From positions 62,001 to 126,000 of the forward strand of contig JAIEMQ010000028.1 of assembly GCA_019752015.1 (NCBI GenBank): a stretch of DNA of 64,000 nucleotides, written 5' to 3'. The notes under the pieces are model-generated. The model searched no databases. It had not been told where the DNA came from and saw only the letters and a program-made list of their open reading frames with translations. The translations under genes and the position numbers were made by a program. The stretch's first letter is position 1. Every line of letters starts with the position of its first letter. Source of the DNA: Cyanobacteriota bacterium (lineage in GTDB: Bacteria > Acidobacteriota > Vicinamibacteria > Vicinamibacterales > UBA2999). Below are positions 1-64,000 of the stretch, one piece after another.

Positions 1-693
1 GCGAAGGCCGAATGCCCAGATCTCGGTCGACGCGGTGATCGGCTGTCGATCGACGAACGGGTTGTCTTCGGGGATGCGATACCCGCGCGAATCGGTGTCC
101 GGCACGCTGACGTCAATGCGCAGCATCTTGCCGAGCAGCGAGTTGGGATTCTGCGCCAGGTTCATCGGATCGCCGCCGCTGCCGCCGTCGCCGAGTCCGA
201 TGTAGAGATAGTTGTCGGGACCAAACGCCAGATGGCCGCCGTTGTGATTCGAGAACGGCTGCTCGATGTAGCGCCGCCCGTCCGGCCACATCAGGTCGAA
301 GCGCGAATTCGCGGCGACGGTCCCTTGCTCCGTGCGCGTGTAGCGCGCGACCACGGTGTGGCCTTCGGAGTTCGTGAAGTTGACGTAGAAGCGCCGCGAC
401 TCCGCGTGATCGGGTGCGAACGCCAGGCCGAGCAGGCCGCGCTCACCACCGGCGGAGACAAAGGATCGAATATCGAGGAAGAACGCCGGCGACAGCGTGC
501 CGTTCCGCAGCGTGCGAATGGTGCCGCGCTGCTCGACCACATAGAACGTCGAGTGGTCGAGGGGATCCATCACGAACGCGACCGGATTTGAAAGGCCCGT
601 CGCCACGACCTGCGTCCGCACCTGTGCCTGAGCTGGCAGGGACAGGGTGAGCGTGAGAATCACGAGAGAAACGACAGCCGCCGCGCGCGCCAT
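1..693 (-). CDS. PQQ-dependent sugar dehydrogenase (N-terminal part, runs off the window)
   Basis: The first 231 codons are visible from an ATG at 693; the 3' end lies beyond position 1. The N-terminus has a signal peptide ending near QAQ (about residue 24), so the protein is exported. A six-bladed propeller of the glucose/sorbosone dehydrogenase (GSDH) family follows: the GGERGLLGLAF motif near residue 70 and SNHNGGHLAFGPDNYLYIG near residue 145, whose His belongs to the active-site signature of soluble PQQ aldose dehydrogenases, then a GDGGSGGDP loop. The family oxidises aldose sugars in the periplasm with PQQ and calcium. The substrate cannot be read from this part. It is transcribed divergently from the PadR gene at 782. 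Confidence 0.88.
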   Translation of the reverse strand, partial: MARAAAVVSLVILTLTLSLPAQAQVRTQVVATGLSNPVAFVMDPLDHSTFYVVEQRGTIRTLRNGTLSPAFFLDIRSFVSAGGERGLLGLAFAPDHAESRRFYVNFTNSEGHTVVARYTRTEQGTVAANSRFDLMWPDGRRYIEQPFSNHNGGHLAFGPDNYLYIGLGDGGSGGDPMNLAQNPNSLLGKMLRIDVSVPDTDSRGYRIPEDNPFVDRQPITASTEIWAFGLR

Positions 694-781
694 TCTTCAA
701 GCTTAAACCGGTTGCATGGCTTGGCACCCGCCGGGAACTTGTGCCTTCCCATAGATCGTCTAGTGGAGTAGGCTACCAACC

Positions 782-1135
782 ATGCCACGACGCTCTCAGC
801 CCGGCAGCGGCGACATGCTGCAGGGCGCGCTCGACATGCTGATCCTGCGCTCGCTGGTGATCGGGCCCGCGCACGGTCACACTATCGCGCACACCATCGA
901 GCACGGTTCCGATCGTGTGTTGCAGGTCGAGCACGGTTCGCTCTACCCCGCGCTGCATCGCCTCGAGGACCGCGAGCTGGTCGCGTCGTTCTGGGGCACG
1001 TCGGAAAACAATCGCAAGGCGAAGTACTACCGGCTGACGCCCGCCGGCCGCAAAATGCTCGCCGCTGAAACATCCCGCTGGCAGCAGCTGGTACGCGCGA
1101 TTAGCCAGGTAATGGCCACAGATTCCACAGATTAA
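782..1135 (+). CDS. PadR-family transcriptional regulator
   Basis: A 117-aa winged-helix protein of the short PadR-s1 type. Residues 10-90 show the usual [13 protein letters not shown] opening, the recognition-helix region, and the [19 protein letters not shown] motif followed by the wing [12 protein letters not shown]. In Acidobacteriota such PadR genes usually sit directly upstream of large ADOP permeases, and this one precedes an ADOP remnant by 15 bp. The regulator is intact while its presumed partner is collapsed, so it is probably an orphan. No effector can be deduced. Confidence 0.93.
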
Positions 1136-1150
1136 ACACAGATTTCATTT

Positions 1151-1804
1151 ATGGCTTGGACCAGGTTCTTTCTCCGCAACCGTCGAGACGATGAAGCGGC
1201 GCGCGAGATGGCGTCGTACATCACCATCGAAACCGACGAAAACATCGCCCGCGGCATGTCGCCCCGGGCCGCGCACCGACGCCGCGGTCCGCAAGGTCGG
1301 CAACGCGACCCGCGTGCGCGAGGAGATCTACTGGATGAACACCGTGCGCCCGATCGACACGATTTGGCAGGACCTGAAATATGCGGCGCGCCTGCTGAAG
1401 CGCGACAAGGGCTTTGCCGTCGCGGCCATCCTGTCGCTGGCGCTCGGCATCGACGCCAACACCGCGAATCTTCCAGCATCTACGGTGTGATGTCGTACAC
1501 GGTCACAAGGCGTGCAAACGAAATCGGCATCCGCCTGGCCATGGGCGCGAGCCGCGGCGGTGTGTTGCGGCTGGTGATCGGCGAAGCGGTCTGGCTCGTC
1601 GGCGCCGGCATTGCGATCGGCGCGGCGATGGGCTTCGGGGCAGCGAAGGCGGCGCGATCGCTCTTGTTCGGACTCCAGCCGAGCGATCCCGTCACGATGG
1701 CCAGTGCGATCGCTCTGCTGGCGACGATCGGCTTGATCGCCAGCTACCTGCCGGCGCGCCGTGCGTCCCGTGTCGATCCCATGAACGTGCTCCGCCAGGA
1801 ATAA
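1151..1804 (+). pseudogene. Collapsed ADOP/MacB-type ABC permease (both ends joined, middle lost)
   Basis: The stretch begins like an ADOP permease (MAWTRFFLRNRRDDEAAREM, then IETDENIARGMSP). It shifts frame near 1265, continues in another frame with VREEIYWMNTVRPIDTIWQD and the MacB periplasmic start AILSLALGIDANTA. Near 1470 it jumps directly to the last FtsX-like domain (IYGVMSYTVTRRANEIGIRL to PARRASRVDPMNVLRQE). Complete members are about 800 aa, so roughly 550-600 residues are missing between the first transmembrane helix and the final FtsX domain. The combination of frameshift and internal deletion makes this a dead gene. The upstream PadR gene is the usual partner of this family. Confidence 0.85.
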
Positions 1805-1854
1805 CGAGTAGAATCAGCCCGGCCGTCCGCGGAGGCGGACAACGCCGACGCTGC

Positions 1855-3150
1855 ATGAGCACATTGAAACGGGCTATTGGCCTGCCGACGGCCACCGCGC
1901 TCGTGGTCGGGACGATCATCGGCGCCACGATTTTCGTCCAGGCATCGGAGCTGACGAGGCTGGTTCCGAATCCCGCGATGGTCCTGCTCGCATGGGCGGT
2001 AGCGGGCGTCCTCACGCTGATCGGCGCGCTGGTCTGTGCCGAGCTGTCGTCGGCGTACCCGCAGACCGGCGGCGTTTACGTCTTCTTCCGGGAAATCTAT
2101 TCGCCGTCGCTCGGCTTCCTCTGGGGCTGGGCGATGTTCTGGACGATGCACAGCGGCATCCTGGCGATCATTGCGACGATCTTCGCGCGCTATGCCGGGT
2201 ATCTGGTGCCGCTCGATCAGACCGGCGCACGGCTGGTCGCCGTCGGCGCCATCCTGGTGCTCTCCGCGATCAATTATTTCGGCGTCACGTTCGGCGGCCG
2301 CGTGCAGACCGCGTTCACCGCGGTCAAGGTGTTCGCGGTGTTCGCGATCATGCTGATCGGATGGATCCTCAGCGGCGGTGTGGCGACCGCGGACGCGCCG
2401 GACGTCGCGATCACGCCGGCGAATTTTCTGCTCGCCGTCGGCGCCGGCCTGTTCGCGTTCGGCGGCTGGCACATGGTCACGTACACCGCCGAGGAAACGA
2501 TCAACCCGACGCAGACCATTCCGCGATCGCTGGTGATCGGGATCATCGTGGTGACCGTGTGCTACATGGGTCTCAACGCCGTCTATCTGCGGATCCTGCC
2601 GATCGACAAGGTGATGACCTCTGAACGCGTGGCGGCCGATGTGTTCGAGCTGCTCCTCGGCACCGGCGCGGCCGGTGTGATTTCAGCGGTGGTGATGTTC
2701 AGCTCGTTCGGCGCCCTCAACGGCATCGTGCTGGTCGGCCCGCGCGTCTACTACCAGATGGCGCAGGATGGTCTCTGGTTCCGGTTCAAGGGCCACCTCC
2801 ACCCGAAGTTTCAGACGCCCGATCGCGCGATCATCGTGCAGGCGATCTGGTCGTCGGTGCTCGTCATGACGGGCACCTATCGCGATCTGTTTCGCAGAGT
2901 GATCTATACGGAGTGGATCTTCTTCGCGCTGCTCGCGCTCGGCGTGGTGTTGATGCGCCGCCGCCGCGACTGCGCGCCGGCGTGGCGTATGCCGCTCGTG
3001 CCGGTGGCGCCGATCCTGTTCATCATCGTGTCGCTGATGATCGTCGCCAATCAGATCCGCGCCAACTGGCTGGACGCCGCGATCGGCCTGGCGATTGTCG
3101 CATCGGGCTTCCCCGCATACTATTTGTGGACCCGACTTCGCCCGCGGTAA
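1855..3150 (+). CDS. APC-superfamily amino acid permease
   Basis: A 431-aa polytopic inner-membrane protein. The ATG at 1855 is preferred because upstream in-frame codons overlap the ADOP remnant and encode hydrophilic, unrelated sequence. TM1 contains the GTIIGATIFV substrate-binding break typical of the APC fold, followed by about eleven further hydrophobic segments. The ELSSAYPQTGGVYVFFRE segment after TM2 is a family signature of amino acid/polyamine antiporters. It probably imports or exchanges amino acids with protons, but the sequence does not fix the substrate. Its 3' end is 30 bp from the amidohydrolase gene, so co-transcription is possible. Confidence 0.9.
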   Translation: MSTLKRAIGLPTATALVVGTIIGATIFVQASELTRLVPNPAMVLLAWAVAGVLTLIGALVCAELSSAYPQTGGVYVFFREIYSPSLGFLWGWAMFWTMHSGILAIIATIFARYAGYLVPLDQTGARLVAVGAILVLSAINYFGVTFGGRVQTAFTAVKVFAVFAIMLIGWILSGGVATADAPDVAITPANFLLAVGAGLFAFGGWHMVTYTAEETINPTQTIPRSLVIGIIVVTVCYMGLNAVYLRILPIDKVMTSERVAADVFELLLGTGAAGVISAVVMFSSFGALNGIVLVGPRVYYQMAQDGLWFRFKGHLHPKFQTPDRAIIVQAIWSSVLVMTGTYRDLFRRVIYTEWIFFALLALGVVLMRRRRDCAPAWRMPLVPVAPILFIIVSLMIVANQIRANWLDAAIGLAIVASGFPAYYLWTRLRPR

Positions 3151-3180
3151 CCGTTTGCGGGCTTCGTCGAGGCTGGCTCA

Positions 3181-4155
3181 ATGAAAATAGACTTCCACAA
3201 TCATTACTACCCGCCGGAGTACCTGACGGCCGTCAAGAAGGGCCCGGCCAGGGTCCGGATGGATTACGACGCGGAGGGCAACCCGCGGCTGCATTATCCC
3301 GGCGACTACAACATTCTCGTGCCCGGCCATCGCGACCTGGACTACCGCGAAGGCGTGTTGAAGAAACACGGCGTCGACAAGCAGGTGATCACGTTCACGA
3401 CGCCAGGGACGCATTTCGAGGAGCCTGCCACGGCCGTCGAAATGGCGAAGCACATCAACGATGCGTTTTCGACGGCAGTGAAGCAGCGAAAACATTTCCT
3501 CTCGCTGGCGACGCTGCCGCTCAACGATCCCGCTGCGTCCGTCCGCGAGCTCGAGCGCGCCATGAAGACGCTGGGACTTCCCGGCGCGATGGTGTTCAGC
3601 AACGTCAATGGTGTCGCGCTCGCGGATGCGGTGTACGAACCGCTGTGGCAGAAAGCCAACGAGCTTGGCGCCGTCATCTACATCCACCCCGCGCATCCGC
3701 TTGGCGTCGAGGCCATGGAGAAGTACTGGCTGATGCCGCTCGTTGGTTTCCTGATGGACACGACGCTCGCCGCCGCGCACCTGGTGTTCGCGGGCGTGCC
3801 GGAGCGCTATCCGAAGATCAAGTGGGTGTTGTGCCACATGGGCGGCGCGGTGCCGTATCTGGCCGAGCGATTCGATCGCGGCTACGAGGCGTTCTCGGAG
3901 TGCCGTGAAAACATCAGCCGCGCGCCGAGCAGCTATTTGAAGCAGTTCTATTACGACACGGTGAATTTCGATCAGAACTGCATCGAGCTGGCGATCAAGT
4001 TCGCGGGCGCCGACCACATCCTGGCCGGCAGTGATTATCCGCATCAGATCGGCAGCATCCCGAAGATGCTCGACGCGGTGAGCCGGCTGCCGGTGTCGCC
4101 GGCCGGGCGCGAAGGAATCGCGGGCCGCAATGCGGCCACCCTCTTAGGAGTCTGA
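3181..4155 (+). CDS. Amidohydrolase of the ACMSD/decarboxylase family
   Basis: A 324-aa metal-dependent TIM-barrel protein (amidohydrolase 2 family). The metal ligands are visible: DFHNH near the N-terminus, the IHPAHP histidine near residue 163, the CHMGGAVPYLAERF helix near residue 220, and the GSDYPHQIG aspartate near residue 283. This set matches aminocarboxymuconate-semialdehyde decarboxylase and related non-oxidative decarboxylases, with one divalent metal. The protein has no signal peptide and should be cytoplasmic. The secreted cupin begins 2 bp after its stop, suggesting an operon. The exact substrate is unknown. Confidence 0.9.
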   Translation: MKIDFHNHYYPPEYLTAVKKGPARVRMDYDAEGNPRLHYPGDYNILVPGHRDLDYREGVLKKHGVDKQVITFTTPGTHFEEPATAVEMAKHINDAFSTAVKQRKHFLSLATLPLNDPAASVRELERAMKTLGLPGAMVFSNVNGVALADAVYEPLWQKANELGAVIYIHPAHPLGVEAMEKYWLMPLVGFLMDTTLAAAHLVFAGVPERYPKIKWVLCHMGGAVPYLAERFDRGYEAFSECRENISRAPSSYLKQFYYDTVNFDQNCIELAIKFAGADHILAGSDYPHQIGSIPKMLDAVSRLPVSPAGREGIAGRNAATLLGV

Positions 4156-4157
4156 TC

Positions 4158-4544
4158 ATGAGCATGAAATGGATCACGTCAGTGGGTGTGATGGCCACGG
4201 TATTTGCGGCGGGCGTCGCGGTGGGGCAGCAGGCCGGTACCAGCCGCCGCGAGCCCCAGTTCGAAAACAGCGAAGTGCAAGTGTGGAAGTCGATCGTCTC
4301 GCCGGGCAAGCCGCTCGGCCTGCATCGGCATGATCACGGCCGCGCGCTGGTGTCGTTGAACGGCGGTACCCTCAACGTCGTTGACGGCAGCGGCAAGGTG
4401 CTCGATGTCTACAAGCTCGAAGCCGGCAAGGCCATCTGGCTCGAGGCCGACAAGGCCGGCACGCAGCACGCCGACGTCAATCCGGGCAAGACGGACGTGG
4501 AAGTGATCGTCGTCCAGCTGAAGAACGACAAACCGAAGATGTAG
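4158..4544 (+). CDS. Secreted cupin-domain protein
   Basis: A 128-aa protein with a signal peptide (VGVMATVFAAGVAVGQQ) and one small beta-barrel cupin. Cupin motif 1 is recognisable as GLHRHDHGRALVSL, and a terminal strand reads TDVEVIVVQLK. Single-domain periplasmic cupins of this sort are common in Acidobacteriota; no catalytic activity can be assigned. The start codon is 2 bp after the amidohydrolase stop, so translation is probably coupled. Confidence 0.8.
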   Translation: MSMKWITSVGVMATVFAAGVAVGQQAGTSRREPQFENSEVQVWKSIVSPGKPLGLHRHDHGRALVSLNGGTLNVVDGSGKVLDVYKLEAGKAIWLEADKAGTQHADVNPGKTDVEVIVVQLKNDKPKM

Positions 4545-4566
4545 AGGCGGGTCTTCAGACCCGCCT
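4545..4566. repeat. Perfect GC-rich inverted repeat between two genes
   Basis: AGGCGGGTCT and AGACCCGCCT flank a two-base centre immediately after the cupin stop. A 9-bp stem with a TTCA tetraloop is the likely folded form. No T-run follows on either strand, so it is not a classical intrinsic terminator. It may stabilise a processed transcript end or be a short repeat element. Confidence 0.6.
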
Positions 4567-4575
4567 GAGGACGAC

Positions 4576-5523
4576 ATGCGAATCTTCCTTCTCGCCGTCA
4601 CGTTGCTCGGACTGACGCAGGCTCCGCAGCCGGCACCGGCGGCCGCGCCGCCGCCAGGCACTGATATCTATCTGCTGACGATGAGCGGGGGAGTGGCGTC
4701 GCTGAAGTCGGCGAAGCCGTCACCGGTCTCGAACGCGGCCGGCTACGATAACCAGCCGAACTTCAGCCCGGACGGCACTCGCATCCTGTTCGCGGCCAAT
4801 CGCGACGGCAAGCAGAGCGACGTCTACGCCTTCGATCGCGCGACATCCCGCGTCACGCAATTGACCGCGACGCCGGAGAACGAGAATTCGCCGACGTATA
4901 CGCCCGCCGGCGTCGGCGGCACCGGCACGTTCAGCGTCGTCCAGTCGGAGTTCGACAGTAAAGGCGCGAGGCCCGCGTCTCCGATTCAACGACTCTGGCG
5001 GTTCAACGCCACCGGCAAGTCACCGCAACTGATCCTCGCTGATATCAACCCCGTGGGCTATCACGCGTGGATCGACTTCGAGCGGCTGGTGCTGTTCGTG
5101 CTCGGCGGCCAGGGCAAGCCGGCCACGCTGCAGATCGCGAACGTCAAGACCGGACAGGCGGAAGTCGTCACCGACAACATCGGCCGATCGCTCCACCGGA
5201 TTCCCGGCACGCGCCTCGCGAGCTTTGTTCAACGCGAAGCGTCGGGCGAATTCTGGGTCAAGCAGATCGAGATCAACTCGAAGAAGATCGATCCGTTGGT
5301 GAAGGCCGCCGAAGGCAGCAGCGATCGCGACTACGCGTGGCTGCCCGACGGCAAGACGATCCTGATGTCGTCGGGCACGAAAATCATGTCGTGGACGCGC
5401 GGTGCGTCGGGATGGACCGAAGTGTTCGATGGAGCGCCGCACCAGCTTGGCGCGATTACGCGCCTGGCCGTGTCGCCGAAGGGCGATGCCGTCGCCATCG
5501 TCGTCGCGGAGCCGAAGAAATAA
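4576..5523 (+). CDS. Secreted TolB-like beta-propeller (PD40/WD40-like) protein
   Basis: A 315-aa protein with a signal peptide followed by a Pro/Ala linker. PD40-type blades are recognisable, the best being PNFSPDGTRILFAANRDGK near residue 60 and YAWLPDGKTILMSSGTK near residue 257. The fold usually mediates protein-protein contacts in the periplasm. It sits 31 bp downstream of the cupin, separated by the hairpin at 4545. No enzyme motif is seen. Confidence 0.75.
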   Translation: MRIFLLAVTLLGLTQAPQPAPAAAPPPGTDIYLLTMSGGVASLKSAKPSPVSNAAGYDNQPNFSPDGTRILFAANRDGKQSDVYAFDRATSRVTQLTATPENENSPTYTPAGVGGTGTFSVVQSEFDSKGARPASPIQRLWRFNATGKSPQLILADINPVGYHAWIDFERLVLFVLGGQGKPATLQIANVKTGQAEVVTDNIGRSLHRIPGTRLASFVQREASGEFWVKQIEINSKKIDPLVKAAEGSSDRDYAWLPDGKTILMSSGTKIMSWTRGASGWTEVFDGAPHQLGAITRLAVSPKGDAVAIVVAEPKK

Positions 5524-5524
5524 T

Positions 5525-7324
5525 CTAGAACAGCGGCGACGATCGGCTGCGCCACGACACCAGCGTGGCGATCAGCGCCACGTCGAACAGCGCCCATCCC
5601 GCAATCAAGCCTGGTGGCCGGAACGTGAACGCGTGACGGCCGCCGGCACCCGGTGGGACGGTCACCGATCCGAGCTCTGTCGGCCGCGGCGGCGCGATCG
5701 CGCCCACCGTGCTCGTCCATCCCGGCGCGAAATTCTGATTCAGGATCACGCGCGCGTCAGGCGAACCGTCGTTCACCGAGAAGCGCAGCTCGTTCGGAGA
5801 GAAATCAAGATCGGCCACGCGTTCGCCGGGATTCGCGTCGAACACGAACGGCCGGTCCGCGCCGGAGCCGTGTGCCAGCTGCAATGATTCATAGCAGGTA
5901 AAGAAGGAGCGATCTTCCATCAACGCGCGCAGCATCGGCGAGCCGGGCGTGTACGGGCTGGCGTCGGCGAGCGTCGCGATCTGCCGCCGGCCTTGCATCC
6001 AGTGGAACGAGGTGTCGAACGGCGCTTCGGTGAAGACGTTCCGCAGGTTCCACTGATTCGTGTAAATCAAATGCGCGGATGCCCCGAGCGCCAGAACTCC
6101 AACCGCGATTCGCGCACCCTGCGCGAATCCGTAGCGCGTGACGATCGATCGAAATGCCCAGGCGAGCGTCAACGCGGCGAATTGCAGGAACGGAATTGAA
6201 TACCGGCTTGGAATTCTGAAACTCGAGAACAGCGGCACGTAGTGCGCGAGATTGGCAGGAGCGTACGCCGCAAACTCTCCGAGCGACAGCAGGAACAGGA
6301 AGATGGTCGTCACCGCGAGAGCGAGCCCGAATCCGCCTTCGCGCTCCGCGCTGCGGCGAGACAGGCTCCCGAACGCCAGTGCCCATATCAATCCGCCCAC
6401 GATCGCCAGCGCGGAGCCGAGGCCGATGTAATTGCCGTACTCGTGCCAGCCATGACGCTGCAGTGGCAGGCGCGCCGACACCTCCTGCGTGGGTACGAGA
6501 TAAGTTTGTTTGAGAATGTCAGGCGTGACGCGATCAGGATGTTCAGTGGGATTGCGCGTGTCCCAGAAGTAATCGCCGCTGACGAATTGCACGACCGGGA
6601 TCAGCTTCGGCGCCGAATACGCCAGGCCCGCAACGCCGAAAGCGATCGCGAAGGCCAGCGGTCGCCAGTCGCGCCGCGCGATGGCGGCGCAGAATGAAAA
6701 CATGCCGAGCGCCGCGATCGACATCGGCAGGATGTGCGTGCCGCCGTTGAAGACCATCAGCGCCAGCGTCGCCGCCGACAGAAAAACGTACTTCCACGAT
6801 CCCGTCTTGAGGGCCTGGAAGAAGAAATAGAGCTGCAGCGGCAGATAGAAGCCGGGCAGGAACACGCTGTGGCCGACGCGCAGATGAATCGCCGGCGCGC
6901 CCGATGCGGTCACGAGCGTCGCGACGTAAATCACCGCCGGCAGGAACGTGACGCCGATCACCCGCGTCACCAGCACGTGCATCCCGATGAAGCCAATCCA
7001 GTAGTGCAGCAGGATGTTGATCTTCATGGCCAGCTGCAGCGGCACGATGGCCGTCAGCGGATAGACCGGGCTGAAGATTGCGATCTGCGGGTTCTGCCAC
7101 ATGACGTTGCCGCCGCAGTACCACGGGTTCCAGTACGGCATCTGTCCGTACTCGACGACGTTTTTCAGCACTGAGCCGTAGTAGAAGAGGTGCTGGTCCC
7201 AGTCGTTGACGCCGAGCGCCAGCGGCTGCGAGAAGAGCGGCGCGCAGAACACCGCGCTGAGGACGCCGTAGAACGCGCACAACGCAACAACGCGCGAGCG
7301 GCCGTGCAGGACTGGAGCTTGCAA
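5525..7324 (-). CDS. YfhO-family multi-spanning membrane protein
   Basis: A 599-aa protein with about twelve hydrophobic segments. The first extracytoplasmic loop is acidic (GVNDWDQHLFYYGS) and followed by YWNPWYCGGNVMWQNPQ, as in YfhO/GT-C type proteins. The C-terminal soluble part contains NQNFAPGWTSTV, the hallmark strand of the YfhO family, before a final TM. Such proteins are GT-C-fold lipid-linked glycosyltransferase candidates. Translation appears to start at a TTG at 7324, only 14 bp from the divergent DUF72 start, so the real start may be a little further in. Confidence 0.85.
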   Translation of the reverse strand: MQAPVLHGRSRVVALCAFYGVLSAVFCAPLFSQPLALGVNDWDQHLFYYGSVLKNVVEYGQMPYWNPWYCGGNVMWQNPQIAIFSPVYPLTAIVPLQLAMKINILLHYWIGFIGMHVLVTRVIGVTFLPAVIYVATLVTASGAPAIHLRVGHSVFLPGFYLPLQLYFFFQALKTGSWKYVFLSAATLALMVFNGGTHILPMSIAALGMFSFCAAIARRDWRPLAFAIAFGVAGLAYSAPKLIPVVQFVSGDYFWDTRNPTEHPDRVTPDILKQTYLVPTQEVSARLPLQRHGWHEYGNYIGLGSALAIVGGLIWALAFGSLSRRSAEREGGFGLALAVTTIFLFLLSLGEFAAYAPANLAHYVPLFSSFRIPSRYSIPFLQFAALTLAWAFRSIVTRYGFAQGARIAVGVLALGASAHLIYTNQWNLRNVFTEAPFDTSFHWMQGRRQIATLADASPYTPGSPMLRALMEDRSFFTCYESLQLAHGSGADRPFVFDANPGERVADLDFSPNELRFSVNDGSPDARVILNQNFAPGWTSTVGAIAPPRPTELGSVTVPPGAGGRHAFTFRPPGLIAGWALFDVALIATLVSWRSRSSPLF

Positions 7325-7338
7325 GATCCCTATTCTAG

Positions 7339-8085
7339 ATGCAGCTCGAGTATCACGTCGCGATTGCAGGCTGGTCGATTCGAAAGGAACAGGCGCGGTT
7401 GTTCGCGGCCGATGGCTCGCACCTGGAGCGCTACGCGTCGCGATTTGGCGCCGTCGAGATCAATTCGAGCTTCTATGGCTCTCACAAACGCGAGACCTAC
7501 GAACGCTGGGCCGGCAGCGTGCCACAGGGATTTCGCTTTGCCGTGAAAATGCCGAAGCGGCTGACACACGAGGGCTGCCTCGAAGACACCGGTGTGGCGT
7601 TGAAGCAGTTTCTCGCCGACATCAGCGGGCTTGGCAGGAAGCTCGGCCCCGTGCTCGTGCAGCTGCCGCCGGGCCTTGCCTACGATCCGCGGACGGTGGA
7701 GTCGTTCTTCGCGGCGCTTCGCGCCCGGCATCGCGGGCCCGTGGTGTGCGAGCCGCGGCATCCCATGTGGTTCACGGGCGCGGCGGACCGCCGGCTCGAA
7801 GCGCACGGGGTGGGGCGGGTCGCGGCCGATCCGCCATGCGGCGAGGGTGGCGATCAGCCGTGCGGCTCGTCGCGCATCGCGTACTTCAGGCTGCATGGGT
7901 CGCCGGTGATGTATCAGTCCAGCTACGACGATGCGTATCTCGATGCCTTGGCGGCACGGATGCGCGAGCTCGCGCGCGATCGTCCCGTCTGGTGTGTGTT
8001 CGACAACACCGCGCGGGGCGCCGCGACCGCCAACGGCCTGGCTCTGAAAGAGCGCCTTGCGCGTCAGTCCTTGAAGCCGGCCTGA
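7339..8085 (+). CDS. DUF72 (YecE-like) family protein
   Basis: A 248-aa soluble protein with the complete family pattern: IAGWSI at the start, the EINSSFYGSHKRETYERWA helix, the RFAVKMPKRLTH strand, a VCEPRHPMWF motif, YFRLHGSP near residue 180 and the C-terminal VFDNTARGAATAN. DUF72 proteins adopt a TIM-barrel-like fold whose biochemical role is not established. The last 22 bp overlap the 3' end of the convergent SpoIIAA-like gene. Confidence 0.9.
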   Translation: MQLEYHVAIAGWSIRKEQARLFAADGSHLERYASRFGAVEINSSFYGSHKRETYERWAGSVPQGFRFAVKMPKRLTHEGCLEDTGVALKQFLADISGLGRKLGPVLVQLPPGLAYDPRTVESFFAALRARHRGPVVCEPRHPMWFTGAADRRLEAHGVGRVAADPPCGEGGDQPCGSSRIAYFRLHGSPVMYQSSYDDAYLDALAARMRELARDRPVWCVFDNTARGAATANGLALKERLARQSLKPA

Positions 8086-8470
8086 CCTTCCGGGTTGAGC
8101 AGCCACTCGATGGCGGCGCTCTCGCTGAGGCGGCGGTCGACATCCACGGGACGGCCTTCTGAAAGTACTGCACGAGCGCGAGGTGCCGTCCCGGATTGAT
8201 TAGACAGGCGCGCCGTCTCGGGATGCCGGCCTTGATGATCGCGGCGATCGACTTGCCGAGCGTGATGGCATCCGGGGCCTCGGCATCGCGCACGTCGAGC
8301 AGGCTGGCTGAATTCTCCGTCAACAATCCGCGGGCGATGAGATCCGCGCGCAACGCTTCCTGTTCCTCGGCGCTCGGGACCGCTCCGGTGACGCGGAATC
8401 TCAGCAGTGCCGGCGCTTCAGTCGTGTCGACGATGATCGGCAACAAACGTCCCCAACGCGTAATGATCAA
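8064..8470 (-). pseudogene. SpoIIAA/STAS-like small protein, frameshifted near its 3' end
   Basis: The reading frame from a TTG at 8470 encodes LLRFRVTGAVPSAEEQEALR, then LLDVRDAEAPD and LVQYFQKAVP. After a GGG run at about 8148-8150 the coherent sequence continues in a neighbouring frame as VDVDRRLSESAAIEWLLNPE and stops at 8064. One added base in that run would restore a protein of about 133 aa. The strand-helix pattern resembles stand-alone SpoIIAA-like/STAS proteins. Either the gene has a recent one-base deletion or the run was misread. It is convergent with the DUF72 gene. Confidence 0.6.
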
Positions 8471-8522
8471 AACCGCGTTTCTGTTTCACGTGCACGATCA
8501 ATTGCCGCGCTGCCGAGAATGA

Positions 8523-8740
8523 ATGTTGTCTGCGGTGAGGTTGCTCAGTACTATCGTGAGGTTGCCGTTACACGCCGACACGTCCGACGCCTCCCGGCTG
8601 CTTCGGATCACGGTCAGCGGCGAGTGGCCGTCGTTCGACGATCGAGCGATGTTTCGCCGCCAGCTGGAACGCTGAGCCGGACTGGTAGAGCTGCACACCT
8701 TCAGAGTTTTCCCGCACGATTCTTGCTTAGATGTCCTACG
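8523..8740 (+). pseudogene. Decayed paralogue of the SpoIIAA-like gene at 8064-8470
   Basis: From an ATG at 8523 the frame encodes DTSDASRLLRITVSGEWPSF, closely matching DTTEAPALLRFRVTGAVPSA of the minus-strand neighbour. The frame meets TGA at 8673. Behind it, in the same frame, AGLVELHT and LDVLRP still resemble ARGLLTEN and LLDVRD of the neighbour. It therefore looks like a diverged second copy in opposite orientation, killed by a stop codon. It is too short for a standard ORF call. Confidence 0.45.
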
Positions 8741-8834
8741 GCCGACGTGTCTGCGTCGATTCTGTGTCGGCCCCGTGCTCAGTCGTTGTAATGCAGTTCT
8801 AAAAGCAGTGAATCGTCCTCCCAGTAACGGCTCC

Positions 8835-9017
8835 GTGAACTCTCCGCAACCGTGCGACGTGTCGCCGCAATGCCCGATCTGCGACGGCGCGATGGAGACC
8901 GTCTACCAGCGCTCGCACCAGAAGGTCTGCCAGTGTGTGGATTGCGCCTGCACCCTGACCGTGCCGTCGTCCGCCTGGGACATCGTCGCCGCCAAACAGC
9001 GAAATACTCCCGCCTGA
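8835..9017 (+). CDS. Small zinc-ribbon-like protein
   Basis: A 60-aa protein from a GTG at 8835. Two Cys pairs, CPICDGAM and CQCVDCAC, are separated by about 16 residues and suggest a zinc ribbon. An in-frame upstream start at 8775 is possible, but that extension has no recognisable character. No function can be given. A short octamer repeat (9043-9064) follows its stop. Confidence 0.5.
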   Translation: MNSPQPCDVSPQCPICDGAMETVYQRSHQKVCQCVDCACTLTVPSSAWDIVAAKQRNTPA

Positions 9018-9042
9018 TCCGTATTCTCTGGAAACCTGTCGA

Positions 9043-9064
9043 CCTGTCTGCCTGTCTGCCTGCC
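9043..9064. repeat. Octamer tandem repeat (CCTGTCTG), about 2.75 copies
   Basis: CCTGTCTG occurs twice head to tail at 9043-9058, followed by the partial copy CCTGCC. It lies between the zinc-ribbon gene and the ArsR operator. A very similar octamer (CCTGACTG) occurs at 38024. Confidence 0.7.
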
Positions 9065-9083
9065 AGGCCCGTCAGGCCCTTGT

Positions 9084-9119
9084 ATATGTCTGGACAAGCA
9101 TATTCCATTTGAGACATAT
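9084..9119. promoter_or_regulatory. Candidate ArsR operator (ATATGTCT-N20-AGACATAT)
   Basis: Perfect 8-bp half-sites at 9084-9091 and 9112-9119, separated by 20 bp, lie directly upstream of the ArsR-family gene. AT-rich inverted repeats at this position are typical autoregulatory ArsR sites. The downstream half-site ends 7 bp before the ATG at 9127, which argues against the alternative TTG start at 9109. Confidence 0.6.
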
Positions 9120-9126
9120 TACGCCC

Positions 9127-9471
9127 ATGCCGTCCGTGTTCGAAATCATCGCCGAGCCGAACCGCCGCGCCATCCTGGGCCTGCTGATCGCGTCCGAGCA
9201 GTCGGTGGGGGAGATCGAGCGTCAGCTGCGCATGCCGCAGCCGGCGGTGTCGAAGCACCTGCGGGTGCTGCGCGACGCCGGGTTCGTGGAAGCCAGCGTC
9301 GACGCCCAGCGCCGCCTCTACCGCCTCAAACCCGATTCGCTCCAGGCGGTCGATGAGTGGCTGGCGCCGTTCCGCCGCTTCTGGACGGCGCAGGTGGATG
9401 CGCTCGAGCGTCATCTCGATCGGATGGATCAACCAGAGGAAAAGAAACGACCGGCAAGGAGAGGCAAATGA
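9127..9471 (+). CDS. ArsR-family winged-helix repressor
   Basis: A 114-aa protein. FEIIAEPNRRAILGLLIASE and VGEIERQLRMPQPAVSKHLR form the HTH, followed by LRDAGFVEASVDAQRRLYRL as the wing. No metal-binding Cys motif is present in the recognition helix, so it is not an arsenic-type sensor. This subgroup is commonly encoded with AHSA1/SRPBCC proteins. ATG 9127 is chosen over TTG 9109 because the candidate operator covers the latter. The stop overlaps the next start (ATGA). Confidence 0.92.
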   Translation: MPSVFEIIAEPNRRAILGLLIASEQSVGEIERQLRMPQPAVSKHLRVLRDAGFVEASVDAQRRLYRLKPDSLQAVDEWLAPFRRFWTAQVDALERHLDRMDQPEEKKRPARRGK

Positions 9472-10022
9472 TCGCGCGCGATCAGTACGACCCCGGGCCC
9501 GCGAACGTCGCGCACGTCGAGAAGGACGGGGAGAAGTGGACGCTCGTGCTCGTCAGGCAACTGCGTCACCCGCCCGCCAAAGTCTGGCAGGCATTGACCG
9601 ATCCGGCGCAGCTGCGCGAGTGGGCGCCGTTCGACGCGGACGGCAATCTCGGCGCGGTTGGAGCAACAGCGAAACTGACCACGGTGGGCGCGCCGATGCA
9701 GCACGTCACCGAAGCGACGGTCACGCGCGCCGAAGCGCCAAGGATCCTCCAATACAACTGGGGCAACTTCGACATGCGGTGGCAGCTCGACGCGGCCGGC
9801 GGCGGCACGCGCCTGACGCTGTGGACGAACATCGATCGGCGCTACATGGCGATGGGCGCCGCGGGGTGGCACATCTGCTTCGATGTGCTCGATCACATGC
9901 TGGGCGGCAATCCGATCGGCCGGATTGTCGGTCCCGACGCGATGAAATTCGGCGGCTGGCAACGATTGCATTCGGAGTACGCGAAACAGTTCGGCGCCGG
10001 GGCGCCAAAGGGGGAGCAGTGA
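9468..10022 (+). CDS. SRPBCC/AHSA1-domain protein
   Basis: A 184-aa protein with a START-like hydrophobic-ligand fold: LVRQLRHPPAKVWQALTDP, then LREWAPFDADG, and later strands such as ILQYNWGN and GGTRLTLW. AHSA1-type proteins bind small hydrophobic ligands or act as chaperone cofactors; the ligand is unknown. The ATG overlaps the ArsR stop by 4 bp and its own stop overlaps the GTG of the mini membrane protein by 4 bp, so translation is coupled. ArsR-AHSA1 pairs are a recurrent arrangement. Confidence 0.9.
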   Translation: MIARDQYDPGPANVAHVEKDGEKWTLVLVRQLRHPPAKVWQALTDPAQLREWAPFDADGNLGAVGATAKLTTVGAPMQHVTEATVTRAEAPRILQYNWGNFDMRWQLDAAGGGTRLTLWTNIDRRYMAMGAAGWHICFDVLDHMLGGNPIGRIVGPDAMKFGGWQRLHSEYAKQFGAGAPKGEQ

Positions 10023-10237
10023 ATTTCTGGATTCGGCAGACGCACCGGTGGGTGTCGATCGTGTTCACGATTACCGTCATCGCCAACTTCGTCGCGATCG
10101 CCATGGCCTCGGGCGGCATGCCGCCGGCCTGGATCACGTATTCGCCGCTGCTGCCGCTTGCCATCTTGATGTTCAGCGGCTTATATCTGTTCATCCTGCC
10201 GTACACCGCGAAGCGCCGTGCCGGGAGGACCGCATGA
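10019..10237 (+). CDS. Mini membrane protein (2 TM)
   Basis: A 72-aa protein from a GTG at 10019, four-base overlap on both sides (GTGA upstream, ATGA downstream). Two hydrophobic helices, about residues 12-31 (WVSIVFTITVIANFVAIAMA) and 43-62, are joined by a short GGMPPAWITYSPLL turn and followed by a basic tail. Its position locked between the SRPBCC and DUF1801 genes implies a shared role. Function unknown. Confidence 0.75.
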   Translation: MNFWIRQTHRWVSIVFTITVIANFVAIAMASGGMPPAWITYSPLLPLAILMFSGLYLFILPYTAKRRAGRTA

Positions 10238-11085
10238 ACAAGTCCCCCGTCGGCAAGGGCTCGCCCTCGGAGCTGATTACCAAACGCATTGCCGCGCTCG
10301 AGGACTGGCGCGGGACCACGCTCGCCGCGGTGCGGAAGCTGATCAAGGCCGCGGATCCCGGCGTCGTCGAAGAGTGGAAGTGGAATATTCCGGTCTGGTC
10401 GCACGACGGCATCATCTGCACCGGCGAGACCTACAAGAGCACGGTCAAGCTGACGTTTGCGAAGGGCGCGGCGCTCAAGGATCCGAAGAAGCTGTTCAAC
10501 TCGAGTCTCCAGGGCAACGTTCGCCGCGCGATCGACATTCGCGAGGGCGAGAAGATCAACGAAGCGGCGCTCAAGGCGCTCATCAAACAGGCGGCCGCAC
10601 TGAACAAGAAGGACCAGCCGGCGCCGGCGCCGGCGAAGAAAAAAAAACCCGCTAAGCCGAACTTACTGGCGGGCGGCAACCCGCAAATCGCGAAAGGCGA
10701 CGGCGACGCTCCGGTCAAGGCGTACATTTCGGCGATTCCCGGTTGGAAGCGCGACGTCGCGCGCGATCTCGACGCGCTGATCGTGCGCACGGTGCCGGGC
10801 GTGATCAAAGCCGTGAAATGGAACTCGCCGTTCTACGGCGTCGACGGTCAGGGCTGGTTCCTGAACTTCCATTGCTTCACGAAGTACATCAAGGTGGCGT
10901 TCTTCAAGGGCAGCTCGTTGCGTCCGGTACCGCCCGGCGACTCGAAGCACCCGGAGGTGCGCTACCTTGATATCCACGAAGACGACGAGATCGATCAGAA
11001 GCAGCTGGCGGCGTGGATCACGCAGGCGGCCGCGATACCGGGTTGGAGCGGAAGTTCGAGCAACTCGAGCGGCTTCGCGCGATGA
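10234..11085 (+). CDS. Tandem DUF1801 (YdhG-like) protein
   Basis: A 283-aa protein with two DUF1801 domains. The first, residues 10-120, has ITKRIAALEDWRGTTLAAVR and EEWKWNIPVWSHDG. The second, 165-275, has VKAYISAIPGWKRDVARDLD, VKWNSPFYGVDGQGWFLNF and VAFFKGSSLRP. A Lys/Pro/Ala linker joins them and contains an A9 run, a slippage-prone site. DUF1801 proteins are usually single-domain with unknown activity. It is the last gene of the ArsR operon. Confidence 0.85.
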   Translation: MNKSPVGKGSPSELITKRIAALEDWRGTTLAAVRKLIKAADPGVVEEWKWNIPVWSHDGIICTGETYKSTVKLTFAKGAALKDPKKLFNSSLQGNVRRAIDIREGEKINEAALKALIKQAAALNKKDQPAPAPAKKKKPAKPNLLAGGNPQIAKGDGDAPVKAYISAIPGWKRDVARDLDALIVRTVPGVIKAVKWNSPFYGVDGQGWFLNFHCFTKYIKVAFFKGSSLRPVPPGDSKHPEVRYLDIHEDDEIDQKQLAAWITQAAAIPGWSGSSSNSSGFAR

Positions 11086-11142
11086 CGAGCAGCGATAGGG
11101 ACTTGGCGCGCGGCGGTTTTCACCGGGTCGTTTCCTCGTCTT

Positions 11143-11550
11143 TCAGCGCATGTGGCGCTGGGATCGGCCCGCAGCGGAGGCCAACCATCCAGTAGCCGAG
11201 GAGCCGAGAGCTCCGGCCGCGATCATGGACCCCAGTTCGAGCCTCATGAATGCGACGGCCTCCACAAGCGACACGAACGAGCGAGAGACATCGGTCGGCG
11301 TCAACAGTTCGGCCAACACCGCGCCGGACCCGAACCCAACGATGAGCGCCCGCACGGTTCTCGTCGATGAACCAACAAAGCGTCGGCCAATGAATCCGAC
11401 TGTGGCGGCACCGATAACGCCAATGAACCGCCAGACTCCGACGCCGACGAATCCTAGGATAGGGGCCAACCCCCAGGCGACGAATAGTCCCGCCGCTGCG
11501 CCGGCCAGGCTAAACAATCTGAGCCACTGAGTGACCAGCGTGTTTGGCAT
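11143..11550 (-). CDS. Hypothetical membrane protein
   Basis: A 135-aa protein with four likely hydrophobic segments, several with glycine-zipper spacing (FVGVGVWRFIGVIGAATVGF). No family is recognised. It may be a small integral membrane protein with 3-4 helices. Its 3' end lies 58 bp from the convergent DUF1801 gene. Confidence 0.5.
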   Translation of the reverse strand: MPNTLVTQWLRLFSLAGAAAGLFVAWGLAPILGFVGVGVWRFIGVIGAATVGFIGRRFVGSSTRTVRALIVGFGSGAVLAELLTPTDVSRSFVSLVEAVAFMRLELGSMIAAGALGSSATGWLASAAGRSQRHMR

Positions 11551-11628
11551 GTGGCCTTAGACTCCGGTGGCGCTGCGATGCTTCGTCGAGAGCGATTCGT
11601 TGCCACGTCGCTGGGGTGCATCACCGGC

Positions 11629-11677
11629 GGGATTCGGTACTGCGACGCAAGGCGAAGCTTGCGGCGACTACGGGAAT
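11629..11677. repeat. REP-like hairpin repeat, copy 1
   Basis: This 49-bp segment is about 85% identical to 13530-13580. Its core hairpin is GCAAG-GCGAAG-CTTGC. The same stem in copy 2 is GCACGGC-GAA-GCCGTGC, so an A-T pair is replaced by C-G on both arms. That implies selection for, or a common origin of, the folded form. Confidence 0.55.
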
Positions 11678-11722
11678 ATGTTGGGGACGATCAATATCAC
11701 GCGCCCCGTCCTCGTCAGCGCG

Positions 11723-12412
11723 CTAACGTCTCAGCCGTAGGTCCGGCGCGGCGCCGCAACACGGCCCTTCCACGACCCCTGTCCCAACACCAGACTTTGA
11801 CGCGCCGATAAAGGCCAACTCGAAGTGCGGCTGCGTTGAATTGATGCTGTAGCGCCCAGCGCCATCTGTCCTGCCAACTGCGCCGTCGAGCGCGACTATG
11901 TATTCCCTATCTCGAAACAGCGTTACGACCGCGTCAGGGACAGGATTTCCGAGGCTGTCGATGACTCGACCAAAAACGGTCCACGGCGCTGTCCGCAGAA
12001 CAACTGTGGGGATAGTGACGCCGCCGACCGGCATGACGATTTCGCTACTCTCCGTACCGATGAACAACGAGTGTTCGAAGCGAAGCTTGAACGTGCCTGC
12101 CGCTGTGACTTCATAAGCCCCGTCAACTCGCGTCACTGCCTGGGTGCCGGAGGCAGGTCCGCCAACGACCGTGACTGTTGCGTTCGATACCACGTGAGCC
12201 TGGGGGTTACCAAAACGCGTCGGTGGAATTTCGCCAGCCAACCGCCCCGTCGCCTTGCCAACGATTTCGACCGGAACGATTGCGATCGGAACGATCGACG
12301 TCGGAGTTGGTGCTGTCGGCGCAACGGCATCTCTTGCGCATGCGGCCGTGAAGAACAGCACGAGCACTGAAAATGATGCGCGGTAGCGGGTACGATTACC
12401 AGTTTTGATCAT
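11723..12412 (-). CDS. Lipoprotein with carboxypeptidase-regulatory-like domains
   Basis: A 229-aa protein from the ATG at 12412, which places a signal peptide with lipobox-like FFTAAC at the start; the upstream in-frame ATG at 12508 would bury it. Two Ig-like regulatory-type modules follow: about 70-140 (VVSNATVTVVGG, VDGAYEVTAAG) and 150-229 (VFGRVIDSLGNPVPDAVVTL, TDGAGRYSI). Such domains occur in surface proteins of Acidobacteriota and Bacteroidota. The role is unknown. Confidence 0.7.
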   Translation of the reverse strand: MIKTGNRTRYRASFSVLVLFFTAACARDAVAPTAPTPTSIVPIAIVPVEIVGKATGRLAGEIPPTRFGNPQAHVVSNATVTVVGGPASGTQAVTRVDGAYEVTAAGTFKLRFEHSLFIGTESSEIVMPVGGVTIPTVVLRTAPWTVFGRVIDSLGNPVPDAVVTLFRDREYIVALDGAVGRTDGAGRYSINSTQPHFELAFIGASKSGVGTGVVEGPCCGAAPDLRLRR

Positions 12413-12709
12413 GCGGCTTTCCGACTGGGGGCGGAATATTTCCAAAAGCGATGCTGCAGCAACTTCGGAAGCGACGCTCGTCGCGTGATTATAACGCGCC
12501 AGAAGCACGGCGAACCCCGTGATGAGTAACCCTGTACTTTGAGTGACGAATTGCGAAGCATATCTGTGAAAACGGTTGGTGGTAGCCGAAGCAGTGGCGC
12601 CGTTGCGACCGGCATCGACCGCGACCTGCGGGCGCGCGTGAAGGCGTGGCGTTCACTGCGATCTAGACATCTCAAGTCTTCAGCGGCCGCGTGAAGCGGA
12701 TAGGGTCAC

Positions 12710-13084
12710 TCAGTCGGCCGACCTGATACGTCTAGCAAGAACCCAATGGATACCGAAAGCGATGAGGCCGGCGATGACGTAAGTCAAGGATTCGATCAAA
12801 TCGCGCCGTCCATTTTGTTGCTCTGAGCGAAGCGCCGCATCGAATGCCTCTGCGCGTAGTTTAGGAACTGATGCTGGGTCTGGAAGAGGCCTTCAAGTTG
12901 GCCAGTTCCTCAGGTAAGCCTCGTCTGTCAGCGACCGGTCATATTCATAGGAGCTGACGGTGAGATTCGGATTCACAATCCGGACGATGTAATTCAAGCT
13001 CATCGCGCCATTGAAGAGAATGACCAGAGCAGCCGCAAAGCACACGGCTAACGCATATATTTCCAGCAGGCTTTTCTTCGCCAT
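12710..13084 (-). pseudogene. Small 2-TM protein gene interrupted by an in-frame TGA
   Basis: The frame starts MAKKSLLEIYALAVCFAAAL (TM1), runs to YLRNWPT, and meets TGA at 12895-12893. In the same frame it resumes as RPLPDPASVPKLRAEAF, then RRDLIESLTYVIAGLIAFGI (TM2) and ends HWVLARRIRSAD at 12710. The total would be 124 codons. The second half is clearly protein-like, with a second TM and basic end, so the TGA is a nonsense mutation, possibly from CGA or TGG. The upstream region is cut off by the IS481 remnant. Confidence 0.6.
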
Positions 13085-13140
13085 GTCCGCTGCACCTTAT
13101 CATCCAGTTCAATACGTCGTCTCCGGCGGCCGCCAACGCC

Positions 13141-13476
13141 CTGCAGCAGCAGGCGCGCTTCGATACGTTTCTGGAGCGCATTAATCAGGAACGTCCACAC
13201 CAAGCGCTCGACATGAAGACCCCCTCGTCGTTGTACGTGCCGTCGCCTCGCCTCTACCGCGGCCTTGAGGAGCTCGAATATCCTGCGCACTATTGGACGG
13301 CCGTGATCACGACCTGCGGCCGCATCTGCTATCAACGGCGGAAGATCAATGTGAGCCAGGTGTTTGCCGGACAGCTTTATGGAGCACGACCTCGGCTACT
13401 TCGATGACGAGACCTGCCGCCTCGAGGCGATTGAAAATCGTTTTGGCGGAAAGTGTTACCTATGTGCCCGGAATAA
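13141..13476 (+). mobile_element. 3' remnant of an IS481-type transposase gene
   Basis: From 13141 the frame encodes FLERINQERPHQALDMKTPS, the end of the DDE integrase core that carries the final catalytic Glu region, then RPYRGLEELEYP-like sequence and GRICYQRRKINVSQVFAGQ. About 18-20 residues are lost at 13374, and the sequence continues in another frame as FMEHDLGYFDDETCRLEAIE and ends KVLPMCPE in a third frame. No 5' half or terminal inverted repeats are seen. It is a dead fragment of an insertion sequence. Confidence 0.82.
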
Positions 13477-13516
13477 ACTCACCTCACCCATGTGACCGGA
13501 ATGGACCCCATCTGGT

Positions 13517-13537
13517 TGGCGTCCCCGACGGGATTCG
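13517..13537. repeat. 21-bp perfect duplicate of the tRNA-Glu 3' end
   Basis: The 21 bases here are identical to 13621-13641, the 3' CCA, acceptor stem and part of the T-arm of tRNA-Glu. Duplicated tRNA 3' ends are the classic product of tyrosine-integrase insertion (attL/attR). Only 83 bp separate the copies, so any element has been deleted or this is an older, nested scar. Confidence 0.7.
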
Positions 13538-13580
13538 GTACTGCTGACGCACGGCGAAGCCGTGCGGCGCTTACAGGAAT
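13530..13580. repeat. REP-like hairpin repeat, copy 2
   Basis: Contains GCACGGC-GAA-GCCGTGC (13549-13565), a 7-bp perfect stem with a GAA loop, in a context matching 11629-11677. It overlaps the last bases of the duplicated tRNA end. Confidence 0.55.
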
Positions 13581-13620
13581 CCGTCGGCGGACGCCACGAA
13601 CGAAACGAATGTCGAGTGAG

Positions 13621-13696
13621 TGGCGTCCCCGACGGGATTCGAACCCGTGTTTTAGCCTTGAAAGGGCCACGTCCTAGGCCTCTGGACGACGGGGAC
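13621..13696 (-). tRNA. tRNA-Glu(TTC)
   Basis: Reading from 13696 the acceptor stem GUCCCCG pairs with CGGGGAC, the discriminator is G and CCA is encoded (13623-13621). The anticodon arm is GGCCC-UUUCAAG-GC with anticodon UUC. The T-arm reads ACGGG-UUCGAAU-CCCGU. Length is 76 nt with CCA. The 3' end is duplicated at 13517, marking it as a likely integration target. Confidence 0.95.
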
Positions 13697-13752
13697 GCGA
13701 GGTGAGAAACATCCGATTGTAACACTGAAGCGCCGTGTTAGGATTCCGCGCC

Positions 13753-14181
13753 GTGACGACGCCCACTGCCGGCGCGCGAACCAGATACGACTATAAGGCG
13801 TGCCTCATCGCACTCGTGGTGGGCTTTGCGGTAGCGGTGCCCGCCGCACTGATCGTCACACGCCTCATCGGCTCGGCAATGTTCCTGGTCGTGATCGTCA
13901 CTCTGGTCGGCACCGGCGTCAGTCGCTGGACCTACGCGCGTGGCGAAACCCGGATCGCGCCCGATAGACGACGGGAACTAGAACACCTTCGGGTCTATAC
14001 GGCAAATGAAGACGCCCCTGAAGCCGAGGCCTCCCAAGACGCCGAAGAAGCTCAGTCTGGTCCGTTTCGTTGCGCCGCGGTTGACGCCGAAACAGCGTCG
14101 CGCATATCCATTCAAGAAAGCTGGCCGTTACCTATTTCTGGGCGAGATCGCCAACATGCCAGAGCACTGCGTCGTGCTTGA
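13753..14181 (+). CDS. Hypothetical membrane protein (2 TM), C-terminus uncertain
   Basis: From GTG 13753 (an alternative GTG is at 13735) the frame encodes two TM segments: LIALVVGFAVAVPAALIVT and GSAMFLVVIVTLVGTGVS, then a charged region. The last 175 bases overlap, in another frame, a second protein-like ORF (14006-14254). Only one is likely real in the overlap; this frame may truly end earlier or be frameshifted. Confidence 0.4.
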   Translation: MTTPTAGARTRYDYKACLIALVVGFAVAVPAALIVTRLIGSAMFLVVIVTLVGTGVSRWTYARGETRIAPDRRRELEHLRVYTANEDAPEAEASQDAEEAQSGPFRCAAVDAETASRISIQESWPLPISGRDRQHARALRRA

Positions 14182-14254
14182 TTGGAAGACGAATCGTACT
14201 TACGTTGGCTACCACACCGAGAATTTCGTCGAGCTAACAGAAGACGAAACCTGA
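14006..14254 (+). CDS. Hypothetical small basic protein
   Basis: An 82-aa protein with a Lys/Pro-rich start (KTPLKPRPPKTPKK) and a compact end, GRYLFLGEIANMPEHCVVLD followed by KTNRTYVGYHTENFVEL, that reads like a small beta-rich domain. No family is recognised. It overlaps the preceding frame by 176 bp. Confidence 0.45.
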   Translation: MKTPLKPRPPKTPKKLSLVRFVAPRLTPKQRRAYPFKKAGRYLFLGEIANMPEHCVVLDWKTNRTYVGYHTENFVELTEDET

Positions 14255-14339
14255 CCGCCTGTGCGAGGCTAGCCGGCGCTCGAACTACAGCCGGTCCTGT
14301 CCCGTCGGATACGTAAACCCGTGAAAGGCACGTAAGGTG

Positions 14340-14596
14340 TCATTCGTCGCGCGGCTTCGCGTCGAGAGACATGGCTTCAAGCTCTCGGGCCAAGTCTTCG
14401 TGAAACTGATCAGTGCTCTCTCTGAGGTCTGCCCAGGCTGAACTAAGATGCACGCGAGTTTCATTTCACGCCATTTGACGAGCGCGAACATCGACTCGAT
14501 ACGTGAGGCGCCCTCGTCCCTCATCACCCTCAGAACTTCATCCACCGGAGCACCGGATTCGAACAGTTCACGACATCGGGTTTCGTCAATCGGCAT
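14340..14596 (-). pseudogene. L7/L12 C-terminal-domain-like small protein, frameshifted
   Basis: The frame from ATG 14596 encodes PVDEVLRVMRDEGASRIESM, then ALVKWREMKLA. After about 14462 the coherent sequence continues in another frame as RVHLSSAWADLRESTDQFHE and LARELEAMSLDAKPRDE, stopping at 14340. Small proteins of this type end in a motif like LxEAKRIVHLSxxWAD, so about four residues around EAK appear to be missing (a 13-base loss fits). The fold resembles the L7/L12 C-terminal domain; its role is unknown. Confidence 0.5.
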
Positions 14597-14691
14597 GAAA
14601 CACCTTGCCTGAAGCATAGTTGATGGAGGCTTGACTCACGCTGCGCGACTGGAAAGAGGCAGTTATAGGTCAGAGCTCGCTACTTTCGCGC

Positions 14692-15750
14692 TCATTTGGG
14701 CTGTTGACGCAAAGCGTCGGCGCATTCTTTCTTGAACCTTGCGACATCTTCTCCGTCCGGGCCGCCCGGCCCGAGGCCGAGGCGCGCCACGCGCATCTTC
14801 GTGAACTCGGCGTCAGCGCAAAGGGCCGCTGACATCTCCGACATCGTGATGGACGACGGCGGCCCGAGATAAAGAACAGCGTCGAACTGGTCCTCCATGT
14901 TCGTCGGTGGATCGGTCTCCATCCCGGCGAAATACTTGAAATTGATCGTGCCGAGCCTCGTGCCGCGAACAATGGCGAGGCTCGGGATCGGCCACGACGC
15001 GATGTTCCGCTGTATCCGATCCAACTCCACGGTGGTGTTGGTCCAGACGGCAAACGCCTTGACGCCCTTGCGCTCGATCAGATTGAGCAACGTCGGCCGG
15101 GTATCCGACATGCCGGCCCATCGGGTGTGCCGTCGAAAATGACCGTCTCCATAGATGACCAACGCCCGGCGATTCTTTGACAGCACCTCGCGATCGATGA
15201 GATCCGCCGCGTGCGTGTCCCTCAGGCCGTTCCACCGGCCAAGATCGTGCGGCGATCGCACGGCGTCCCAATCGATCGGAGGATCGCCCAGCAGGACGCG
15301 CAACTCTCGCTCGGGCGGAAGCGATGCATTCACGTCGCGCACGGCACGGAAGAATTCTTCGTAGATGGGGGAGTCCCAAAGCCCGTGCTGCGTCGTATCC
15401 TGCCACGCTTTCCGCAGCTCTACGGCAGGCACATCACCTCCGCCGGTGAATCGATCCATGACGGCCTGATGCCGCGCGCTGCCGAACTCGACAACGATGT
15501 CGTTGACGAGCGCTACGAATCGCGGATCGCGAACCAGCGTCAGACGAAACGCGTGTGATTGCGTGTTGCCGTGGAGTCCCTCGCCCAGGGCCACGATCTG
15601 GTGAGACTGAAACGCGTCGAGGATGCCTGAGACCGGCTCGATCCTGCTCGCTGAGTTGCAACCCACCTGGGTCGCGAATAGCAGACAAAGGTAGATTGCC
15701 GCCGCGATCGGGTTCGGCCGCACGACACCTCCTGCTCCTGAAACGAGCAT
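14692..15750 (-). CDS. Lipoprotein, erythromycin-esterase-like
   Basis: A 352-aa protein from ATG 15750, which gives a signal peptide with lipobox-like ATQVGC; the longer frame upstream lacks coding character. HQIVALGEGLHGNTQSHAFR near residue 50 resembles the LGExxHG motif of the erythromycin esterase superfamily, followed by VVEFGSARHQAVMDRF. A second motif, RALVIYGDGHFRRHTRW, near residue 200 has a GDGHF histidine. It is probably anchored outside the cytoplasmic membrane. The substrate is unknown; the family label is tentative. Confidence 0.55.
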   Translation of the reverse strand: MLVSGAGGVVRPNPIAAAIYLCLLFATQVGCNSASRIEPVSGILDAFQSHQIVALGEGLHGNTQSHAFRLTLVRDPRFVALVNDIVVEFGSARHQAVMDRFTGGGDVPAVELRKAWQDTTQHGLWDSPIYEEFFRAVRDVNASLPPERELRVLLGDPPIDWDAVRSPHDLGRWNGLRDTHAADLIDREVLSKNRRALVIYGDGHFRRHTRWAGMSDTRPTLLNLIERKGVKAFAVWTNTTVELDRIQRNIASWPIPSLAIVRGTRLGTINFKYFAGMETDPPTNMEDQFDAVLYLGPPSSITMSEMSAALCADAEFTKMRVARLGLGPGGPDGEDVARFKKECADALRQQPK

Positions 15751-15798
15751 GCAGGGGCCGTATGGTACTGCATTGCTTTTGGGTCTACACTTGCGCGC

Positions 15799-17097
15799 AT
15801 GAGAATCGTGGCTCTGTCCGTCGTTCTCGCTTCGGTGTCGCTCTCCGCGGGGAATTCGGCGCCGCCGGCGCCGCTCGCGTGCGAAGCGCTGTCGCAGACC
15901 ACGCTGCAAGGTGGTCAGGTGCTGTCGTCCGAATCCATAGCAGCCGGAGCGTTCGTGCCTCCCGGCGCGACCAACCCGAACGCGGGCGCGGCGTACAAGA
16001 CGGTGCCGGCGTTTTGTCGCGTGACGTTGCGACTGACGCCCTCCACTGATTCAGACATTCGCGTCGAGGTCTGGCTGCCGCAGGCTGGATGGAATCGCAA
16101 GCTGCAAGTGTCCGGCAACGGTGGATTGGGCGGAGCGATTCCGTATGCGGCGATGGCCGCGTCAGTGAGAGCGGGATACGCAGCCGCGGGGACTGATACC
16201 GGCCACGTCGGCGGCAATGCCGACTTCGTGGCCGGACATCCCGAAAAGCTCGTGGACTTCGGGCATCGAGCGATCCATGAAACGACCGTGACCGCAAAGG
16301 CGATCACCGCCGCGCATTACGACGCGCGTCCGGCCCGCGCCTACTTCAACTCCTGCTCCACGGGTGGACGGCAGGCGCTGATCGAAGCGCAGCTTTATCC
16401 GGAGGACTTCGACGGTATCGTCGCCGGCGATCCGTCGTGGGATCAGATGCGGCTCTACGCGGCGCGCGTCTGGTTGAACACGTATGTCAACCGCACGCCC
16501 GCGGCAGTGATTCCTCCAGCCAAGTATTCGATGATTCACGAGGCGGTCCTCGCGAAGTGCGATGCAATCGATCGCGTGAAGGACGGCGTCATCGAGGATC
16601 CGTCGAAGTGCGCATTCGACTTCGCGGCCTTGACCTGCAGTGGAGAGGACCGCGCCGATTGCCTGACGAAGGATCAGGTCGAGACCGCGAGCGCCATGAC
16701 GCGCCCGATCCGGGATCCGAAGAGCGGCGCCGTGCTGCACCCGGGCCGCTACTATCCGGGCTCCGAGCTCGGATGGGGCGGCGTGGCCGGCCCTGCGCCG
16801 TCGGGCGAATCACATGAAGGCATGCGGAAGATCGTGTTCACGCCCGACTGGGAGGTCGGGCTGTTCATGGTGCCCGGAATGGGCCACTGCCAGGGCGGGC
16901 CAGGAACCGATGTCTTCGACAAAGTCGCCGCGCTCGATCGGTGGGTCGAAAGCGGAACCAGACCGCAATCGATCGAAGCCTCGCACCTGACCAACGGCGT
17001 CGTCGATCGCACGCGTCCGCTGTGCGCGTATCCAACGACGGCGCGCTATATCGGCACCGGCAGTACGGATGACGCGAAGAACTTTCGCTGTCAGTAA
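15799..17097 (+). CDS. Tannase/feruloyl-esterase family protein lacking the catalytic-Asp segment
   Basis: A 432-aa secreted protein (signal peptide to about residue 20). The nucleophile elbow NSCSTGGRQA places Ser at 187 and its partner Cys at 186; GMGHCQGG places His at 363 and Cys at 364, the CS...HC pair linked by a disulfide in this family. Family members are usually 520-560 aa. Between TPDWE and VGLFMVPG (about 16850) the expected stretch with the GGKLI-HGxxD catalytic Asp is absent, an in-frame loss of about 90 residues. The protein is probably inactive as an esterase. Confidence 0.85.
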   Translation: MRIVALSVVLASVSLSAGNSAPPAPLACEALSQTTLQGGQVLSSESIAAGAFVPPGATNPNAGAAYKTVPAFCRVTLRLTPSTDSDIRVEVWLPQAGWNRKLQVSGNGGLGGAIPYAAMAASVRAGYAAAGTDTGHVGGNADFVAGHPEKLVDFGHRAIHETTVTAKAITAAHYDARPARAYFNSCSTGGRQALIEAQLYPEDFDGIVAGDPSWDQMRLYAARVWLNTYVNRTPAAVIPPAKYSMIHEAVLAKCDAIDRVKDGVIEDPSKCAFDFAALTCSGEDRADCLTKDQVETASAMTRPIRDPKSGAVLHPGRYYPGSELGWGGVAGPAPSGESHEGMRKIVFTPDWEVGLFMVPGMGHCQGGPGTDVFDKVAALDRWVESGTRPQSIEASHLTNGVVDRTRPLCAYPTTARYIGTGSTDDAKNFRCQ

Positions 17098-17105
17098 CGG
17101 CGCTA

Positions 17106-17783
17106 TTACGGCCAGCGCAACCAGCCAGGCGGAACGTTCGCGCGGCGCGCTTCTTCTCGCAGCCGCTCGATCGACGCACGATCGTTGTCGATGTCCGCCT
17201 TCACTCTCGCGCGTTCAGCCGTGGCCTGTTGATACGCCTTTTCGGCTCTGGTGAAAATATCCGAGGTCGAGTACCTCGCATTCTCGGCGGCCTGATCGGT
17301 CATGGAGACCTGCTTCTCGGCGGCTTTCAGCCGTTCCAGATTGCTCTCGAGACGAGTTTCGATCGTGCGCATCTCGTTTGTCCACCACGCTTCGTTGTGA
17401 CCGCCAAATGTGGGCTCGGAGTAAACCGGCGCAGCGGGCGCTGCCGGTGCTGATGGTGGCGGAGCGGGCGAAGGAGGCGGGTCGGGCGCGAGTGGCGCTT
17501 CGCCACCGCTCGATGCCGCGGGTGTTCGCATCACGGAGTTGAGGTCCACGGGACGCACGGCCGGCAGGCCTTTTTCGATCTTCGCGAAGGCCTCTTCCTT
17601 CGCCTTCATGTCGGCGATCAACGCTTCCGCGCGTGCCGCGGCGTCACTGTCACTTGCTGCCGGCGCGGCCGCCGGCGCTGCGGCCGGCTCCTCCGCCTGA
17701 GGAGCCGGCCGGGCGGGCCTGGCAGGCGGTGGAGCCGAACAACCGGCGATCAGTACGACAACGACAAGCGAAACACGTTGCAT
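17106..17783 (-). CDS. Lipoprotein with Pro/Ala linker and coiled coil
   Basis: A 225-aa protein from ATG 17783 with lipobox VLIAGC. A Pro/Ala-rich stretch follows, then a helical segment EALIADMKAKEEAFAKIEKG, a second Pro-rich spacer, and a C-terminal coiled coil (about 130-215) containing IETRLESNLERLKAAEKQVS and ERARVKADIDNDRASIERLR. It ends with GWLRWP. No family is recognised; the architecture suggests a periplasmic spacer or envelope-binding protein. It lies 29 bp downstream of the large subtilase and may be co-transcribed with it. Confidence 0.7.
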   Translation of the reverse strand: MQRVSLVVVVLIAGCSAPPPARPARPAPQAEEPAAAPAAAPAASDSDAAARAEALIADMKAKEEAFAKIEKGLPAVRPVDLNSVMRTPAASSGGEAPLAPDPPPSPAPPPSAPAAPAAPVYSEPTFGGHNEAWWTNEMRTIETRLESNLERLKAAEKQVSMTDQAAENARYSTSDIFTRAEKAYQQATAERARVKADIDNDRASIERLREEARRANVPPGWLRWP

Positions 17784-17812
17784 GGCACCTCGCGAAAGCC
17801 AGGTGCAGCTTA

Positions 17813-20800
17813 CTACGGCGCCACCGTGATGGTGGCGCTCGTCGCCAGCTTCCCGTAACCGTTGTTCGCGAAGAAGCGGATGTTGTAAGTCCCCGGCGTC
17901 GCCGGCGCCGTGAACTGCAGCGAGGCATTGGTCAGTCCTGATGACGGGACGGTGTTCTGGCCGTTCAGGTATTTCCAGCTCAGCTGACCACCCATGTCCT
18001 GACCCGAAACCGCATAGAGGCCGACCCAATCCGCGGGATTGCCCGGGCCGTTGCTCACGGTAAAGCTGATGACGCCGCCGGGTTGGACGTTCGGCGTCGA
18101 GACGTTGACCGCCGGACCGGCCGGTCCATCGTCATTGATGATCGTGCCCACACCCTGCGCATCGGCGATCGCGGCGTTGATCGCATTCGACAGGTTGACG
18201 GTGAAGGTCTCGTTCGGCTCGACGGTCATGTCGCCGTTGATCGTCACGCTGATCGTCTGCGTCGCCACCGACGGCGCGAACGTCAACGTGCCGCTGGCGG
18301 CCACGTTGTCGTTGCCGCCGGTCGTCGCGGTGCCGTTGGCAGTGGAGTAGTCGACCGTCACGGTTTGCGACGCGTTGACCGGCGAGAGCGTGACGGTAAA
18401 CGTCGCGACCGTCGTCCCGCTGTTGCCTTCGGTGACGCTGACGTCGTTGATCGTCAGCGCCGGTCCGTTGGCGACCGAAATCGCGCTGCTGCGAGCGATC
18501 CGGTTATACGAGTCGCTGGTGAACAGGCGGATGTCGTAGGAACCAGCCGTCATCGGCGCCGTGAACTGCAGCGTCGTGTTCGCAATGCCGCTGCCTGGCG
18601 CGCTCTTCGTCCCGTTCAAGTACACCCAGTAGACGTGACCGGTGTCGGGCGAGCTGAGCGGGACGAGCGAGACCCAGTCGGTCGGGTTCGCCGGACCATT
18701 CGCGATCGTAAAGCTGATCGAGCCACCGGGCGTCACATTCGGCGTGTTGACCGTGATCGATGGACCGGTCGGCCCATCGTCGTTGGCAATCGTGCCGACG
18801 CCCTGCGTATCGGAGATCGTCGCGTTGGCCGCGCCCGAGAGGTTCACGGTGAAGGTCTCGTTGGCTTCGTTCGTGGTGTCGCCATTCACCGTCACGCTGA
18901 TCGTTTGCGTGGCGACCGACGGCGCGAAGGTCAGCGACCCGCTCGCCGCAACGTAGTCGCTGCCGGCCGTCGCGGATCCATTCGCGGTGCTGTAATTCAC
19001 GGTCACGGTTTGCGACGCATTCACCGGCGATAGGGTGACGGTAAACGTCGCGACCGTCGTACCGGCGTTGCCTTCGGTGACGCTGACATCGTTGATGCTG
19101 AGCGCCGGGCCGGAGGCCACCGTGACCGGGCTGCTGCGCGCGATGCGGTTGGCCGAATCGTTGGTGAACAGCCGGATGTCGTAGCTGCCCGGTGTCTGCG
19201 GCGCGGTGAACTGCAGCGTCGCATTGGCGAGGCCGCTGGCGGGCGCCGACTTGGTGCCGTTGAGATACAGCCAGTCGATCCTGCCGCTGTCGTCCGCGGC
19301 CGCCGGCACGAGCGCGACCCAGTCGCGCGGATTCGCCGGACCGTTGCTGACCGAGAAGCTGATCGCGCCGCCAGGCGCGACCGACGGCGTGTTGATCGTG
19401 ATCGCCGGACCGGCCGGCGCGTCGTCGTTGATGATGGTGCCCACGCCCTGCGCGTCGGCGATCGTGGCGTTGGCCGCGCCTGAAAGGTTGACCGTGAACG
19501 TCTCGTTCACCTCGCTTGCCGTGTCGCCATTCACCGTCACGCTGATCGTCTGCGTCGCAGTGGACGGCGAGAAGGTGAGCGATCCGGTGGCCGCGACGTA
19601 ATCGCTGCCCGCCGTGGCCGTGCCATTTGCCGTCGCGTAGTTGACCGTCACCGTCTGCGATGTATTCACCGGCGACATCGTCACCGTGAACGTCGCCACC
19701 GTCGTGCCGGCATTGCCTTCGTTGATGCTGACGTCATTGATGCTCAGCGACGGACCCGTGGTGACGCTGAAGGGGCTGCTCCGCGCGATGCGGTTGGCCG
19801 AATCGTTGGTGAACAACCGGATGTCATAGCTGCCGGTCGTCTGCGGAGCGGTGAACTGCAGCGTCGCGTTGGTGATGCCGCTGGACGGCGCCGACTTGCT
19901 GCCGTTGAGATACAGCCAGTCGATCCTGCCGCTGTCGTCCGCGGCCGCCGGAACGAGCGCTACCCAGTCGCGTGCGTTGCCCGGACCATTGGAAACAGTG
20001 AAGCTGATCGCGCCACCGGGTGCGACGGTCGGCGTATTGATCGTGACCCCGGGACCGGCCGGCGCATCGTCATTCGTGATCGTGCCGACGCCTTGTCCAT
20101 CGCCGATGGTTGCGTTGGTCGCGCCTGACAGGTTGACGGTGAACGTCTCATTCCCTTCGTTCGACGTATCGCCGTTCACGGTGACGCTGATCGTTTGCGT
20201 CGCCACCGATGGCGCGAAGCTCAGCGTGCCGCTGGCCGCGACATAGTCGCTTCCGGCCGTGGCGGTACCGTTTGCCGTCGCGTAGTTCACGTTTACTGAC
20301 TGTGTGGTGTTGACCGGCGACAGCGTTACGGTGAAGGTCGCGACCGTCGTGCCGCTATTACCCTCGTTGAGCGTGATGTCGTTGATCGACAGCGCCGGGC
20401 CGTTGCCGACGACCACGCCGCCGCTGCGCGCGATGCGGTTATACGTATCGTTCGTGAAGAGCCGGACGTCGTAGGTGCCGGTCGTCATCGGCGCGGTGAA
20501 CTGCAGCGTCGTATTCGCAATGCCGGTGCCGGGCGCCGTCTTGGTGCCGTTCAAATAGAGCCAGTCGATCTTGCCGGTGTCGGGAGCGGATTGCGGCACG
20601 AGCCCGACCCAGTCGGCGGGATTCGCGGGTCCATTGGCGACGTTGAACCGGATGATGCCGCCCGGAGCGACATTCGGAGTCGTGATCGTGACCGCCGGTC
20701 CGGACGGCCCATCGTCATTGGTGATCGTGCCGGTTGCCTGCGCGTCGCCGATCGACGCATTGACGGCGCCGGACAACGTGACCAGGAACGTCTCATCGGG

Positions 20801-22696
20801 TTCCGCCGTGGTGTCGCCCTGGACGGTGACCGAGATCGTTCGCGTCGAGGCCCCCGTGGGGAAGGTCAGCGTGCCTGATGCCGCCGTGTAATCGCTGCCG
20901 GCCGTCGCGGAACCGTTTGACGTCGCGTAGTTCACCGTCACTGCCTGCGACGGATTGGTGGGCGACAACGTCACGGTGAACGTCGCCGTTGCCGTGCCGC
21001 TGCTGCCTTCCGTCACGCTGACGTCGCCGATCGTCAACGTCGGCGATCCACCGGTCGTTACCGTTTCGCTGGTGGCGAGTTTGTAGCGCGGGTTATTCGA
21101 GAAGAGCCGGACGTTGCATTGAACGCCCGGTGTGGCCGGCGCCGTGAACGTGACCGTGGCCGCGCTCATGCCCGACGCAGGTGCGGTCTGGGTATTGTTC
21201 AGGTACTTCCAATCCGTATAGGCCGTGTCGGCCAGCGTTGCCGGGCAGTACAACCCGAGCCAATCGTCGGTGTGGCCCGGTCCGTTTTCGAGCGTCGCCG
21301 TAATGGTGTTGCCGCCGATCGTCGCGTGGAGGCTCGGCACGCATCGCTCGAGCGCATTGGCCACGTTCAACCGTCCGCCGGTGACGGTTTTTCCAGCCAG
21401 GCTCGCGACCGGATCGACGCTCGCCAGCAGCGTTGATTTCAGCGACGCCGTATTCGACGGGCACGCGGACAGCACGAGCGCCGCCGCGCCGGACACGAAC
21501 GGCGCCGACATCGACGTGCCACTGAGGTAACCGTAATTGCTGTCGGGCAACGTCGATAGCGTCGAGTCACCCGGCGCCGCGAGATGAACAGACGCCGCAC
21601 CGTAGTTGGAGTACGACGCGAGCTCGCCGGCATTGGTCACGGCCGCGACGCTGATCACGTTGGGGCTCGCCGAGGATGCCGGATAGTGCGGCGTCACGTC
21701 GTTGTTGGTGCCGTTCGATCCGGCCGCGGCCACGAACAGCATGTCGGCGTTATTGGCCGCGTTGATTTCGTCGGTGAGGGCCTGCGAGAAGTCGCCGCCG
21801 CCCCAGCTCGCATTGAGCACGCGGACGTTGGCGTCGGCGCCGAGCGCGGCCTTGGTGCGAATCGCGAACTCGATCGCTTCGATCGCATCGCTGGTCGTGC
21901 CGGTGCCGGTCGCATCGAGAACCTTGAGGGCCATCAGCGTCGTCGTCCAGTTCACGCCGGTGACGCCGGTGTTGTTATTGCCGACCGCGCCGATGATGCC
22001 GGCGACGTGCGTGCCGTGGCCGCTGTCGTCGGCCGGGATGCACGTGTTGGTCATGGCGTTGAATCCGTGCGTGCCCGCCGCGCAGGTCAGCGTTGCGCCG
22101 CTGATCGTGACCGAGAATTGCCGCGGCGCGGCGAAGACGTTCGCCGCGAGATCGGGATGATTGAAATCGATGCCGGTATCGAGGATGGCGACGACAGTCG
22201 CGCGGGAGCCGGTGGTCACGTCCCATGCGGCAACGGCGCCGATATCGGCGCCGGGTACGCCGGGATGTCCATCGACGTCCTGCCCGGTGTTGTTCAAGCC
22301 CCACAAGCTGCCGAAGGCCGGATCGTTGGGAACCGCGTGAGCGCGAATCACATAATTCGGCTCGACAAACTCGACATCTGGATTGGCGCGCAGTGTCGCG
22401 ATCAACTGGCGAGTGCTGAGCTGGCGTGAACGCAAGTGGCGTGCGCCTCTGCGTCCGACTGCTCGTGACGTCTCGGTTCGGGCCTGGAACTCGGCGCGAT
22501 CGCGCCCAATTCGTCCAGCTTCAGAGCGATAACGGACGATCACTTCGCCGTCCACGACTTCTCGGCCGTCAATCACCTCAATTCGGCGGCCACCCCCAGC
22601 GGGCCGGCCTTGTCCTACGATCGCGTCGGCACCAAGCGTGATCAACGCGAGGGCGAGCGTCAGGGCGACACGATTGATCCGTCGCGACTTCAACAT
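17813..22696 (-). CDS. Large secreted subtilisin-like protease with Calx-beta array
   Basis: A 1627-aa protein from ATG 22696; upstream in-frame sequence is not signal-like. It has a signal peptide, a propeptide (about 35-120, GEVIVRYR and NPDVEFVEPNY) and an S8 domain with Asp173 (DTGIDFNHPDL), His227 (GHGTHVAG) and Ser395 (SGTSMSAP). A Cys-containing sandwich module follows, then five Calx-beta domains (DVSVTEGNSGT...GTITNDDGP) alternating with modules that share NGPxNPxDWVxL, YLNG, TLQFTAP and YDIRLFTND. The Calx-beta domains should bind calcium. Probably an extracellular or surface protease. A divergent paralogue starts at 22889. Confidence 0.92.
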   Translation of the reverse strand: MLKSRRINRVALTLALALITLGADAIVGQGRPAGGGRRIEVIDGREVVDGEVIVRYRSEAGRIGRDRAEFQARTETSRAVGRRGARHLRSRQLSTRQLIATLRANPDVEFVEPNYVIRAHAVPNDPAFGSLWGLNNTGQDVDGHPGVPGADIGAVAAWDVTTGSRATVVAILDTGIDFNHPDLAANVFAAPRQFSVTISGATLTCAAGTHGFNAMTNTCIPADDSGHGTHVAGIIGAVGNNNTGVTGVNWTTTLMALKVLDATGTGTTSDAIEAIEFAIRTKAALGADANVRVLNASWGGGDFSQALTDEINAANNADMLFVAAAGSNGTNNDVTPHYPASSASPNVISVAAVTNAGELASYSNYGAASVHLAAPGDSTLSTLPDSNYGYLSGTSMSAPFVSGAAALVLSACPSNTASLKSTLLASVDPVASLAGKTVTGGRLNVANALERCVPSLHATIGGNTITATLENGPGHTDDWLGLYCPATLADTAYTDWKYLNNTQTAPASGMSAATVTFTAPATPGVQCNVRLFSNNPRYKLATSETVTTGGSPTLTIGDVSVTEGSSGTATATFTVTLSPTNPSQAVTVNYATSNGSATAGSDYTAASGTLTFPTGASTRTISVTVQGDTTAEPDETFLVTLSGAVNASIGDAQATGTITNDDGPSGPAVTITTPNVAPGGIIRFNVANGPANPADWVGLVPQSAPDTGKIDWLYLNGTKTAPGTGIANTTLQFTAPMTTGTYDVRLFTNDTYNRIARSGGVVVGNGPALSINDITLNEGNSGTTVATFTVTLSPVNTTQSVNVNYATANGTATAGSDYVAASGTLSFAPSVATQTISVTVNGDTSNEGNETFTVNLSGATNATIGDGQGVGTITNDDAPAGPGVTINTPTVAPGGAISFTVSNGPGNARDWVALVPAAADDSGRIDWLYLNGSKSAPSSGITNATLQFTAPQTTGSYDIRLFTNDSANRIARSSPFSVTTGPSLSINDVSINEGNAGTTVATFTVTMSPVNTSQTVTVNYATANGTATAGSDYVAATGSLTFSPSTATQTISVTVNGDTASEVNETFTVNLSGAANATIADAQGVGTIINDDAPAGPAITINTPSVAPGGAISFSVSNGPANPRDWVALVPAAADDSGRIDWLYLNGTKSAPASGLANATLQFTAPQTPGSYDIRLFTNDSANRIARSSPVTVASGPALSINDVSVTEGNAGTTVATFTVTLSPVNASQTVTVNYSTANGSATAGSDYVAASGSLTFAPSVATQTISVTVNGDTTNEANETFTVNLSGAANATISDTQGVGTIANDDGPTGPSITVNTPNVTPGGSISFTIANGPANPTDWVSLVPLSSPDTGHVYWVYLNGTKSAPGSGIANTTLQFTAPMTAGSYDIRLFTSDSYNRIARSSAISVANGPALTINDVSVTEGNSGTTVATFTVTLSPVNASQTVTVDYSTANGTATTGGNDNVAASGTLTFAPSVATQTISVTINGDMTVEPNETFTVNLSNAINAAIADAQGVGTIINDDGPAGPAVNVSTPNVQPGGVISFTVSNGPGNPADWVGLYAVSGQDMGGQLSWKYLNGQNTVPSSGLTNASLQFTAPATPGTYNIRFFANNGYGKLATSATITVAP

Positions 22697-22792
22697 GTTC
22701 AACCACTCCACGCTGCCGCCACACTGCAAAGAAGTCGCCAAGAATTGGCAGCAACTTGTCTTCCTCGCAGAGGTTTTTTGTCGCGCGTCGAT

Positions 22793-22825
22793 CGGATTTG
22801 ATTTGCATTTTGTACGGATTTGATT
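22793..22825. promoter_or_regulatory. Direct repeat CGGATTTGATT x2, 22 bp apart, in a divergent promoter region
   Basis: CGGATTTGATT occurs at 22793-22803 and 22815-22825. The 22-bp period is about two helical turns, so a bound dimer or two regulator protomers would lie on one DNA face. The repeats are in the 192-bp gap between the two divergent subtilase genes. Confidence 0.4.
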
Positions 22826-22888
22826 CGCGTCGTTGTGTGCACGCTTGACTGACAGTGCCAAGCAGTCGACACTAGAGATTCCCAATCA

Positions 22889-25800
22889 ATGAACTTCGCG
22901 CGCCGGCCGCTGGCGGTAGCACTCACCGTCGTGTTGGCCCTCCTGACGCTAGTCTCGGAACATCTCTCGACGCAGGGTCAGAGAGGACGCCGCGGCCTGT
23001 CCACGGTGATCGTCGACGGCCGCGAAGCGGTCGAAGGCGAAGTCATCGTTCGCTATCGCGCCGCCGCGGGTGTGGCCGGCCGTCAGCGCGCCGAGTTCGA
23101 AGTCGACAGCGACGAAGTGGAAGCTATCGGCCGCCGCGGAGCGCGTCGCATGCGATCGCGGCGTCTCGGCACGCGCGCCATGTTGCAGGCACTGCGCGCC
23201 AACCCCGACGTTGAGTACGTCGAGCCCAACTACATCATCCGGCTCAATGCGACGCCGAACGATCCGTCATTCCCGAGCCTTTGGGGGTTGTTCAACTCCG
23301 GGCAGACTATTGTCGGCACTGCGGGTGTGATCGGCGCGGACATTGACGCACCGAGCGCGTGGAATTTCACCACCGGCTCGCGCGCCAACGTTGTCGGCGT
23401 GATCGACACCGGCATCTTGTACAACCATCCCGACCTGGCCGCGAACATCTGGACAGCGCCGCGCCCGTTCTCTGTGGTGATTAGCGGCCTTGTCATCAAC
23501 TGCGCCGCCGGCACGCACGGCTTCAACGCGATCAACAACACCTGTAATCCGATGGACGATCACTCGCACGGCACGCACGTCGCCGGCACCATCGGCGCTG
23601 TCGGCAACAACGGCATTGGCGTCGCCGGCGTGAACTGGGTGGCCAGCATGATGGGCCTCAAGTTCCTCAGCGCCAGCGGATCGGGCACGACGTCGGATGC
23701 AATCAAAGCCATTGAATTCGCGATCCAGGCCAAGGCTGCGCTGGGCGTGGACGCGAACGTGAGGGTCCTGTCGAATAGTTGGGGCGGCGGCGGGTATTCG
23801 CTGGCGCTTGGCAATCAGATCGAAGCGGCGAACGGCGCGGACATGTTGTTCGTCGCCGCCGCCGGCAACGACGGCCTCAACAACGACATCTATCCGCACT
23901 ATCCGTCTTCTTACGCGAACAACAACGTCGTGAGCGTGCTGGCGTCGACCAATCGCGATCAGCGCGCGTCGTTTTCGAACTACGGCGTGACCTCGGTGGA
24001 TATTGCCGCGCCGGGATCACAGATCCTCTCGACCGTCCTCAACAACAGCTACGCCTTCTATAGCGGCACGTCGATGGCTACGCCGCACGTCTCCGGTGCG
24101 GCGGCGCTGGTGCTCTCGGCGTGTCCGATGAACACGACGGACTTGAAGAACCTGTTGCTGTCGTCCGTCGACTTGCCGGCATCGCTCTCAGGATGGACGG
24201 CGACCGGCGGCCGTCTTGCTGTCAATAACGCCGTCCAGACCTGCATGGTCGGTATGCCGTCCCTCACGGCTGCCGTCCAGGGAAAGACAGTCACGGCCAC
24301 GCTCAACAACGGCCCTGGCCGCGCCGACGACTTGCTCGGTTTGTTCTGTCCGTCGACGAATCCGGACGCCACGATTGCCGACAGCAAATACCTGAACGGA
24401 TCGACAACGCCGCCCGCGAGCGGATTGTCGGCGGCCACCGTCACGTTGACCGCACCTGCGGGTGGACAGACGTGCCAGGTCCGGATGTTTTCGACGATCA
24501 ACGGCAACCGCGTGAAGCTGGCCACGAGTAATAACGTCCTGATCCCGGTCACGCCGCCGTCGCTGACTGTCAACACACCTTCGGTGAGCGCGGGCGGAAC
24601 GATTAGCGTGTCTGTCGCCGATGGCCCAGGTGGCATCGGCGATTGGGTTGCCTTGTATCAACAGGTGGCCTCTGATACGGCGTATCTGCAGTGGAATTAC
24701 CTGACGGGCACTCATAGCAAGCCTGGGTTGGGCAGGACCGCGGCGACCTTGTCGTTCACGGCGCCGACGACGGCAGGCAGCTACGAGCTTCGTTTGTTTG
24801 CTGACGATGGTTTCCAGCGATTAGCGACGAGCAGCCCCATCGTCGTTGCCGGTCAACCGAGCCTCACGGTCAACGACATCACCGTGACGGAAGGTAGCAG
24901 CGGCTCGACCAACGCGATCTTCACCGTGACGCTGACGCCGGCCGACGCGACGCAGACTGTTACTGTGAATTACGCCACGGCGAACGGCACGGCCACGGCA
25001 GGCAGCGACTACACGCCGGTGAACGGCATGTTGACGTTCCCGCCGTCGGTGACGACGCAAACGATTTCGGTGCCCGTTATCGGTGACGCCGTCGTTGAGC
25101 CGAACGAAACGTTCTATGTGAACTTGTCGAGTGCGGGCAATGCGACGATCGGCGATGCGCAAGGCCTCGCATCGATTCTCACCGATGATTATCCGGCCGG
25201 CGCGACGATCACGGTTCAATCGTCATCGGTCTTGCCCGGTGGAACGATCAACTTTCAGATCGCGAACGGTCCCGGCAACCGCGCCGACTGGATTGGATTC
25301 TTTCCGGCTGCTGCCGCGGACAATGGCTATCAGCAGTGGTTCTATCTGAACGGCCAGAAGACAGCGCCGGTTGTTGGCCTGCCAAACGCGTCGGTGCAAC
25401 TCACCGCGCCGCAAGCCGCGGGCACCTACAACATCCGCCTGTTCGCCAATGATGGTTTCCAGAAGCTCGCCACGAGCCCGGCCATCACCATTGCCGCTCA
25501 GCCGACGCTGACGATCAACGATGTCAGCGTGGCGGAAGGCAACAGCGGCACCGCCACCGCCACGTTTACGGTCACGCTCGCACCGGCTAATACATCGCAG
25601 ACGGTGACCGTTGACTTCGCGACCGCGAACGGCACCGCGACCATCGCCGACAACGATTACGTCGCGACCAATGGCACGCTGACCTTCGCGCCGAATGTCG
25701 ACACGCAGACGATCAACGTGATGGTCACCGGCGACGCGAACAACGAGTCGAATGAAACGTTCGCCGTGAACCTGTCGAACGCGGTCAATGCCGCCGTTGG

Positions 25801-26800
25801 TGATACGCAGGGCACGGGCACGATCACCAACGACGATGGCCCGCCGGGTCCGTCAATCACCATCAATACGCCGACGGTCGCCCCTGGCGGCGTCATCAGC
25901 TTCACCGTTGCCAACGGTCCGGGCAATCGCGCGGATTGGGTCGGCCTTGCTCCGGCAGCCGCGGCGGACATGGGCAAGATCGACTGGATCTATCTGAACG
26001 GCACCAGGTCGGCGCCGGCGAGCGGCATCGCCAACGCGACGCTGCAGTTTATCGCGCCGGCAACGCCCGGATCGTACGACGTGCGGCTGTTCAGCAACGA
26101 CACCTACACCCGTATTGCGCGCAGCGTGGCGATTCCAGTAGCCAACGGACCAACGTTGACCATCAACGACGTCACGATCGTCGAAGGCAATAGTGGAGTT
26201 GCAAACGCGACGTTCACCGTGACGGTATCTCCGGTCAATGCGACGCAGAGCGTGACGGTCGACTACGCGACCGCGAACGGCACGGCGACGACCGCAAACA
26301 ACGACTACGCTGCAACGTCGGGCACGTTGACGTTTGCACCGTCGGTGGTAACACAAACGATCACGGTGCCGGTGATCGGCGACGCGGACGTGGAAGGCAA
26401 CGAGACGTTCGTCGTCAACCTTTCGAACGCCGTCAACGCGGCGATCGCCGATGCGCAGGGCATTGGCACGATTACCAGTGACGATCTGCCGGCCGGTCCT
26501 TCGATCACGATCGAGTCTGGTCTGACAATTCCTCGCGGCGGCCTGATCACGCTGAAGGTGTGGAACGGGCCCGGCAACGTCACTGACTGGGTAGGGCTCT
26601 ACGCGTTCGCCGCTGCCGACGTCGGTTATCAGCTGCAGTGGGTGTATCTGAGCGGCACCAGGACCCCAGGAGCTGGTCTCTCGAACGCGACGCTGCAGTT
26701 CGTGGCGCCGATGACGGCGGGCACTTACAACATCCGTCTATTCGCGAGCGACGGCTTTACGAAGCTCGCGACGAGCCCGGCGATTACCGTCACGCCCTAA
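22889..26800 (+). CDS. Large secreted subtilisin-like protease, paralogue of the divergent gene
   Basis: A 1303-aa protein with signal peptide, propeptide (GEVIVRYR, NPDVEYVEPNYI) and S8 domain with Asp173 (DTGILYNHPDL), His227 (SHGTHVAG) and Ser395 (SGTSMATP), exactly the same numbers as in its neighbour. After a Cys-containing sandwich module and one further NGPxxxxDWVGL-type module come three Calx-beta domains (e.g. DITVTEGSSGS, DVSVAEGNSGT, DVTIVEGNSGV) alternating with three more such modules. It ends in PAITVTP. It arose by inverted duplication with the 1627-aa gene and has fewer repeat units. Extracellular proteolysis is likely. Confidence 0.92.
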   Translation: MNFARRPLAVALTVVLALLTLVSEHLSTQGQRGRRGLSTVIVDGREAVEGEVIVRYRAAAGVAGRQRAEFEVDSDEVEAIGRRGARRMRSRRLGTRAMLQALRANPDVEYVEPNYIIRLNATPNDPSFPSLWGLFNSGQTIVGTAGVIGADIDAPSAWNFTTGSRANVVGVIDTGILYNHPDLAANIWTAPRPFSVVISGLVINCAAGTHGFNAINNTCNPMDDHSHGTHVAGTIGAVGNNGIGVAGVNWVASMMGLKFLSASGSGTTSDAIKAIEFAIQAKAALGVDANVRVLSNSWGGGGYSLALGNQIEAANGADMLFVAAAGNDGLNNDIYPHYPSSYANNNVVSVLASTNRDQRASFSNYGVTSVDIAAPGSQILSTVLNNSYAFYSGTSMATPHVSGAAALVLSACPMNTTDLKNLLLSSVDLPASLSGWTATGGRLAVNNAVQTCMVGMPSLTAAVQGKTVTATLNNGPGRADDLLGLFCPSTNPDATIADSKYLNGSTTPPASGLSAATVTLTAPAGGQTCQVRMFSTINGNRVKLATSNNVLIPVTPPSLTVNTPSVSAGGTISVSVADGPGGIGDWVALYQQVASDTAYLQWNYLTGTHSKPGLGRTAATLSFTAPTTAGSYELRLFADDGFQRLATSSPIVVAGQPSLTVNDITVTEGSSGSTNAIFTVTLTPADATQTVTVNYATANGTATAGSDYTPVNGMLTFPPSVTTQTISVPVIGDAVVEPNETFYVNLSSAGNATIGDAQGLASILTDDYPAGATITVQSSSVLPGGTINFQIANGPGNRADWIGFFPAAAADNGYQQWFYLNGQKTAPVVGLPNASVQLTAPQAAGTYNIRLFANDGFQKLATSPAITIAAQPTLTINDVSVAEGNSGTATATFTVTLAPANTSQTVTVDFATANGTATIADNDYVATNGTLTFAPNVDTQTINVMVTGDANNESNETFAVNLSNAVNAAVGDTQGTGTITNDDGPPGPSITINTPTVAPGGVISFTVANGPGNRADWVGLAPAAAADMGKIDWIYLNGTRSAPASGIANATLQFIAPATPGSYDVRLFSNDTYTRIARSVAIPVANGPTLTINDVTIVEGNSGVANATFTVTVSPVNATQSVTVDYATANGTATTANNDYAATSGTLTFAPSVVTQTITVPVIGDADVEGNETFVVNLSNAVNAAIADAQGIGTITSDDLPAGPSITIESGLTIPRGGLITLKVWNGPGNVTDWVGLYAFAAADVGYQLQWVYLSGTRTPGAGLSNATLQFVAPMTAGTYNIRLFASDGFTKLATSPAITVTP

Positions 26801-27463
26801 CTATCGCTGCGCGCCCGCATTGCGGTGACGGCGCAAACGTGTTCGCGCGGCGAGCGCCAATCCAACTCCGACCATCGTCATCGTCGCTGGTTCAGGAACA
26901 GGAGTCGGCTGCTCAACATCCGAAACCGCCTGAAGATTTGCCCTGAATCGCTGCGGCCAGGACTCTCCAGGACGATGGAACAGCGGGAACTGCGCGCTGA
27001 TGAACGCGGGCTGGCCATCGGCCAAATCGCCGCCCCACCACATACCGGGCAAGTAGCTGCCGTCGGACCCGAGCGGGATCCATCCATCGGGCAACGCAGG
27101 ACCGCCAGATCCCCACGAGGGCACCACGATTTCGACGTTGTCCAGTGATGGCGCGCACGTACCCGGGCCAAAGCCCATCGCGTCTTCCCAGACATATCCG
27201 GTGTTCGTATACGAGCGGCCAAGCACTCGCATCGTGGCGCTGGCCATTCCCTGCAAACAAATCGCTGGATTGAGAGCCGGCGCGTCGGGCGCAAGCGACA
27301 CGATCACGTCAACCGGCGTGCCGATTGGCACGACCGAATCGAGCGTCAGGCCGGCGGGCACGCTCGTGTGGCCCGTAACAAAGCCGGTCCAATGCCAGAT
27401 CGTTCCGGCCATAGCGGTGTGGGGGACAGCAAGAACAACAACGAGCAAGAGGATGTGCCTCAT
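26801..27463 (-). CDS. PEP-CTERM sorting-domain protein
   Basis: A 220-aa protein. ATG 27463 is preferred because GAGG precedes it at good spacing; another ATG lies at 27475. It has a signal peptide (HILLLVVVLAVPHTAMA), a beta-rich body, and the C-terminal tripartite tail VPEPATMTMVGVGLALAART followed by Arg residues, the exosortase recognition motif. The protein is therefore cleaved and anchored or released by an exosortase not encoded here. Its stop abuts the convergent subtilase. Body function unknown. Confidence 0.85.
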   Translation of the reverse strand: MRHILLLVVVLAVPHTAMAGTIWHWTGFVTGHTSVPAGLTLDSVVPIGTPVDVIVSLAPDAPALNPAICLQGMASATMRVLGRSYTNTGYVWEDAMGFGPGTCAPSLDNVEIVVPSWGSGGPALPDGWIPLGSDGSYLPGMWWGGDLADGQPAFISAQFPLFHRPGESWPQRFRANLQAVSDVEQPTPVPEPATMTMVGVGLALAARTRLRRHRNAGAQR

Positions 27464-27555
27464 CGAATGCCTCATCGTCTTGCTGCAAAACACTGGCCTT
27501 GAACCGCGCTGATTCGTGGTATTCGTAGCGTCTTGATGGGACTGCGAATACAGCG

Positions 27556-29022
27556 GTGACGGCGCGCGTCACGGCGATTGCGATTGTGTCCGCGCTCGTC
27601 AGCCTAACGTCCGCCGGAGCGCAGACTTTGCGCTGGGGCGGTGATGCCGAAGGCGGCGCGCCGTTCGTCGAGGCAGATCCGCGCGATCCGTCGAAGCTCG
27701 TTGGCTTCGACGTCGAGATCGCGGAACTGATCGCTAGAAAACTTGGCCGGACCCCGCAGTTCCTGCAGGTGCAGTTCACCTCGCTCGATCAATCCGCGAA
27801 GCGCGGGGATTTCGACATCGGCCTGAGCGGCATCGAGGACATCCCCGCGCGCCGTCAGTCGCTCGCTGCGAGCATGCCCTACTACGAATTCCGGGAAGTG
27901 CTCACGGTGCGGCAGGGCGATCGCGACCGTTACCGTTCGCTTGCCGATCTGAAAGGCCGCCGCGTCGCCACGCTGGGCGGCACCATGGCCTACGGCCTGC
28001 TGCTCGAGGCCGAGCGCACCCACGGCCTCACGGCGGTCTCCTACGACGATGACGTGCATCCGTATTCGGACCTGGTGATCGGACGAGTCGATGCCGTGGT
28101 GCTCGACAACGTGCTCGCCGATCGTGCCATGCGGCGCAACACCGGCCTCGTCACGCATCCTGAGGCGCTCGCCATTGGTCATTACATCGTCATCACGGCT
28201 CCAGAAAACACGGCGCTGCGCGATCAGGTCGATCAGATCCTGCGCGACGCCATGAACGACGGCACGCTCGAGCAGATCTTCAGGAAATGGAATGTGTGGA
28301 ACGACGATCAGCAGCCGCTCTACCAGCGGCTGTCGACGCGGACTGAAGACGCGCCGCCGGCAGCGCTCCCGTCAACGGGCGAACTGGTGTCGCGCTACGT
28401 CCCGTCGTTACTGCGTGCCGCTGTGATTACACTGATTCTGTCCTGCGCGGCAATGGCGCTCGCTGTTGCTCTCGGCGTCCTGATCGCGACCGGCCGTGTT
28501 TACGGCGATCCGGTTTCGCGATTGCTGCTCACCGTCTATGTCGAAGTGATGCGCGGCACGCCGGTGTTGCTGCAATTGTTCGTGATCTATTACGGCCTTG
28601 CGTCGGTGATCAGGCTGCCGGCGTTCGTGGCCGCGCTGCTCGGGCTCGGCCTCAACTACGCCGCCTACGAAAGCGAGATCTATCGCAGCGCGCTTGAAGC
28701 AGTGCCGCGCGGGCAGCTCGATGCGGCGCGCATTCTCGGGTTCACGCGGATGCAGACGCTGCGCCTGATCCGCGCGCCGCAGGCGTTCCGGCTGGCGCTG
28801 GCGCCGATGACCAACGACTTCGTTGCGCTGCTCAAGGATTCGTCGCTCGTCTCGATGCTGACGGTCGTCGAGCTCACCAAGCAGACCCAGATCGTCGCGA
28901 CCAACATCGGCAGCTGGGTGATCCCCGGTCTGTTATGCGCGGTGTTGTATCTCGCGATGTCGTTGCCGCTTGGTTATCTGGCCCGCCGTCTCGAAGAGCG
29001 ATGGAGGATGCCGACCGTATGA
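27556..29022 (+). CDS. Polar amino-acid ABC transporter, fused binding protein and permease
   Basis: A 488-aa fusion from GTG 27556. Residues about 20-255 form a family 3 solute-binding domain (GFDVEIAELIARKLGR, GDFDIGLSGIEDIPARRQS) that ends in FRKWNVWNDD. Residues 275-480 form a HisM/GlnP-type permease with about five TM helices and the EAA loop SALEAVPRGQLDAARILGF. The signal peptide exports the binding domain, which stays tethered to the permease. ATGA overlap with the ATPase gene indicates coupled translation. Substrate is probably a polar amino acid. Confidence 0.92.
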   Translation: MTARVTAIAIVSALVSLTSAGAQTLRWGGDAEGGAPFVEADPRDPSKLVGFDVEIAELIARKLGRTPQFLQVQFTSLDQSAKRGDFDIGLSGIEDIPARRQSLAASMPYYEFREVLTVRQGDRDRYRSLADLKGRRVATLGGTMAYGLLLEAERTHGLTAVSYDDDVHPYSDLVIGRVDAVVLDNVLADRAMRRNTGLVTHPEALAIGHYIVITAPENTALRDQVDQILRDAMNDGTLEQIFRKWNVWNDDQQPLYQRLSTRTEDAPPAALPSTGELVSRYVPSLLRAAVITLILSCAAMALAVALGVLIATGRVYGDPVSRLLLTVYVEVMRGTPVLLQLFVIYYGLASVIRLPAFVAALLGLGLNYAAYESEIYRSALEAVPRGQLDAARILGFTRMQTLRLIRAPQAFRLALAPMTNDFVALLKDSSLVSMLTVVELTKQTQIVATNIGSWVIPGLLCAVLYLAMSLPLGYLARRLEERWRMPTV

Positions 29023-29717
29023 GCGCGCTCAACGCGACAGGCGTGCGCTTGAAGCGCGGCTCGCGCGAGATCCTGCGCGGCGTCGATCTCCATGCCGATG
29101 CGGGAGAGCTGGTGGCGTTGATGGGGCTGTCAGGATCGGGCAAGACCACCATGCTGCGCGTGATCGCCGGCCTCGAGCCGCGCGACGGCGGAGAAGTGTC
29201 CGCCGCGAAAGTCGGGATGGTATTCCAGTTCCATTTCCTGTTCGAACACCTCTGCGCGATCGACAACGTCACGCTCGCGCCGACCCAGGTGTTGGGCGTA
29301 TCGATGCCCGACGCCAGGGAGCGCGCGCAGCAGCTGCTCGATCAGCTCGGTGTCGGCCACCGCGCGCATGCGCTGCCGCGTGAACTGTCGGGCGGCGAAG
29401 CGCAACGCGTCGCAATCGCGCGCGCGCTCGCCGTCGATCCGCCGTTGCTGCTGCTCGACGAGCCGACCGCGTCGCTCGATCCCGCGCGCCGCAACGATCT
29501 TGGCGAGGCGCTCGTGAAGCTCGCCGAATCGGGCCGCGCGCTGGTGATGACCTCGCACGACGACGACTTCGTCCGGGAGTTCGCGACGCGCGTCGTCGTC
29601 CTCGCGAATGGGGAAGTCGTGGAGCAGGGCGATCCGGAAACGGTCTTGACCGCACCCCAACACTCCGCGACGAGGGAACTGCTGCAGCTCGAGCGGGCCC
29701 GTCGAGGTGTACAATAG
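29019..29717 (+). CDS. Amino-acid ABC transporter ATP-binding protein
   Basis: A 232-aa ATPase. Walker A GLSGSGKTT, Q-loop VFQFHFLFEHL, signature LSGGEAQRVAIARALA, Walker B LLLLDEPTASLD and H-loop MTSHDDD are all intact. It is closest in pattern to GlnQ/HisP-type subunits. The ATG overlaps the stop of the fused permease. tRNA-Lys begins 7 bp downstream. Confidence 0.94.
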   Translation: MSALNATGVRLKRGSREILRGVDLHADAGELVALMGLSGSGKTTMLRVIAGLEPRDGGEVSAAKVGMVFQFHFLFEHLCAIDNVTLAPTQVLGVSMPDARERAQQLLDQLGVGHRAHALPRELSGGEAQRVAIARALAVDPPLLLLDEPTASLDPARRNDLGEALVKLAESGRALVMTSHDDDFVREFATRVVVLANGEVVEQGDPETVLTAPQHSATRELLQLERARRGVQ

Positions 29718-29724
29718 ACAGTTC

Positions 29725-29799
29725 GGGCGGGTAGCTCAGTGGTAGAGCAGGAGCCTTTTAAGCTTCTGGCCGTGGGTTCGATCCCCACCCCGCTCACCA
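29725..29799 (+). tRNA. tRNA-Lys(TTT)
   Basis: 75 nt with encoded CCA. The acceptor stem GGGCGGG pairs with CCCGCUC (one G-U), D-arm GCUC...GAGC, anticodon arm GGAGC-CUUUUAA-GCUUC with anticodon UUU, and T-arm GUGGG-UUCGAUC-CCCAC. Confidence 0.96.
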
Positions 29800-29814
29800 T
29801 TCGACTCGCAAGCC

Positions 29815-30309
29815 ATGCATCCTGACCTCGAACGCTGCCTTGCGATCGTGCTGGACGCGACGAAAGACGGCGGCGCCGAATGCGCCGTGCGCCGCAATCC
29901 CGGCAAGTGGTCCGTCGTCGAAGTCGTCGAACATCTCACGCGCGCGTTTTCAGGCACCGCCAAGGGCTTCGAGCGCTGTCTCGAAAAAGGCGCGCCGCTC
30001 GCGACGTCGACGACGATCAAACAGAAGGTGCAGCAATTCGCGCTGCTCAATCTCGGGGCGTTTCCCGAAGGCCGCCAGGCGCCGAAACACATTATTCCGA
30101 CGGGCGAGCTCGATCTGAGCGCGGTCATCAGCGCCGTGCGTCGCGACCTCGCGCGTCTCGACGAGTCCGCCGCCAAGGCGAAACAGGCGCTCGGCCCGGG
30201 AAAGATGCTCGATCATCCAGTCCTCGGTGCTCTGACCGTCGATCAGTGGCTGCGGTTTCACGTCGTCCACACGCAGCACCACGCGAAACAAATCAGGCAA
30301 CGGCGGTAA
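29815..30309 (+). CDS. DinB-like (DUF1569-type) four-helix protein
   Basis: A 164-aa protein. The N-terminal helix includes NPGKWSVVEVVEHLTRAF with the first putative metal His, and the C-terminal helix RFHVVHTQHHAKQIRQRR supplies the other two, as in DinB/YfiT metal-binding bundles. These proteins bind a divalent metal and are often thiol-transferase-like; the substrate is unknown. It starts 16 bp after the tRNA-Lys. Confidence 0.85.
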   Translation: MHPDLERCLAIVLDATKDGGAECAVRRNPGKWSVVEVVEHLTRAFSGTAKGFERCLEKGAPLATSTTIKQKVQQFALLNLGAFPEGRQAPKHIIPTGELDLSAVISAVRRDLARLDESAAKAKQALGPGKMLDHPVLGALTVDQWLRFHVVHTQHHAKQIRQRR

Positions 30310-30414
30310 TCGTGTCCGGTCGAGTCGAAGGAGTCACACAAGTGCACATGGCGACCGTCAAAATCCGCCCATTCGGCTATATCTTTACGGGTCCCAGAGG
30401 ACGATAATTTCACC

Positions 30415-30819
30415 GTGGTTCGCGAAACATCGCCGGTTGTTCTCGTCGTTGAAGACGATAGCGCCGTGCGTCAGCCGCTCGTGAAATTCCTGCAGATGCG
30501 GCAATACACCGTGGTCACCGCTGAAACCGCCGACGAAGGCCTCGACGCGATCAAGACACATCGCCCGGCGGCCGCCATCGTTGACCTGCGGCTCCGCCGT
30601 GGCTCCGGCCGCGAAGTCGTGGTCTCCGCGCCGCCCGAGATTCCCGTGATCATTTTCTCGGGATTAAGATCGGAATCCGCCGACCTCGAGACGATTCGCC
30701 CGAACACCCGCCTCGTCGAAAAGCCGTACTCGCTGGTGATGCTGATGGACACGCTCGAAGACATGCTCGAGCAGTCGCGCGGCAACTCGAGCGGCTTCGG
30801 CCGCATGGCGGCGTCGTAG
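30415..30819 (+). CDS. Stand-alone response regulator receiver domain
   Basis: A 134-aa CheY-like domain from GTG 30415: acidic pocket VVEDD, phospho-acceptor Asp57 (AAIVDLRL), the Ser switch FSG, and Lys in VEKPYS. No output domain is attached, and the tail is Ser/Gly-rich. No kinase gene is adjacent, so its partner is not evident. Confidence 0.9.
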   Translation: MVRETSPVVLVVEDDSAVRQPLVKFLQMRQYTVVTAETADEGLDAIKTHRPAAAIVDLRLRRGSGREVVVSAPPEIPVIIFSGLRSESADLETIRPNTRLVEKPYSLVMLMDTLEDMLEQSRGNSSGFGRMAAS

Positions 30820-30831
30820 CCCGTAGTCAGC

Positions 30832-31740
30832 CTACAAAATACTTTTACCTAACGCGGATAGCGCGAGCTCCGTACCGAGCTCCGCGGTCGTGTTCTTGAT
30901 ATCCAGCGTCGGATTGACTTCGACGAGATCGAACGACGTCAGCAGGCCCGATTCCGCGACCGTCTCCATGACGACGTGCGCTTCGCGATAGCTCAAGCCG
31001 CCCTTGACCGGCGTGCCCACGCCGGGCGCAACCGTGGGATCGCACGCGTCCAGATCGTACGAGACGTGGAATCCGCCGGTGCCCTTCGATGCGATCGCGA
31101 TCGCGCGTGACATCACTTCGGCAATACCGAGGCGATCGATCTCTTTCATCGTGAACACGTGGACCTTCGACGCGCGGACGATCTTCTTTTCGATCTCGTC
31201 GAGATTGCGGATGCCGACGAGCACGGTGTGCCGCGGCTGCACCGCCGGCGCGGGACCGGCGAAATGCGCGAGCTCGGCGGGACCGGTGCCGAGCAGCGCC
31301 GCCAGCGGCATGCCGTGCACGTTGCCCGACTCGCTCGAGCCCGGGTTGTTCATGTCGCCGTGCGCATCCACCCAGATCAACCCGAGCGGCTTGTTCTGCT
31401 TGCGCAGGTGCGCCGACGCGGCCGCGACCGACGCGGCGCCGAGGCTGTGATCGCCGCCGAGCACGATCGGCATCGCGCCTTCGGAGAATGACGCCAGCGA
31501 CGTCTGGAACAGTCGCTGGCAAACGCGGGCGATGTCTTTCACGTAGCGCTTGTGCGGATCGCCGAACGCCTTGCGCTCGGGAATGGGCGACGGCACGTCG
31601 CCCTTGTCGACGACGCGGAGTCCGAGCTTCGCGAGCTGCTCGCCCAGTCCGGCAATGCGAAACGCCGACGGCCCCATGTCGGTGCCGCGGCGGTTGCCGC
31701 CGAGATCGAGCGGCACGCCGATGATGTGAACGGTCTTCAT
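30832..31740 (-). CDS. rocF: Arginase (ureohydrolase family)
   Basis: A 302-aa protein from ATG 31740. The opening IIGVPLDLGGNRRGTDMGPS is arginase-like, and the binuclear Mn ligands lie in VLGGDHSLG, WVDAHGDMN and SYDLDACDP. The family hydrolyses arginine to ornithine and urea in the cytosol; specificity over related ureohydrolases is inferred from the N-terminus. The octamer array at 31739-31782 abuts the start codon, so repeat length may alter the leader. It is 40 bp downstream of the O-methyltransferase. Confidence 0.87.
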   Translation of the reverse strand: MKTVHIIGVPLDLGGNRRGTDMGPSAFRIAGLGEQLAKLGLRVVDKGDVPSPIPERKAFGDPHKRYVKDIARVCQRLFQTSLASFSEGAMPIVLGGDHSLGAASVAAASAHLRKQNKPLGLIWVDAHGDMNNPGSSESGNVHGMPLAALLGTGPAELAHFAGPAPAVQPRHTVLVGIRNLDEIEKKIVRASKVHVFTMKEIDRLGIAEVMSRAIAIASKGTGGFHVSYDLDACDPTVAPGVGTPVKGGLSYREAHVVMETVAESGLLTSFDLVEVNPTLDIKNTTAELGTELALSALGKSIL

Positions 31741-31782
31741 CTGGTGATCTGGTGATCTGGTGATCTGGTGATCTGGTGATCT
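31739..31782. repeat. Octamer tandem repeat (ATCTGGTG), 5.5 copies
   Basis: Five perfect copies and a half copy fill the gap between the O-methyltransferase stop and the arginase start. Read on the transcribed strand the unit is CACCAGAT and runs into the ATG. No other ribosome binding site is visible, so copy number might affect arginase translation. Confidence 0.9.
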
Positions 31783-32431
31783 AACGTCGCTTGTAAGTGA
31801 TCGAGATTCCTTCATGCCCCGGTGACACGGTCGTGTTCAGCGCCATCGGGTGCTTCTCGATCGCCGCGAGGAAATCGAGCATCTCGTTCTTCTTGTTGAT
31901 CACGTTGTGCGCGAGGAACAGTCCGCCCGGATTGACGCGCGGGAACACCATGTCGAAGAACTTCTTGTAGTCGGGTTTCCACGCATCGAGGAACACCAGG
32001 TCGAACGAGCCGGCCACCTTTGGAATTTCCTGGAACGCATCGCCGTGCACGACCTTGACGATGTCGGAAAGGCCGGCGCGCTGGACGTTGGCCGCGGCCT
32101 CCCTGGCGCGGACCGGGTCGAACTCGATCGTCGTCAGCTTGCCGCCGGTCTGGCGCAGGCCCATGCCGATCCAGATCGCGGAGTAGCCGCTGGCGGCGCC
32201 AATCTCCAGGACCTGGCGCGCATTCGTCGCCCCGACCAGGACGCGCAGGAACCGGCCATCCTCTTCGGACACGGCCAGCTGGCCCTTGTCCGCGGCACGA
32301 ATGCCTGCCAGCAGCTTGGCAATCGCCGGGTCGACGCCCGTTGCGGGGACCGGTTGGGCCAGAACCGGCGGGGCTGCCAGGATGCACGCAGCGACGACCA
32401 TGCACGGAACGGCAAGTGTTCTCAGCAACAT
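31781..32431 (-). CDS. Exported class I O-methyltransferase
   Basis: A 216-aa SAM-dependent methyltransferase related to CCoAOMT/TrmR-like enzymes. Motif I VLEIGAASGYSAIWIG, the acidic TIEFDPVRA and the metal-binding LVFLDAWKPDYKKFF are present. Unusually it begins with a signal peptide (VVAACILAAPPVLAQ), so it is probably exported, where SAM supply is unclear. The start at 32431 has GGGGAG immediately upstream; a start ten codons in is possible. Confidence 0.88.
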   Translation of the reverse strand: MLLRTLAVPCMVVAACILAAPPVLAQPVPATGVDPAIAKLLAGIRAADKGQLAVSEEDGRFLRVLVGATNARQVLEIGAASGYSAIWIGMGLRQTGGKLTTIEFDPVRAREAAANVQRAGLSDIVKVVHGDAFQEIPKVAGSFDLVFLDAWKPDYKKFFDMVFPRVNPGGLFLAHNVINKKNEMLDFLAAIEKHPMALNTTVSPGHEGISITYKRR

Positions 32432-32494
32432 CTCCCCATTTTAGGCTGATGCCCCATGCTATAGTTTCGCGTTTATTCAAATTCCGGAGGCATA

Positions 32495-33172
32495 GTGAGC
32501 CCGATCCTCACACGGCCGGTTCGCGAGCAACTCGAGCACGACCGCGTCATACGGCAGCTGCAAGCCAAGTACAAGCGCAAGACCGACGTCATCATCAATC
32601 CGGCCAACGAGCAGAACCAGTCCGTCACGGTTGGCGAGCTGGTGGTGTTTCCGGATGTGCTCGTCTTTGCCGAGGGCACCAGGCGCCTCCTGGTCACCGT
32701 CGAAGTGGAGACCGGCGAGTCGGTCAACTCCATCGAAGCGCGGGCCGAATGGGGCGTTTACAGCAAGCTCAAGGTGCCGATGCACCTTTACGTGCCGCCC
32801 GCGTGCGTCGAAGCGGTGAAACGGATCTGCGACGAATACCAGATCGTGGTCGCGGAGTTGTGGACCTATACGACCACGTTCGATCAGGTGCGGTTCACGC
32901 TCGTGACGAAGTCGCCCGACGCGCCAGTCGTGAAGTTGCCGCCCGTCAAAGCCGCGCCGCCGCCGAAACCGGTCAAACCCGCCGCCAAACCGAAACCGGC
33001 CGCCAAGCCTGCGAAGGCCAAGCCGGCGGCGAAGGCGAAGCCGGCGGCCAAGGCCAAGGCAAAACCGAACGCCAAACCGGCCGCGACCCGTCGACAGGCT
33101 CAGGGTCGTCCCGAGCAAGGTCGAGGGACGAAGAAGGCCGCCAAGCCGAAGGCGAAGATCAAGAAGCGGTAA
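32495..33172 (+). CDS. PD-(D/E)XK-like domain with histone-H1-like tail
   Basis: A 225-aa protein from GTG 32495 with GGAGG 5 bp upstream. Residues 1-140 form a compact domain with KTDVIINPANEQNQ, VVFPDVLVF and TVEVETGESVNSIEAR; the Asp followed by ExE resembles a PD-(D/E)XK active site, an inference without structural support. Residues 150-225 are a Lys/Ala/Pro tail (KPAAKPKPAAKPAKAKPAAK) typical of DNA-binding H1-like extensions. A repeat-derived insertion lies in the tail. The next gene starts 3 bp after its stop. Confidence 0.65.
   Translation: MSPILTRPVREQLEHDRVIRQLQAKYKRKTDVIINPANEQNQSVTVGELVVFPDVLVFAEGTRRLLVTVEVETGESVNSIEARAEWGVYSKLKVPMHLYVPPACVEAVKRICDEYQIVVAELWTYTTTFDQVRFTLVTKSPDAPVVKLPPVKAAPPPKPVKPAAKPKPAAKPAKAKPAAKAKPAAKAKAKPNAKPAATRRQAQGRPEQGRGTKKAAKPKAKIKKR
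33091..33127. repeat. Palindromic repeat element inside a coding tail
   Basis: The segment contains CGACAGGCTCAGGG and CGAGCAAGGTCGAGGG, a pattern commonly seen in dispersed intergenic repeats. It is read in frame as RQAQGRPEQGR, disrupting the otherwise Lys/Ala/Pro-rich H1-like tail. Confidence 0.5.
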
Positions 33173-33175
33173 GCA

Positions 33176-33868
33176 GTGCCTTTTCTCCGCCTGACCCGCG
33201 ATCGCCGCGGTTTCGAAAACACGTTCCTGATGCACGCCGATCGCCCGGGCGATCGGCCGCGCCTCCTGTACTGGTATCGCACCGCGCCGGGCATCGTCCA
33301 GGGACGATCGCCGCTCGACGAGGACGCGATCCGCACGATCGAAGAGCAGCATCCCGACATTGATTTCGACTGGCCGGCCATCCTGGCGCTCGCCGAGGTG
33401 ATGACGCCGGAGGATGAAGCGCCGGCGCCGCGTCCACAGCAGCAGCCGCGGCAGGGCAAGCGGCAGCGCCATCGTGATCAGCGGCCGTCGCAGCCACAGC
33501 AGTCCGCCTCCGCTCCTCAGCAATCCGAGGAGCTTCGGCCAGATGACCGCGTCGCCGAATCTCCCGACGCGGTCAAGCCCGAAGACTTCGAGAGTGACGA
33601 ATCCTCAGCGGTCGTCGAAATCCCGCCGCCGCGCAACTTGCTGGTCGAAGAACTGGCGGGCCGTGAGATCGGATCGCGTTTGCGCGCGCGCTACGCGGAG
33701 ATCATCGCCCGCATCCAGGATCTCGACGTCGACGGCGACGTCAAGGACACGTGGTTCAAGCGCGCCGAGGCGATCGATCCGGAAACCTGGATGACGCCCG
33801 AGCAGGTGCTCGAAGGTGTGCGCAGCGCCGACGCGCAGTTCGACAAGCTGCGCTCCGAGCTGATGTGA
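33176..33868 (+). CDS. Hypothetical protein with low-complexity linker
   Basis: A 230-aa protein from GTG 33176. Residues 1-75 are a conserved-looking domain (FLRLTRDRRGFENTFLMHAD, RPRLLYWYRTAPG); residues 80-135 are Gln/Pro/Arg-rich; residues 150-230 are helical (LARRYAEIIARI-like, WFKRAEAIDPETWMTPEQVL). It sits 3 bp after the PD-(D/E)XK-like gene, so the two are probably an operon. No family recognised. Confidence 0.7.
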   Translation: MPFLRLTRDRRGFENTFLMHADRPGDRPRLLYWYRTAPGIVQGRSPLDEDAIRTIEEQHPDIDFDWPAILALAEVMTPEDEAPAPRPQQQPRQGKRQRHRDQRPSQPQQSASAPQQSEELRPDDRVAESPDAVKPEDFESDESSAVVEIPPPRNLLVEELAGREIGSRLRARYAEIIARIQDLDVDGDVKDTWFKRAEAIDPETWMTPEQVLEGVRSADAQFDKLRSELM

Positions 33869-33870
33869 CA

Positions 33871-34060
33871 TCCGGGGGCTGGCCCCCAACGTAGCCGGCT
33901 ACATTCGGGGGCTGGCACCAAACGTAGTGTGCGCGGCTACACCCGGGGGCTGGCACCAAACGTAGTGTGCGCGGCTACACCCGGGGCCAGCCCCCAAATG
34001 TAGCCTCCAAAAGTACGGCTACACCCGGGGCCAGCCCCCAAATGTAGCCTCCAAAAGTAG
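33871..34060. repeat. Five degenerate tandem repeats of about 38-42 bp
   Basis: Units begin with CCGGGGGCTGGC or CCGGGGCCAGCC and continue CAAA(C/T)GTAG...GGCTACA. Units 2 and 3 are nearly identical, as are units 4 and 5. GGGGGCTGGCCCCC and its variants are self-complementary, so each unit can fold. It fills the gap between a plus-strand gene and the convergent rpiB. Confidence 0.85.
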
Positions 34061-34066
34061 CGCGTG

Positions 34067-34519
34067 TCAGCGCGCGTAGCGCGATTCAATCGCCGCGATC
34101 TTCGCGACGCGCCGCACGTGCCGCTCGTCGCCGCTGAACGTCGCCCCAAGAAAGGCATCGACCAGGGTCCGCGCCAGCGAGAGGCCGATCACGCGCTCGC
34201 CCAGGCACAGCACGTTGAGATCGTCGTGTTCAACCGCCTGACGAGCCGAGTAGGCGTCGTGACAGACCGCCGCGCGGATGCCTGGAATCTTGCACGCCGC
34301 GATCGAGGCGCCGGCGCCGCTGCCGCAGACCACGATGCCGCGATCGGCCTGTCCGCTCCGCACCGCCTGGCCAACCGCGTCCGAAATGTCGGGGTAGTCG
34401 ACCGGGGCGCGGGAATTCGTTCCAAGGTCAATGACCTGGTGTCCACACCCGGCCAGGTAGCCGGCCAGGTCGCCTTTCATCTCAAAACCGGCGTGATCCG
34501 CCCCGATTGCGATTCGCAC
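34067..34519 (-). CDS. rpiB: RpiB/LacA/LacB-family sugar-phosphate isomerase
   Basis: A 150-aa protein from GTG 34519. It has GADHAGFEMK, the VDYPD motif, the Cys-containing CGSGAGASIAA loop that carries the catalytic Cys of RpiB, and HDDLNVLCLGERVIG. It would interconvert ribose-5-phosphate and ribulose-5-phosphate in the pentose phosphate pathway; LacAB-like or allose-phosphate activity is the alternative. Length is typical. Confidence 0.92.
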   Translation of the reverse strand: MRIAIGADHAGFEMKGDLAGYLAGCGHQVIDLGTNSRAPVDYPDISDAVGQAVRSGQADRGIVVCGSGAGASIAACKIPGIRAAVCHDAYSARQAVEHDDLNVLCLGERVIGLSLARTLVDAFLGATFSGDERHVRRVAKIAAIESRYAR

Positions 34520-34542
34520 AATTGGATCTTACAGGCGTTTTT

Positions 34543-34570
34543 CCTCAAGACCTCAAGACCTCAAGACCTC
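34543..34570. repeat. Octamer tandem repeat (CCTCAAGA), 3.5 copies
   Basis: Three perfect copies and CCTC lie in the divergent gap between rpiB and the VWA gene, 24 bp upstream of the VWA start. Length variation here would change promoter spacing for the VWA gene. Confidence 0.85.
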
Positions 34571-34593
34571 GCCGGACGTCTTATACTGTCGAT

Positions 34594-35901
34594 ATGAAGT
34601 CGACAATCCATCGTCTGGTCGGAATCGCGATTCTTGGCATGTCCGTGGGCGTGGGCGCGCAGGTACCCCAGGCACCTGCACCTCAGGCACCCTCGGCACC
34701 CCAGGCACCCTCGGCACCCCAGGCACCCCAGGCACCTCAGGCACCCTCGGCAGGACCGACGTTCCGCGTCGCCATCGACTACGTGACGACCGACGTGATC
34801 GCGCGCAATAACCAGGATCAGTTCGTCGCCGACCTGACGAAGAACGACTTCGAGATTTACGAGGACGGCGTCAAGCAGGAGATCACCGGGTTGACGCTGG
34901 TCCATGGCGGCCGCGTCCACAACCTCGCCGCGCCGCCGGCAGCGACTACGCAAGAAGGCTTGATCCTCCCGGCCTCGCGCCCGCGCAATGACACCGCCGG
35001 CCGCATCTTCCTGATCATTGTCGACGACCTGCACCTCGATTTCCGCAACACCGGCCGCATCCGCGATCTGTTCAAGCGGATCTCGCGAACGCTGGTGCAC
35101 GAAGGCGACATGTTCTCGATCGTCTCGACGGGGCCCTCGTCCCTCGCCATCGATCCGACCTACGACCGCAAGGTGCTCGACGAGGCCATCAAGAAGATCA
35201 CCGGCAACGGCCTCAAGCCGTCGGACATCATCCAGGGCGCGGAAGGCGCCGATGGGCCGAGCGAAGTCCGCTATCGCTCGCACGTCGCGTTCTCGACGGC
35301 CTTCGACATGCTGACGCAGATGGAAAAGATCAACAACCGCCGCAAGGCGGTGATCTGGGTCAGCAACGGCTACGACTTCAATCCGTTCGCGGAATCACGC
35401 CTCGGCGAGGATCCGGTGTTCGGCGGCCGCTTCGGCCAGACGCGCGAGGAAGGCCGGCAGCAACAGGGGCAGTTCGGACGGAACCAGTTCGCCGACGCCG
35501 ACCTGGCACGCGAGCTCTCTGAAGTGACGCGCACCGCCAATCGCGCCAACGCCACGCTCTACACGATCGATCCGCGCGGCCTCGTCGCCGGCAGCGACCT
35601 CGACGAGCAGCTGGATCCGGTGGAGTTCGGCGAGCACGTGCGCAAGACGCAGGACAGCCTGCGGGTGCTGGCGGAGCAGACCGGCGGCATCGCGGTGGTC
35701 AATCAGAATAATTTCGACAAGGCGCTGAAGCGGATCGATGCCGAGACGAGCGACTACTACATGCTCGGCTACTCGTCGACGAATCCGGATCCGCTGAAGC
35801 GGACCCGCAAGATCGAAGTGAAGCTGGTGAACCGGCCGGGCGTCACCGTGTGGTCGCGGACGTCGTATTCGCTGCGCCAGCTCCCAGAGGCGCCGAAATA
35901 G
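34594..35901 (+). CDS. Secreted VWA-domain protein (acidobacterial TIGR03436 type)
   Basis: A 435-aa protein from ATG 34594. After a signal peptide there is a perfect-looking APQAPSAPQ repeat (about 25-50) encoded by nonamer units. The body matches the acidobacterial VWFA-related domain: VDYVTTDVIARNNQDQFVAD, LTKNDFEIYEDGVKQEITG, and the VWA core IFLIIVDDLHLDFRNTGRIR and RRKAVIWVSNGYDFNP. The MIDAS Ser residues are replaced (DDLHL), as is common in this subfamily. The role is unknown; the domain is strongly lineage-enriched. Confidence 0.9.
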   Translation: MKSTIHRLVGIAILGMSVGVGAQVPQAPAPQAPSAPQAPSAPQAPQAPQAPSAGPTFRVAIDYVTTDVIARNNQDQFVADLTKNDFEIYEDGVKQEITGLTLVHGGRVHNLAAPPAATTQEGLILPASRPRNDTAGRIFLIIVDDLHLDFRNTGRIRDLFKRISRTLVHEGDMFSIVSTGPSSLAIDPTYDRKVLDEAIKKITGNGLKPSDIIQGAEGADGPSEVRYRSHVAFSTAFDMLTQMEKINNRRKAVIWVSNGYDFNPFAESRLGEDPVFGGRFGQTREEGRQQQGQFGRNQFADADLARELSEVTRTANRANATLYTIDPRGLVAGSDLDEQLDPVEFGEHVRKTQDSLRVLAEQTGGIAVVNQNNFDKALKRIDAETSDYYMLGYSSTNPDPLKRTRKIEVKLVNRPGVTVWSRTSYSLRQLPEAPK

Positions 35902-36055
35902 CCGGGCGATCCCCAGGCGCCGCCGCTGAGCCGGGTCGAAGGGATTCCTGAATCCGCTCGCGCAGCCAGACGACCGGCTGCGGGTGAATCTGGATGAAGG
36001 CCTGCCAGTCGGATTCGTTCAGGGTGACGGAGATGACTCGATCGCGTGTGTCCAT
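35843..36055 (-). CDS. Small conserved-looking hypothetical protein
   Basis: A 70-aa protein from ATG 36055. The first half (RVISVTLNESDWQAFIQIHP, then PVVWLRERIQES) is protein-like with a strand and helix; the second half is Ala/Gly-rich. Its 3' end overlaps the convergent VWA gene by 59 bp. No family known. Confidence 0.5.
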   Translation of the reverse strand: MDTRDRVISVTLNESDWQAFIQIHPQPVVWLRERIQESLRPGSAAAPGDRPAISAPLGAGAANTTSATTR

Positions 36056-36137
36056 GTATTCGGCCTCGCCGACTCGATCCTACGACCGATCGCGAGATTC
36101 AAAAATAGAATGATCGAATTTCAGTCATGCGTCCGGC

Positions 36138-37040
36138 TCATGGCGCAAGCTTGAGCTTCGGCCGCACCCGCTCGAACGCGCGGATGACTTCCTGCACCGC
36201 CCGCGGCGTCCGGCTCATCTTCGGATAGACCCAACCCGTTTCCCTGACCAGCGAGCGCCCTTCGATCCGGGCGCAGAACATCTGGCCGGCGGCGACATCG
36301 CGCGCCACGGCCTGGTAGGGAATGATCGTGATGCCGATGCCGTTCCTGACCATCGCCTTGATGATCTCGACGTTCTCGGTTTCCATCACGATTTGCGGCT
36401 CGATCCGGGCGCTCATGAAGAACTCGTCGATGGCCCGGCGGGTATTGGAGCCGGATTCGAACAGCACGAACGGCTGGCCGACGAGATCCTGCGGCAGCAC
36501 CTTGCGCTTCCGCGACAGCGGATGCTTCGCCGCCGTGACGACCAGCAGCTCTTCCTGAAGCACCGGGACCGTGACCAGATCGGGTTGATCGACCGGCAGT
36601 GTCAGCAGCGCCAGATCGCCGGCGCCCGACCTGAGCTGGGCGATGCAGCGCTCGGAACTGCCGGCCACGAGTTTGAGATCGATTTCCGGATGCTGCCGCT
36701 TCAACTCGGTGAGGAGCGGCGGGAACACATACAGGCAGACGGTCATGCCGCCCATCAGCCGGACCGTGCCGCGCAGCGATTCCTGGCTGTCGGTGATGCC
36801 GGCAATCGTGTCCTTCAGGTCCTGGAACACGCGATGACTCAACTGGAGCAGCGACTCGCCCGCGGGCGTGATGCGGATGCGCCGGCCGACGCGCAGGAAC
36901 ACCGGCTCTTTGAGCTCGTCTTCGAGCAGCAGGATCTGGCGGCTGATCGCCGACTGCGAGACGTGCAGCTTCTGGCCCGCGGCCGTGAACGACCCGGTCT
37001 CGGCAATGGCTCGTATGATTTCCAGTTGTCGAAGATCCAC
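36138..37040 (-). CDS. LysR-family transcriptional regulator
   Basis: A 300-aa protein from GTG 37040, preceded by AAAGGAGA at good spacing. Residues 1-60 are the LTTR HTH (LEIIRAIAETGSFTAAGQKL, VSQSAISRQILLLEDEL), followed by a linker helix and a two-lobe effector domain (LRGTVRLMGGMTVCLYVFPP, VLFESGSNTRRAIDEFF, GIGITIIPYQAV). The effector is unknown. It lies 59 bp downstream of the methyltransferase on the same strand; its regulon is not evident. Confidence 0.93.
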   Translation of the reverse strand: MDLRQLEIIRAIAETGSFTAAGQKLHVSQSAISRQILLLEDELKEPVFLRVGRRIRITPAGESLLQLSHRVFQDLKDTIAGITDSQESLRGTVRLMGGMTVCLYVFPPLLTELKRQHPEIDLKLVAGSSERCIAQLRSGAGDLALLTLPVDQPDLVTVPVLQEELLVVTAAKHPLSRKRKVLPQDLVGQPFVLFESGSNTRRAIDEFFMSARIEPQIVMETENVEIIKAMVRNGIGITIIPYQAVARDVAAGQMFCARIEGRSLVRETGWVYPKMSRTPRAVQEVIRAFERVRPKLKLAP

Positions 37041-37099
37041 CAAGCTCTCCTTTTGTGCATGAGAGCATATATCTCGCGGAGAGATGGATTCAATGGAAA

Positions 37100-37993
37100 C
37101 TATTGCAAATGCAGGGACAAGGTCAGCTGGCCGCTGAGCGCGCGTTTTGCGCGCGCGATCGATTCTTTCAGGTAGTGCTCGTCGAGCTCGATGCCGATGA
37201 AGCTCACCCCCAGCGTCGCGCACGCCACCGCCGAACTCCCCAGCCCGAGGAAGGGATCCGCCGCCACGCCGATGCGCGGCAGGCCGTGCAGCTTGAGGCA
37301 ATACGCCGGCAGCCGCCACGGGAACGTGGCCGGATGCGGCCGCTCCTTGTCGCGGCTCTGGATGGTCTCGTAAGGAAGGAACCACGTGTTGCCGCGGCAG
37401 CGCAGGTCCGAACCGGCCTGCTGCCACCGCGTGACGTTCGACTTGTCCTGGTACTTCACGCCGACGGCCCGGCGATCGATCGGCGTCTCGCCGGTGCGGC
37501 TGAAATGAAAGACGAATTCGTGGCAGTCGTTGAGGAAGCGCTTGCTGTTGATCGGCTTGTAGTGGCCGACCGCGAGATCGTCCGTGAGGCCGGCCCGAGT
37601 CCCTGCCAGCGCCTTTTCGATGGCGATCGACTTGACCCAGTGAATGATGTTCTGCAGCTCGAGATGCGGCCGGACGGCCTGGGCGATGTCGAGCGCCGTC
37701 CACGGATCCTTGGGTTTGGCGCCGACGTTCAGGAACAGGGACCCGTCCTTCGCGAGAGTGCGCCTGGCGGCCTTGATCCAGTCGGCGGTCCACTCCAGAT
37801 ACTCCGACCGCGGACGTCTATCATCATAGGACCGGTACCGGATACCGAGATTGTAAGGAGGGGAGGTGACGATGGCGTCGATGGAGCCGGCGCCGAGGGC
37901 GTTCAGGGTTTCAATGGCGTCGCCGTGGAAGAAACGCAGTCGGGTCTGGCCGCGCTCAAGTTCGGCGTAAGGCTTGGGACGCGCGCTCGGCAC
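37100..37993 (-). CDS. Solitary beta-class DNA methyltransferase (probably m4C)
   Basis: A 297-aa protein from GTG 37993. The catalytic TSPPYNLGI (residues 43-51) precedes the SAM-binding DPFLGLGSSAVACATLGVSF (from about 245), the order of beta-class enzymes. A Thr-Ser-Pro-Pro-Tyr motif is more typical of N4-cytosine than N6-adenine methylation. No restriction endonuclease is adjacent, so it may be an epigenetic regulator or the survivor of a lost R-M system. The target sequence is unknown. Confidence 0.9.
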   Translation of the reverse strand: MPSARPKPYAELERGQTRLRFFHGDAIETLNALGAGSIDAIVTSPPYNLGIRYRSYDDRRPRSEYLEWTADWIKAARRTLAKDGSLFLNVGAKPKDPWTALDIAQAVRPHLELQNIIHWVKSIAIEKALAGTRAGLTDDLAVGHYKPINSKRFLNDCHEFVFHFSRTGETPIDRRAVGVKYQDKSNVTRWQQAGSDLRCRGNTWFLPYETIQSRDKERPHPATFPWRLPAYCLKLHGLPRIGVAADPFLGLGSSAVACATLGVSFIGIELDEHYLKESIARAKRALSGQLTLSLHLQ

Positions 37994-38023
37994 TTCCAGA
38001 ATTGTACTTGGCCGACAGTCAAA

Positions 38024-38047
38024 CCTGACTGCCTGACTGCCTGACTA
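38024..38047. repeat. Octamer tandem repeat (CCTGACTG), 3 copies
   Basis: Two perfect copies and a third with one change (CCTGACTA) lie between the methyltransferase start and the next minus-strand gene's stop. It differs by one base from the octamer at 9043. Confidence 0.8.
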
Positions 38048-38260
38048 CGAGGCCCTCGCGGTCATCGTGGTCAGCGACACCGCCGCGAACTTCTCACGCT
38101 CCGCCGACACCGTATGGTTGCGGCGATGCGCGTGGCTTTCGCAGCCGGCGCCTTTTTCTTCCACGTACGTGACCTCGCGCGTGCTGGCAATGTCGCGGTA
38201 ACGGCCCACCACACAACCGCACGACAGCGTCGAGAACCCCAGAATGCGAACGACGCTCAT
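38045..38260 (-). CDS. Small Cys-containing hypothetical protein
   Basis: A 71-aa protein from ATG 38260, with GGGGAAAG upstream. MSVVRILGFSTLSCGCVVGR and REVTYVEEKGAGC give three Cys and a His-rich GCESHAHRRNH segment, a possible metal site. No recognised family. A longer in-frame start at 38374 is less likely because its extension is not protein-like. Confidence 0.55.
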   Translation of the reverse strand: MSVVRILGFSTLSCGCVVGRYRDIASTREVTYVEEKGAGCESHAHRRNHTVSAEREKFAAVSLTTMTARAS

Positions 38261-38445
38261 CGATCTTTCCCCTTCGCTTCCGAAACTAAGCAACTCCCAT
38301 GCCGAGCCATTCCAGGGGGACTCAGCTGGGGAAGCGCGCGTTTCAGATCGGTTTGCGCTCTCTGAGCGTGGCACTTCTTACACATGGGGCTGCGGCAACA
38401 CGCCCACACTTTCATTGATCGCACTCAATGAAGTTGGATCGATCT

Positions 38446-41400
38446 TCAGCGGCTTGGATTCGCGATGACCGTCGCGAGTCCTTCGCGCGCGGCTCGATGG
38501 TTCGGATCGATGGTCAATGCCTCGGCGAAATACTTCCGCGCCTTGTCTCGATTCCCGCTTTGGAGTTCGAGCGTCGCAAGGTTCGCGTAAGTGCCGGGCT
38601 CCCTCGGATCGGCGTTGATCGAGGTTTCGAACGCGGTCCGGGCGGCGTCGGTCTGACCGAGCGAGGCCAGGCATGCCCCGATCAGGTTATGGGCCTTCGC
38701 GTTCGACGGATCGAGAGCGACAGAATTGTTCGCCGCCTTCAGCGCCAGGTCGAGACGGCCTTGTATGAAAAAGAGTGAAGCCGCGTAGTAGTGCGACCAG
38801 GTGCTGGTCGGCGCTTCCTTCACCAGGCGCTGGACGACGGGCTCGAGCCGGACGGCGTCGCCGATGTCCGAAAGGACGGACGCCAGCTGTTCGAGAGCGG
38901 GGACGTCGGCGGGGTTGGCCTGCAGCTGGTCGAGCGGCAGGCGGATGGCAGCCTCGATGCTGCCCTGCGAGGCGAGCGCGCGCGACAACGCGAGCTGGGC
39001 ACCTTTGTTCGCCGGGTTGGCGGCGAGCTTCGTGAGCCTCGACTGGACGTCGTACATTTTATTCGACGAGGCAGCGGACCTCAGCAATCCGTCGAGGGTG
39101 GCGGCATCGTTTGGATCGGATTCGAGCGCGCGCGCGAGATCCACATAGGCCGGTCCGTGCGCATCCGCCTTCAAGAGCATCAGGCCGCGATCGCGAAAGT
39201 CCCGCGGCGTGGCGTCGGCGAGCGCTTTGGCCACGGCCGGCGGCTTGGGGCTCGTGGCCGCGAGCGCCCGCAATGCCGTCGCATTATCATCGCGGGCCGT
39301 TCCGAAAATGCTGCGCGGTCCCGAGAACTCGAGCGCGGATCGATCGTCGGTCTGCAGCGGCGCGTCGCCGGCCCAGGCCTTGAGAGCTGCACCGTCGGCG
39401 ACGAAGAGCGAGACGACGGAGAACGATCCCTTCACGCCGATCGTCGCGAGATCCTCCACGACACCCGGCCGCCGCATCGCCGACGCGATGCCGGCGATGC
39501 GCGGCGCGATCGGCTCGTTCGATCCGACCAGCAGCACGTCTGCATCGCCGACCAGCCACAAGGTGCCGTCCGGAAATACCGACAGGAACGTCGCGACGAT
39601 CGATCGCAGGTCGGCGTTGCTGATGTCGTAGGTATGCGCCCACTGGCACAGCACGCCGCCCGGCGCGAGGCGCGCGCGCGCGCCTTCGAAGAATTCGCGC
39701 GTGAACAGCGACGCGATGCCGGCCATCCACGGATTCGAGGGCTCCGACACGATCACGTCATAGGTCCCGGTGCCGAGCATCAAGTGCGTGCGGCCGTCGC
39801 CGACGATCACGCGCGTGCGGGGATCCTTCAGCGCGTTGTGGTTTTCGGCGGCGAAAAAATCGGATGCGGCAACGACCTCACGCGAGATCTCGAGCACGCT
39901 GGCTTCGCTGATCGGATGGGTGAGCGCCGACCCGAGCGTCACGCCGCTGCCGAGGCCGATGATGGCCGCCCGCTTTGGATTCGGATGGAGCAGCAGCGGC
40001 ACGTGCGCCAGCATGCGTTGCGTCAGCATGTCGCCGGCATTCGACGCGTCGACCTTGCCGTCGATCGCGAGCGAGATGGTCCCGGTGAGCTTGCGCACCG
40101 CGACGGTGCCGGTTGACCCCTCGCGATACGACAACAGATCGCCCGCGGTGAGGGCAGTTTCCAGATTCGAGCCGCGCATGGCCGGCGCATATTTGTAGGC
40201 GCCGCTCGACAGCAGCGCGCGATCCCATTGCGGCACGATGGCGATCGCAATCACGACGACACCGGCGAGCGCGAAGCCGATGACGCGGCCGCGCGTTCGC
40301 GGACTCAAAACCAGCACCGCCATCGCGGTCACGGCGCCGATTGCCGAGACGAGGCGAATGGTCAGGTGCAATCCAAGCATCGGGATCAGAAAGAATCCCG
40401 CGAGCAGCGATCCGAGGATCGCGCCCAGCGTATTGATGGCGTAGATCAACCCGATTTGCTCGGTGACGGTTTCGTCCTGGCCGCCGGCCATCGCCACGGC
40501 GAATGGAAACGCGGCGCCGAAGGCAATCGTCATCGGCAACAGCAGTCCCGATACCAGCAGCACTTCCTGACGAAGCACGTCGGCGAACTGATACTCCGGC
40601 TTCGACACGATGTTGCCGATCGTCAGCAGCGCCCGGTCCACGGCCGATGCCGCCGCCAGCGCCAGCCCGGCGCTGATCAGCAGCGAACAGGCCAGGCCGA
40701 CCGCGGGGTGCTTCATGCGCGCCGCCAGACGCGAGGCGATCGCGGCGCCGCCGGCAATGCCGATGATGAAGATTGCGACGACGGTGCTGAACGCATACGT
40801 CGTCGGTCCGAGGATCTGCACCAGCAGGCGCGTCCACACGACTTGCAGCGTGAGCGATGCGAATCCGTTCGCGCCGAGCGCGGCCGCCGCGAGCCAGGGG
40901 CGGCCGTCGTCCCGGGAGCCGGGAGCCGGGAGCCGGGAGCCGGAAGTGCTCGTGTCTTTCCGGTTCCCGGCTCCCGGCTCCCGGCTCCCGGTCGAAAGCA
41001 TCCAGGCGCCTGCGGCCGCGATCAAATTGAGCGCGACGCCAACGAAGGTCGTGCCTCGCAGTCCCAGAGCGGGGATCAACGCGAAGCCCGCGAGCACGGC
41101 GCCGGCCGCGGCGCCCAGGGTGTTCGCGGCATACAACCCGCCGGCATCCTGCGCGGCGCTCGACGCCGTGCGCACGATCCACCGGGACGCGATCGGAAAC
41201 GTCGCGCCCATGCAGGCGGCGGGTACGCACAACAGGATCACGCTCGAGGCGAGGCGCACGAACGCGAACGTCGCGCCGCCATTGCCATCCGCATACGTGG
41301 CGGCGAGCAGCGGCCGTACCGCCATCAAGAGGAATGGCATCAGCACGGCGAGCACGCCGATCGCGATTTCGAGTCCGGCGTAGAGTGTGAGTGCGCGTCG

Positions 41401-41598
41401 CGGCGGCAGCTTGCCGGCGTAGCGCCCCGCGGCGCCCGCGCCCGCGGCCAGTCCGCCCATGAAGGCCGCGAGCACGGCACTGGCCGCGGCCAGTCCGTGT
41501 CCCATCTGCAGCGTCAGCAGGCGCGTCCAGACCACTTCGTAGATGAGTGCCGCGGCGCCGGACACCGCGAACAGGATCAGGAACGGACCACGCCGCAT
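38446..41598 (-). CDS. Membrane-anchored spermidine-synthase-like protein with TPR domain
   Basis: A 1050-aa protein. Residues 1-460 hold about twelve TM helices (e.g. GPFLILFAVSGAAALIYEVV). Residues about 480-740 form a spermidine-synthase-like Rossmann domain: GLGSGVTLGSALTH as the SAM/dcSAM loop and VIVGDGRTHLMLGTGTYDVI, then VSEPSNPWMAG. Residues 780-1050 are TPR repeats (ALDGLLRSAASSNKMY, DPNDAATL). Such fusions are widespread and their substrate is not established. A linker near residue 220 is encoded by a heptamer inverted repeat. Confidence 0.88.
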   Translation of the reverse strand: MRRGPFLILFAVSGAAALIYEVVWTRLLTLQMGHGLAAASAVLAAFMGGLAAGAGAAGRYAGKLPPRRALTLYAGLEIAIGVLAVLMPFLLMAVRPLLAATYADGNGGATFAFVRLASSVILLCVPAACMGATFPIASRWIVRTASSAAQDAGGLYAANTLGAAAGAVLAGFALIPALGLRGTTFVGVALNLIAAAGAWMLSTGSREPGAGNRKDTSTSGSRLPAPGSRDDGRPWLAAAALGANGFASLTLQVVWTRLLVQILGPTTYAFSTVVAIFIIGIAGGAAIASRLAARMKHPAVGLACSLLISAGLALAAASAVDRALLTIGNIVSKPEYQFADVLRQEVLLVSGLLLPMTIAFGAAFPFAVAMAGGQDETVTEQIGLIYAINTLGAILGSLLAGFFLIPMLGLHLTIRLVSAIGAVTAMAVLVLSPRTRGRVIGFALAGVVVIAIAIVPQWDRALLSSGAYKYAPAMRGSNLETALTAGDLLSYREGSTGTVAVRKLTGTISLAIDGKVDASNAGDMLTQRMLAHVPLLLHPNPKRAAIIGLGSGVTLGSALTHPISEASVLEISREVVAASDFFAAENHNALKDPRTRVIVGDGRTHLMLGTGTYDVIVSEPSNPWMAGIASLFTREFFEGARARLAPGGVLCQWAHTYDISNADLRSIVATFLSVFPDGTLWLVGDADVLLVGSNEPIAPRIAGIASAMRRPGVVEDLATIGVKGSFSVVSLFVADGAALKAWAGDAPLQTDDRSALEFSGPRSIFGTARDDNATALRALAATSPKPPAVAKALADATPRDFRDRGLMLLKADAHGPAYVDLARALESDPNDAATLDGLLRSAASSNKMYDVQSRLTKLAANPANKGAQLALSRALASQGSIEAAIRLPLDQLQANPADVPALEQLASVLSDIGDAVRLEPVVQRLVKEAPTSTWSHYYAASLFFIQGRLDLALKAANNSVALDPSNAKAHNLIGACLASLGQTDAARTAFETSINADPREPGTYANLATLELQSGNRDKARKYFAEALTIDPNHRAAREGLATVIANPSR
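40911..40991. repeat. 34-bp inverted repeat of GGGAGCC heptamers inside a gene
   Basis: The left arm (40911-40945) is a run of GGGAGCC heptamers; the right arm (40958-40991) is its near-perfect reverse complement (one G-T mismatch), with a 12-bp loop. It encodes the linker SREPGAGNRK...GSRLPAPGSR between TM helices, in frame, in the spermidine-synthase-like gene. Confidence 0.85.
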
Positions 41599-41622
41599 CA
41601 GGCCAACATTATCCTTCGGCGG

Positions 41623-43620
41623 CTACTGCGGCGGGTTCGCTTTCGGGATGTACAGGGTCAGGTGTTGATCACGGGCGACTTCAGTGAGCTTGAACGCGTC
41701 GATCGCCAGTTGCGCGCGCTCCGGCGGGACGAAGCGCGAGTCGATCACCACGTAGCCGACGTTGCCTTGCGTGATCAGTCGATCGCCGCGCTCCTCGAGG
41801 ATTGCCCTGGCCTCCAGTCCGAACGGCGCCTTCCCGCTCAATAGAATCAGTGCGTCGAACGCCGGGTACTCGTGCCGCAGTCTCTCGACTCGTCGCGGCG
41901 AGACGCGCGACAGGTAGCCGCCGAACAGTGCTTTCTCGTGGCGAGTCTGGTTGAACAGGTTGCGTGGACGGAAATTGCCGATTTCCCATGTACCGTCACG
42001 AATGCCAAAAGGCAGGACCAGCACGCGCACCGGCCGTGGATCGGCCGCAATGCGATCGTAAATCGGCGAGATCTCCGCCGAGTAGAGCGGGCGCGGCGCC
42101 GGCCACAGCTCGAACACCAGCAACACCGCAATCACCGCGATCGCCTGCCGGCGGCGATGCGGCCAGCGCGCGCCGATCGAGGCCAGCGCGCCGGCCAGCA
42201 AAACGGCGACGCCCATCGATGCGACGATCGCGAATCGCGTCGGCATTCTCGCGAGGCCGAATCCCGGCGCATAGCGAACGAGCGCCCACGGTCCGGGCAC
42301 GTGGGTATTGAACCCGCCGACCTGTATGAACGGCCCGAGCGCAAGCAGTCCGAAGCCAACCGTCAGCGCGATCCATGGCACCGCCGGCCGATACTTCGCG
42401 CGCCACAGCGCGAACACGATCACGGCCAGCGCGATCAGGCTCAGCGCCGCGGTGTACTCGACGAAGATCGTGGGCCGCGTCACCAGCGGATCGCCGGTGA
42501 GCCAGCGCGTGATCGGATGCTGGGGGTTGGGTTGGAAGAAGGCGAGTAGATCCACGCCTGGCGGACTGCTGCGCCAGAAGATCTTCGGGTTGACGAAGCG
42601 GCCTTCGAGCATGCGGCTGCCGAGGCCGTACAACACCGGCGACAGCGGCCCCGCGCACGCGAGAACGGCGACGATCACAACGCGGACCAGCGATCCGGCC
42701 CCCGGCCCCCGGCTCCCGGCTCCCGGCTCCCGGTTCCCGGTCCCCGACAGCGTCAGGTGAGGCCGCCACCACACCACGAGTCGTGCGATCACCAGCACCG
42801 TCAGAATCAACACCGGGTTGTAGAGGCTGCGCATGCGCACCGGAATGCCCAGCAGCGTGAACTCGCCGCCGCGGCCGAACGCCAGTCCGGCGATCAATCC
42901 CGCCAGGATCACGATCGCCACGTCGAGCACCCATTTCCAGGCACGGCGCGCGGTGCGTTCGCGGCGTGTGATGTGAATCACCAGCGCGCCGAGGTAGATC
43001 AGGCCGATCAGCACGCAATAGATCCCGAAGTACGCATCCGAAAACGCCGCCCAGGCCATGCACAGGCCGACCAGCGCCGCCTTCCGCATCGAACGCGAGC
43101 GCTCCGCGTTGACGAGACACCACACGAATGCCGGCAGTGCCGCGGCGGCGTAGATGCTGAAATGGCCGGTGGTGCGCGCGATCATCAACGGCGACCACGC
43201 GAACACCAGCCCGGCGAGCCACGACTCGATCCGCGTCGCTGCGGTCACTCGCCGCGCCAGTCCGTACATCGCCAGCGCGTTCAGCACACACACGATCAGG
43301 AACACGACATTGAACGATGCGATCACGCCGATCATCGGAATCAGCGGCAGCGCGAGCACGTTCAGGAACGGCGTGTAGTTGTGCTGCGTGAGATCGACGC
43401 GCGAGGTCAGCGACAAAACCTTTCCCGTCGCCATCGGGTTGTTGCCGGTCGTCAGCTCCTCGTGAAACACCCACTGGTTCCAGACGTACACCCCAGTGTC
43501 ACCGCCAGGGTCACCGGTGAGATGGGTGCCGAGATGGAGCGGTAGCGGCCACGCGAAGGCGATTGCGACCAACACGTAGCCGAGCACAACCGCGAGCCGG
43601 GGGGCGATTGCTCGTCGCAT
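41623..43620 (-). CDS. Large membrane protein, GT-C-like, with Pro/Arg repeat loop
   Basis: A 665-aa protein from ATG 43620 (a GTG at 43632 is also possible). About twelve TM segments. The first loop has HLTGDPGGDTGVYVWNQWVF, an acidic motif as in GT-C-type glycosyltransferases, and SFNVVFLIVCVLNALAMYGL follows. A loop near residue 300 reads GNREPGAGSRGPGAGS, from a GGCTCCC heptamer array. The C-terminal soluble part has PEYPAFDALILLSGK-like sequence. The role is probably in cell-surface glycan assembly, but only the topology supports this. Confidence 0.75.
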   Translation of the reverse strand: MRRAIAPRLAVVLGYVLVAIAFAWPLPLHLGTHLTGDPGGDTGVYVWNQWVFHEELTTGNNPMATGKVLSLTSRVDLTQHNYTPFLNVLALPLIPMIGVIASFNVVFLIVCVLNALAMYGLARRVTAATRIESWLAGLVFAWSPLMIARTTGHFSIYAAAALPAFVWCLVNAERSRSMRKAALVGLCMAWAAFSDAYFGIYCVLIGLIYLGALVIHITRRERTARRAWKWVLDVAIVILAGLIAGLAFGRGGEFTLLGIPVRMRSLYNPVLILTVLVIARLVVWWRPHLTLSGTGNREPGAGSRGPGAGSLVRVVIVAVLACAGPLSPVLYGLGSRMLEGRFVNPKIFWRSSPPGVDLLAFFQPNPQHPITRWLTGDPLVTRPTIFVEYTAALSLIALAVIVFALWRAKYRPAVPWIALTVGFGLLALGPFIQVGGFNTHVPGPWALVRYAPGFGLARMPTRFAIVASMGVAVLLAGALASIGARWPHRRRQAIAVIAVLLVFELWPAPRPLYSAEISPIYDRIAADPRPVRVLVLPFGIRDGTWEIGNFRPRNLFNQTRHEKALFGGYLSRVSPRRVERLRHEYPAFDALILLSGKAPFGLEARAILEERGDRLITQGNVGYVVIDSRFVPPERAQLAIDAFKLTEVARDQHLTLYIPKANPPQ
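42695..42745. repeat. Heptamer (GGCTCCC) array inside a membrane-protein gene
   Basis: About six to seven degenerate heptamers, the same unit as the arms at 40911-40991. It is read in frame as GNREPGAGSRGPGAGS. Only one arm is present here, so no long hairpin forms. Confidence 0.75.
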
Positions 43621-43767
43621 CGTCAGCGTCACTGGTCTTTTATCACGGTCAGCGGCCTTATGCGCGCGAACTGCCGAGCTCGGCCCCGTGCACGCTCGAT
43701 TGGCGAGTCAGGGATACGCCTGATGCCGCCGGCGACCGCACCCACGTAACATCGCGAGGCACTGCGT

Positions 43768-46437
43768 ATGAGCGGCCCATCGCCTTCGGCGGATCCATCG
43801 CTGCGTGCCGCCCTGACCGGCGGCGGAGAAATGGGTGAACGCCTGCGCGCGTTCGACTGGCACGCCACGCCAGTTGGACCCATCGAACAGTGGCCGGGGA
43901 CCCTGCGAACCGCGGTTGGCATTCTGCTCAATTCGCGTTACCCCATGTTCGTGTGGTGGGGCGACGAATTGATCAACTTCTATAACGACTCCTACGCGCC
44001 ATTTTTGGGGCGCCGCCATCCCGATGCGCTGGGCCGCCCGGCGCGCACGATCTGGAACGACATCTGGCCGGTGATCGCGCCCCAGGTCGACGCCGTTCTC
44101 GTCAGAGGCGAAGCGTCGTGGAACGAGAACTTATGTCTGGTCATGGAGCGCAACGGGTACTGGGAGGAAACCTACTTTACGTTTTCTTATAGTCCACTGA
44201 TCGATGGTCGCGGGCCCGGCGGCGTGTTTTGCGCGTGCACTGAAGAGACGGCGCGGGTCATTGCGCTGCGCCGGATGCGGACGCTGCACTTGCTCGGCGA
44301 TCGGACGCGATGGGACCTTGACAGCCCGGCGCATGCCGCCAGTGCGGCGTGCGAGGCGCTGACGGAAAACGCGCACGACTTCCCGTTTGCCGCGATCTAT
44401 CTCGTCGACGCCGATCGGCGGCGCGCGGCGCTCTGCGATGCGTGCCGGGTGCCGGCCGGCACGGCCGCGGCCCCCGCGGCCGTCACCCTCGGCGGCAGCG
44501 ACGACATCTGGGATTTCGCGACGGTGCTCGAGCGCGGGGCCGCGTCAATCGTCGACGACGTGGATTTGCGCTTCGGTCCTATCGACGCCGGCGTCTGGAC
44601 CGACGATGTGACGCGACGTGCCATCGTCGTTCCCCTGGCGGCGGCGGGCCGCGACGCCGGCACGATCGGGTTCCTGGTGGCCGGCATCAGCCCTCGGCTG
44701 CAATGGGACGGGCCTTATCGTAGTTTCGTCGAGTTGGCTGCCGCGCAAGTGGCTTCGGCGATCGGCAACGCGAGCGCCTACGAAGCCGAGCGCCGCCGCG
44801 CGGAATCGCTGGCGGAGATCGATCGCGCCAAGACGGTGTTCTTTGCGAATGTGTCGCATGAATTCCGTACTCCGCTGACGCTGCTGCTTGGACCGGTCAA
44901 CGATCTGCTCGACTCGGGCGGACTCACTGGCGAAGAGCGCAAAGCGCTGCACATCGTCGCGCGTAACGCACGACGCCTGCAAAAGCTGGTCAATAACCTG
45001 CTCGCATTCTCGCGCATCGAATCGGGCCGTGCGCATCCGCGCTACGAAGCGACGGATGTGCCGCGCTTGACTGCGGATGTCGCCAGTATGTTTCGCGCCA
45101 CGATCGAGCGTGCCGGACTGGACTTTACGGTCGTCTGCGTGCCGAACAATATCCTGGCGATGATCGATCGCGACATGTGGGAAACGATCGTCGCCAATCT
45201 GCTGTCCAACGCCTTCAAGTTCACGATCACCGGCGGAATCGCGCTGACGCTGCGCGATCAAGGTGACGTGTTCGTGCTGACCGTTCGCGACACCGGCCGC
45301 GGCATCGCGCCGCCGGACCTGGCGCGATTGTTCGAGCGCTTTCACCGCGGCGCCGTGTCGGACGCACGGACGTTCGAAGGCAGCGGCATCGGACTGGCGT
45401 TGGTCAAGGAGCTGGTGAAAGTTCTCCAGGGAACGATCGAAGTCAGCAGCATGGAGGGGCGCGGCACGACATTCGAAGTCAGGATTCCGTTTGCGAAGCT
45501 CCGTGACGAGTCTTTGGGTAAGGATGCGGGAGATTCGCCGCGCCTGGCCGGCGCATTGCTGGCGGAAGAAATGGCGCAGTGGTCGTCGCCACCGTTCCGG
45601 TCGGTGTCATCGGGCCGGCCACGGGTGTTGGTGGTGGACGACAACGCTGACCTGCGCGCCTACCTCGCGAGTCTGCTTGATGGGGAGTACGAGGTCGTGG
45701 CCGTCAGCAACGCCAGTGCCGCGCTCTCGGCTCTCGATGGTGAAGACTTTGGCCTGGTCATCACAGATGTGATGATGCCGGGCACTGATGGCGTCAGTTT
45801 CGTTCGTCACCTCCGCGGCGATACCGCCACGCGAGGCGTGCCGGTCATCGTGCTGTCGGCGCGCGCCGATGAGGAGGCGCGAGTCGCAGGGATCGATGCT
45901 GGTGCCGACGATTATCTCGTCAAGCCGTTCAGCGGAGCGGAATTGCGTGCCCGCGTTCGAACCCGCCTGACCCTGGCGGCGGCGCGCCGAAAGACCGCCG
46001 ACGCGCAGCTGAAAATGGCCGGCGACGCTGAAACGCCCGAGCGCAGCTCGAAACCGCACTGGCCGAGCTCGATCGCGCCTACCAGGCGCTGCGCACCACT
46101 GATCAGAACAAGACCGAATTCCTGGCGATGCTTGGCCATGAGCTGCGTAATCCGCTGGCACCGATTCGAACCGCGACCGAAATTCTTCGCCTGGCCGGGC
46201 CGGAGAACGAACGGCAGAAGTGGGCCCGTCAGGTGCTGGAGCGTCAGGTCCGTCAACTGGCGACGCTGGTCGATGATCTGCTCGACGTCACACGAATCGC
46301 TCGCGGTGAGATTCGCTTGTCGTTGGCCACGGTCGACCTCGTGGAAATCATCCAGGACGCCGTTGAAACCAGCCGCTCCATCATGGACGGGCGGCGTCTT
46401 TACCTCGACGTTGCCGTCGCTGACTCAATCTGGGTGA
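43768..46437 (+). CDS. Hybrid sensor histidine kinase (PAS-GAF-HK-REC), frameshifted before a second kinase
   Basis: 889 aa as read. A PAS-like sensor (FDWHATPVGPIEQWPGTLRT, RYPMFVWWGDELINFYNDSY) and a GAF domain (about 180-340) lead to HisKA with His364 (VSHEFRTPLTLLLGP) and HATPase (LLSNAFKFT, DTGRGIAPPDL, GSGIGLALVKELVK). The receiver domain (about 615-735) has VVDDN, TDVMMPG and VKPF. After about 46035 this frame loses sense (ERSSKPHWPSS); the coherent sequence is in another frame and forms a second kinase at 46041-46793. Probably one HK-REC-HK protein broken by an indel. Confidence 0.85.
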   Translation: MSGPSPSADPSLRAALTGGGEMGERLRAFDWHATPVGPIEQWPGTLRTAVGILLNSRYPMFVWWGDELINFYNDSYAPFLGRRHPDALGRPARTIWNDIWPVIAPQVDAVLVRGEASWNENLCLVMERNGYWEETYFTFSYSPLIDGRGPGGVFCACTEETARVIALRRMRTLHLLGDRTRWDLDSPAHAASAACEALTENAHDFPFAAIYLVDADRRRAALCDACRVPAGTAAAPAAVTLGGSDDIWDFATVLERGAASIVDDVDLRFGPIDAGVWTDDVTRRAIVVPLAAAGRDAGTIGFLVAGISPRLQWDGPYRSFVELAAAQVASAIGNASAYEAERRRAESLAEIDRAKTVFFANVSHEFRTPLTLLLGPVNDLLDSGGLTGEERKALHIVARNARRLQKLVNNLLAFSRIESGRAHPRYEATDVPRLTADVASMFRATIERAGLDFTVVCVPNNILAMIDRDMWETIVANLLSNAFKFTITGGIALTLRDQGDVFVLTVRDTGRGIAPPDLARLFERFHRGAVSDARTFEGSGIGLALVKELVKVLQGTIEVSSMEGRGTTFEVRIPFAKLRDESLGKDAGDSPRLAGALLAEEMAQWSSPPFRSVSSGRPRVLVVDDNADLRAYLASLLDGEYEVVAVSNASAALSALDGEDFGLVITDVMMPGTDGVSFVRHLRGDTATRGVPVIVLSARADEEARVAGIDAGADDYLVKPFSGAELRARVRTRLTLAAARRKTADAQLKMAGDAETPERSSKPHWPSSIAPTRRCAPLIRTRPNSWRCLAMSCVIRWHRFEPRPKFFAWPGRRTNGRSGPVRCWSVRSVNWRRWSMICSTSHESLAVRFACRWPRSTSWKSSRTPLKPAAPSWTGGVFTSTLPSLTQSG

Positions 46438-46793
46438 ACGGCGATCGCGGCAGGCTCGTGCAGGTAATTTCCAACCTGTTGAACAATGCGGCGAAGTTCA
46501 CCGATCCCGGCGGCCGGATCGAGCTGTCGGCGACGACGCGCGGCACGGACGCGATCATCGTCGTGCGCGATAACGGCATCGGCATCGAAGAGGATCTCCT
46601 GCCGACGGTGTTCGACCTGTTCAAACAGGGGAGCCGGCCACAGCACTCGAGGAATGGGGGTCTTGGCATTGGCCTGACGCTGGCGCGCCGGCTGGTCGAA
46701 TTACACCACGGCGCGATTCAGGTTTACAGTGCCGGGCGCGACCGCGGCAGTGAGTTCGTGGTCACACTCCCAACGGTCGTGCCGCCGGAGTGA
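46041..46793 (+). CDS. Second histidine-kinase core of the broken hybrid kinase
   Basis: In a frame open from 46032, AQLETALAELDRAYQALRTT leads into MLGHELRNPLAPIRTATEIL (the HisKA His), then LATLVDDLLDVTRIARGEI and HATPase motifs NLLNNAAKFTDPGG, DNGIGIEEDLL and GLGIGLTLARRLVELHHG. The only ATG is at 46128, inside the HisKA, so an independent gene would lack part of the dimerisation domain. A base change near 46031-46041 would join it to the upstream receiver domain. Confidence 0.7.
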   Translation, partial: AQLETALAELDRAYQALRTTDQNKTEFLAMLGHELRNPLAPIRTATEILRLAGPENERQKWARQVLERQVRQLATLVDDLLDVTRIARGEIRLSLATVDLVEIIQDAVETSRSIMDGRRLYLDVAVADSIWVNGDRGRLVQVISNLLNNAAKFTDPGGRIELSATTRGTDAIIVVRDNGIGIEEDLLPTVFDLFKQGSRPQHSRNGGLGIGLTLARRLVELHHGAIQVYSAGRDRGSEFVVTLPTVVPPE

Positions 46794-46876
46794 TTCCAGG
46801 ACCGGCGCCATCGAGCCGTCGATCGACCCGGTAAGGGAGATCGAGCGCGGGAACCGAAATTGCTGTCGATGGCACC

Positions 46877-47809
46877 GTGACGCGGATGCCAATCATTTCA
46901 ACTGCGATAATCCTCGCGACCGCTTTCCTGATGTCAACGATAGTGCGGGGACAACCCCGATACCGGGCGGGGACCGAGCTCGTCAACGTCAGCGTCATCG
47001 TGACCGATCGGCACGCCAAGCACGTGTCCGGCCTCAGCGTCGATCAGTTCGAAATCCTCGAAGACGGGAAGCCGCAAGACGTGTCGTTTTTCGCCGATGG
47101 GAGCGTGCCGGTGGATGTGGCACTGCTGCTCGATACGAGCGGGAGCATGGCGGCGGCGTTGCCGCTGATTCAGCAGGCCGCCACGTCTTTCGTGCGCGCG
47201 CTGCGGCCGATCGATCGGGCGGCGGTCATCAGCCTCACCAATCGCCCGCCGGTGCTCCAGCCGATGACCGCCGACACGGCTGCGCTCGCGAGCGCGATCC
47301 GGCGGACGTCTTCCTACGGCGAGACGCCGCTCTATGTGTCGATCTATTCGACCCTGCATCTGATGGCCGGGACTGCTGATCGGGACCAGGTTCGCAGGCA
47401 GGCGCTGGTGCTGTTGACGGACGGCATCGATACCGGCGGCGGTTTCGGCTTTCCGGATCTGCTCGCGGTCGTGAGGACGCATGCGATACCGATCTACGTG
47501 ATCGCGCCACGACTTTCTACCGTCGCGGCGGAACAGCAGGAGGCTGTCCTCGGCCGCTCGATCAAGTCGATCGACTATGAATTGCGGCAGCTGGCATCCG
47601 ACACCGGTGGTCGATCATTTTTTCCGAGGCTGATCAACGACCTGAACGGGATCTATCGCGACGTCGCGGAGGAACTGGCGCATCAGTATGTGCTCGGGTA
47701 TTACCCGAGTGAGACGGGCGGCCGTGAGGGGTTTCGAAAGTTGACGATCCGCGTCGCCACGGCTGGCGTCGAATGGCGCGCCCGGTCGGGATATCTCCTC
47801 GCGCCCTAA
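46877..47809 (+). CDS. VWA-domain protein (TIGR03436 type), MIDAS intact
   Basis: A 310-aa protein from GTG 46877. After a signal peptide, ELVNVSVIVTDRHAKHVSGL, LSVDQFEILEDGKPQDVSFF and the VWA core ALLLDTSGSMAAALPLIQQA with an intact DxSxS MIDAS. Later LVLLTDGIDTGGG and LGYYPSETGGREGFRKLTIR complete the domain. Unlike the paralogue at 34594 it should bind a metal through the MIDAS. The function is unknown. It follows the hybrid kinase by 83 bp. Confidence 0.88.
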   Translation: MTRMPIISTAIILATAFLMSTIVRGQPRYRAGTELVNVSVIVTDRHAKHVSGLSVDQFEILEDGKPQDVSFFADGSVPVDVALLLDTSGSMAAALPLIQQAATSFVRALRPIDRAAVISLTNRPPVLQPMTADTAALASAIRRTSSYGETPLYVSIYSTLHLMAGTADRDQVRRQALVLLTDGIDTGGGFGFPDLLAVVRTHAIPIYVIAPRLSTVAAEQQEAVLGRSIKSIDYELRQLASDTGGRSFFPRLINDLNGIYRDVAEELAHQYVLGYYPSETGGREGFRKLTIRVATAGVEWRARSGYLLAP

Positions 47810-47856
47810 GACGCGTGTCGGATCGGGAGTAGCCCGAAGTCATGTTTGCACCAACG

Positions 47857-47895
47857 CTGGTAATGGAATGCTCAGTCCGCTCGTTTCATTACCAG
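47857..47895. promoter_or_regulatory. 9-bp perfect inverted repeat upstream of the DUF4331 operon
   Basis: CTGGTAATG (47857-47865) and CATTACCAG (47887-47895) are separated by 21 bp. They lie about 150 bp before the DUF4331 start codon. The size and spacing suit a dimeric regulator. The rest of the 237-bp gap has no other obvious feature except the GAGGAG ribosome site before 48047. Confidence 0.4.
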
Positions 47896-48046
47896 ATTGC
47901 CGGATCGCGCAAAGCAACGGCGCTGTCGAAACCTCTGAAAACACGCCCTCCGCGCGCATCCGTACGGGTTTTGCCTTCGTGGACGCCGCATTGCTTCTGC
48001 CTGCACTACCGGATGCGTACGAACGTGTCTGAAAGAGGAGTCTTGC

Positions 48047-49393
48047 ATGCGAACACAGATTGTCGGTCTGGCGGCCGTGTTTTTCGTGGCACTTGGGATG
48101 ATGCCTGGGCAGGCATCGAGTCACCGTGAAGCTCCGTTGATCGCACAGGATCCGACGGCCGATAACACGGACCTGTACGCGTTTGTGTCGCCTGACGACG
48201 CGACGAAGGTGACGCTCATCGCCAACTTCATCCCGTTCCAGGATCCCAATGGCGGCCCGAACTTCTACGATTTCGATCCCAACGTGGTCTACGCGATCCA
48301 CGTCGACAACAACGGCGACGCGGTTGAAGACGTCACGTTCGAATGGCGCTTCACCACCGAAGTCCGCAACCCGAACACATTTCTGTACAACACTGGCGTG
48401 GTGACCACGCTGGACGATCCGGATCTCAACGTGCGTCAGTTCTATCGTCTGACGAGAATCGATGGGCCGCGGCGCACCGGGACGGTTCGCGAGCTGTCGG
48501 GCCGGCTGCCGGTCCCGCCGCCAAACATTGGTCCGCGATCGGTCCCGAACTACGGAGCGCTCGGTGGTGCGATTCAGCAATTGGCGGGCGACATCAGGGT
48601 GTTCGCCGGACAACGGGACGAAGGCTTCTACGTCGATCTGGGGATCTTCGACCTGCTTGGCATCAACTCAGGAATCATCGAAAGCAGCACGAGCGGGTTC
48701 AACGTCAGCTCGCTGGCCATTCAAATGCCCAAGTCCGCACTGACGCGAAGCAATGCCACACCGTCGGGCCCAACCGATCCCAACGCGATTATCGGCGTGT
48801 GGTCGACGGCCAGCCGGTTCGCGACGCGCACGCTGACCGCCGGTGCCCAGAACCACAGCGGCGCGCTCGTGCAGGTTTCGCGTCTGGGCAATCCACTGGT
48901 CAATGAAGCGGTCATCGATCGCGCCCGCAAGGATGCGTTCAACAGCCTCGAACCCACCGGCGATGCGGTGGCACTCGACCGCGTCACCGATCCGGAAGTA
49001 CCCAAGCTGCTGAAGCTGTTGTTCAATATCGATTCTCCGCCGGCGCCACGCAATGATTTGGTGTCGATTTTTCTCACCGGCATTCCGGGTGCCAACATGC
49101 CGGCCGGTGTCCGTCCTTCCGAAATGATGCGGCTCAACATGGCGGTTCCACCCACCACGTCGCCCAATCGGCTCGGAGTGCTTGGCGGCGACCTGGCCGG
49201 ATATCCGAATGGACGCCGCGTCGGGGATGACGTGCTGGACATCACCCTGCAGGCGGCGGCCGGCGCCACGCCGCTGACACCGGCGTTCAACCGGTCACCG
49301 AACAATACGCTGGGCGACGGCGTCAACGACAACGACCGGCCGTACCTGACCCAGTTTCCGTATCTGGCGATTCCTCAACCTGGTAACAAATAA
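48047..49393 (+). CDS. Secreted DUF4331-family protein
   Basis: A 448-aa protein with AGAGGAG upstream and a signal peptide (LAAVFFVALGMMPGQAS). Directly after cleavage comes SSHREAPLIAQDPTADNTDL, then YAFVSPDD, the diagnostic start of DUF4331. Later motifs include VYAIHVDNNGDAVEDVTFEW and RPSEMMRLNMAVPP. The family is extracytoplasmic and of unknown function. It is 2 bp from the TPR gene, so they are an operon. Confidence 0.9.
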   Translation: MRTQIVGLAAVFFVALGMMPGQASSHREAPLIAQDPTADNTDLYAFVSPDDATKVTLIANFIPFQDPNGGPNFYDFDPNVVYAIHVDNNGDAVEDVTFEWRFTTEVRNPNTFLYNTGVVTTLDDPDLNVRQFYRLTRIDGPRRTGTVRELSGRLPVPPPNIGPRSVPNYGALGGAIQQLAGDIRVFAGQRDEGFYVDLGIFDLLGINSGIIESSTSGFNVSSLAIQMPKSALTRSNATPSGPTDPNAIIGVWSTASRFATRTLTAGAQNHSGALVQVSRLGNPLVNEAVIDRARKDAFNSLEPTGDAVALDRVTDPEVPKLLKLLFNIDSPPAPRNDLVSIFLTGIPGANMPAGVRPSEMMRLNMAVPPTTSPNRLGVLGGDLAGYPNGRRVGDDVLDITLQAAAGATPLTPAFNRSPNNTLGDGVNDNDRPYLTQFPYLAIPQPGNK

Positions 49394-49395
49394 AC

Positions 49396-50703
49396 GTGAG
49401 GCGGGCAGTGCTTCCGCTCGGCCTGTTGGTGGCCATGACCTTCGTGGTCGTGGCCACTTTCGCAGACCCCGACGAAACGGCCGTCGAGTCAGTACCGGTC
49501 CGGACGCTCGCCCCCGTGATCGGAACCTCACGGGCGCATCTCACACAGACCGTGACCGCCATGACGGGTCGCCTGGCCGCCTCTCCCTCCGACGGCGCGG
49601 CGGTGGTGCGCCTGGCTGATGCATTGATCCGGCTGCAGCGTGTCAACAACGATGGCCGCGCGGTCGTCACGGCCGAAGAGCACCTGCGCGCGTTCCTGGA
49701 ACGCCATCCTGCACATTACGAGTCACAGCGGATGTTGATCGCCGTATTGCTCTCGCAGCACCGCTATGGCGAGGCGATCGCGCAGGCGGGCAGGGTGAGC
49801 GCGCGCGATCCCCGCGACGCGTGGAACTACGGAGCGATGGGTGACGGCTATCTCGAGCTCGGCGACTACGAGCGCGCCTTTGCGGCTTATGATCGCATGG
49901 GCGGGCTGCAGCCGGGCCCGCCCTCGTACGCGCGAACGTCGCATGCGCTCGAGATCAAGGGCGACCTCGAAGGCGCGCTCGAGTACATGCAGCGCGCGGC
50001 GGACGGCACGTGGTCGAACGATCCCGAGTCGCAGGCGTGGCACTACGTGCAGGTTGGGGAGTTGCTGCTGCAGCTCGGCCGGCTGCCGGGGGCGAGACGC
50101 GAGTTCGAGCGGGCGGCCGCGACATTTCCCGGTCACCCGATGGCGATGTCGGGGCTGGCTAAAATCAAGATCGCTGACGGCGATCTACATGGTGCGCGGT
50201 TGATTTATCAGGAACAGCTCGCGCGTGTGCCGTCACCCGACCTCGCGGCGACGGTCGGCGATCTGTCAGTTGTGCTCGGCGACGCGGTCGCGGGTGAACA
50301 GTATTACCGCATGGCCGAACAGATTGAGCGGGCCGGGTCGATCGCCGGCTTTGCCCAACCGCAGAATCTGGCTCGCTTCTTCGCGGACCGCGGCCGCAGC
50401 ATTCCTGAAGCGGTCGCGTTGGCCGAGGCGGCCGCGACGTTACGCCGCGACATCTTCACCATGGATACCCTGGCCTGGTCGTACTATCGGGCGGGCCGCA
50501 TCGATGAGGCGCGTCGCGCCATCGAGCAGGCGCGTCGCACCGGCAGCAGGGACGCGCGGATTCTGTATCACGCCGCGGAGATTCGTGCCGCATCCGGCGA
50601 TCGCAGCGGAGCGGTTCAGCTGATTGATCAGATGCCCGGTGCGATCGCCGATGTATTACTCGCCCGCGATGTTCAACGAATACGAGCTCGCTTCACCGAA
50701 TGA
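49396..50703 (+). CDS. Exported TPR protein
   Basis: A 435-aa protein from GTG 49396, with a signal-type N-terminus (PLGLLVAMTFVVVATFA). TPR units run from about residue 75 to 430: EEHLRAFLERHPAHYESQRM, WNYGAMGDGYLELGDYERAF, WSYYRAGRIDEARRAIEQAR. It begins 2 bp after the DUF4331 stop, a recurrent pairing. Probably a periplasmic scaffold; partner unknown. Confidence 0.85.
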   Translation: MRRAVLPLGLLVAMTFVVVATFADPDETAVESVPVRTLAPVIGTSRAHLTQTVTAMTGRLAASPSDGAAVVRLADALIRLQRVNNDGRAVVTAEEHLRAFLERHPAHYESQRMLIAVLLSQHRYGEAIAQAGRVSARDPRDAWNYGAMGDGYLELGDYERAFAAYDRMGGLQPGPPSYARTSHALEIKGDLEGALEYMQRAADGTWSNDPESQAWHYVQVGELLLQLGRLPGARREFERAAATFPGHPMAMSGLAKIKIADGDLHGARLIYQEQLARVPSPDLAATVGDLSVVLGDAVAGEQYYRMAEQIERAGSIAGFAQPQNLARFFADRGRSIPEAVALAEAAATLRRDIFTMDTLAWSYYRAGRIDEARRAIEQARRTGSRDARILYHAAEIRAASGDRSGAVQLIDQMPGAIADVLLARDVQRIRARFTE

Positions 50704-50704
50704 C

Positions 50705-51049
50705 TCATCGATCGGGGCGATCACCCAGCCGCCGCCGTGGTCCCTGACCTGAGGGCCAGGAGATCCAATCGGGATGTTGCCGCCCGGGTCCTATGATTGA
50801 TCGGTCTTCGGCCTTTGCGACCGGCTCCGGCGCGGTAGGCTTGGCCTGTTTTTTCAGCAGTGCCTTGACCGCATCAGCGGGCGGTGGTTGACGGCGCGCT
50901 TCCTCGGGCGACAACGTCTCGATTGGCTTCGGCCCGAGCGCCGCGATCGAGGATCGCTTGCATCTGGGATCTGCTGTCGCAGGTTGGCGGCCGATGACTG
51001 CTACTGCCATGATGAACAGACCGGCGGCGATCGTACAGAGCGTGCGCAT
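50705..51049 (-). CDS. Small exported hypothetical protein
   Basis: A 114-aa protein from ATG 51049 with a signal peptide (TLCTIAAGLFIMAVAVIG) and a helical, Pro-rich body (KPIETLSPEEARRQ). The last 30 codons read ISWPSGQGPRRRLGD, while a neighbouring frame gives the more protein-like NIPIGSPGPQVRDHGGGWVI; a frameshift near 50795 is possible. It is convergent with the TPR gene, 1 bp apart. Confidence 0.4.
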   Translation of the reverse strand: MRTLCTIAAGLFIMAVAVIGRQPATADPRCKRSSIAALGPKPIETLSPEEARRQPPPADAVKALLKKQAKPTAPEPVAKAEDRSIIGPGRQHPDWISWPSGQGPRRRLGDRPDR

Positions 51050-51359
51050 TTCGCTACCCCAGATTCTGGGCTGACGCGGCGGCGGAGCGGGATGACGTTT
51101 ACGCTCCGCCGCCATTCGAACAACGGCCGACCAGTGAACTGCACGCACGTTCCGAGGTGCCGTGCGCTGCGGCATCCAATTTGCCGCTGGCGCAGTCGGC
51201 GTTGCACGAAATGGGGAGCATCGTCGATTCCACGGCGGGCATACCCGTACGTGCCCGGCGATATGATAAATCTCCGAAAGGACCTGAGCCGCGAATGGCG
51301 AATGTTGAGAGGTCGAACAACCAACCTGTGCGGCCTGGTGCTCAGTGAGATCCCTAGAC

Positions 51360-52001
51360 ATGAGGCAATCGTTGCGAATCATGCTGGCCGACGATCATGA
51401 GACCGTCCGGCACGGGTTGCGTTCCTTGCTTGCGACCGTGCCCGGCATCGAAATCGTCCACGACGCCGCCAACGGTGACGCTGCGATTGAGGCCGCACGA
51501 GTGATCGCGCCGGACGTACTGATCCTCGATCTCTCGATGCCCACTGACGGCCTGACGGTGATGCGACGGCTGCGCGAAGGACGATGGTACCCGAAGATCG
51601 TCGTGCTCACTCGATTCCGCGAGCTGGGTTACGTCCGCGAAACGATGGCTGCCGGCGCGTCGGGTTACGTCCTGAAACACAGTCCCTTCGAAGCGCTTCG
51701 CGCCGCGATATTGGCGGTTGCCGGCGGCGGCCAATATCTCGATCCAGCGCTCTGGCTGTCGTCGGCGCTGCAACAGACGCCGGACTCGAGTGACGTGGAC
51801 AAGCCACCGAGCGAGCGGGGCATGGCAGTGCTGCGGAGGTCTGTGCTCGGTCAGACCAACAAGGAGATTGCGACTTCACTCGAGATCGCCGTCAAGACCG
51901 TCGAAGTTCATAAGGCGAAGGCCATGAAGCGTCTCGGGCTCGAGAGCCGTGCACAAGTGATCCGCTACGCGGTGCTGCACGGGTGGTTCGACGAGGCGTG
52001 A
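51360..52001 (+). CDS. NarL/FixJ-type response regulator
   Basis: A 213-aa regulator from ATG 51360 (GTG 51345 also in frame). The receiver has LADDHETVR, phospho-acceptor Asp57 (ILDLSMP), Thr in VVLTRF and Lys in GYVLKHSP. A LuxR-type HTH follows at 150-210 (NKEIATSLEIAVKTVEVHKA). The expected GMDG after the acceptor is shortened to TDG. Just downstream on the opposite strand lies a dead kinase fragment; the intact kinase at 52691 is the better candidate partner. Confidence 0.9.
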   Translation: MRQSLRIMLADDHETVRHGLRSLLATVPGIEIVHDAANGDAAIEAARVIAPDVLILDLSMPTDGLTVMRRLREGRWYPKIVVLTRFRELGYVRETMAAGASGYVLKHSPFEALRAAILAVAGGGQYLDPALWLSSALQQTPDSSDVDKPPSERGMAVLRRSVLGQTNKEIATSLEIAVKTVEVHKAKAMKRLGLESRAQVIRYAVLHGWFDEA

Positions 52002-52005
52002 TGCT

Positions 52006-52290
52006 GACCGGCGCGTCTGGCGGGAATTTGAAACGCGTACTCTGGTTCCCCCGCCGATCGACGATCCGATCTGCACTTCGCCGCCCGCGAGCGCCGCGCG
52101 GTCCGGCATGTTCGACGACACGTGGCCGTTCGTCATCTGAGACTGGCGAGAGTCAAAGCCCTGGCCATCATCGACGATCGTGAGGACCGGTTCACACTCG
52201 TGCCACCGCAGGCAGACGTCGACGCGTTGCGCTTCAGCATGTTGATTAGACGTTGTGCAGCGCCTCCTGCACGATTCTGTACCTCAGACT
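52006..52290 (-). pseudogene. C-terminal remnant of a HisKA_3-type histidine kinase
   Basis: Reading down from about 52287, LRYRIVQEALHNV (N-box) hits TAA and a one-base shift, then HAEAQRVDVCLRWHE, LTIVDDGQGFDSR (D-box), SNMPDRAALAGGEVQIGS and SIGGGTRVRVS complete an ATPase end. The order and spacing match the intact kinase at 52691. The dimerisation domain is missing. A stop and frameshift within 95 codons mark it as dead. Confidence 0.72.
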
Positions 52291-52334
52291 GTCGGTGGTG
52301 TTCGTGGCCGTTATGTGCCTGGCGGCAAACTACG

Positions 52335-52553
52335 TCACCGAATCGGCTCGCCGGCCCTGCCCTTGGTAGGGACAGATTCGCCATTGACCTGCGTTCGCTC
52401 GAGGTGATCGTTCCACACATGGAAGCAGCTTCGGCACCGCAGTGTTACCACCACCGACTCATGGGTGTTGCCGATGATCGCATTCGTCGGTATGCCGTCG
52501 CGGTTGCCGCAAGCCGGGCAGGCAGCGGGATAGGTCAGTGGTCCTTCATACAT
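52335..52553 (-). CDS. Small zinc-ribbon-like protein
   Basis: A 72-aa protein from ATG 52553 with CPACGNRDG and CRSCFHVW about 25 residues apart, a likely zinc ribbon, joined by a strand-rich loop (THESVVVTLR). No family can be named. It lies in an otherwise gene-poor gap between the kinase remnant and the intact kinase. Confidence 0.5.
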   Translation of the reverse strand: MYEGPLTYPAACPACGNRDGIPTNAIIGNTHESVVVTLRCRSCFHVWNDHLERTQVNGESVPTKGRAGEPIR

Positions 52554-52690
52554 GTTCGAGACTGCGCGGACGTTCGGTGAGTATGAGGCTTCGCGACCAT
52601 CGATGCGATGAGGATTTGCCCTCAGGGTGTCGATGGGTTTACCGGTATGGCGACCACAATGCGCTAAAGTGGATTGCGAAAGGGTCGTTC

Positions 52691-53806
52691 ATGGCCGCCT
52701 CCCTCGATAACGATGTGACTGTTGCTCTTCTGCAGGCCGCGCCGTTTGGTGTCGTACTGGTCGACGAGAAGTTTCGTCTGACCCGATTCAACCGCAGCGG
52801 CCGCGAATTGTTCCGAGGGATCGATTCACCGATCGGGCGCGATTTCACCGAGATCGCACCGCTCGTGTGGCGCGAACCGTTCGCGGCCGAAGCGATCGAG
52901 CGCGTGCGCGATACGCTGGCGACCGGCGCGTCGTTTCACGGGCACACGGTGTGGCATCGCGTCAATCGCGATACACCGGAGTCGTATGACTGGCGGCTCG
53001 AACGCATCGATCTCGGCAATCGCCGGCTCGGCGTCGTGTCGTACTTTTTCCAAACCACGGATGGACTCGGCATCGAGCAGCATCGGATCGATGAATTACA
53101 TCGGGCCAACGTGGCGCTCGCGCACCAATTGCGCGAACAACGCGAGGCGCAGGAGCGTATTGCCGGCATATTGGCGCAGCTCGTCACCATCCAGGAACAG
53201 GAGCGCCAACGCGTCGCGCGGGAAATCCATGACCAGCTGGGGCAACCGATGACGGCGTTACGCATGCATCTGGAAGCGATGCAGGGTCGCAACGATTCGG
53301 CGCCGCTGACGGAACCGATTGACGTCGTCTCCCGGATCGCCGAACAGCTGGATCGCAGTATCGACTTTCTGACCTGGCAACTCCGTCCCACCGTGATAGA
53401 GGTGCTTGGTCTATCAGATGCGCTTGCCGATCTCGTCGACACGTGGTCCCGGCAGTTCGGCGTCCCGGCGAAATACGAATCGGGCGCGGTTGATACCGTG
53501 TGCCTGCCTTCAGACGTCGAGACGCACCTTTACCGCATCACCCAGGAAGCCTTGCAGAATGTCCACAAGCACGCGCGCGCCAGTCTCGTTCGAGTCAGGC
53601 TCAGCATCAGCGGACACCAGCTGATCCTCGGCGTCACTGATGACGGCCGTGGCATCCAGTCACGCGATGATGTCTACGGCACGCCTGGCATGGGATTGTC
53701 GAACATGCGAGACCGCGCCGTGCTTGCCGGTGCCGAATTGTTCGTTTTCTGGTCACAGGACGGCACCACGGTAGAGGTCCGACTGCCACTGCCCGCGCCG
53801 GAGTAA
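52691..53806 (+). CDS. NarL-type sensor histidine kinase with PAS domain
   Basis: A 371-aa soluble kinase from ATG 52691. PAS (residues 10-125: PFGVVLVDEKFRLTRFNRSG), a coiled coil, then HisKA_3 with His180 (RVAREIHDQLGQPMTALRMH). HATPase motifs are LYRITQEALQNVHKHARA, VTDDGRGIQ and GMGLSNMRDRAVLAGAEL. No TM helices, so it senses a cytoplasmic signal. It is the probable partner of the response regulator at 51360. Confidence 0.92.
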   Translation: MAASLDNDVTVALLQAAPFGVVLVDEKFRLTRFNRSGRELFRGIDSPIGRDFTEIAPLVWREPFAAEAIERVRDTLATGASFHGHTVWHRVNRDTPESYDWRLERIDLGNRRLGVVSYFFQTTDGLGIEQHRIDELHRANVALAHQLREQREAQERIAGILAQLVTIQEQERQRVAREIHDQLGQPMTALRMHLEAMQGRNDSAPLTEPIDVVSRIAEQLDRSIDFLTWQLRPTVIEVLGLSDALADLVDTWSRQFGVPAKYESGAVDTVCLPSDVETHLYRITQEALQNVHKHARASLVRVRLSISGHQLILGVTDDGRGIQSRDDVYGTPGMGLSNMRDRAVLAGAELFVFWSQDGTTVEVRLPLPAPE

Positions 53807-53815
53807 TATCGCATT

Positions 53816-54367
53816 GTGAAAACTGATCCCGCGCCGTCGGTGAATAGCGGCTTGTCTGCCGATCTCGCTGCAATCCAGAAGATCGACGTGGTGCCCCGAA
53901 TCCTCGATATCGTCTGCCGGATAACCGGCATGCGATTCGCTGCGGTCGCGCGTGTCACCGAAGAGCGCTGGATTGCGTGCGCCGTCCGGGACGAAATTGC
54001 GTTCGGGCTTCGACCGGGCGGCGAACTCGACGTCCGGACCACGATCTGCGACGAGATTCGCCGGAGTAGGGCAGTCGTTGCGATCGACGATGTTGCCGAG
54101 CCGCGGTTCTGCGCGCATCACACGCCAAAGATGTACGGTTTCCAAAGTTACATTTCCGTGCCGCTCTGCCGGCCCGACGGCTCTTTCTTCGGGACGCTGT
54201 GCGCGATCGATCCGAAGCCGGCCCGCGTCGACAACATCGAAACGATCGGCATGTTCTCGTTGTTCGCCGATCTCATCGGTTACCATCTCGCGGTCCAGGA
54301 TTTTCTCGAGAGCGGCGATCGGAATCGGCTTGGCGCTGGACGAGCGGAGCGCGTGGCCGAGGATTAA
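53816..54367 (+). CDS. GAF-domain protein
   Basis: A 183-aa protein from GTG 53816, 9 bp after the kinase stop. A single GAF domain (residues 25-165) with ICRITGMRFAAVARVTEERW-like sequence, FCAHHTPKMYGFQSYISVPL and GSFFGTLCAIDPKPAR. GAF proteins of this sort usually lead into a kinase; here the frame ends after DFLESGDRNRLG. It may be a stand-alone sensor or truncated. Confidence 0.8.
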   Translation: MKTDPAPSVNSGLSADLAAIQKIDVVPRILDIVCRITGMRFAAVARVTEERWIACAVRDEIAFGLRPGGELDVRTTICDEIRRSRAVVAIDDVAEPRFCAHHTPKMYGFQSYISVPLCRPDGSFFGTLCAIDPKPARVDNIETIGMFSLFADLIGYHLAVQDFLESGDRNRLGAGRAERVAED

Positions 54368-54473
54368 TCGTTTACCCGTACCGGAACTCCACGTGCTTCC
54401 GAAAATGCGGCGGCGCTCGCGCATCCGAGCGCGGCTCATTGCACGACGGCGTGAGCCGCCGTCACCGCAAGCA

Positions 54474-54800
54474 ATGGTTTCGTTGTCGGCAATAGCCACT
54501 CGTGCCACGCCCGAACAACCAGAGCAGTACTCGGTTGGATTGTATTTCGGTGATTGCGCGACCATGACCCGTCACGGCGAGTGCTGGACGGTAACCGTGC
54601 ATCCATTCGGTGGGCCTGCCATCGAGCGCGGCTTGTTCGCCACGCCGCAGGACGCCATCTCGGTGTTCCAGTCGGAAGTGACGCAACGGCTGGTCGACTG
54701 GGCGATCAGGCAGTTGACACCATTGCACGGAGTTGTGTCTCAACCTGTTGGCGCGACGCCTGGTCAGTCTCCGGCACCTGCCATGTCGATGCGCCGGTAG
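54474..54800 (+). CDS. Hypothetical protein
   Basis: A 108-aa protein from ATG 54474 (ATG 54405 also in frame, with an Arg-rich lead). YSVGLYFGDCATMTRHGECW, TVTVHPFGGPAIERGLFATP and QDAISVFQSEVTQRLVDWAI look like a compact alpha/beta domain. No family recognised. Confidence 0.45.
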   Translation: MVSLSAIATRATPEQPEQYSVGLYFGDCATMTRHGECWTVTVHPFGGPAIERGLFATPQDAISVFQSEVTQRLVDWAIRQLTPLHGVVSQPVGATPGQSPAPAMSMRR

Positions 54801-54850
54801 CGACTCTATCAACGTGCCCGCCCGCAATTTCAAATAGAGAGTAAACGCTG

Positions 54851-56641
54851 TTACCGCATCGACTGCAGCAGCGCAGACAGCGTGTCTGGCTCGACGGGCT
54901 TTACCAGGTGACGATCGAAGCCGGCTTCCCGCGAACGGCGGCGATCGTCATCTTGTCCGTAGCCGCTCACTGCGATTAGCCGCGCTCCCCTCAAATCGGG
55001 TTCGCCTTTCACCCGGCGTGCCACCTCGTATCCATCCTTTTTTGGCAAACCGAGGTCACAGAGAATGACATGCGGCTGAAATCGCCGCGCAATCTCAATG
55101 CCGGCCTCGGCTTCGGACGCCAGACGCACATCGTGGCCGTTGAGACGCAGCACCGCGCCGAGCATCTCCGCTGAATCCAGCCATCCTCGATCACGAGAAT
55201 GCGGAGCGCCTGGAAACCGGTCTTGGACGAGGGCGCCGGTTCATTCGACCGCTCGGAGGATCGAGCCGGTGTTCGAGCGGCGAGAGGTAGCCGCACCGTA
55301 CTCACTACCATGACCGTGCCCCGCACTTCGACGCGGCCGCCGTGTCGTTCGACGAGCAGACGCACCAGCGTCAGTCCGATTCCAAGACCACCTTGCGACC
55401 GATCGAGCGATTGATCGGCCTGCCTGAACAGGTCGAAGACATTCGGGAGCAAATCAGCCGCGATACCGATCCCATTGTCACGGACGCGCAGCACGGCGCA
55501 TCCGGCCTCGACTGCAGTTTCGACAGCGATGTGGCCGCCTTCGTCGGTGTACTTCACGGCGTTGTTCAACAGGTTGCCGACGACCTGTATGAGCGGCGTC
55601 AGGTCCTCCTTCGATCGGGAGCGGCCCGGCGAATGGCCAATACGCCAATGACGCGGCCCGAGCGATCGATGAGCGGCGTCGACTGGAACGCTCGAACACC
55701 GGCCTTGATCAGCGCCTCGGTGTCCCCCGCGCCGGCCGGGCCCCCGGTCACGTCTTCAATGATGATTCGTTCGCGAGTATCGGGGGACGTTCCGAACGCG
55801 TGACGCGCGCGAGCGGGATCTTCGTCAGTGATCCACGGCGGCAGACCGCCTTGCGCGACGATCGAAAGCGCTCCGGAGTCAGCGTCGAGCAGCGCGATGT
55901 TTCCGAAATCCGCTGCGGCGATGGCAATGGCGGCATCGACGACCTGTTTCAACACCGGTGCGAGATCGCCGGCGCTGACCGACAGCGTTCCGAGCTTTGC
56001 CAGCCGCGTCATGGCATCCACTTCGCGGGCGACGATGACCGATGCCTGCAGCCGCTCGTCACGCAATTCGGCATCGAGCCGGAGCTTCTCGGACCGCATG
56101 CCACAGCCGCTCCGCGGCACTTTCGAGCAGCCGGCGTTCACGCGGTTGCCAGACGCGCGGCGTCGCGAAGACGGCGCACAGACACGCTACCCACTCGCGA
56201 TCCCGAATCAACGGCACAGTGACGTGGGCGCGAAATCCCAACGGCGCGTAGGCGGTCTCGTAGGATAGCCGCGGATCGAGGATCGTTCGACGTGTCGTCG
56301 GAAACGAACAATCGACCGGCTCGAGCGTCACTGGCGAGATGGCTCGGATAGTCCGAGACACGGAACTCGCCGACGAGCGAGGGAAGATGGTCGTGGTAAT
56401 CGGCAGTGACCCACGCGCGATCACCGGCCTCATCGATCTGCACCACATAACAGCGTTGAACGCGCAGGAATCGGCCGAGCGCGTCGCACGTCCCGGCGAT
56501 CAACCGGTTTGCGTCGTCGGCCAAACTTAGTGATTTCCTGCGGCATGGAGACACGAGCGCGACACTCACGACGCGCCGCGCCCATAGTCGCAAACGCAGC
56601 GTCGCGCCGCAAGCTGGACCATAGCTGCGTGCTGCCGCCAT
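54851..56641 (-). pseudogene. Broken GAF-GAF-kinase-REC hybrid (HisKA lost)
   Basis: From the 5' side, a GAF (LGRFLRVQRCYVVQIDEAGD) shifts frame near 56270 to LGFRAHVTVPLIRDREWVAC, and again near 56090 to ELRDERLQASVIVAREVDAM. A second GAF (ADFGNIALLDADSGALSIVA) ends in SGRVIGVLAIRRA. It then jumps near 55590 straight to LIQVVGNLLNNAVKYTDEGG, the HATPase, with no HisKA. After GLGIGLTLVRLLVERHGG, a receiver begins RILVIEDG, shifts near 55175 and ends in a 104-aa frame (AGIEIARRFQPHVILCDLGL, LVKPVE). At least four breaks and loss of the phospho-acceptor domain make it non-functional. Confidence 0.8.
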
Positions 56642-56710
56642 CGGCGTCGTGCCGACTCTTGCGCCAAGTTGCTCCTCGCCTTTGGCAGCCGGGGCCATAC
56701 AATCGTCGCT

Positions 56711-56926
56711 GTGAGCGATCCGCTGGAGCACGTGCCGCGCGACTGGGTCGAGGAGTTCGACGCCGCCGCCCGGCGTCCGCTGGCCCTGCGTTTTCGTTAC
56801 GCCTTTATCCGCACCTACAAACCGGTCCTCGACGATGCGCCGTTTCGGTCGTTCGAGACGATGGCGGACTACCGGCGGTGGTGTGAGGCATCGCTGCCGG
56901 CGTGGCTCGGCTATGGCCGCATTTGA
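56711..56926 (+). CDS. Small protein paired with a nucleotidyltransferase-like gene
   Basis: A 71-aa protein from GTG 56711: PLEHVPRDWVEEFDAAARRP, then ALRFRYAFIRTYKPVLDDAP and YRRWCEASLPAWLGYGR. It is polar and helical with a conserved-looking Trp/Tyr pattern. Its last 14 bp overlap the next gene, as in toxin-antitoxin or other tightly coupled pairs. The function is unknown. Confidence 0.65.
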   Translation: MSDPLEHVPRDWVEEFDAAARRPLALRFRYAFIRTYKPVLDDAPFRSFETMADYRRWCEASLPAWLGYGRI

Positions 56927-57380
56927 GTATCGTCAGGCCGAGGAAGTTCGCGATGCGCTGCGGCGGCATCGGGTCCGCTATCTGTTCATCGGAAAATCAG
57001 GGGCTATCCTGCTGGGCTTTCCCGACACGACGCAGGATGCCGACCTCTTCGTCGATCGATCCGTCGAGAACGGGCGGGCGCTCGTTGCGGCGTTGATGGA
57101 GCTCGGGTTCGAATTGACCGCGGCGCAGTCGGCCGACGTCGAACGCGGCAAGGATTTCATCCAGCTGAAGAATGGTCCGTTCGATCTCGATCTGGTGTTC
57201 GCGCCCGACGGCATCGAGCGGTTCGACGATGCGTGGCAGCGGCGTGTCGAGGTCGAAGGATTTCCGGTGTGCCATCTCGACGACATCATCGCGAGCAAGG
57301 CCGCGGCCAACCGCGTCAAGGATCGAGAGTCGCTGCCGCGCCTGCGCGCGTTCCGCGACTATCTTCGCGCGCGGCGGTAA
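56913..57380 (+). CDS. Nucleotidyltransferase-fold protein
   Basis: A 155-aa protein from ATG 56913. YLFIGKSGAILLGFPDTTQD, then ADLFV matches the GS-x(9)-DxD pattern of nucleotidyltransferase-fold proteins, with the acidic DAD pair. It continues ERGKDFIQLKNGPFDLDLVF, which supplies a third acidic position, and ends with VCHLDDIIASKAAANR. The usual GS is KSG here. It resembles DUF6036/AbiEii-like proteins. Start overlaps the upstream small gene by 14 bp. Confidence 0.75.
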   Translation: MAAFEYRQAEEVRDALRRHRVRYLFIGKSGAILLGFPDTTQDADLFVDRSVENGRALVAALMELGFELTAAQSADVERGKDFIQLKNGPFDLDLVFAPDGIERFDDAWQRRVEVEGFPVCHLDDIIASKAAANRVKDRESLPRLRAFRDYLRARR

Positions 57381-57395
57381 ATCGGCGCCATCTGT

Positions 57396-60300
57396 TCACC
57401 AGTTGAAGCGGATTGCGAGTTGCCCCAGACGTCCGCCGGGATCGTAGGTGTTGTCGAGATCGCGATACGCCGAATCCGTCTGGAAAATGCCGGCGCCCGA
57501 TCCCGCGGTTCGCGACGCGTCGACGACCAGGAAATTGACGTTGTTCAGCACGTTGAGCACGTCGGCGCGCAGCTCGAAGCTCCGGTTGCCGCCCATCCGG
57601 ATCCGCTTGGTCAGGCCGATATCGAACCGCGTGAACCACGGGCCGACGAACGTCACATCTCGCGTGGCGCAGTCGCCGGCCTTCAGCTGAATGCAGTCGG
57701 CGGAATTCGCGGGCGCGAAGTACCGGCCCTCGGGCGCACCCAGATCGCTGTAGCCGTTGACGCTCGTCGTGCTGACGCTGAACGCCCGGCGCGTGTTGAG
57801 AATCACGTCATCCGGAAACGCAAACACCGTCGGCAATCCCGTCTGGGGATCGTTGCGGATCTGGAACTTGAACAGCTTCTGCGCGTCGGCGTGCGTCATC
57901 CCGACGAGGCGCACGTTGCCGAAGCCGGTGGTGCGCGCCTGGATGCGGCCGGCGCCGTTGAACTGCCAGCCGGACACGATGCCGTTGAGCAGGCCGCGTC
58001 CCGCCTCGTCGCCGAACGGCAGCCGCCAGTCCCATTGCGCCTTGAGCGCGTGGCGGATGCTGCCGTTGGTCTTGCTCGATGCCCGGCCGAAGCGGAAGCC
58101 GAGAAATTCCGATCCCGCTTCGAGCGCGTACTGATAGCTGCCGTTCAACGACAAACCGTGGGAGAGTCGCCGCCGCAGCTCGAGCTGCAGCGCGTGATAG
58201 CTGCTGAACGCGCCGCTGTCGCGCACGTTGACGCTGCCGGCGTTCGGGTTGACGACGAAGAAGTTCGCCGGCAGTCCCGCGGCCAGCGCGTTGTTGCGGA
58301 AGGTCAGGTTGTTGTCGAGGTCGCCCGCCGCGTTGGCGTTGGCGTTGACGGCGGTCGCCGTCTGGCTGCTGACGCCGTTGGGGTTCGGATTGGTGAACAC
58401 CAGCCGTCCGGCCAGCGTGCTGTTGGTCCACGTCTGCGCGCCGCCGGTGTACGACGCGGGGTTGTCCGCGTCGCGCCGTCCGTTCAAATACGCCAGATAG
58501 ATCGGCAGCGGACTGGTGCCGGTGCCGGCGCCGAAGTAGGCGAACGATCCGGCGCGGGTCCCGCCCGCGGCATTGTTGGCGCGCAGGTTCGCCATCGCCA
58601 GCTTGAACTCGTCGAGAAAGCCGTTTTCGACGACGTTACGCTCGTTGTAGTTCAGCGTCGACCACTGATTCACGCCCCTGGTGCCGAGGTAGCGAATCTC
58701 CATCGCCGTGTCGCTGCTGAGCGCGCGTTGCAGGCCCATCGACCACGAGCGCGCCGACGCCACTTCGATGCCGGGATGGAAGGCATTGATGTTGTCGGCG
58801 CGGTTCGGGCGAATCGGAATCGGGTAGACCGGCGTCTCCGGAAACGAGGCGGGGTACAGACGGTTCGTCTCGCGCAGCAGCACCGGCCAGCTTTCGCCCG
58901 GCCCGACCAGCCCGGTCGAGACGTTGCGCGTCAGGCTCAACGTGCTGCCGGGATTCAAGCCGTAGATCCCGGTGAACCCGCCGAGGCCCTGCCGCTCGAA
59001 CGATTCCGCATAGCCGGCGCGCAACGTTGCCTGTTCCGGATCGCCAAGCAGCAGACGCAACCAGCCGCGCTCGGCGCCCGGCCGCCATGCGGCGCCGATG
59101 TTCGGTGACACGTTGTTCCAGTCGACGTTGTAACCGCGCGTGCCGCTCGTCAACTGCGCGAACTCCGGCACCTTGCCTCCGGACGCGCCGGGACGGTAGA
59201 AATTGCAGGCGGTGTAGATGCCGCCGTCGCCGACGCCGGACACACCGCAAATGTCGGCGAGGCTGGCGGTGGTCATCGTGTCATTCGACGGCGAGAAGGG
59301 CATCTGCACGTCCCAGCGCACGCCGGCGTTGATCGTCAACCGCTCGGTCGCGCGCCACGAATCCTGGATGAACCCGGAGAACACATCGAGCTTGCCGGCG
59401 CGCCGCCGCCGGCCGAGGTTCACGTACTTGTTGGTCTCCGGGTCGAGCGCGGCGAGTCCGGTGACGGCAATGACGCGGCCGGTCAGCAGCGCATACAAGT
59501 CGCGCGCGTCGTTGAGCTGCGCCGCGGACGCGCCGGCGAAGTTAGCCGCCGTAAACAACCCCGCTGCCGGATCGTTGGTCTGATCGAGGCCGAGGTCGAT
59601 GCCGGTGGTGAGCTGCTGCGAGTCGTCCCAGGCGCGGCCGAGAAATGCGCTGCCGCCGAACACGAGGCTATGGCTGCCGCGTTGCCAGTTGATCGTTTCG
59701 TCGAGCGTGTACTGATACCCGCTGCGCGACGAGAGCGTGTTGGTGACGTGCCAGTCGGTGAGGCCGATGTTCTGATCGAGGTTCAGCGCGTAGCCGTTGG
59801 TATCGCTGAACGTGTCGGCGGTCGGCGCGTTGCGCTCGGGCCGGCCGAAGAACAGCCGCTCGCCGCGGGTGATGCCGCCGCGCAGCTCGGACACCATGTT
59901 GCTGCTCAGCGTCGAGCGCAGCGCGACCGACCGCGTCGGCCGCGTCGTCCGCACCTGCCGGTAGTTCGGCGAGGCCGGGAACCGCTTGTCGGCGCCGTTG
60001 ATGTGATCCTGCTCGCGTCCCTCGAAGAAGTGATTGTAGGTGGCGGTCAACCGATGCCGGTCCGACAGGTTGACGTCAACGCGCACCGCCGGCTGTTTTT
60101 CTCTCTGGTAGCCTTGATTCAGGAAGAAGTAACTCTGCAGCAGCGGATCGCTGGATGGCGTGAGCGTGCCGGTGATCTCCGGCGATCGCTGAATCGCCTG
60201 CAGCGTGCGCATCACGATCGGATCGGTCGTCGCCAGCTGGCCGTTGGCGCGCGCGAGATCGAGCACGTTGACTTCACGGACCGTCTGCTGGCCGCCGACC

Positions 60301-61292
60301 GTCACGTTGTAGCGGAACGTGCCGGCGAGCGCGCGCGGATCGAGCACGGTCCGCGTGCGCGACGCGTCATTAGGATTGAGGACTTGTTCGAAATGGCCGA
60401 AGAAGAACGCCTTGTTGCGGACGATCGGTCCGCCCTGGCGCGCTCCAAACTGGTTGAGCCTGACAGCGGCGCGCGGCTGTCCGTTGCGTTCGTTGAACCA
60501 GTAGTTGGAGTTCAGCGCTTTGTCCCGGTAGTACTCGTAGGCGCTGCCGGTGAACCGGTTGGTGCCCGATCGCGTGACGAAGTTGATGGTCGCGCCGCCG
60601 TGACCGCCGCTCTCGGCGCCGCCAACCGCTGTGGTCACAGTGACCGCTTCGACGGCGTCCTGCCGCGCGCGCACCGGCGAGAAAAAGCCGTCGGTGTTCT
60701 TGTTGAACGTGTCGTTGTTGCTGACGCCGTCGAGCGTGACGTTGAGGAACGACTCCGGCAAGCCGTTGATGGTCGAGCCGCGCATGCCCCCCGGCGTGTT
60801 GACGCCCACCATGAAGGTGACTGCGTTCAGCGCATTGCGCGTCGGCGTCGGAATGACGGCGATCTGTTCGACGTTCATGGTCGTCGCGACCGCCGGCGTC
60901 GTCGTGTTGATCAATTCCGCGCCCGCGCCGCTGACGGTGATCGTTTCCTCGAGTGTGCCCACGCCCAAGGTCGGATTGATCGACGTCGGCACCCCGAGCT
61001 GCACTCGCACATCCCTGATTACCGACGTCTTGAAGCCGGTCAGGGACACCGTGAGGGTGTAGACGCCGGCGGATAACGACGGGATCGAGAATGTCCCCGT
61101 GGACGTCGTGACGGCTTCGAATTTGGTGCCGGTGGCGGCACTGGCGGCGACGACGGTCGCGCCGGGCAGCACGCCGCCGCCTTCGTCCTTCACGACGCCG
61201 GAGATCGTTGACGTTGCGCCACCTTGCGCGCGCCCATCGGACGCGAAACCAGTCAGTAACGATGCCGTGAGGAGCCAACCAGTCAGGCGCAT
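57396..61292 (-). CDS. Oar-like TonB-dependent receptor
   Basis: A 1298-aa outer-membrane protein from ATG 61292 with GGAGG upstream. Signal peptide (WLLTASLLTGFASDGRAQ), a carboxypeptidase-regulatory-like domain (TISGVVKDEGGGVLPGATVV) and a plug (about 125-260, IPTPTRNALNAVTFM, TLDGVSNND) precede the barrel. It ends in Trp (RLGQLAIRFNW). Substrate unknown; such receptors abound in Acidobacteriota. No TonB-box partner is seen nearby. Confidence 0.92.
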   Translation of the reverse strand: MRLTGWLLTASLLTGFASDGRAQGGATSTISGVVKDEGGGVLPGATVVAASAATGTKFEAVTTSTGTFSIPSLSAGVYTLTVSLTGFKTSVIRDVRVQLGVPTSINPTLGVGTLEETITVSGAGAELINTTTPAVATTMNVEQIAVIPTPTRNALNAVTFMVGVNTPGGMRGSTINGLPESFLNVTLDGVSNNDTFNKNTDGFFSPVRARQDAVEAVTVTTAVGGAESGGHGGATINFVTRSGTNRFTGSAYEYYRDKALNSNYWFNERNGQPRAAVRLNQFGARQGGPIVRNKAFFFGHFEQVLNPNDASRTRTVLDPRALAGTFRYNVTVGGQQTVREVNVLDLARANGQLATTDPIVMRTLQAIQRSPEITGTLTPSSDPLLQSYFFLNQGYQREKQPAVRVDVNLSDRHRLTATYNHFFEGREQDHINGADKRFPASPNYRQVRTTRPTRSVALRSTLSSNMVSELRGGITRGERLFFGRPERNAPTADTFSDTNGYALNLDQNIGLTDWHVTNTLSSRSGYQYTLDETINWQRGSHSLVFGGSAFLGRAWDDSQQLTTGIDLGLDQTNDPAAGLFTAANFAGASAAQLNDARDLYALLTGRVIAVTGLAALDPETNKYVNLGRRRRAGKLDVFSGFIQDSWRATERLTINAGVRWDVQMPFSPSNDTMTTASLADICGVSGVGDGGIYTACNFYRPGASGGKVPEFAQLTSGTRGYNVDWNNVSPNIGAAWRPGAERGWLRLLLGDPEQATLRAGYAESFERQGLGGFTGIYGLNPGSTLSLTRNVSTGLVGPGESWPVLLRETNRLYPASFPETPVYPIPIRPNRADNINAFHPGIEVASARSWSMGLQRALSSDTAMEIRYLGTRGVNQWSTLNYNERNVVENGFLDEFKLAMANLRANNAAGGTRAGSFAYFGAGTGTSPLPIYLAYLNGRRDADNPASYTGGAQTWTNSTLAGRLVFTNPNPNGVSSQTATAVNANANAAGDLDNNLTFRNNALAAGLPANFFVVNPNAGSVNVRDSGAFSSYHALQLELRRRLSHGLSLNGSYQYALEAGSEFLGFRFGRASSKTNGSIRHALKAQWDWRLPFGDEAGRGLLNGIVSGWQFNGAGRIQARTTGFGNVRLVGMTHADAQKLFKFQIRNDPQTGLPTVFAFPDDVILNTRRAFSVSTTSVNGYSDLGAPEGRYFAPANSADCIQLKAGDCATRDVTFVGPWFTRFDIGLTKRIRMGGNRSFELRADVLNVLNNVNFLVVDASRTAGSGAGIFQTDSAYRDLDNTYDPGGRLGQLAIRFNW

Positions 61293-61417
61293 CTGAACCT
61301 CCAAGTCAAGCGCGCGCGGACGCGTGTCCGCAGCAATGTATTCAGATGTCACCGAAATTTCAACGGCCGGAATGGCGCAGCGCGGCCATTCGAACCTGAA
61401 AAAGGCCGTCCAATCTG

Positions 61418-62869
61418 TTACCTGCGCGTCTCGCTCGGCACCGAATACAGCGCAAACCGTGCGTTGGCGGCGACGGGAATCAGATTTGCCGGGGCAGGTT
61501 CCTCGACTCGCTGCAGCCAATAACCTGGCCGGCCGTCCACCGCGGGTGGGTTGGCTGAAATTACCGCACTGGATCCAATGAGATGCGCCAGCACAAAGCG
61601 GTCGGCATGTGTCCACCGCGATCTCGCGACGTAGTGTCCGCGAATTGCATCGGCGTTCTCCAACAGCAACCCCTGGTCTGAGTGCGCGAGATCGCGCCGG
61701 TTGAAGCTATGCCACCAGATTCGGGCCTCCGCCACGGCGAGGGTCGACAAGAGCAGCACGGCCAGCACCACCAGCTTCCCGCCGGTAAGGCGTCGCGCGG
61801 CGCGCACGACGATCGCCGCGATCGCGAGACTGAAAAACGGCAGCAGGGGGTTGGCGTACCAAGTGGTCTTGGTCTGCATGGCCGAAGGCACGACAAACAG
61901 CGCGGCCGCTGCAAGGACGGCGGGCGGCGGCGCCTCGCGCCACCTGATGCCGCGGATCCAGGCCTGCACACTCGTCAGATTTGGAAGAGACAAACACCAC
62001 GCAAGAACAGCGAGTGCTATCCAGTCGTACTGGTATTTCGCGAGCACCGTCAGGTAGAACCAGATCGGCCCGGTATGTCCTTCCAGGGCCCGGACCGTCG
62101 GTCCGATGAGATCCTGGGCGACCATCGCGTCGAAGAACGCCGTGCCATCAGATTTCCAGCGCAGATAGGCCCAGCCGCCGGATGGCAGGAGCAGTCCAGC
62201 CGCGGCCACGGCGCCTGGCCACGCGACGAAGCTTCTTGATCGCGACCACCGCAGACCTCCGGCCGCGATCAGGCCGGGCAACAAGACGGCCGCCCCCTTC
62301 AACAAAAAACAGGCCGCGAGGATCGGGCCCAGCCACATCGCGGTGGCGGGCGACTCGCGACTGCGCCACAGAATCACGACGATGGACAGCGTCAGCAGGG
62401 TGAAGAGCGCGTCGGGATTCGCCGTTCGCGCTGAATGCACGTAGAGCGCCGCGAAGCACGTTGCCATCACCAAACAGGCGCCGATGGCCAGCGTCGGTGA
62501 ATACGCCCGCCGCGCCCACCACATCAACAGCGCGACGGTGCCGAGCCCCGCGAACGCTGATGGCAGTCGCATCGACCAGATGCCGACGCCGAACATCTTG
62601 AAACTTGCTGCGATCAGCCACGTATTCAGTGGCGGTTTCGAGTTGTAGTAGTCAGGGACGCCGCCGCGGGTCGTGACGATCCAATCCTCATTTGCGATCA
62701 TCTCCGCCGCGCTGGTGGCGTAGAGCGACTCGTCCCATTCAGTGACCGTTTCCGATCCCAGGCGCAGGAACACGTTGCAGGCGGTCAGCAACAACACGAG
62801 ACACGCTAGCCGCGTGTAGTGCCGGGACGCACACGAGTCGAGCGACCATGCCGACGGAAGCTGCGGCAT
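61418..62869 (-). CDS. GT39/ArnT-like membrane glycosyltransferase
   Basis: A 483-aa protein with about eleven TM helices. The first loop EWDESLYATSAAEMI has the catalytic-type acidic pair and KPPLNTWLIAASFKMFGVGI the second family motif; YVHSARTANPDALFTLLTLS follows. The PMT_2 family transfers sugars from polyprenyl carriers to lipids or proteins. Position between two TonB receptors gives no further hint. ATG 62869 is used; 62849 has another ATG out of frame. Confidence 0.88.
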   Translation of the reverse strand: MPQLPSAWSLDSCASRHYTRLACLVLLLTACNVFLRLGSETVTEWDESLYATSAAEMIANEDWIVTTRGGVPDYYNSKPPLNTWLIAASFKMFGVGIWSMRLPSAFAGLGTVALLMWWARRAYSPTLAIGACLVMATCFAALYVHSARTANPDALFTLLTLSIVVILWRSRESPATAMWLGPILAACFLLKGAAVLLPGLIAAGGLRWSRSRSFVAWPGAVAAAGLLLPSGGWAYLRWKSDGTAFFDAMVAQDLIGPTVRALEGHTGPIWFYLTVLAKYQYDWIALAVLAWCLSLPNLTSVQAWIRGIRWREAPPPAVLAAAALFVVPSAMQTKTTWYANPLLPFFSLAIAAIVVRAARRLTGGKLVVLAVLLLSTLAVAEARIWWHSFNRRDLAHSDQGLLLENADAIRGHYVARSRWTHADRFVLAHLIGSSAVISANPPAVDGRPGYWLQRVEEPAPANLIPVAANARFALYSVPSETRR

Positions 62870-62937
62870 GCAGGGGATCGCGAGGATACACCGGCTCTGC
62901 GACGCCTGTCATTTTTGTCAAGAAAACCGCCCGCCGC

Positions 62938-62976
62938 CCAAAAAAACGGGTGAGGCCTGTCGACCTCACCCGTTTT
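62938..62976 (-). terminator. Rho-independent terminator
   Basis: Read on the minus strand: CGGGTGAGG, an 8-base loop, CCTCACCCG, then seven T. The stem is 9 bp perfect (extended by A-T pairs). It lies 15 bp after the stop of the second TonB receptor. Confidence 0.9.
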
Positions 62977-62990
62977 CAACAGCTACTTGC

Positions 62991-64000
62991 TCAGAAGTTA
63001 AACCGGACGCCGAAACGGATGACGCGGGGATTCAGGATCTGCGTCACATCCTGGAACGGAGCGGTCGCCGTGTTGGTCGTGCGGACCGCCGTCGGCACCG
63101 CCGAGTTCATCGTGTTGAAGATGTCGAGCATCGGCGTCACCTTGCCGAACCTGCCGATGTCGACCGTCTTGTCCAACCGGAAGTCCAGGATGGCGACGTT
63201 CGGATAGCGATAGGCATCCACCGGATCAACGCGGATCGTGCGGGCGCCTTCGACAGGCATGGTCACGCTGATCGTGCGGCCATAATTAAAGCCGCTCTGC
63301 ACCTTCCACGATCCGGAGAAGCCGATGTCGAAGGGCATCACGTAGCGGCCGATGATCTTGTAGTTCCACAACGTCGATGTTTCGCGGCCGTTGTCGCCGA
63401 TCATCAGATCGAATGGGCGGTAGACGACGCCGCGTCCGGCGTTCCCGTTTGCGCCCTGCGCGTGGACCATCGTCGACCAGGTGTAGCCGAACGAGCTGAG
63501 CAGCATCCATTTGCCCGAGAAGCGGCGGTTGATCGCGAACTCCATGGTGTTGAAGTCCGCGTTCGCGTTCGGGTTGTTGGTGTAGACACGCTCGGTCCCC
63601 GTGCCGGCGGCGAGGGCTTGTGTCTGGAACGTCCGGTCGTCGGCAGTGCCCAGCGTGCGGTCGGGGCCCGGATCATTGATGGTGAATGGGACGGTGTACC
63701 CGGCGGCGCGGGCGACGTCGATCTCACCCCAGACATCGCGCATGTTCTTGTAGACCCATGACGCGCGTCCCGAGAGACCGGTGGTCAGTTCGCGCTCGAG
63801 GTTGACCGACACCTCGTTGCTCTTCGGACGGATGATGTTCCGGTCGACGCGCACCCCGCCGCCGCCGCCGCCCGCGGACTGGAAGGCGCCGAGCTCGGCG
63901 GGGCTGCTCACCAGGCGATCGCCGTTGAGGTCGCAGCCGGTGGTCTGGCCCGGTGCGCACGAGACGAACGCGTAGCGCAACGTCGCGAGGCCGACCGGGT
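62991..64000 (-). CDS. TonB-dependent receptor, C-terminal part
   Basis: The 3' 336 codons of an outer-membrane beta-barrel; the 5' end lies beyond 64000. Oar-like strands (NLERELTTGLSGRASWVYKN, FGYTWSTMVHAQGANGNAGR, FNYGRTISVTMPVEGA) and a terminal Phe (RFGVRFNF) mark the barrel end. A terminator follows. It is a distinct gene from the receptor at 57396, separated by the glycosyltransferase. Confidence 0.88.
   Translation of the reverse strand, partial: PVGLATLRYAFVSCAPGQTTGCDLNGDRLVSSPAELGAFQSAGGGGGGVRVDRNIIRPKSNEVSVNLERELTTGLSGRASWVYKNMRDVWGEIDVARAAGYTVPFTINDPGPDRTLGTADDRTFQTQALAAGTGTERVYTNNPNANADFNTMEFAINRRFSGKWMLLSSFGYTWSTMVHAQGANGNAGRGVVYRPFDLMIGDNGRETSTLWNYKIIGRYVMPFDIGFSGSWKVQSGFNYGRTISVTMPVEGARTIRVDPVDAYRYPNVAILDFRLDKTVDIGRFGKVTPMLDIFNTMNSAVPTAVRTTNTATAPFQDVTQILNPRVIRFGVRFNF

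What the first reader, a model, noticed from the sequence alone, without database searches (positions are those of the whole stretch)
17813..26800. Divergent twin subtilases with catalytic residues at identical positions and alternating repeat modules
Both proteins place Asp173, His227 and Ser395 at exactly the same residue numbers, so the protease halves are an undisrupted inverted duplication. Behind them the repeat arrays differ: five Calx-beta domains with six partner modules in one, three with five in the other. The array has expanded or contracted since duplication.
Basis: partly seen in the sequence, partly recalled or inferred. Interest (0 to 1): 0.7.

Follow-up and report, generated by a model that had tools for sequence, protein, structure and literature searches.

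The report
Twin secreted proteases with repeat tails
A bacterium of the phylum Acidobacteriota carries two old, back-to-back copies of a protein-digesting enzyme (predicted to be secreted) whose repeat tails have since grown to different lengths, and one copy has changed a residue that normally helps catalysis: a real and informative, but mostly ordinary, gene duplication.

Summary
Confirmed. Gene A (minus, 17813-22696, 1627 aa) and gene B (plus, 22889-26800, 1303 aa) are head-to-head S8 subtilases. Residues 1-451 align without a gap, 62% identical, with Asp173, His227 and Ser395 equally numbered. A's tail has six partner modules and five Calx-beta; B's five and three, starting with two partner modules in a row. 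A and B are sisters at moderate support (84/77) inside a 95/97 clade; none of 14 related sequences shows this tail, though two run off their contigs. Module trees indicate a tail older than the split and an expanded middle in A.

Two additions. (1) The equality stops at the oxyanion hole: subtilisin's Asn155 position (327) is Asn in B, Ser in A, the only Ser in 69 aligned rows; A alone departs at 11 of 96 family-invariant positions, B alone at 2. (2) The partner module is a SKICH-like beta sandwich (pLDDT 96.6), found in the same class behind other S8 and one M4 protease. Closest solved catalytic domain: collagenolytic deseasin MCP-01.

The parts
17813..22696 (-). gene A: S8 subtilase, 1627 aa, with 6 SKICH-like (SK) and 5 Calx-beta (Cx) modules
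   Evidence: ORF and ATG; Pfam S8 174.5 bits, Calx-beta 299.2 bits
21344..22696 (-). A: leader (signal peptide by eye), prodomain and catalytic domain, residues 1-451; D173, H227, S395; S327 at the oxyanion position
22889..26800 (+). gene B: S8 subtilase, 1303 aa, with 5 SK and 3 Cx modules
22889..24241 (+). B: leader (signal peptide by eye), prodomain and catalytic domain, residues 1-451; D173, H227, S395; N327 oxyanion
22697..22888 (.). 192-bp divergent intergenic region; no sigma-70-like site found and no inverted symmetry beyond shuffles
21041..21343 (-). A_SK1 (sister of B_SK1)
20711..21040 (-). A_Cx1
20396..20710 (-). A_SK2
20066..20395 (-). A_Cx2
19751..20065 (-). A_SK3 (closest to A_SK4, 86% DNA identity)
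19421..19750 (-). A_Cx3
19106..19420 (-). A_SK4
18776..19105 (-). A_Cx4
18461..18775 (-). A_SK5
18128..18460 (-). A_Cx5
17816..18127 (-). A_SK6, terminal; the module modelled by AlphaFold
24242..24556 (+). B_SK1
24557..24859 (+). B_SK2
24860..25189 (+). B_Cx1
25190..25504 (+). B_SK3
25505..25837 (+). B_Cx2
25838..26152 (+). B_SK4, groups with A_SK2-5
26153..26485 (+). B_Cx3
26486..26797 (+). B_SK5, terminal

Best explanation
An ancestral subtilase with a deseasin-like catalytic domain acquired a tail of SKICH-like and Calx-beta modules, was then duplicated head to head in the lineage of this Acidobacteriota genome, and the copies diverged. B kept the canonical active site; A changed the oxyanion Asn to Ser and other conserved positions near the nucleophile, and its tail grew by tandem duplication of a 645-bp Cx-SK unit in the middle of the array. 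Shown here: homology, gene order, module make-up, unequal substitution, and that tail modules of this kind sit behind several protease types. Inferred: both proteins are exported, the prodomain is cut off, calcium stiffens the Calx-beta modules, and the tail holds the enzyme on an insoluble protein or cell surface while the catalytic domain cuts, as the PKD domain does for MCP-01; A is likely a slower or differently specific enzyme with a longer tail, and B the main protease.
For: Gap-free 62% catalytic alignment; A+B sisters at 84/77 in a 95/97 clade. SK trees join A_SK1 to B_SK1 and A_SK2-5 to B_SK4; A_SK3/A_SK4 are the closest pair (98/97; dN 0.079, dS 0.419). None of 14 related sequences has SK or Calx-beta in the same frame behind the catalytic domain; Pfam gives CARDB, SprB-like, cadherin-like/Big_9 or FG-GAP plus DUF11 tails, or nothing over cut-off. 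Best solved relative is deseasin MCP-01, E 5.6e-103 for B and 1.2e-83 for A, whose PKD domain binds and swells collagen according to passages of PMC11294657. N327S: TCG against AAC; the column reads N 65, G 3, S 1, gap 2 in 71 rows that include A and B. 11 against 2 lone departures at 96 invariant positions, two-sided binomial p 0.022. All 8 Calx-beta modules keep the acids of EG, D(Y), DxxxExxE and DD. SK modules occur in six other S8 frames and in L184, and alternate with Calx-beta behind an M4 protease in L195.
Against: A+B sisterhood is below the star level, and was open in the 23-row tree. Relative-rate counts lean to A as the faster copy but chi-square exceeds 3.84 with only 4 of 14 outgroups and is 0.01 and 0.21 with G294 and G324. 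B_SK2 groups with modules of G269 (95/91), so a single origin of all window modules is not shown. The Calx-beta tree is unresolved. The Cx-SK-Cx model is mediocre (pLDDT 75.5, pTM 0.48), so a rod is not shown. Of the 14 related sequences G056b and G349 run off their contigs, so their full tails are unseen. No binding, calcium or catalytic data exist.
Confidence: 0.67

Rival explanations
1. Both copies are fully active proteases that differ only in substrate range or dose; Ser327 still supports catalysis and A's changes are specificity changes.
For: The triad is intact in A, both frames are open, and dN is below dS in every module pair computed, although many dS values are near saturation.
Against: Asn at this position is kept in 65 of 69 rows with a residue there and is invariant in the related sequences compared; A also changes H400 and A397 next to the nucleophile.
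Confidence: 0.4
2. The twins are not one duplication: two separate paralogues (one perhaps from another species) came to lie side by side and exchanged tails by recombination.
For: A-B identity (64.8% over the compared columns) is no higher than between other sequences (up to 70.8%; B with G056a 62.5%); A+B support is only 84/77; related proteins carry many different tails.
Against: Gap-free alignment, sister position in the best tree, and first modules, joined directly to the catalytic domains, that are each other's sisters (A_SK1 with B_SK1 100/98).
Confidence: 0.17
3. The tails are only inert spacers or stabilisers and the difference in length is neutral.
For: Myroicolsin's beta-jelly-roll tail does not bind collagen (passages of PMC11294657); in the 77-row tree many modules group by protein, as expected if arrays grow within genes.
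Against: Conserved D-W motif in SK and conserved acids in Calx-beta, and use behind S8 and M4 proteases.
Confidence: 0.3
4. Assembly artefact: repeats misjoined in the contig.
For: The genome is in 82 contigs and A has inner repeats of up to 86% DNA identity, with one 60-bp window at 98%.
Against: Both frames stay open through all modules, every pair of A's SK modules differs at 14% or more of bases, and the contig is 177,629 bp long.
Confidence: 0.03

Closest known systems
Deseasin MCP-01 (S08.130, Pseudoalteromonas sp. SM9913; PDB 3vv3)
   Same: Best solved match of both catalytic domains by a wide margin; multidomain extracellular subtilase with beta-sandwich tail
   Different: MCP-01's tail is P-proprotein plus PKD; here Calx-beta plus SKICH-like, with no P_proprotein or PKD match over Pfam's cut-off; PKD is a sub-threshold match of A_SK6 (18.1 against 23.5 bits)
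SKICH domain (PF17751; NDP52, TAX1BP1), with fold relatives HECW2 N-terminal domain and plant purple acid phosphatase N-domain
   Same: Fold: the ten Foldseek matches at E<=0.001 are nine SKICH chains and HECW2; VIA Z 12.2 to purple acid phosphatase PPD1, 10.8 to NDP52; shared D-W-(V/I)-G in the non-significant HMMER alignment to NDP52
   Different: Gene A scores 19.4 bits against a cut-off of 23.4, gene B is not listed; modules stand in tandem or alternating arrays of bacterial proteins
Calx-beta domain (PF03160; Na/Ca exchanger)
   Same: Five and three stretches, 299.2 and 185.1 bits against 27; A_Cx5 matches solved Na/Ca exchanger chains, best E 1.5e-13
   Different: Interleaved with SKICH-like modules behind a protease
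M4 protease of L195 (G442) and S8 protease of L184 (G454), same class
   Same: Calx-beta and SKICH-like modules together behind a protease
   Different: Unrelated (M4) or distant (S8) catalytic domains; SK modules of G442 are on a long branch away from the window's

Membership tests
S8 subtilase (PF00082) | score over Pfam cut-off and D-H-S triad | tested here: met
   174.5 and 181.7 bits against 21.8; D173, H227, S395 in both
Canonical active subtilisin-type enzyme (gene B) | oxyanion Asn at subtilisin position 155 | tested here: met
   N327
Canonical active subtilisin-type enzyme (gene A) | oxyanion Asn at subtilisin position 155 | tested here: not met
   S327; A stays in S8 by sequence and triad, its activity is in doubt
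Deseasin group | closest catalytic domain is MCP-01 | tested here: met
   E 5.6e-103 (B) and 1.2e-83 (A), next best 2.6e-36 and 1.7e-38; among solved structures only
Deseasin group | C-terminal P_proprotein and PKD domains as in MCP-01 | tested here: not met
   no such match over cut-off; hence called deseasin-like, not a deseasin
Deseasin group | collagen degradation | not testable with these tools
   needs enzyme assays
SKICH (PF17751) | Pfam gathering score | tested here: not met
   19.4 against 23.4 bits for A, not listed for B; in 297 phylum genomes 0 over cut-off, and the window's own genome no match at E<=0.01. Whole-protein scores of repeat proteins elsewhere do exceed it: L144 37.7, L146 24.2, L196 27.1
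SKICH (PF17751) | SKICH fold | tested here: met
   Foldseek and VIA matches of the predicted model
Calx-beta (PF03160) | Pfam gathering score for each protein | tested here: met
   299.2 and 185.1 bits against 27; 5 and 3 stretches
Calx-beta (PF03160) | calcium-binding acids (which residues are ligands is recalled) | tested here: inconclusive
   E of EG, D of D(Y), DxxxExxE and DD present in 8 of 8 modules; the Tyr after D is Asn in A_Cx5; binding not measured

The most novel reading that the evidence does not exclude
The pair is a protease and its own half-disabled twin: A, with an altered oxyanion hole and the longer tail, has become mainly a substrate-gripping or regulating partner (or a very slow, highly selective protease) for active B. 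Its tail module belongs to an unnamed bacterial family of SKICH-like domains that also sits next to endonuclease/exonuclease/phosphatase enzymes, the same neighbour type as in animal SKICH inositol phosphatases (recalled), which would give SKICH a bacterial root.
Probability: 0.15. Interest if true: 0.62.

Novelty: new variant of a known kind. Interest (0 to 1): 0.38.

Why it matters
It is a clean natural case of how multidomain proteases evolve: same catalytic core, one shared tail, then unequal growth of the tail and unequal change of the active site. It also shows that a module family that Pfam does not name in these proteins, recurrent in one class of Acidobacteriota, has the fold of a domain known from autophagy receptors; naming it would annotate many large orphan proteins.

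Tried and rejected
(1) Leftover inverted symmetry in the intergenic DNA: none beyond shuffles (130 of 500 shuffles reach the score of the region against its own reverse complement; 432 of 500 for the two upstream halves). (2) All A modules as one clade apart from B: rejected for SK (p-AU 0.0007), undecided for Calx-beta (p-AU 0.463). (3) Terminal modules A_SK6 and B_SK5 as sisters: suggested by an extra residue at the same column (placed apart), neither shown nor rejected by the tree (p-AU 0.194); A_Cx5 with B_Cx3 likewise (p-AU 0.102). (4) A solved relative of the SK module by sequence: nothing convincing; best E 0.014, a circularly permuted glucanase; with a broader profile best E 0.19, an antibody chain, and NDP52 at E 0.95. 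For A_SK6 alone PKD (E 0.0028) ranks above SKICH (E 0.012), both below cut-off. (5) Rod geometry from a Cx-SK-Cx model: too weak. (6) Literature, listings only: on SKICH in bacteria, (53 papers, 20 listed, those listed are on host autophagy and related topics; 0 papers; 3 papers, unrelated); on Calx-beta with subtilisin and Acidobacteria, (39 papers with two of three terms, 12 listed, none of the 12 holding 'calx-beta'). Only open PMC papers are searched, so this is weak evidence of absence. PMC2863174 (the PKD paper) is not held. Passages only were seen of PMC11294657, PMC11593635 (which names Asn155 as the oxyanion residue) and PMC9549277; listings. The effect of Asn155 mutations on kcat is recalled.

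Rows dropped: the tree used S8 hits over 250 bits and left out L132 (in-frame stop); searches used 16 rows (A, B and 14 sequences from 13 genomes); one search kept 71 of 115 rows after removing duplicates, contained rows and rows under 150 residues; one search kept modules of at least 76 residues and left out L143 and L144 (same contigs as L135 and L179), L139, L145, L146, L189, L193 and L194.
Full report
OBSERVATION. The window is contig C8:62001-126000 of a 5.9-Mb, 82-contig genome that I place in the Acidobacteriota by kin: the same-genus genome G002 has a contig C46 of 50,013 bp, the length of JAUSDY010000014.1 (Acidobacteriota bin), with the same 2163-residue protein, and the same-family genome G034 has a contig C130 of 59,188 bp, the length of QHWQ01000001.1 (Acidobacteria gp6 bin), with the same 824-residue protein. 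The class name Vicinamibacteria is my own reading of gp6. Gene A and gene B lie head to head with 192 bp between their ATG codons. Residues 1-451 align without a gap, 280 identical: 15 of 40 in the leader, 49 of 80 in the next part, 216 of 331 in the rest. Triad numbers are equal.

TAILS. A: SK1-Cx1-SK2-Cx2-SK3-Cx3-SK4-Cx4-SK5-Cx5-SK6. B: SK1-SK2-Cx1-SK3-Cx2-SK4-Cx3-SK5; Cx is Calx-beta, SK my label for the partner module. The Calx-beta starts in A are exactly 215 residues apart. A_SK3 and A_SK4 are 86% identical in protein and in DNA, with one 60-bp window at 98%.

TREES. Catalytic: 16 rows, A+B 84/77, next to G026, G027 and G424 in a 95/97 clade; 23 rows, the same five together but A and B unresolved. 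SK: A_SK1+B_SK1 100/98, A_SK2-5+B_SK4 97/95, A_SK3+A_SK4 98/97; the DNA tree has the same three groups. In a 77-row SK tree the two cross-gene groups stay (98/91, 99/97); B_SK2 joins two modules of G269 (95/91), so I cannot claim that every window module has one origin; holding all 11 together is not rejected (p-AU 0.267). The simplest history is a shared first module, a B_SK4-like unit multiplied to four in A, and gain or loss of B_SK2.

DISTRIBUTION. At E<=1e-90 the catalytic profile hits 18 of 162 genomes of the order, at most 10 candidates scored per genome; G000 and G056 have two hits, those of G056 on different contigs. In 297 phylum genomes 63 have a hit at E<=1e-60, several of them two or three; two in G186 lie about 13 kb apart on one strand. 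In the stretches fetched around relatives only L052 (G054) held a second S8 frame, a same-strand pair of distant type; several contigs are too short to exclude a partner. Within what was searched, the head-to-head pair is known from this genome alone.

TAIL SWAPPING. None of the 14 related sequences (13 genomes) has SK or Calx-beta in the same frame; the frames of G056b (L040) and G349 (L129) run off their contigs. Pfam finds CARDB in three (G343, G042, G044), SprB in three (G026, G027, G424), cadherin-like/Big_9 in one (G349), FG-GAP plus DUF11 in two (G294, G324); G056b has an fn3 and G357 a DUF5980 match, both below cut-off; G056a, G388 and G354 show nothing beyond the protease part at E 1e-4. 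L129 has a separate frame with three Calx-beta modules near its protease.

OXYANION. HMMER aligns subtilisin Asn155 (my count from the printed chain positions of 1a2q_A) and MCP-01's Asn with residue 327 of B; in A the residue aligned to MCP-01's Asn is Ser. Codons: AAC in B, TCG in A, three differences, so one read error cannot explain it. In 71 rows, A and B included, the column reads N 65, G 3, gap 2, S 1; the G rows score under 80 bits and may be misaligned. Of 96 columns invariant in the 14 related sequences (at least 13 with a residue), A departs at 12 and B at 3; alone 11 and 2, p 0.022. A's changes include 397 and 400, next to the nucleophile. By established enzymology (recalled) loss of this Asn slows subtilisins strongly; whether Ser helps is unknown.

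PARTNER MODULE. In the whole window proteins only Calx-beta, S8 and the prodomain pass their Pfam cut-offs. Scanned alone, 25 modules (11 of them the window's) match fn3_PAP in 7 and SKICH in 6 at E<=1. AlphaFold gives one confident eight-stranded sandwich (pLDDT 96.6, pTM 0.88). The ten Foldseek hits at E<=0.001 are nine SKICH chains of TAX1BP1 or NDP52 and HECW2's N-domain; VIA puts plant purple acid phosphatase first (Z 12.2, 98 aligned, 2.4 A) and NDP52 second (Z 10.8, 94 aligned, 2.5 A). Common descent is likely but not proved. With the window's own 11 modules as profile, 6 of 297 phylum genomes match at E<=1e-8 (at most 16 candidates scored each); with a broader profile, 21 of 193 genomes of the class at E<=1e-6 (at most 25 scored each). 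The module occurs in S8 frames L137, L182, L183, L187, L188, L190 and L184, behind an M4 thermolysin-type protease in alternation with Calx-beta in L195, with an M23 peptidase in L136, and with endonuclease/exonuclease/phosphatase domains in L141, L142 and L146. A named scan of genome contigs with a five-row alignment gave 4 loci: two Acidobacteriota, one Verrucomicrobiales, one Candidatus Poseidoniales.

FUNCTION. The prodomain match (PF22148; 22.2 and 28.4 bits against 21), a hydrophobic leader judged by eye, and no anchor in the last 25 residues by eye point to a secreted, self-processing protease. By analogy with MCP-01 the tail would hold insoluble protein. Flanking genes (tannase-like 15799-17097, PEP-CTERM protein 26801-27493, ABC transporter genes 27556-29717) give no firm link. 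Verdict: real, correctly read, a known kind of event with an unusual tail and an unnoticed active-site change.

Noticed in passing
L141:4076-5572, L142:2974-4638, L146:5794-8676: SKICH-like modules in one frame with endonuclease/exonuclease/phosphatase domains in two genomes of the window's phylum and a Verrucomicrobiales bin, recalling animal SKICH inositol phosphatases (recalled).
   Followed up: partly
L195:3565-8121 (G442): M4 thermolysin-type protease with a strictly alternating SKICH-like and Calx-beta tail, the same arrangement on an unrelated protease.
   Followed up: partly
G000:C62:22282-23445 and G000:C25:20731-21149 (L138, L139): Further SKICH-like modules in the window's own genome; in C25 the module pieces lie in two short frames (268 and 157 aa) and look broken.
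   Followed up: no
G000:C43:23443-27506 and G000:C28:71931-75530: Two more pairs of neighbouring S8 matches in the same genome, each pair on one strand; adjacent subtilase duplicates may be common here.
   Followed up: no
L133:5709-12557 and L134:3878-10822: Relatives of 2283 and 2315 aa with 18 and 17 FG-GAP_3 stretches and four DUF11 stretches each behind the same kind of catalytic domain.
   Followed up: no
L132 (G301:C8): An orthologue with one in-frame TGA, either a pseudogene or a sequence error.
   Followed up: no
L145:674-2740: A contig binned as Candidatus Poseidoniales encodes two peptidoglycan-binding stretches plus one SKICH-like module; the binning was not checked.
   Followed up: no
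window 26801-27493: A frame with a PEP-CTERM motif, convergent with gene B; the two frames abut without a gap.
   Followed up: no
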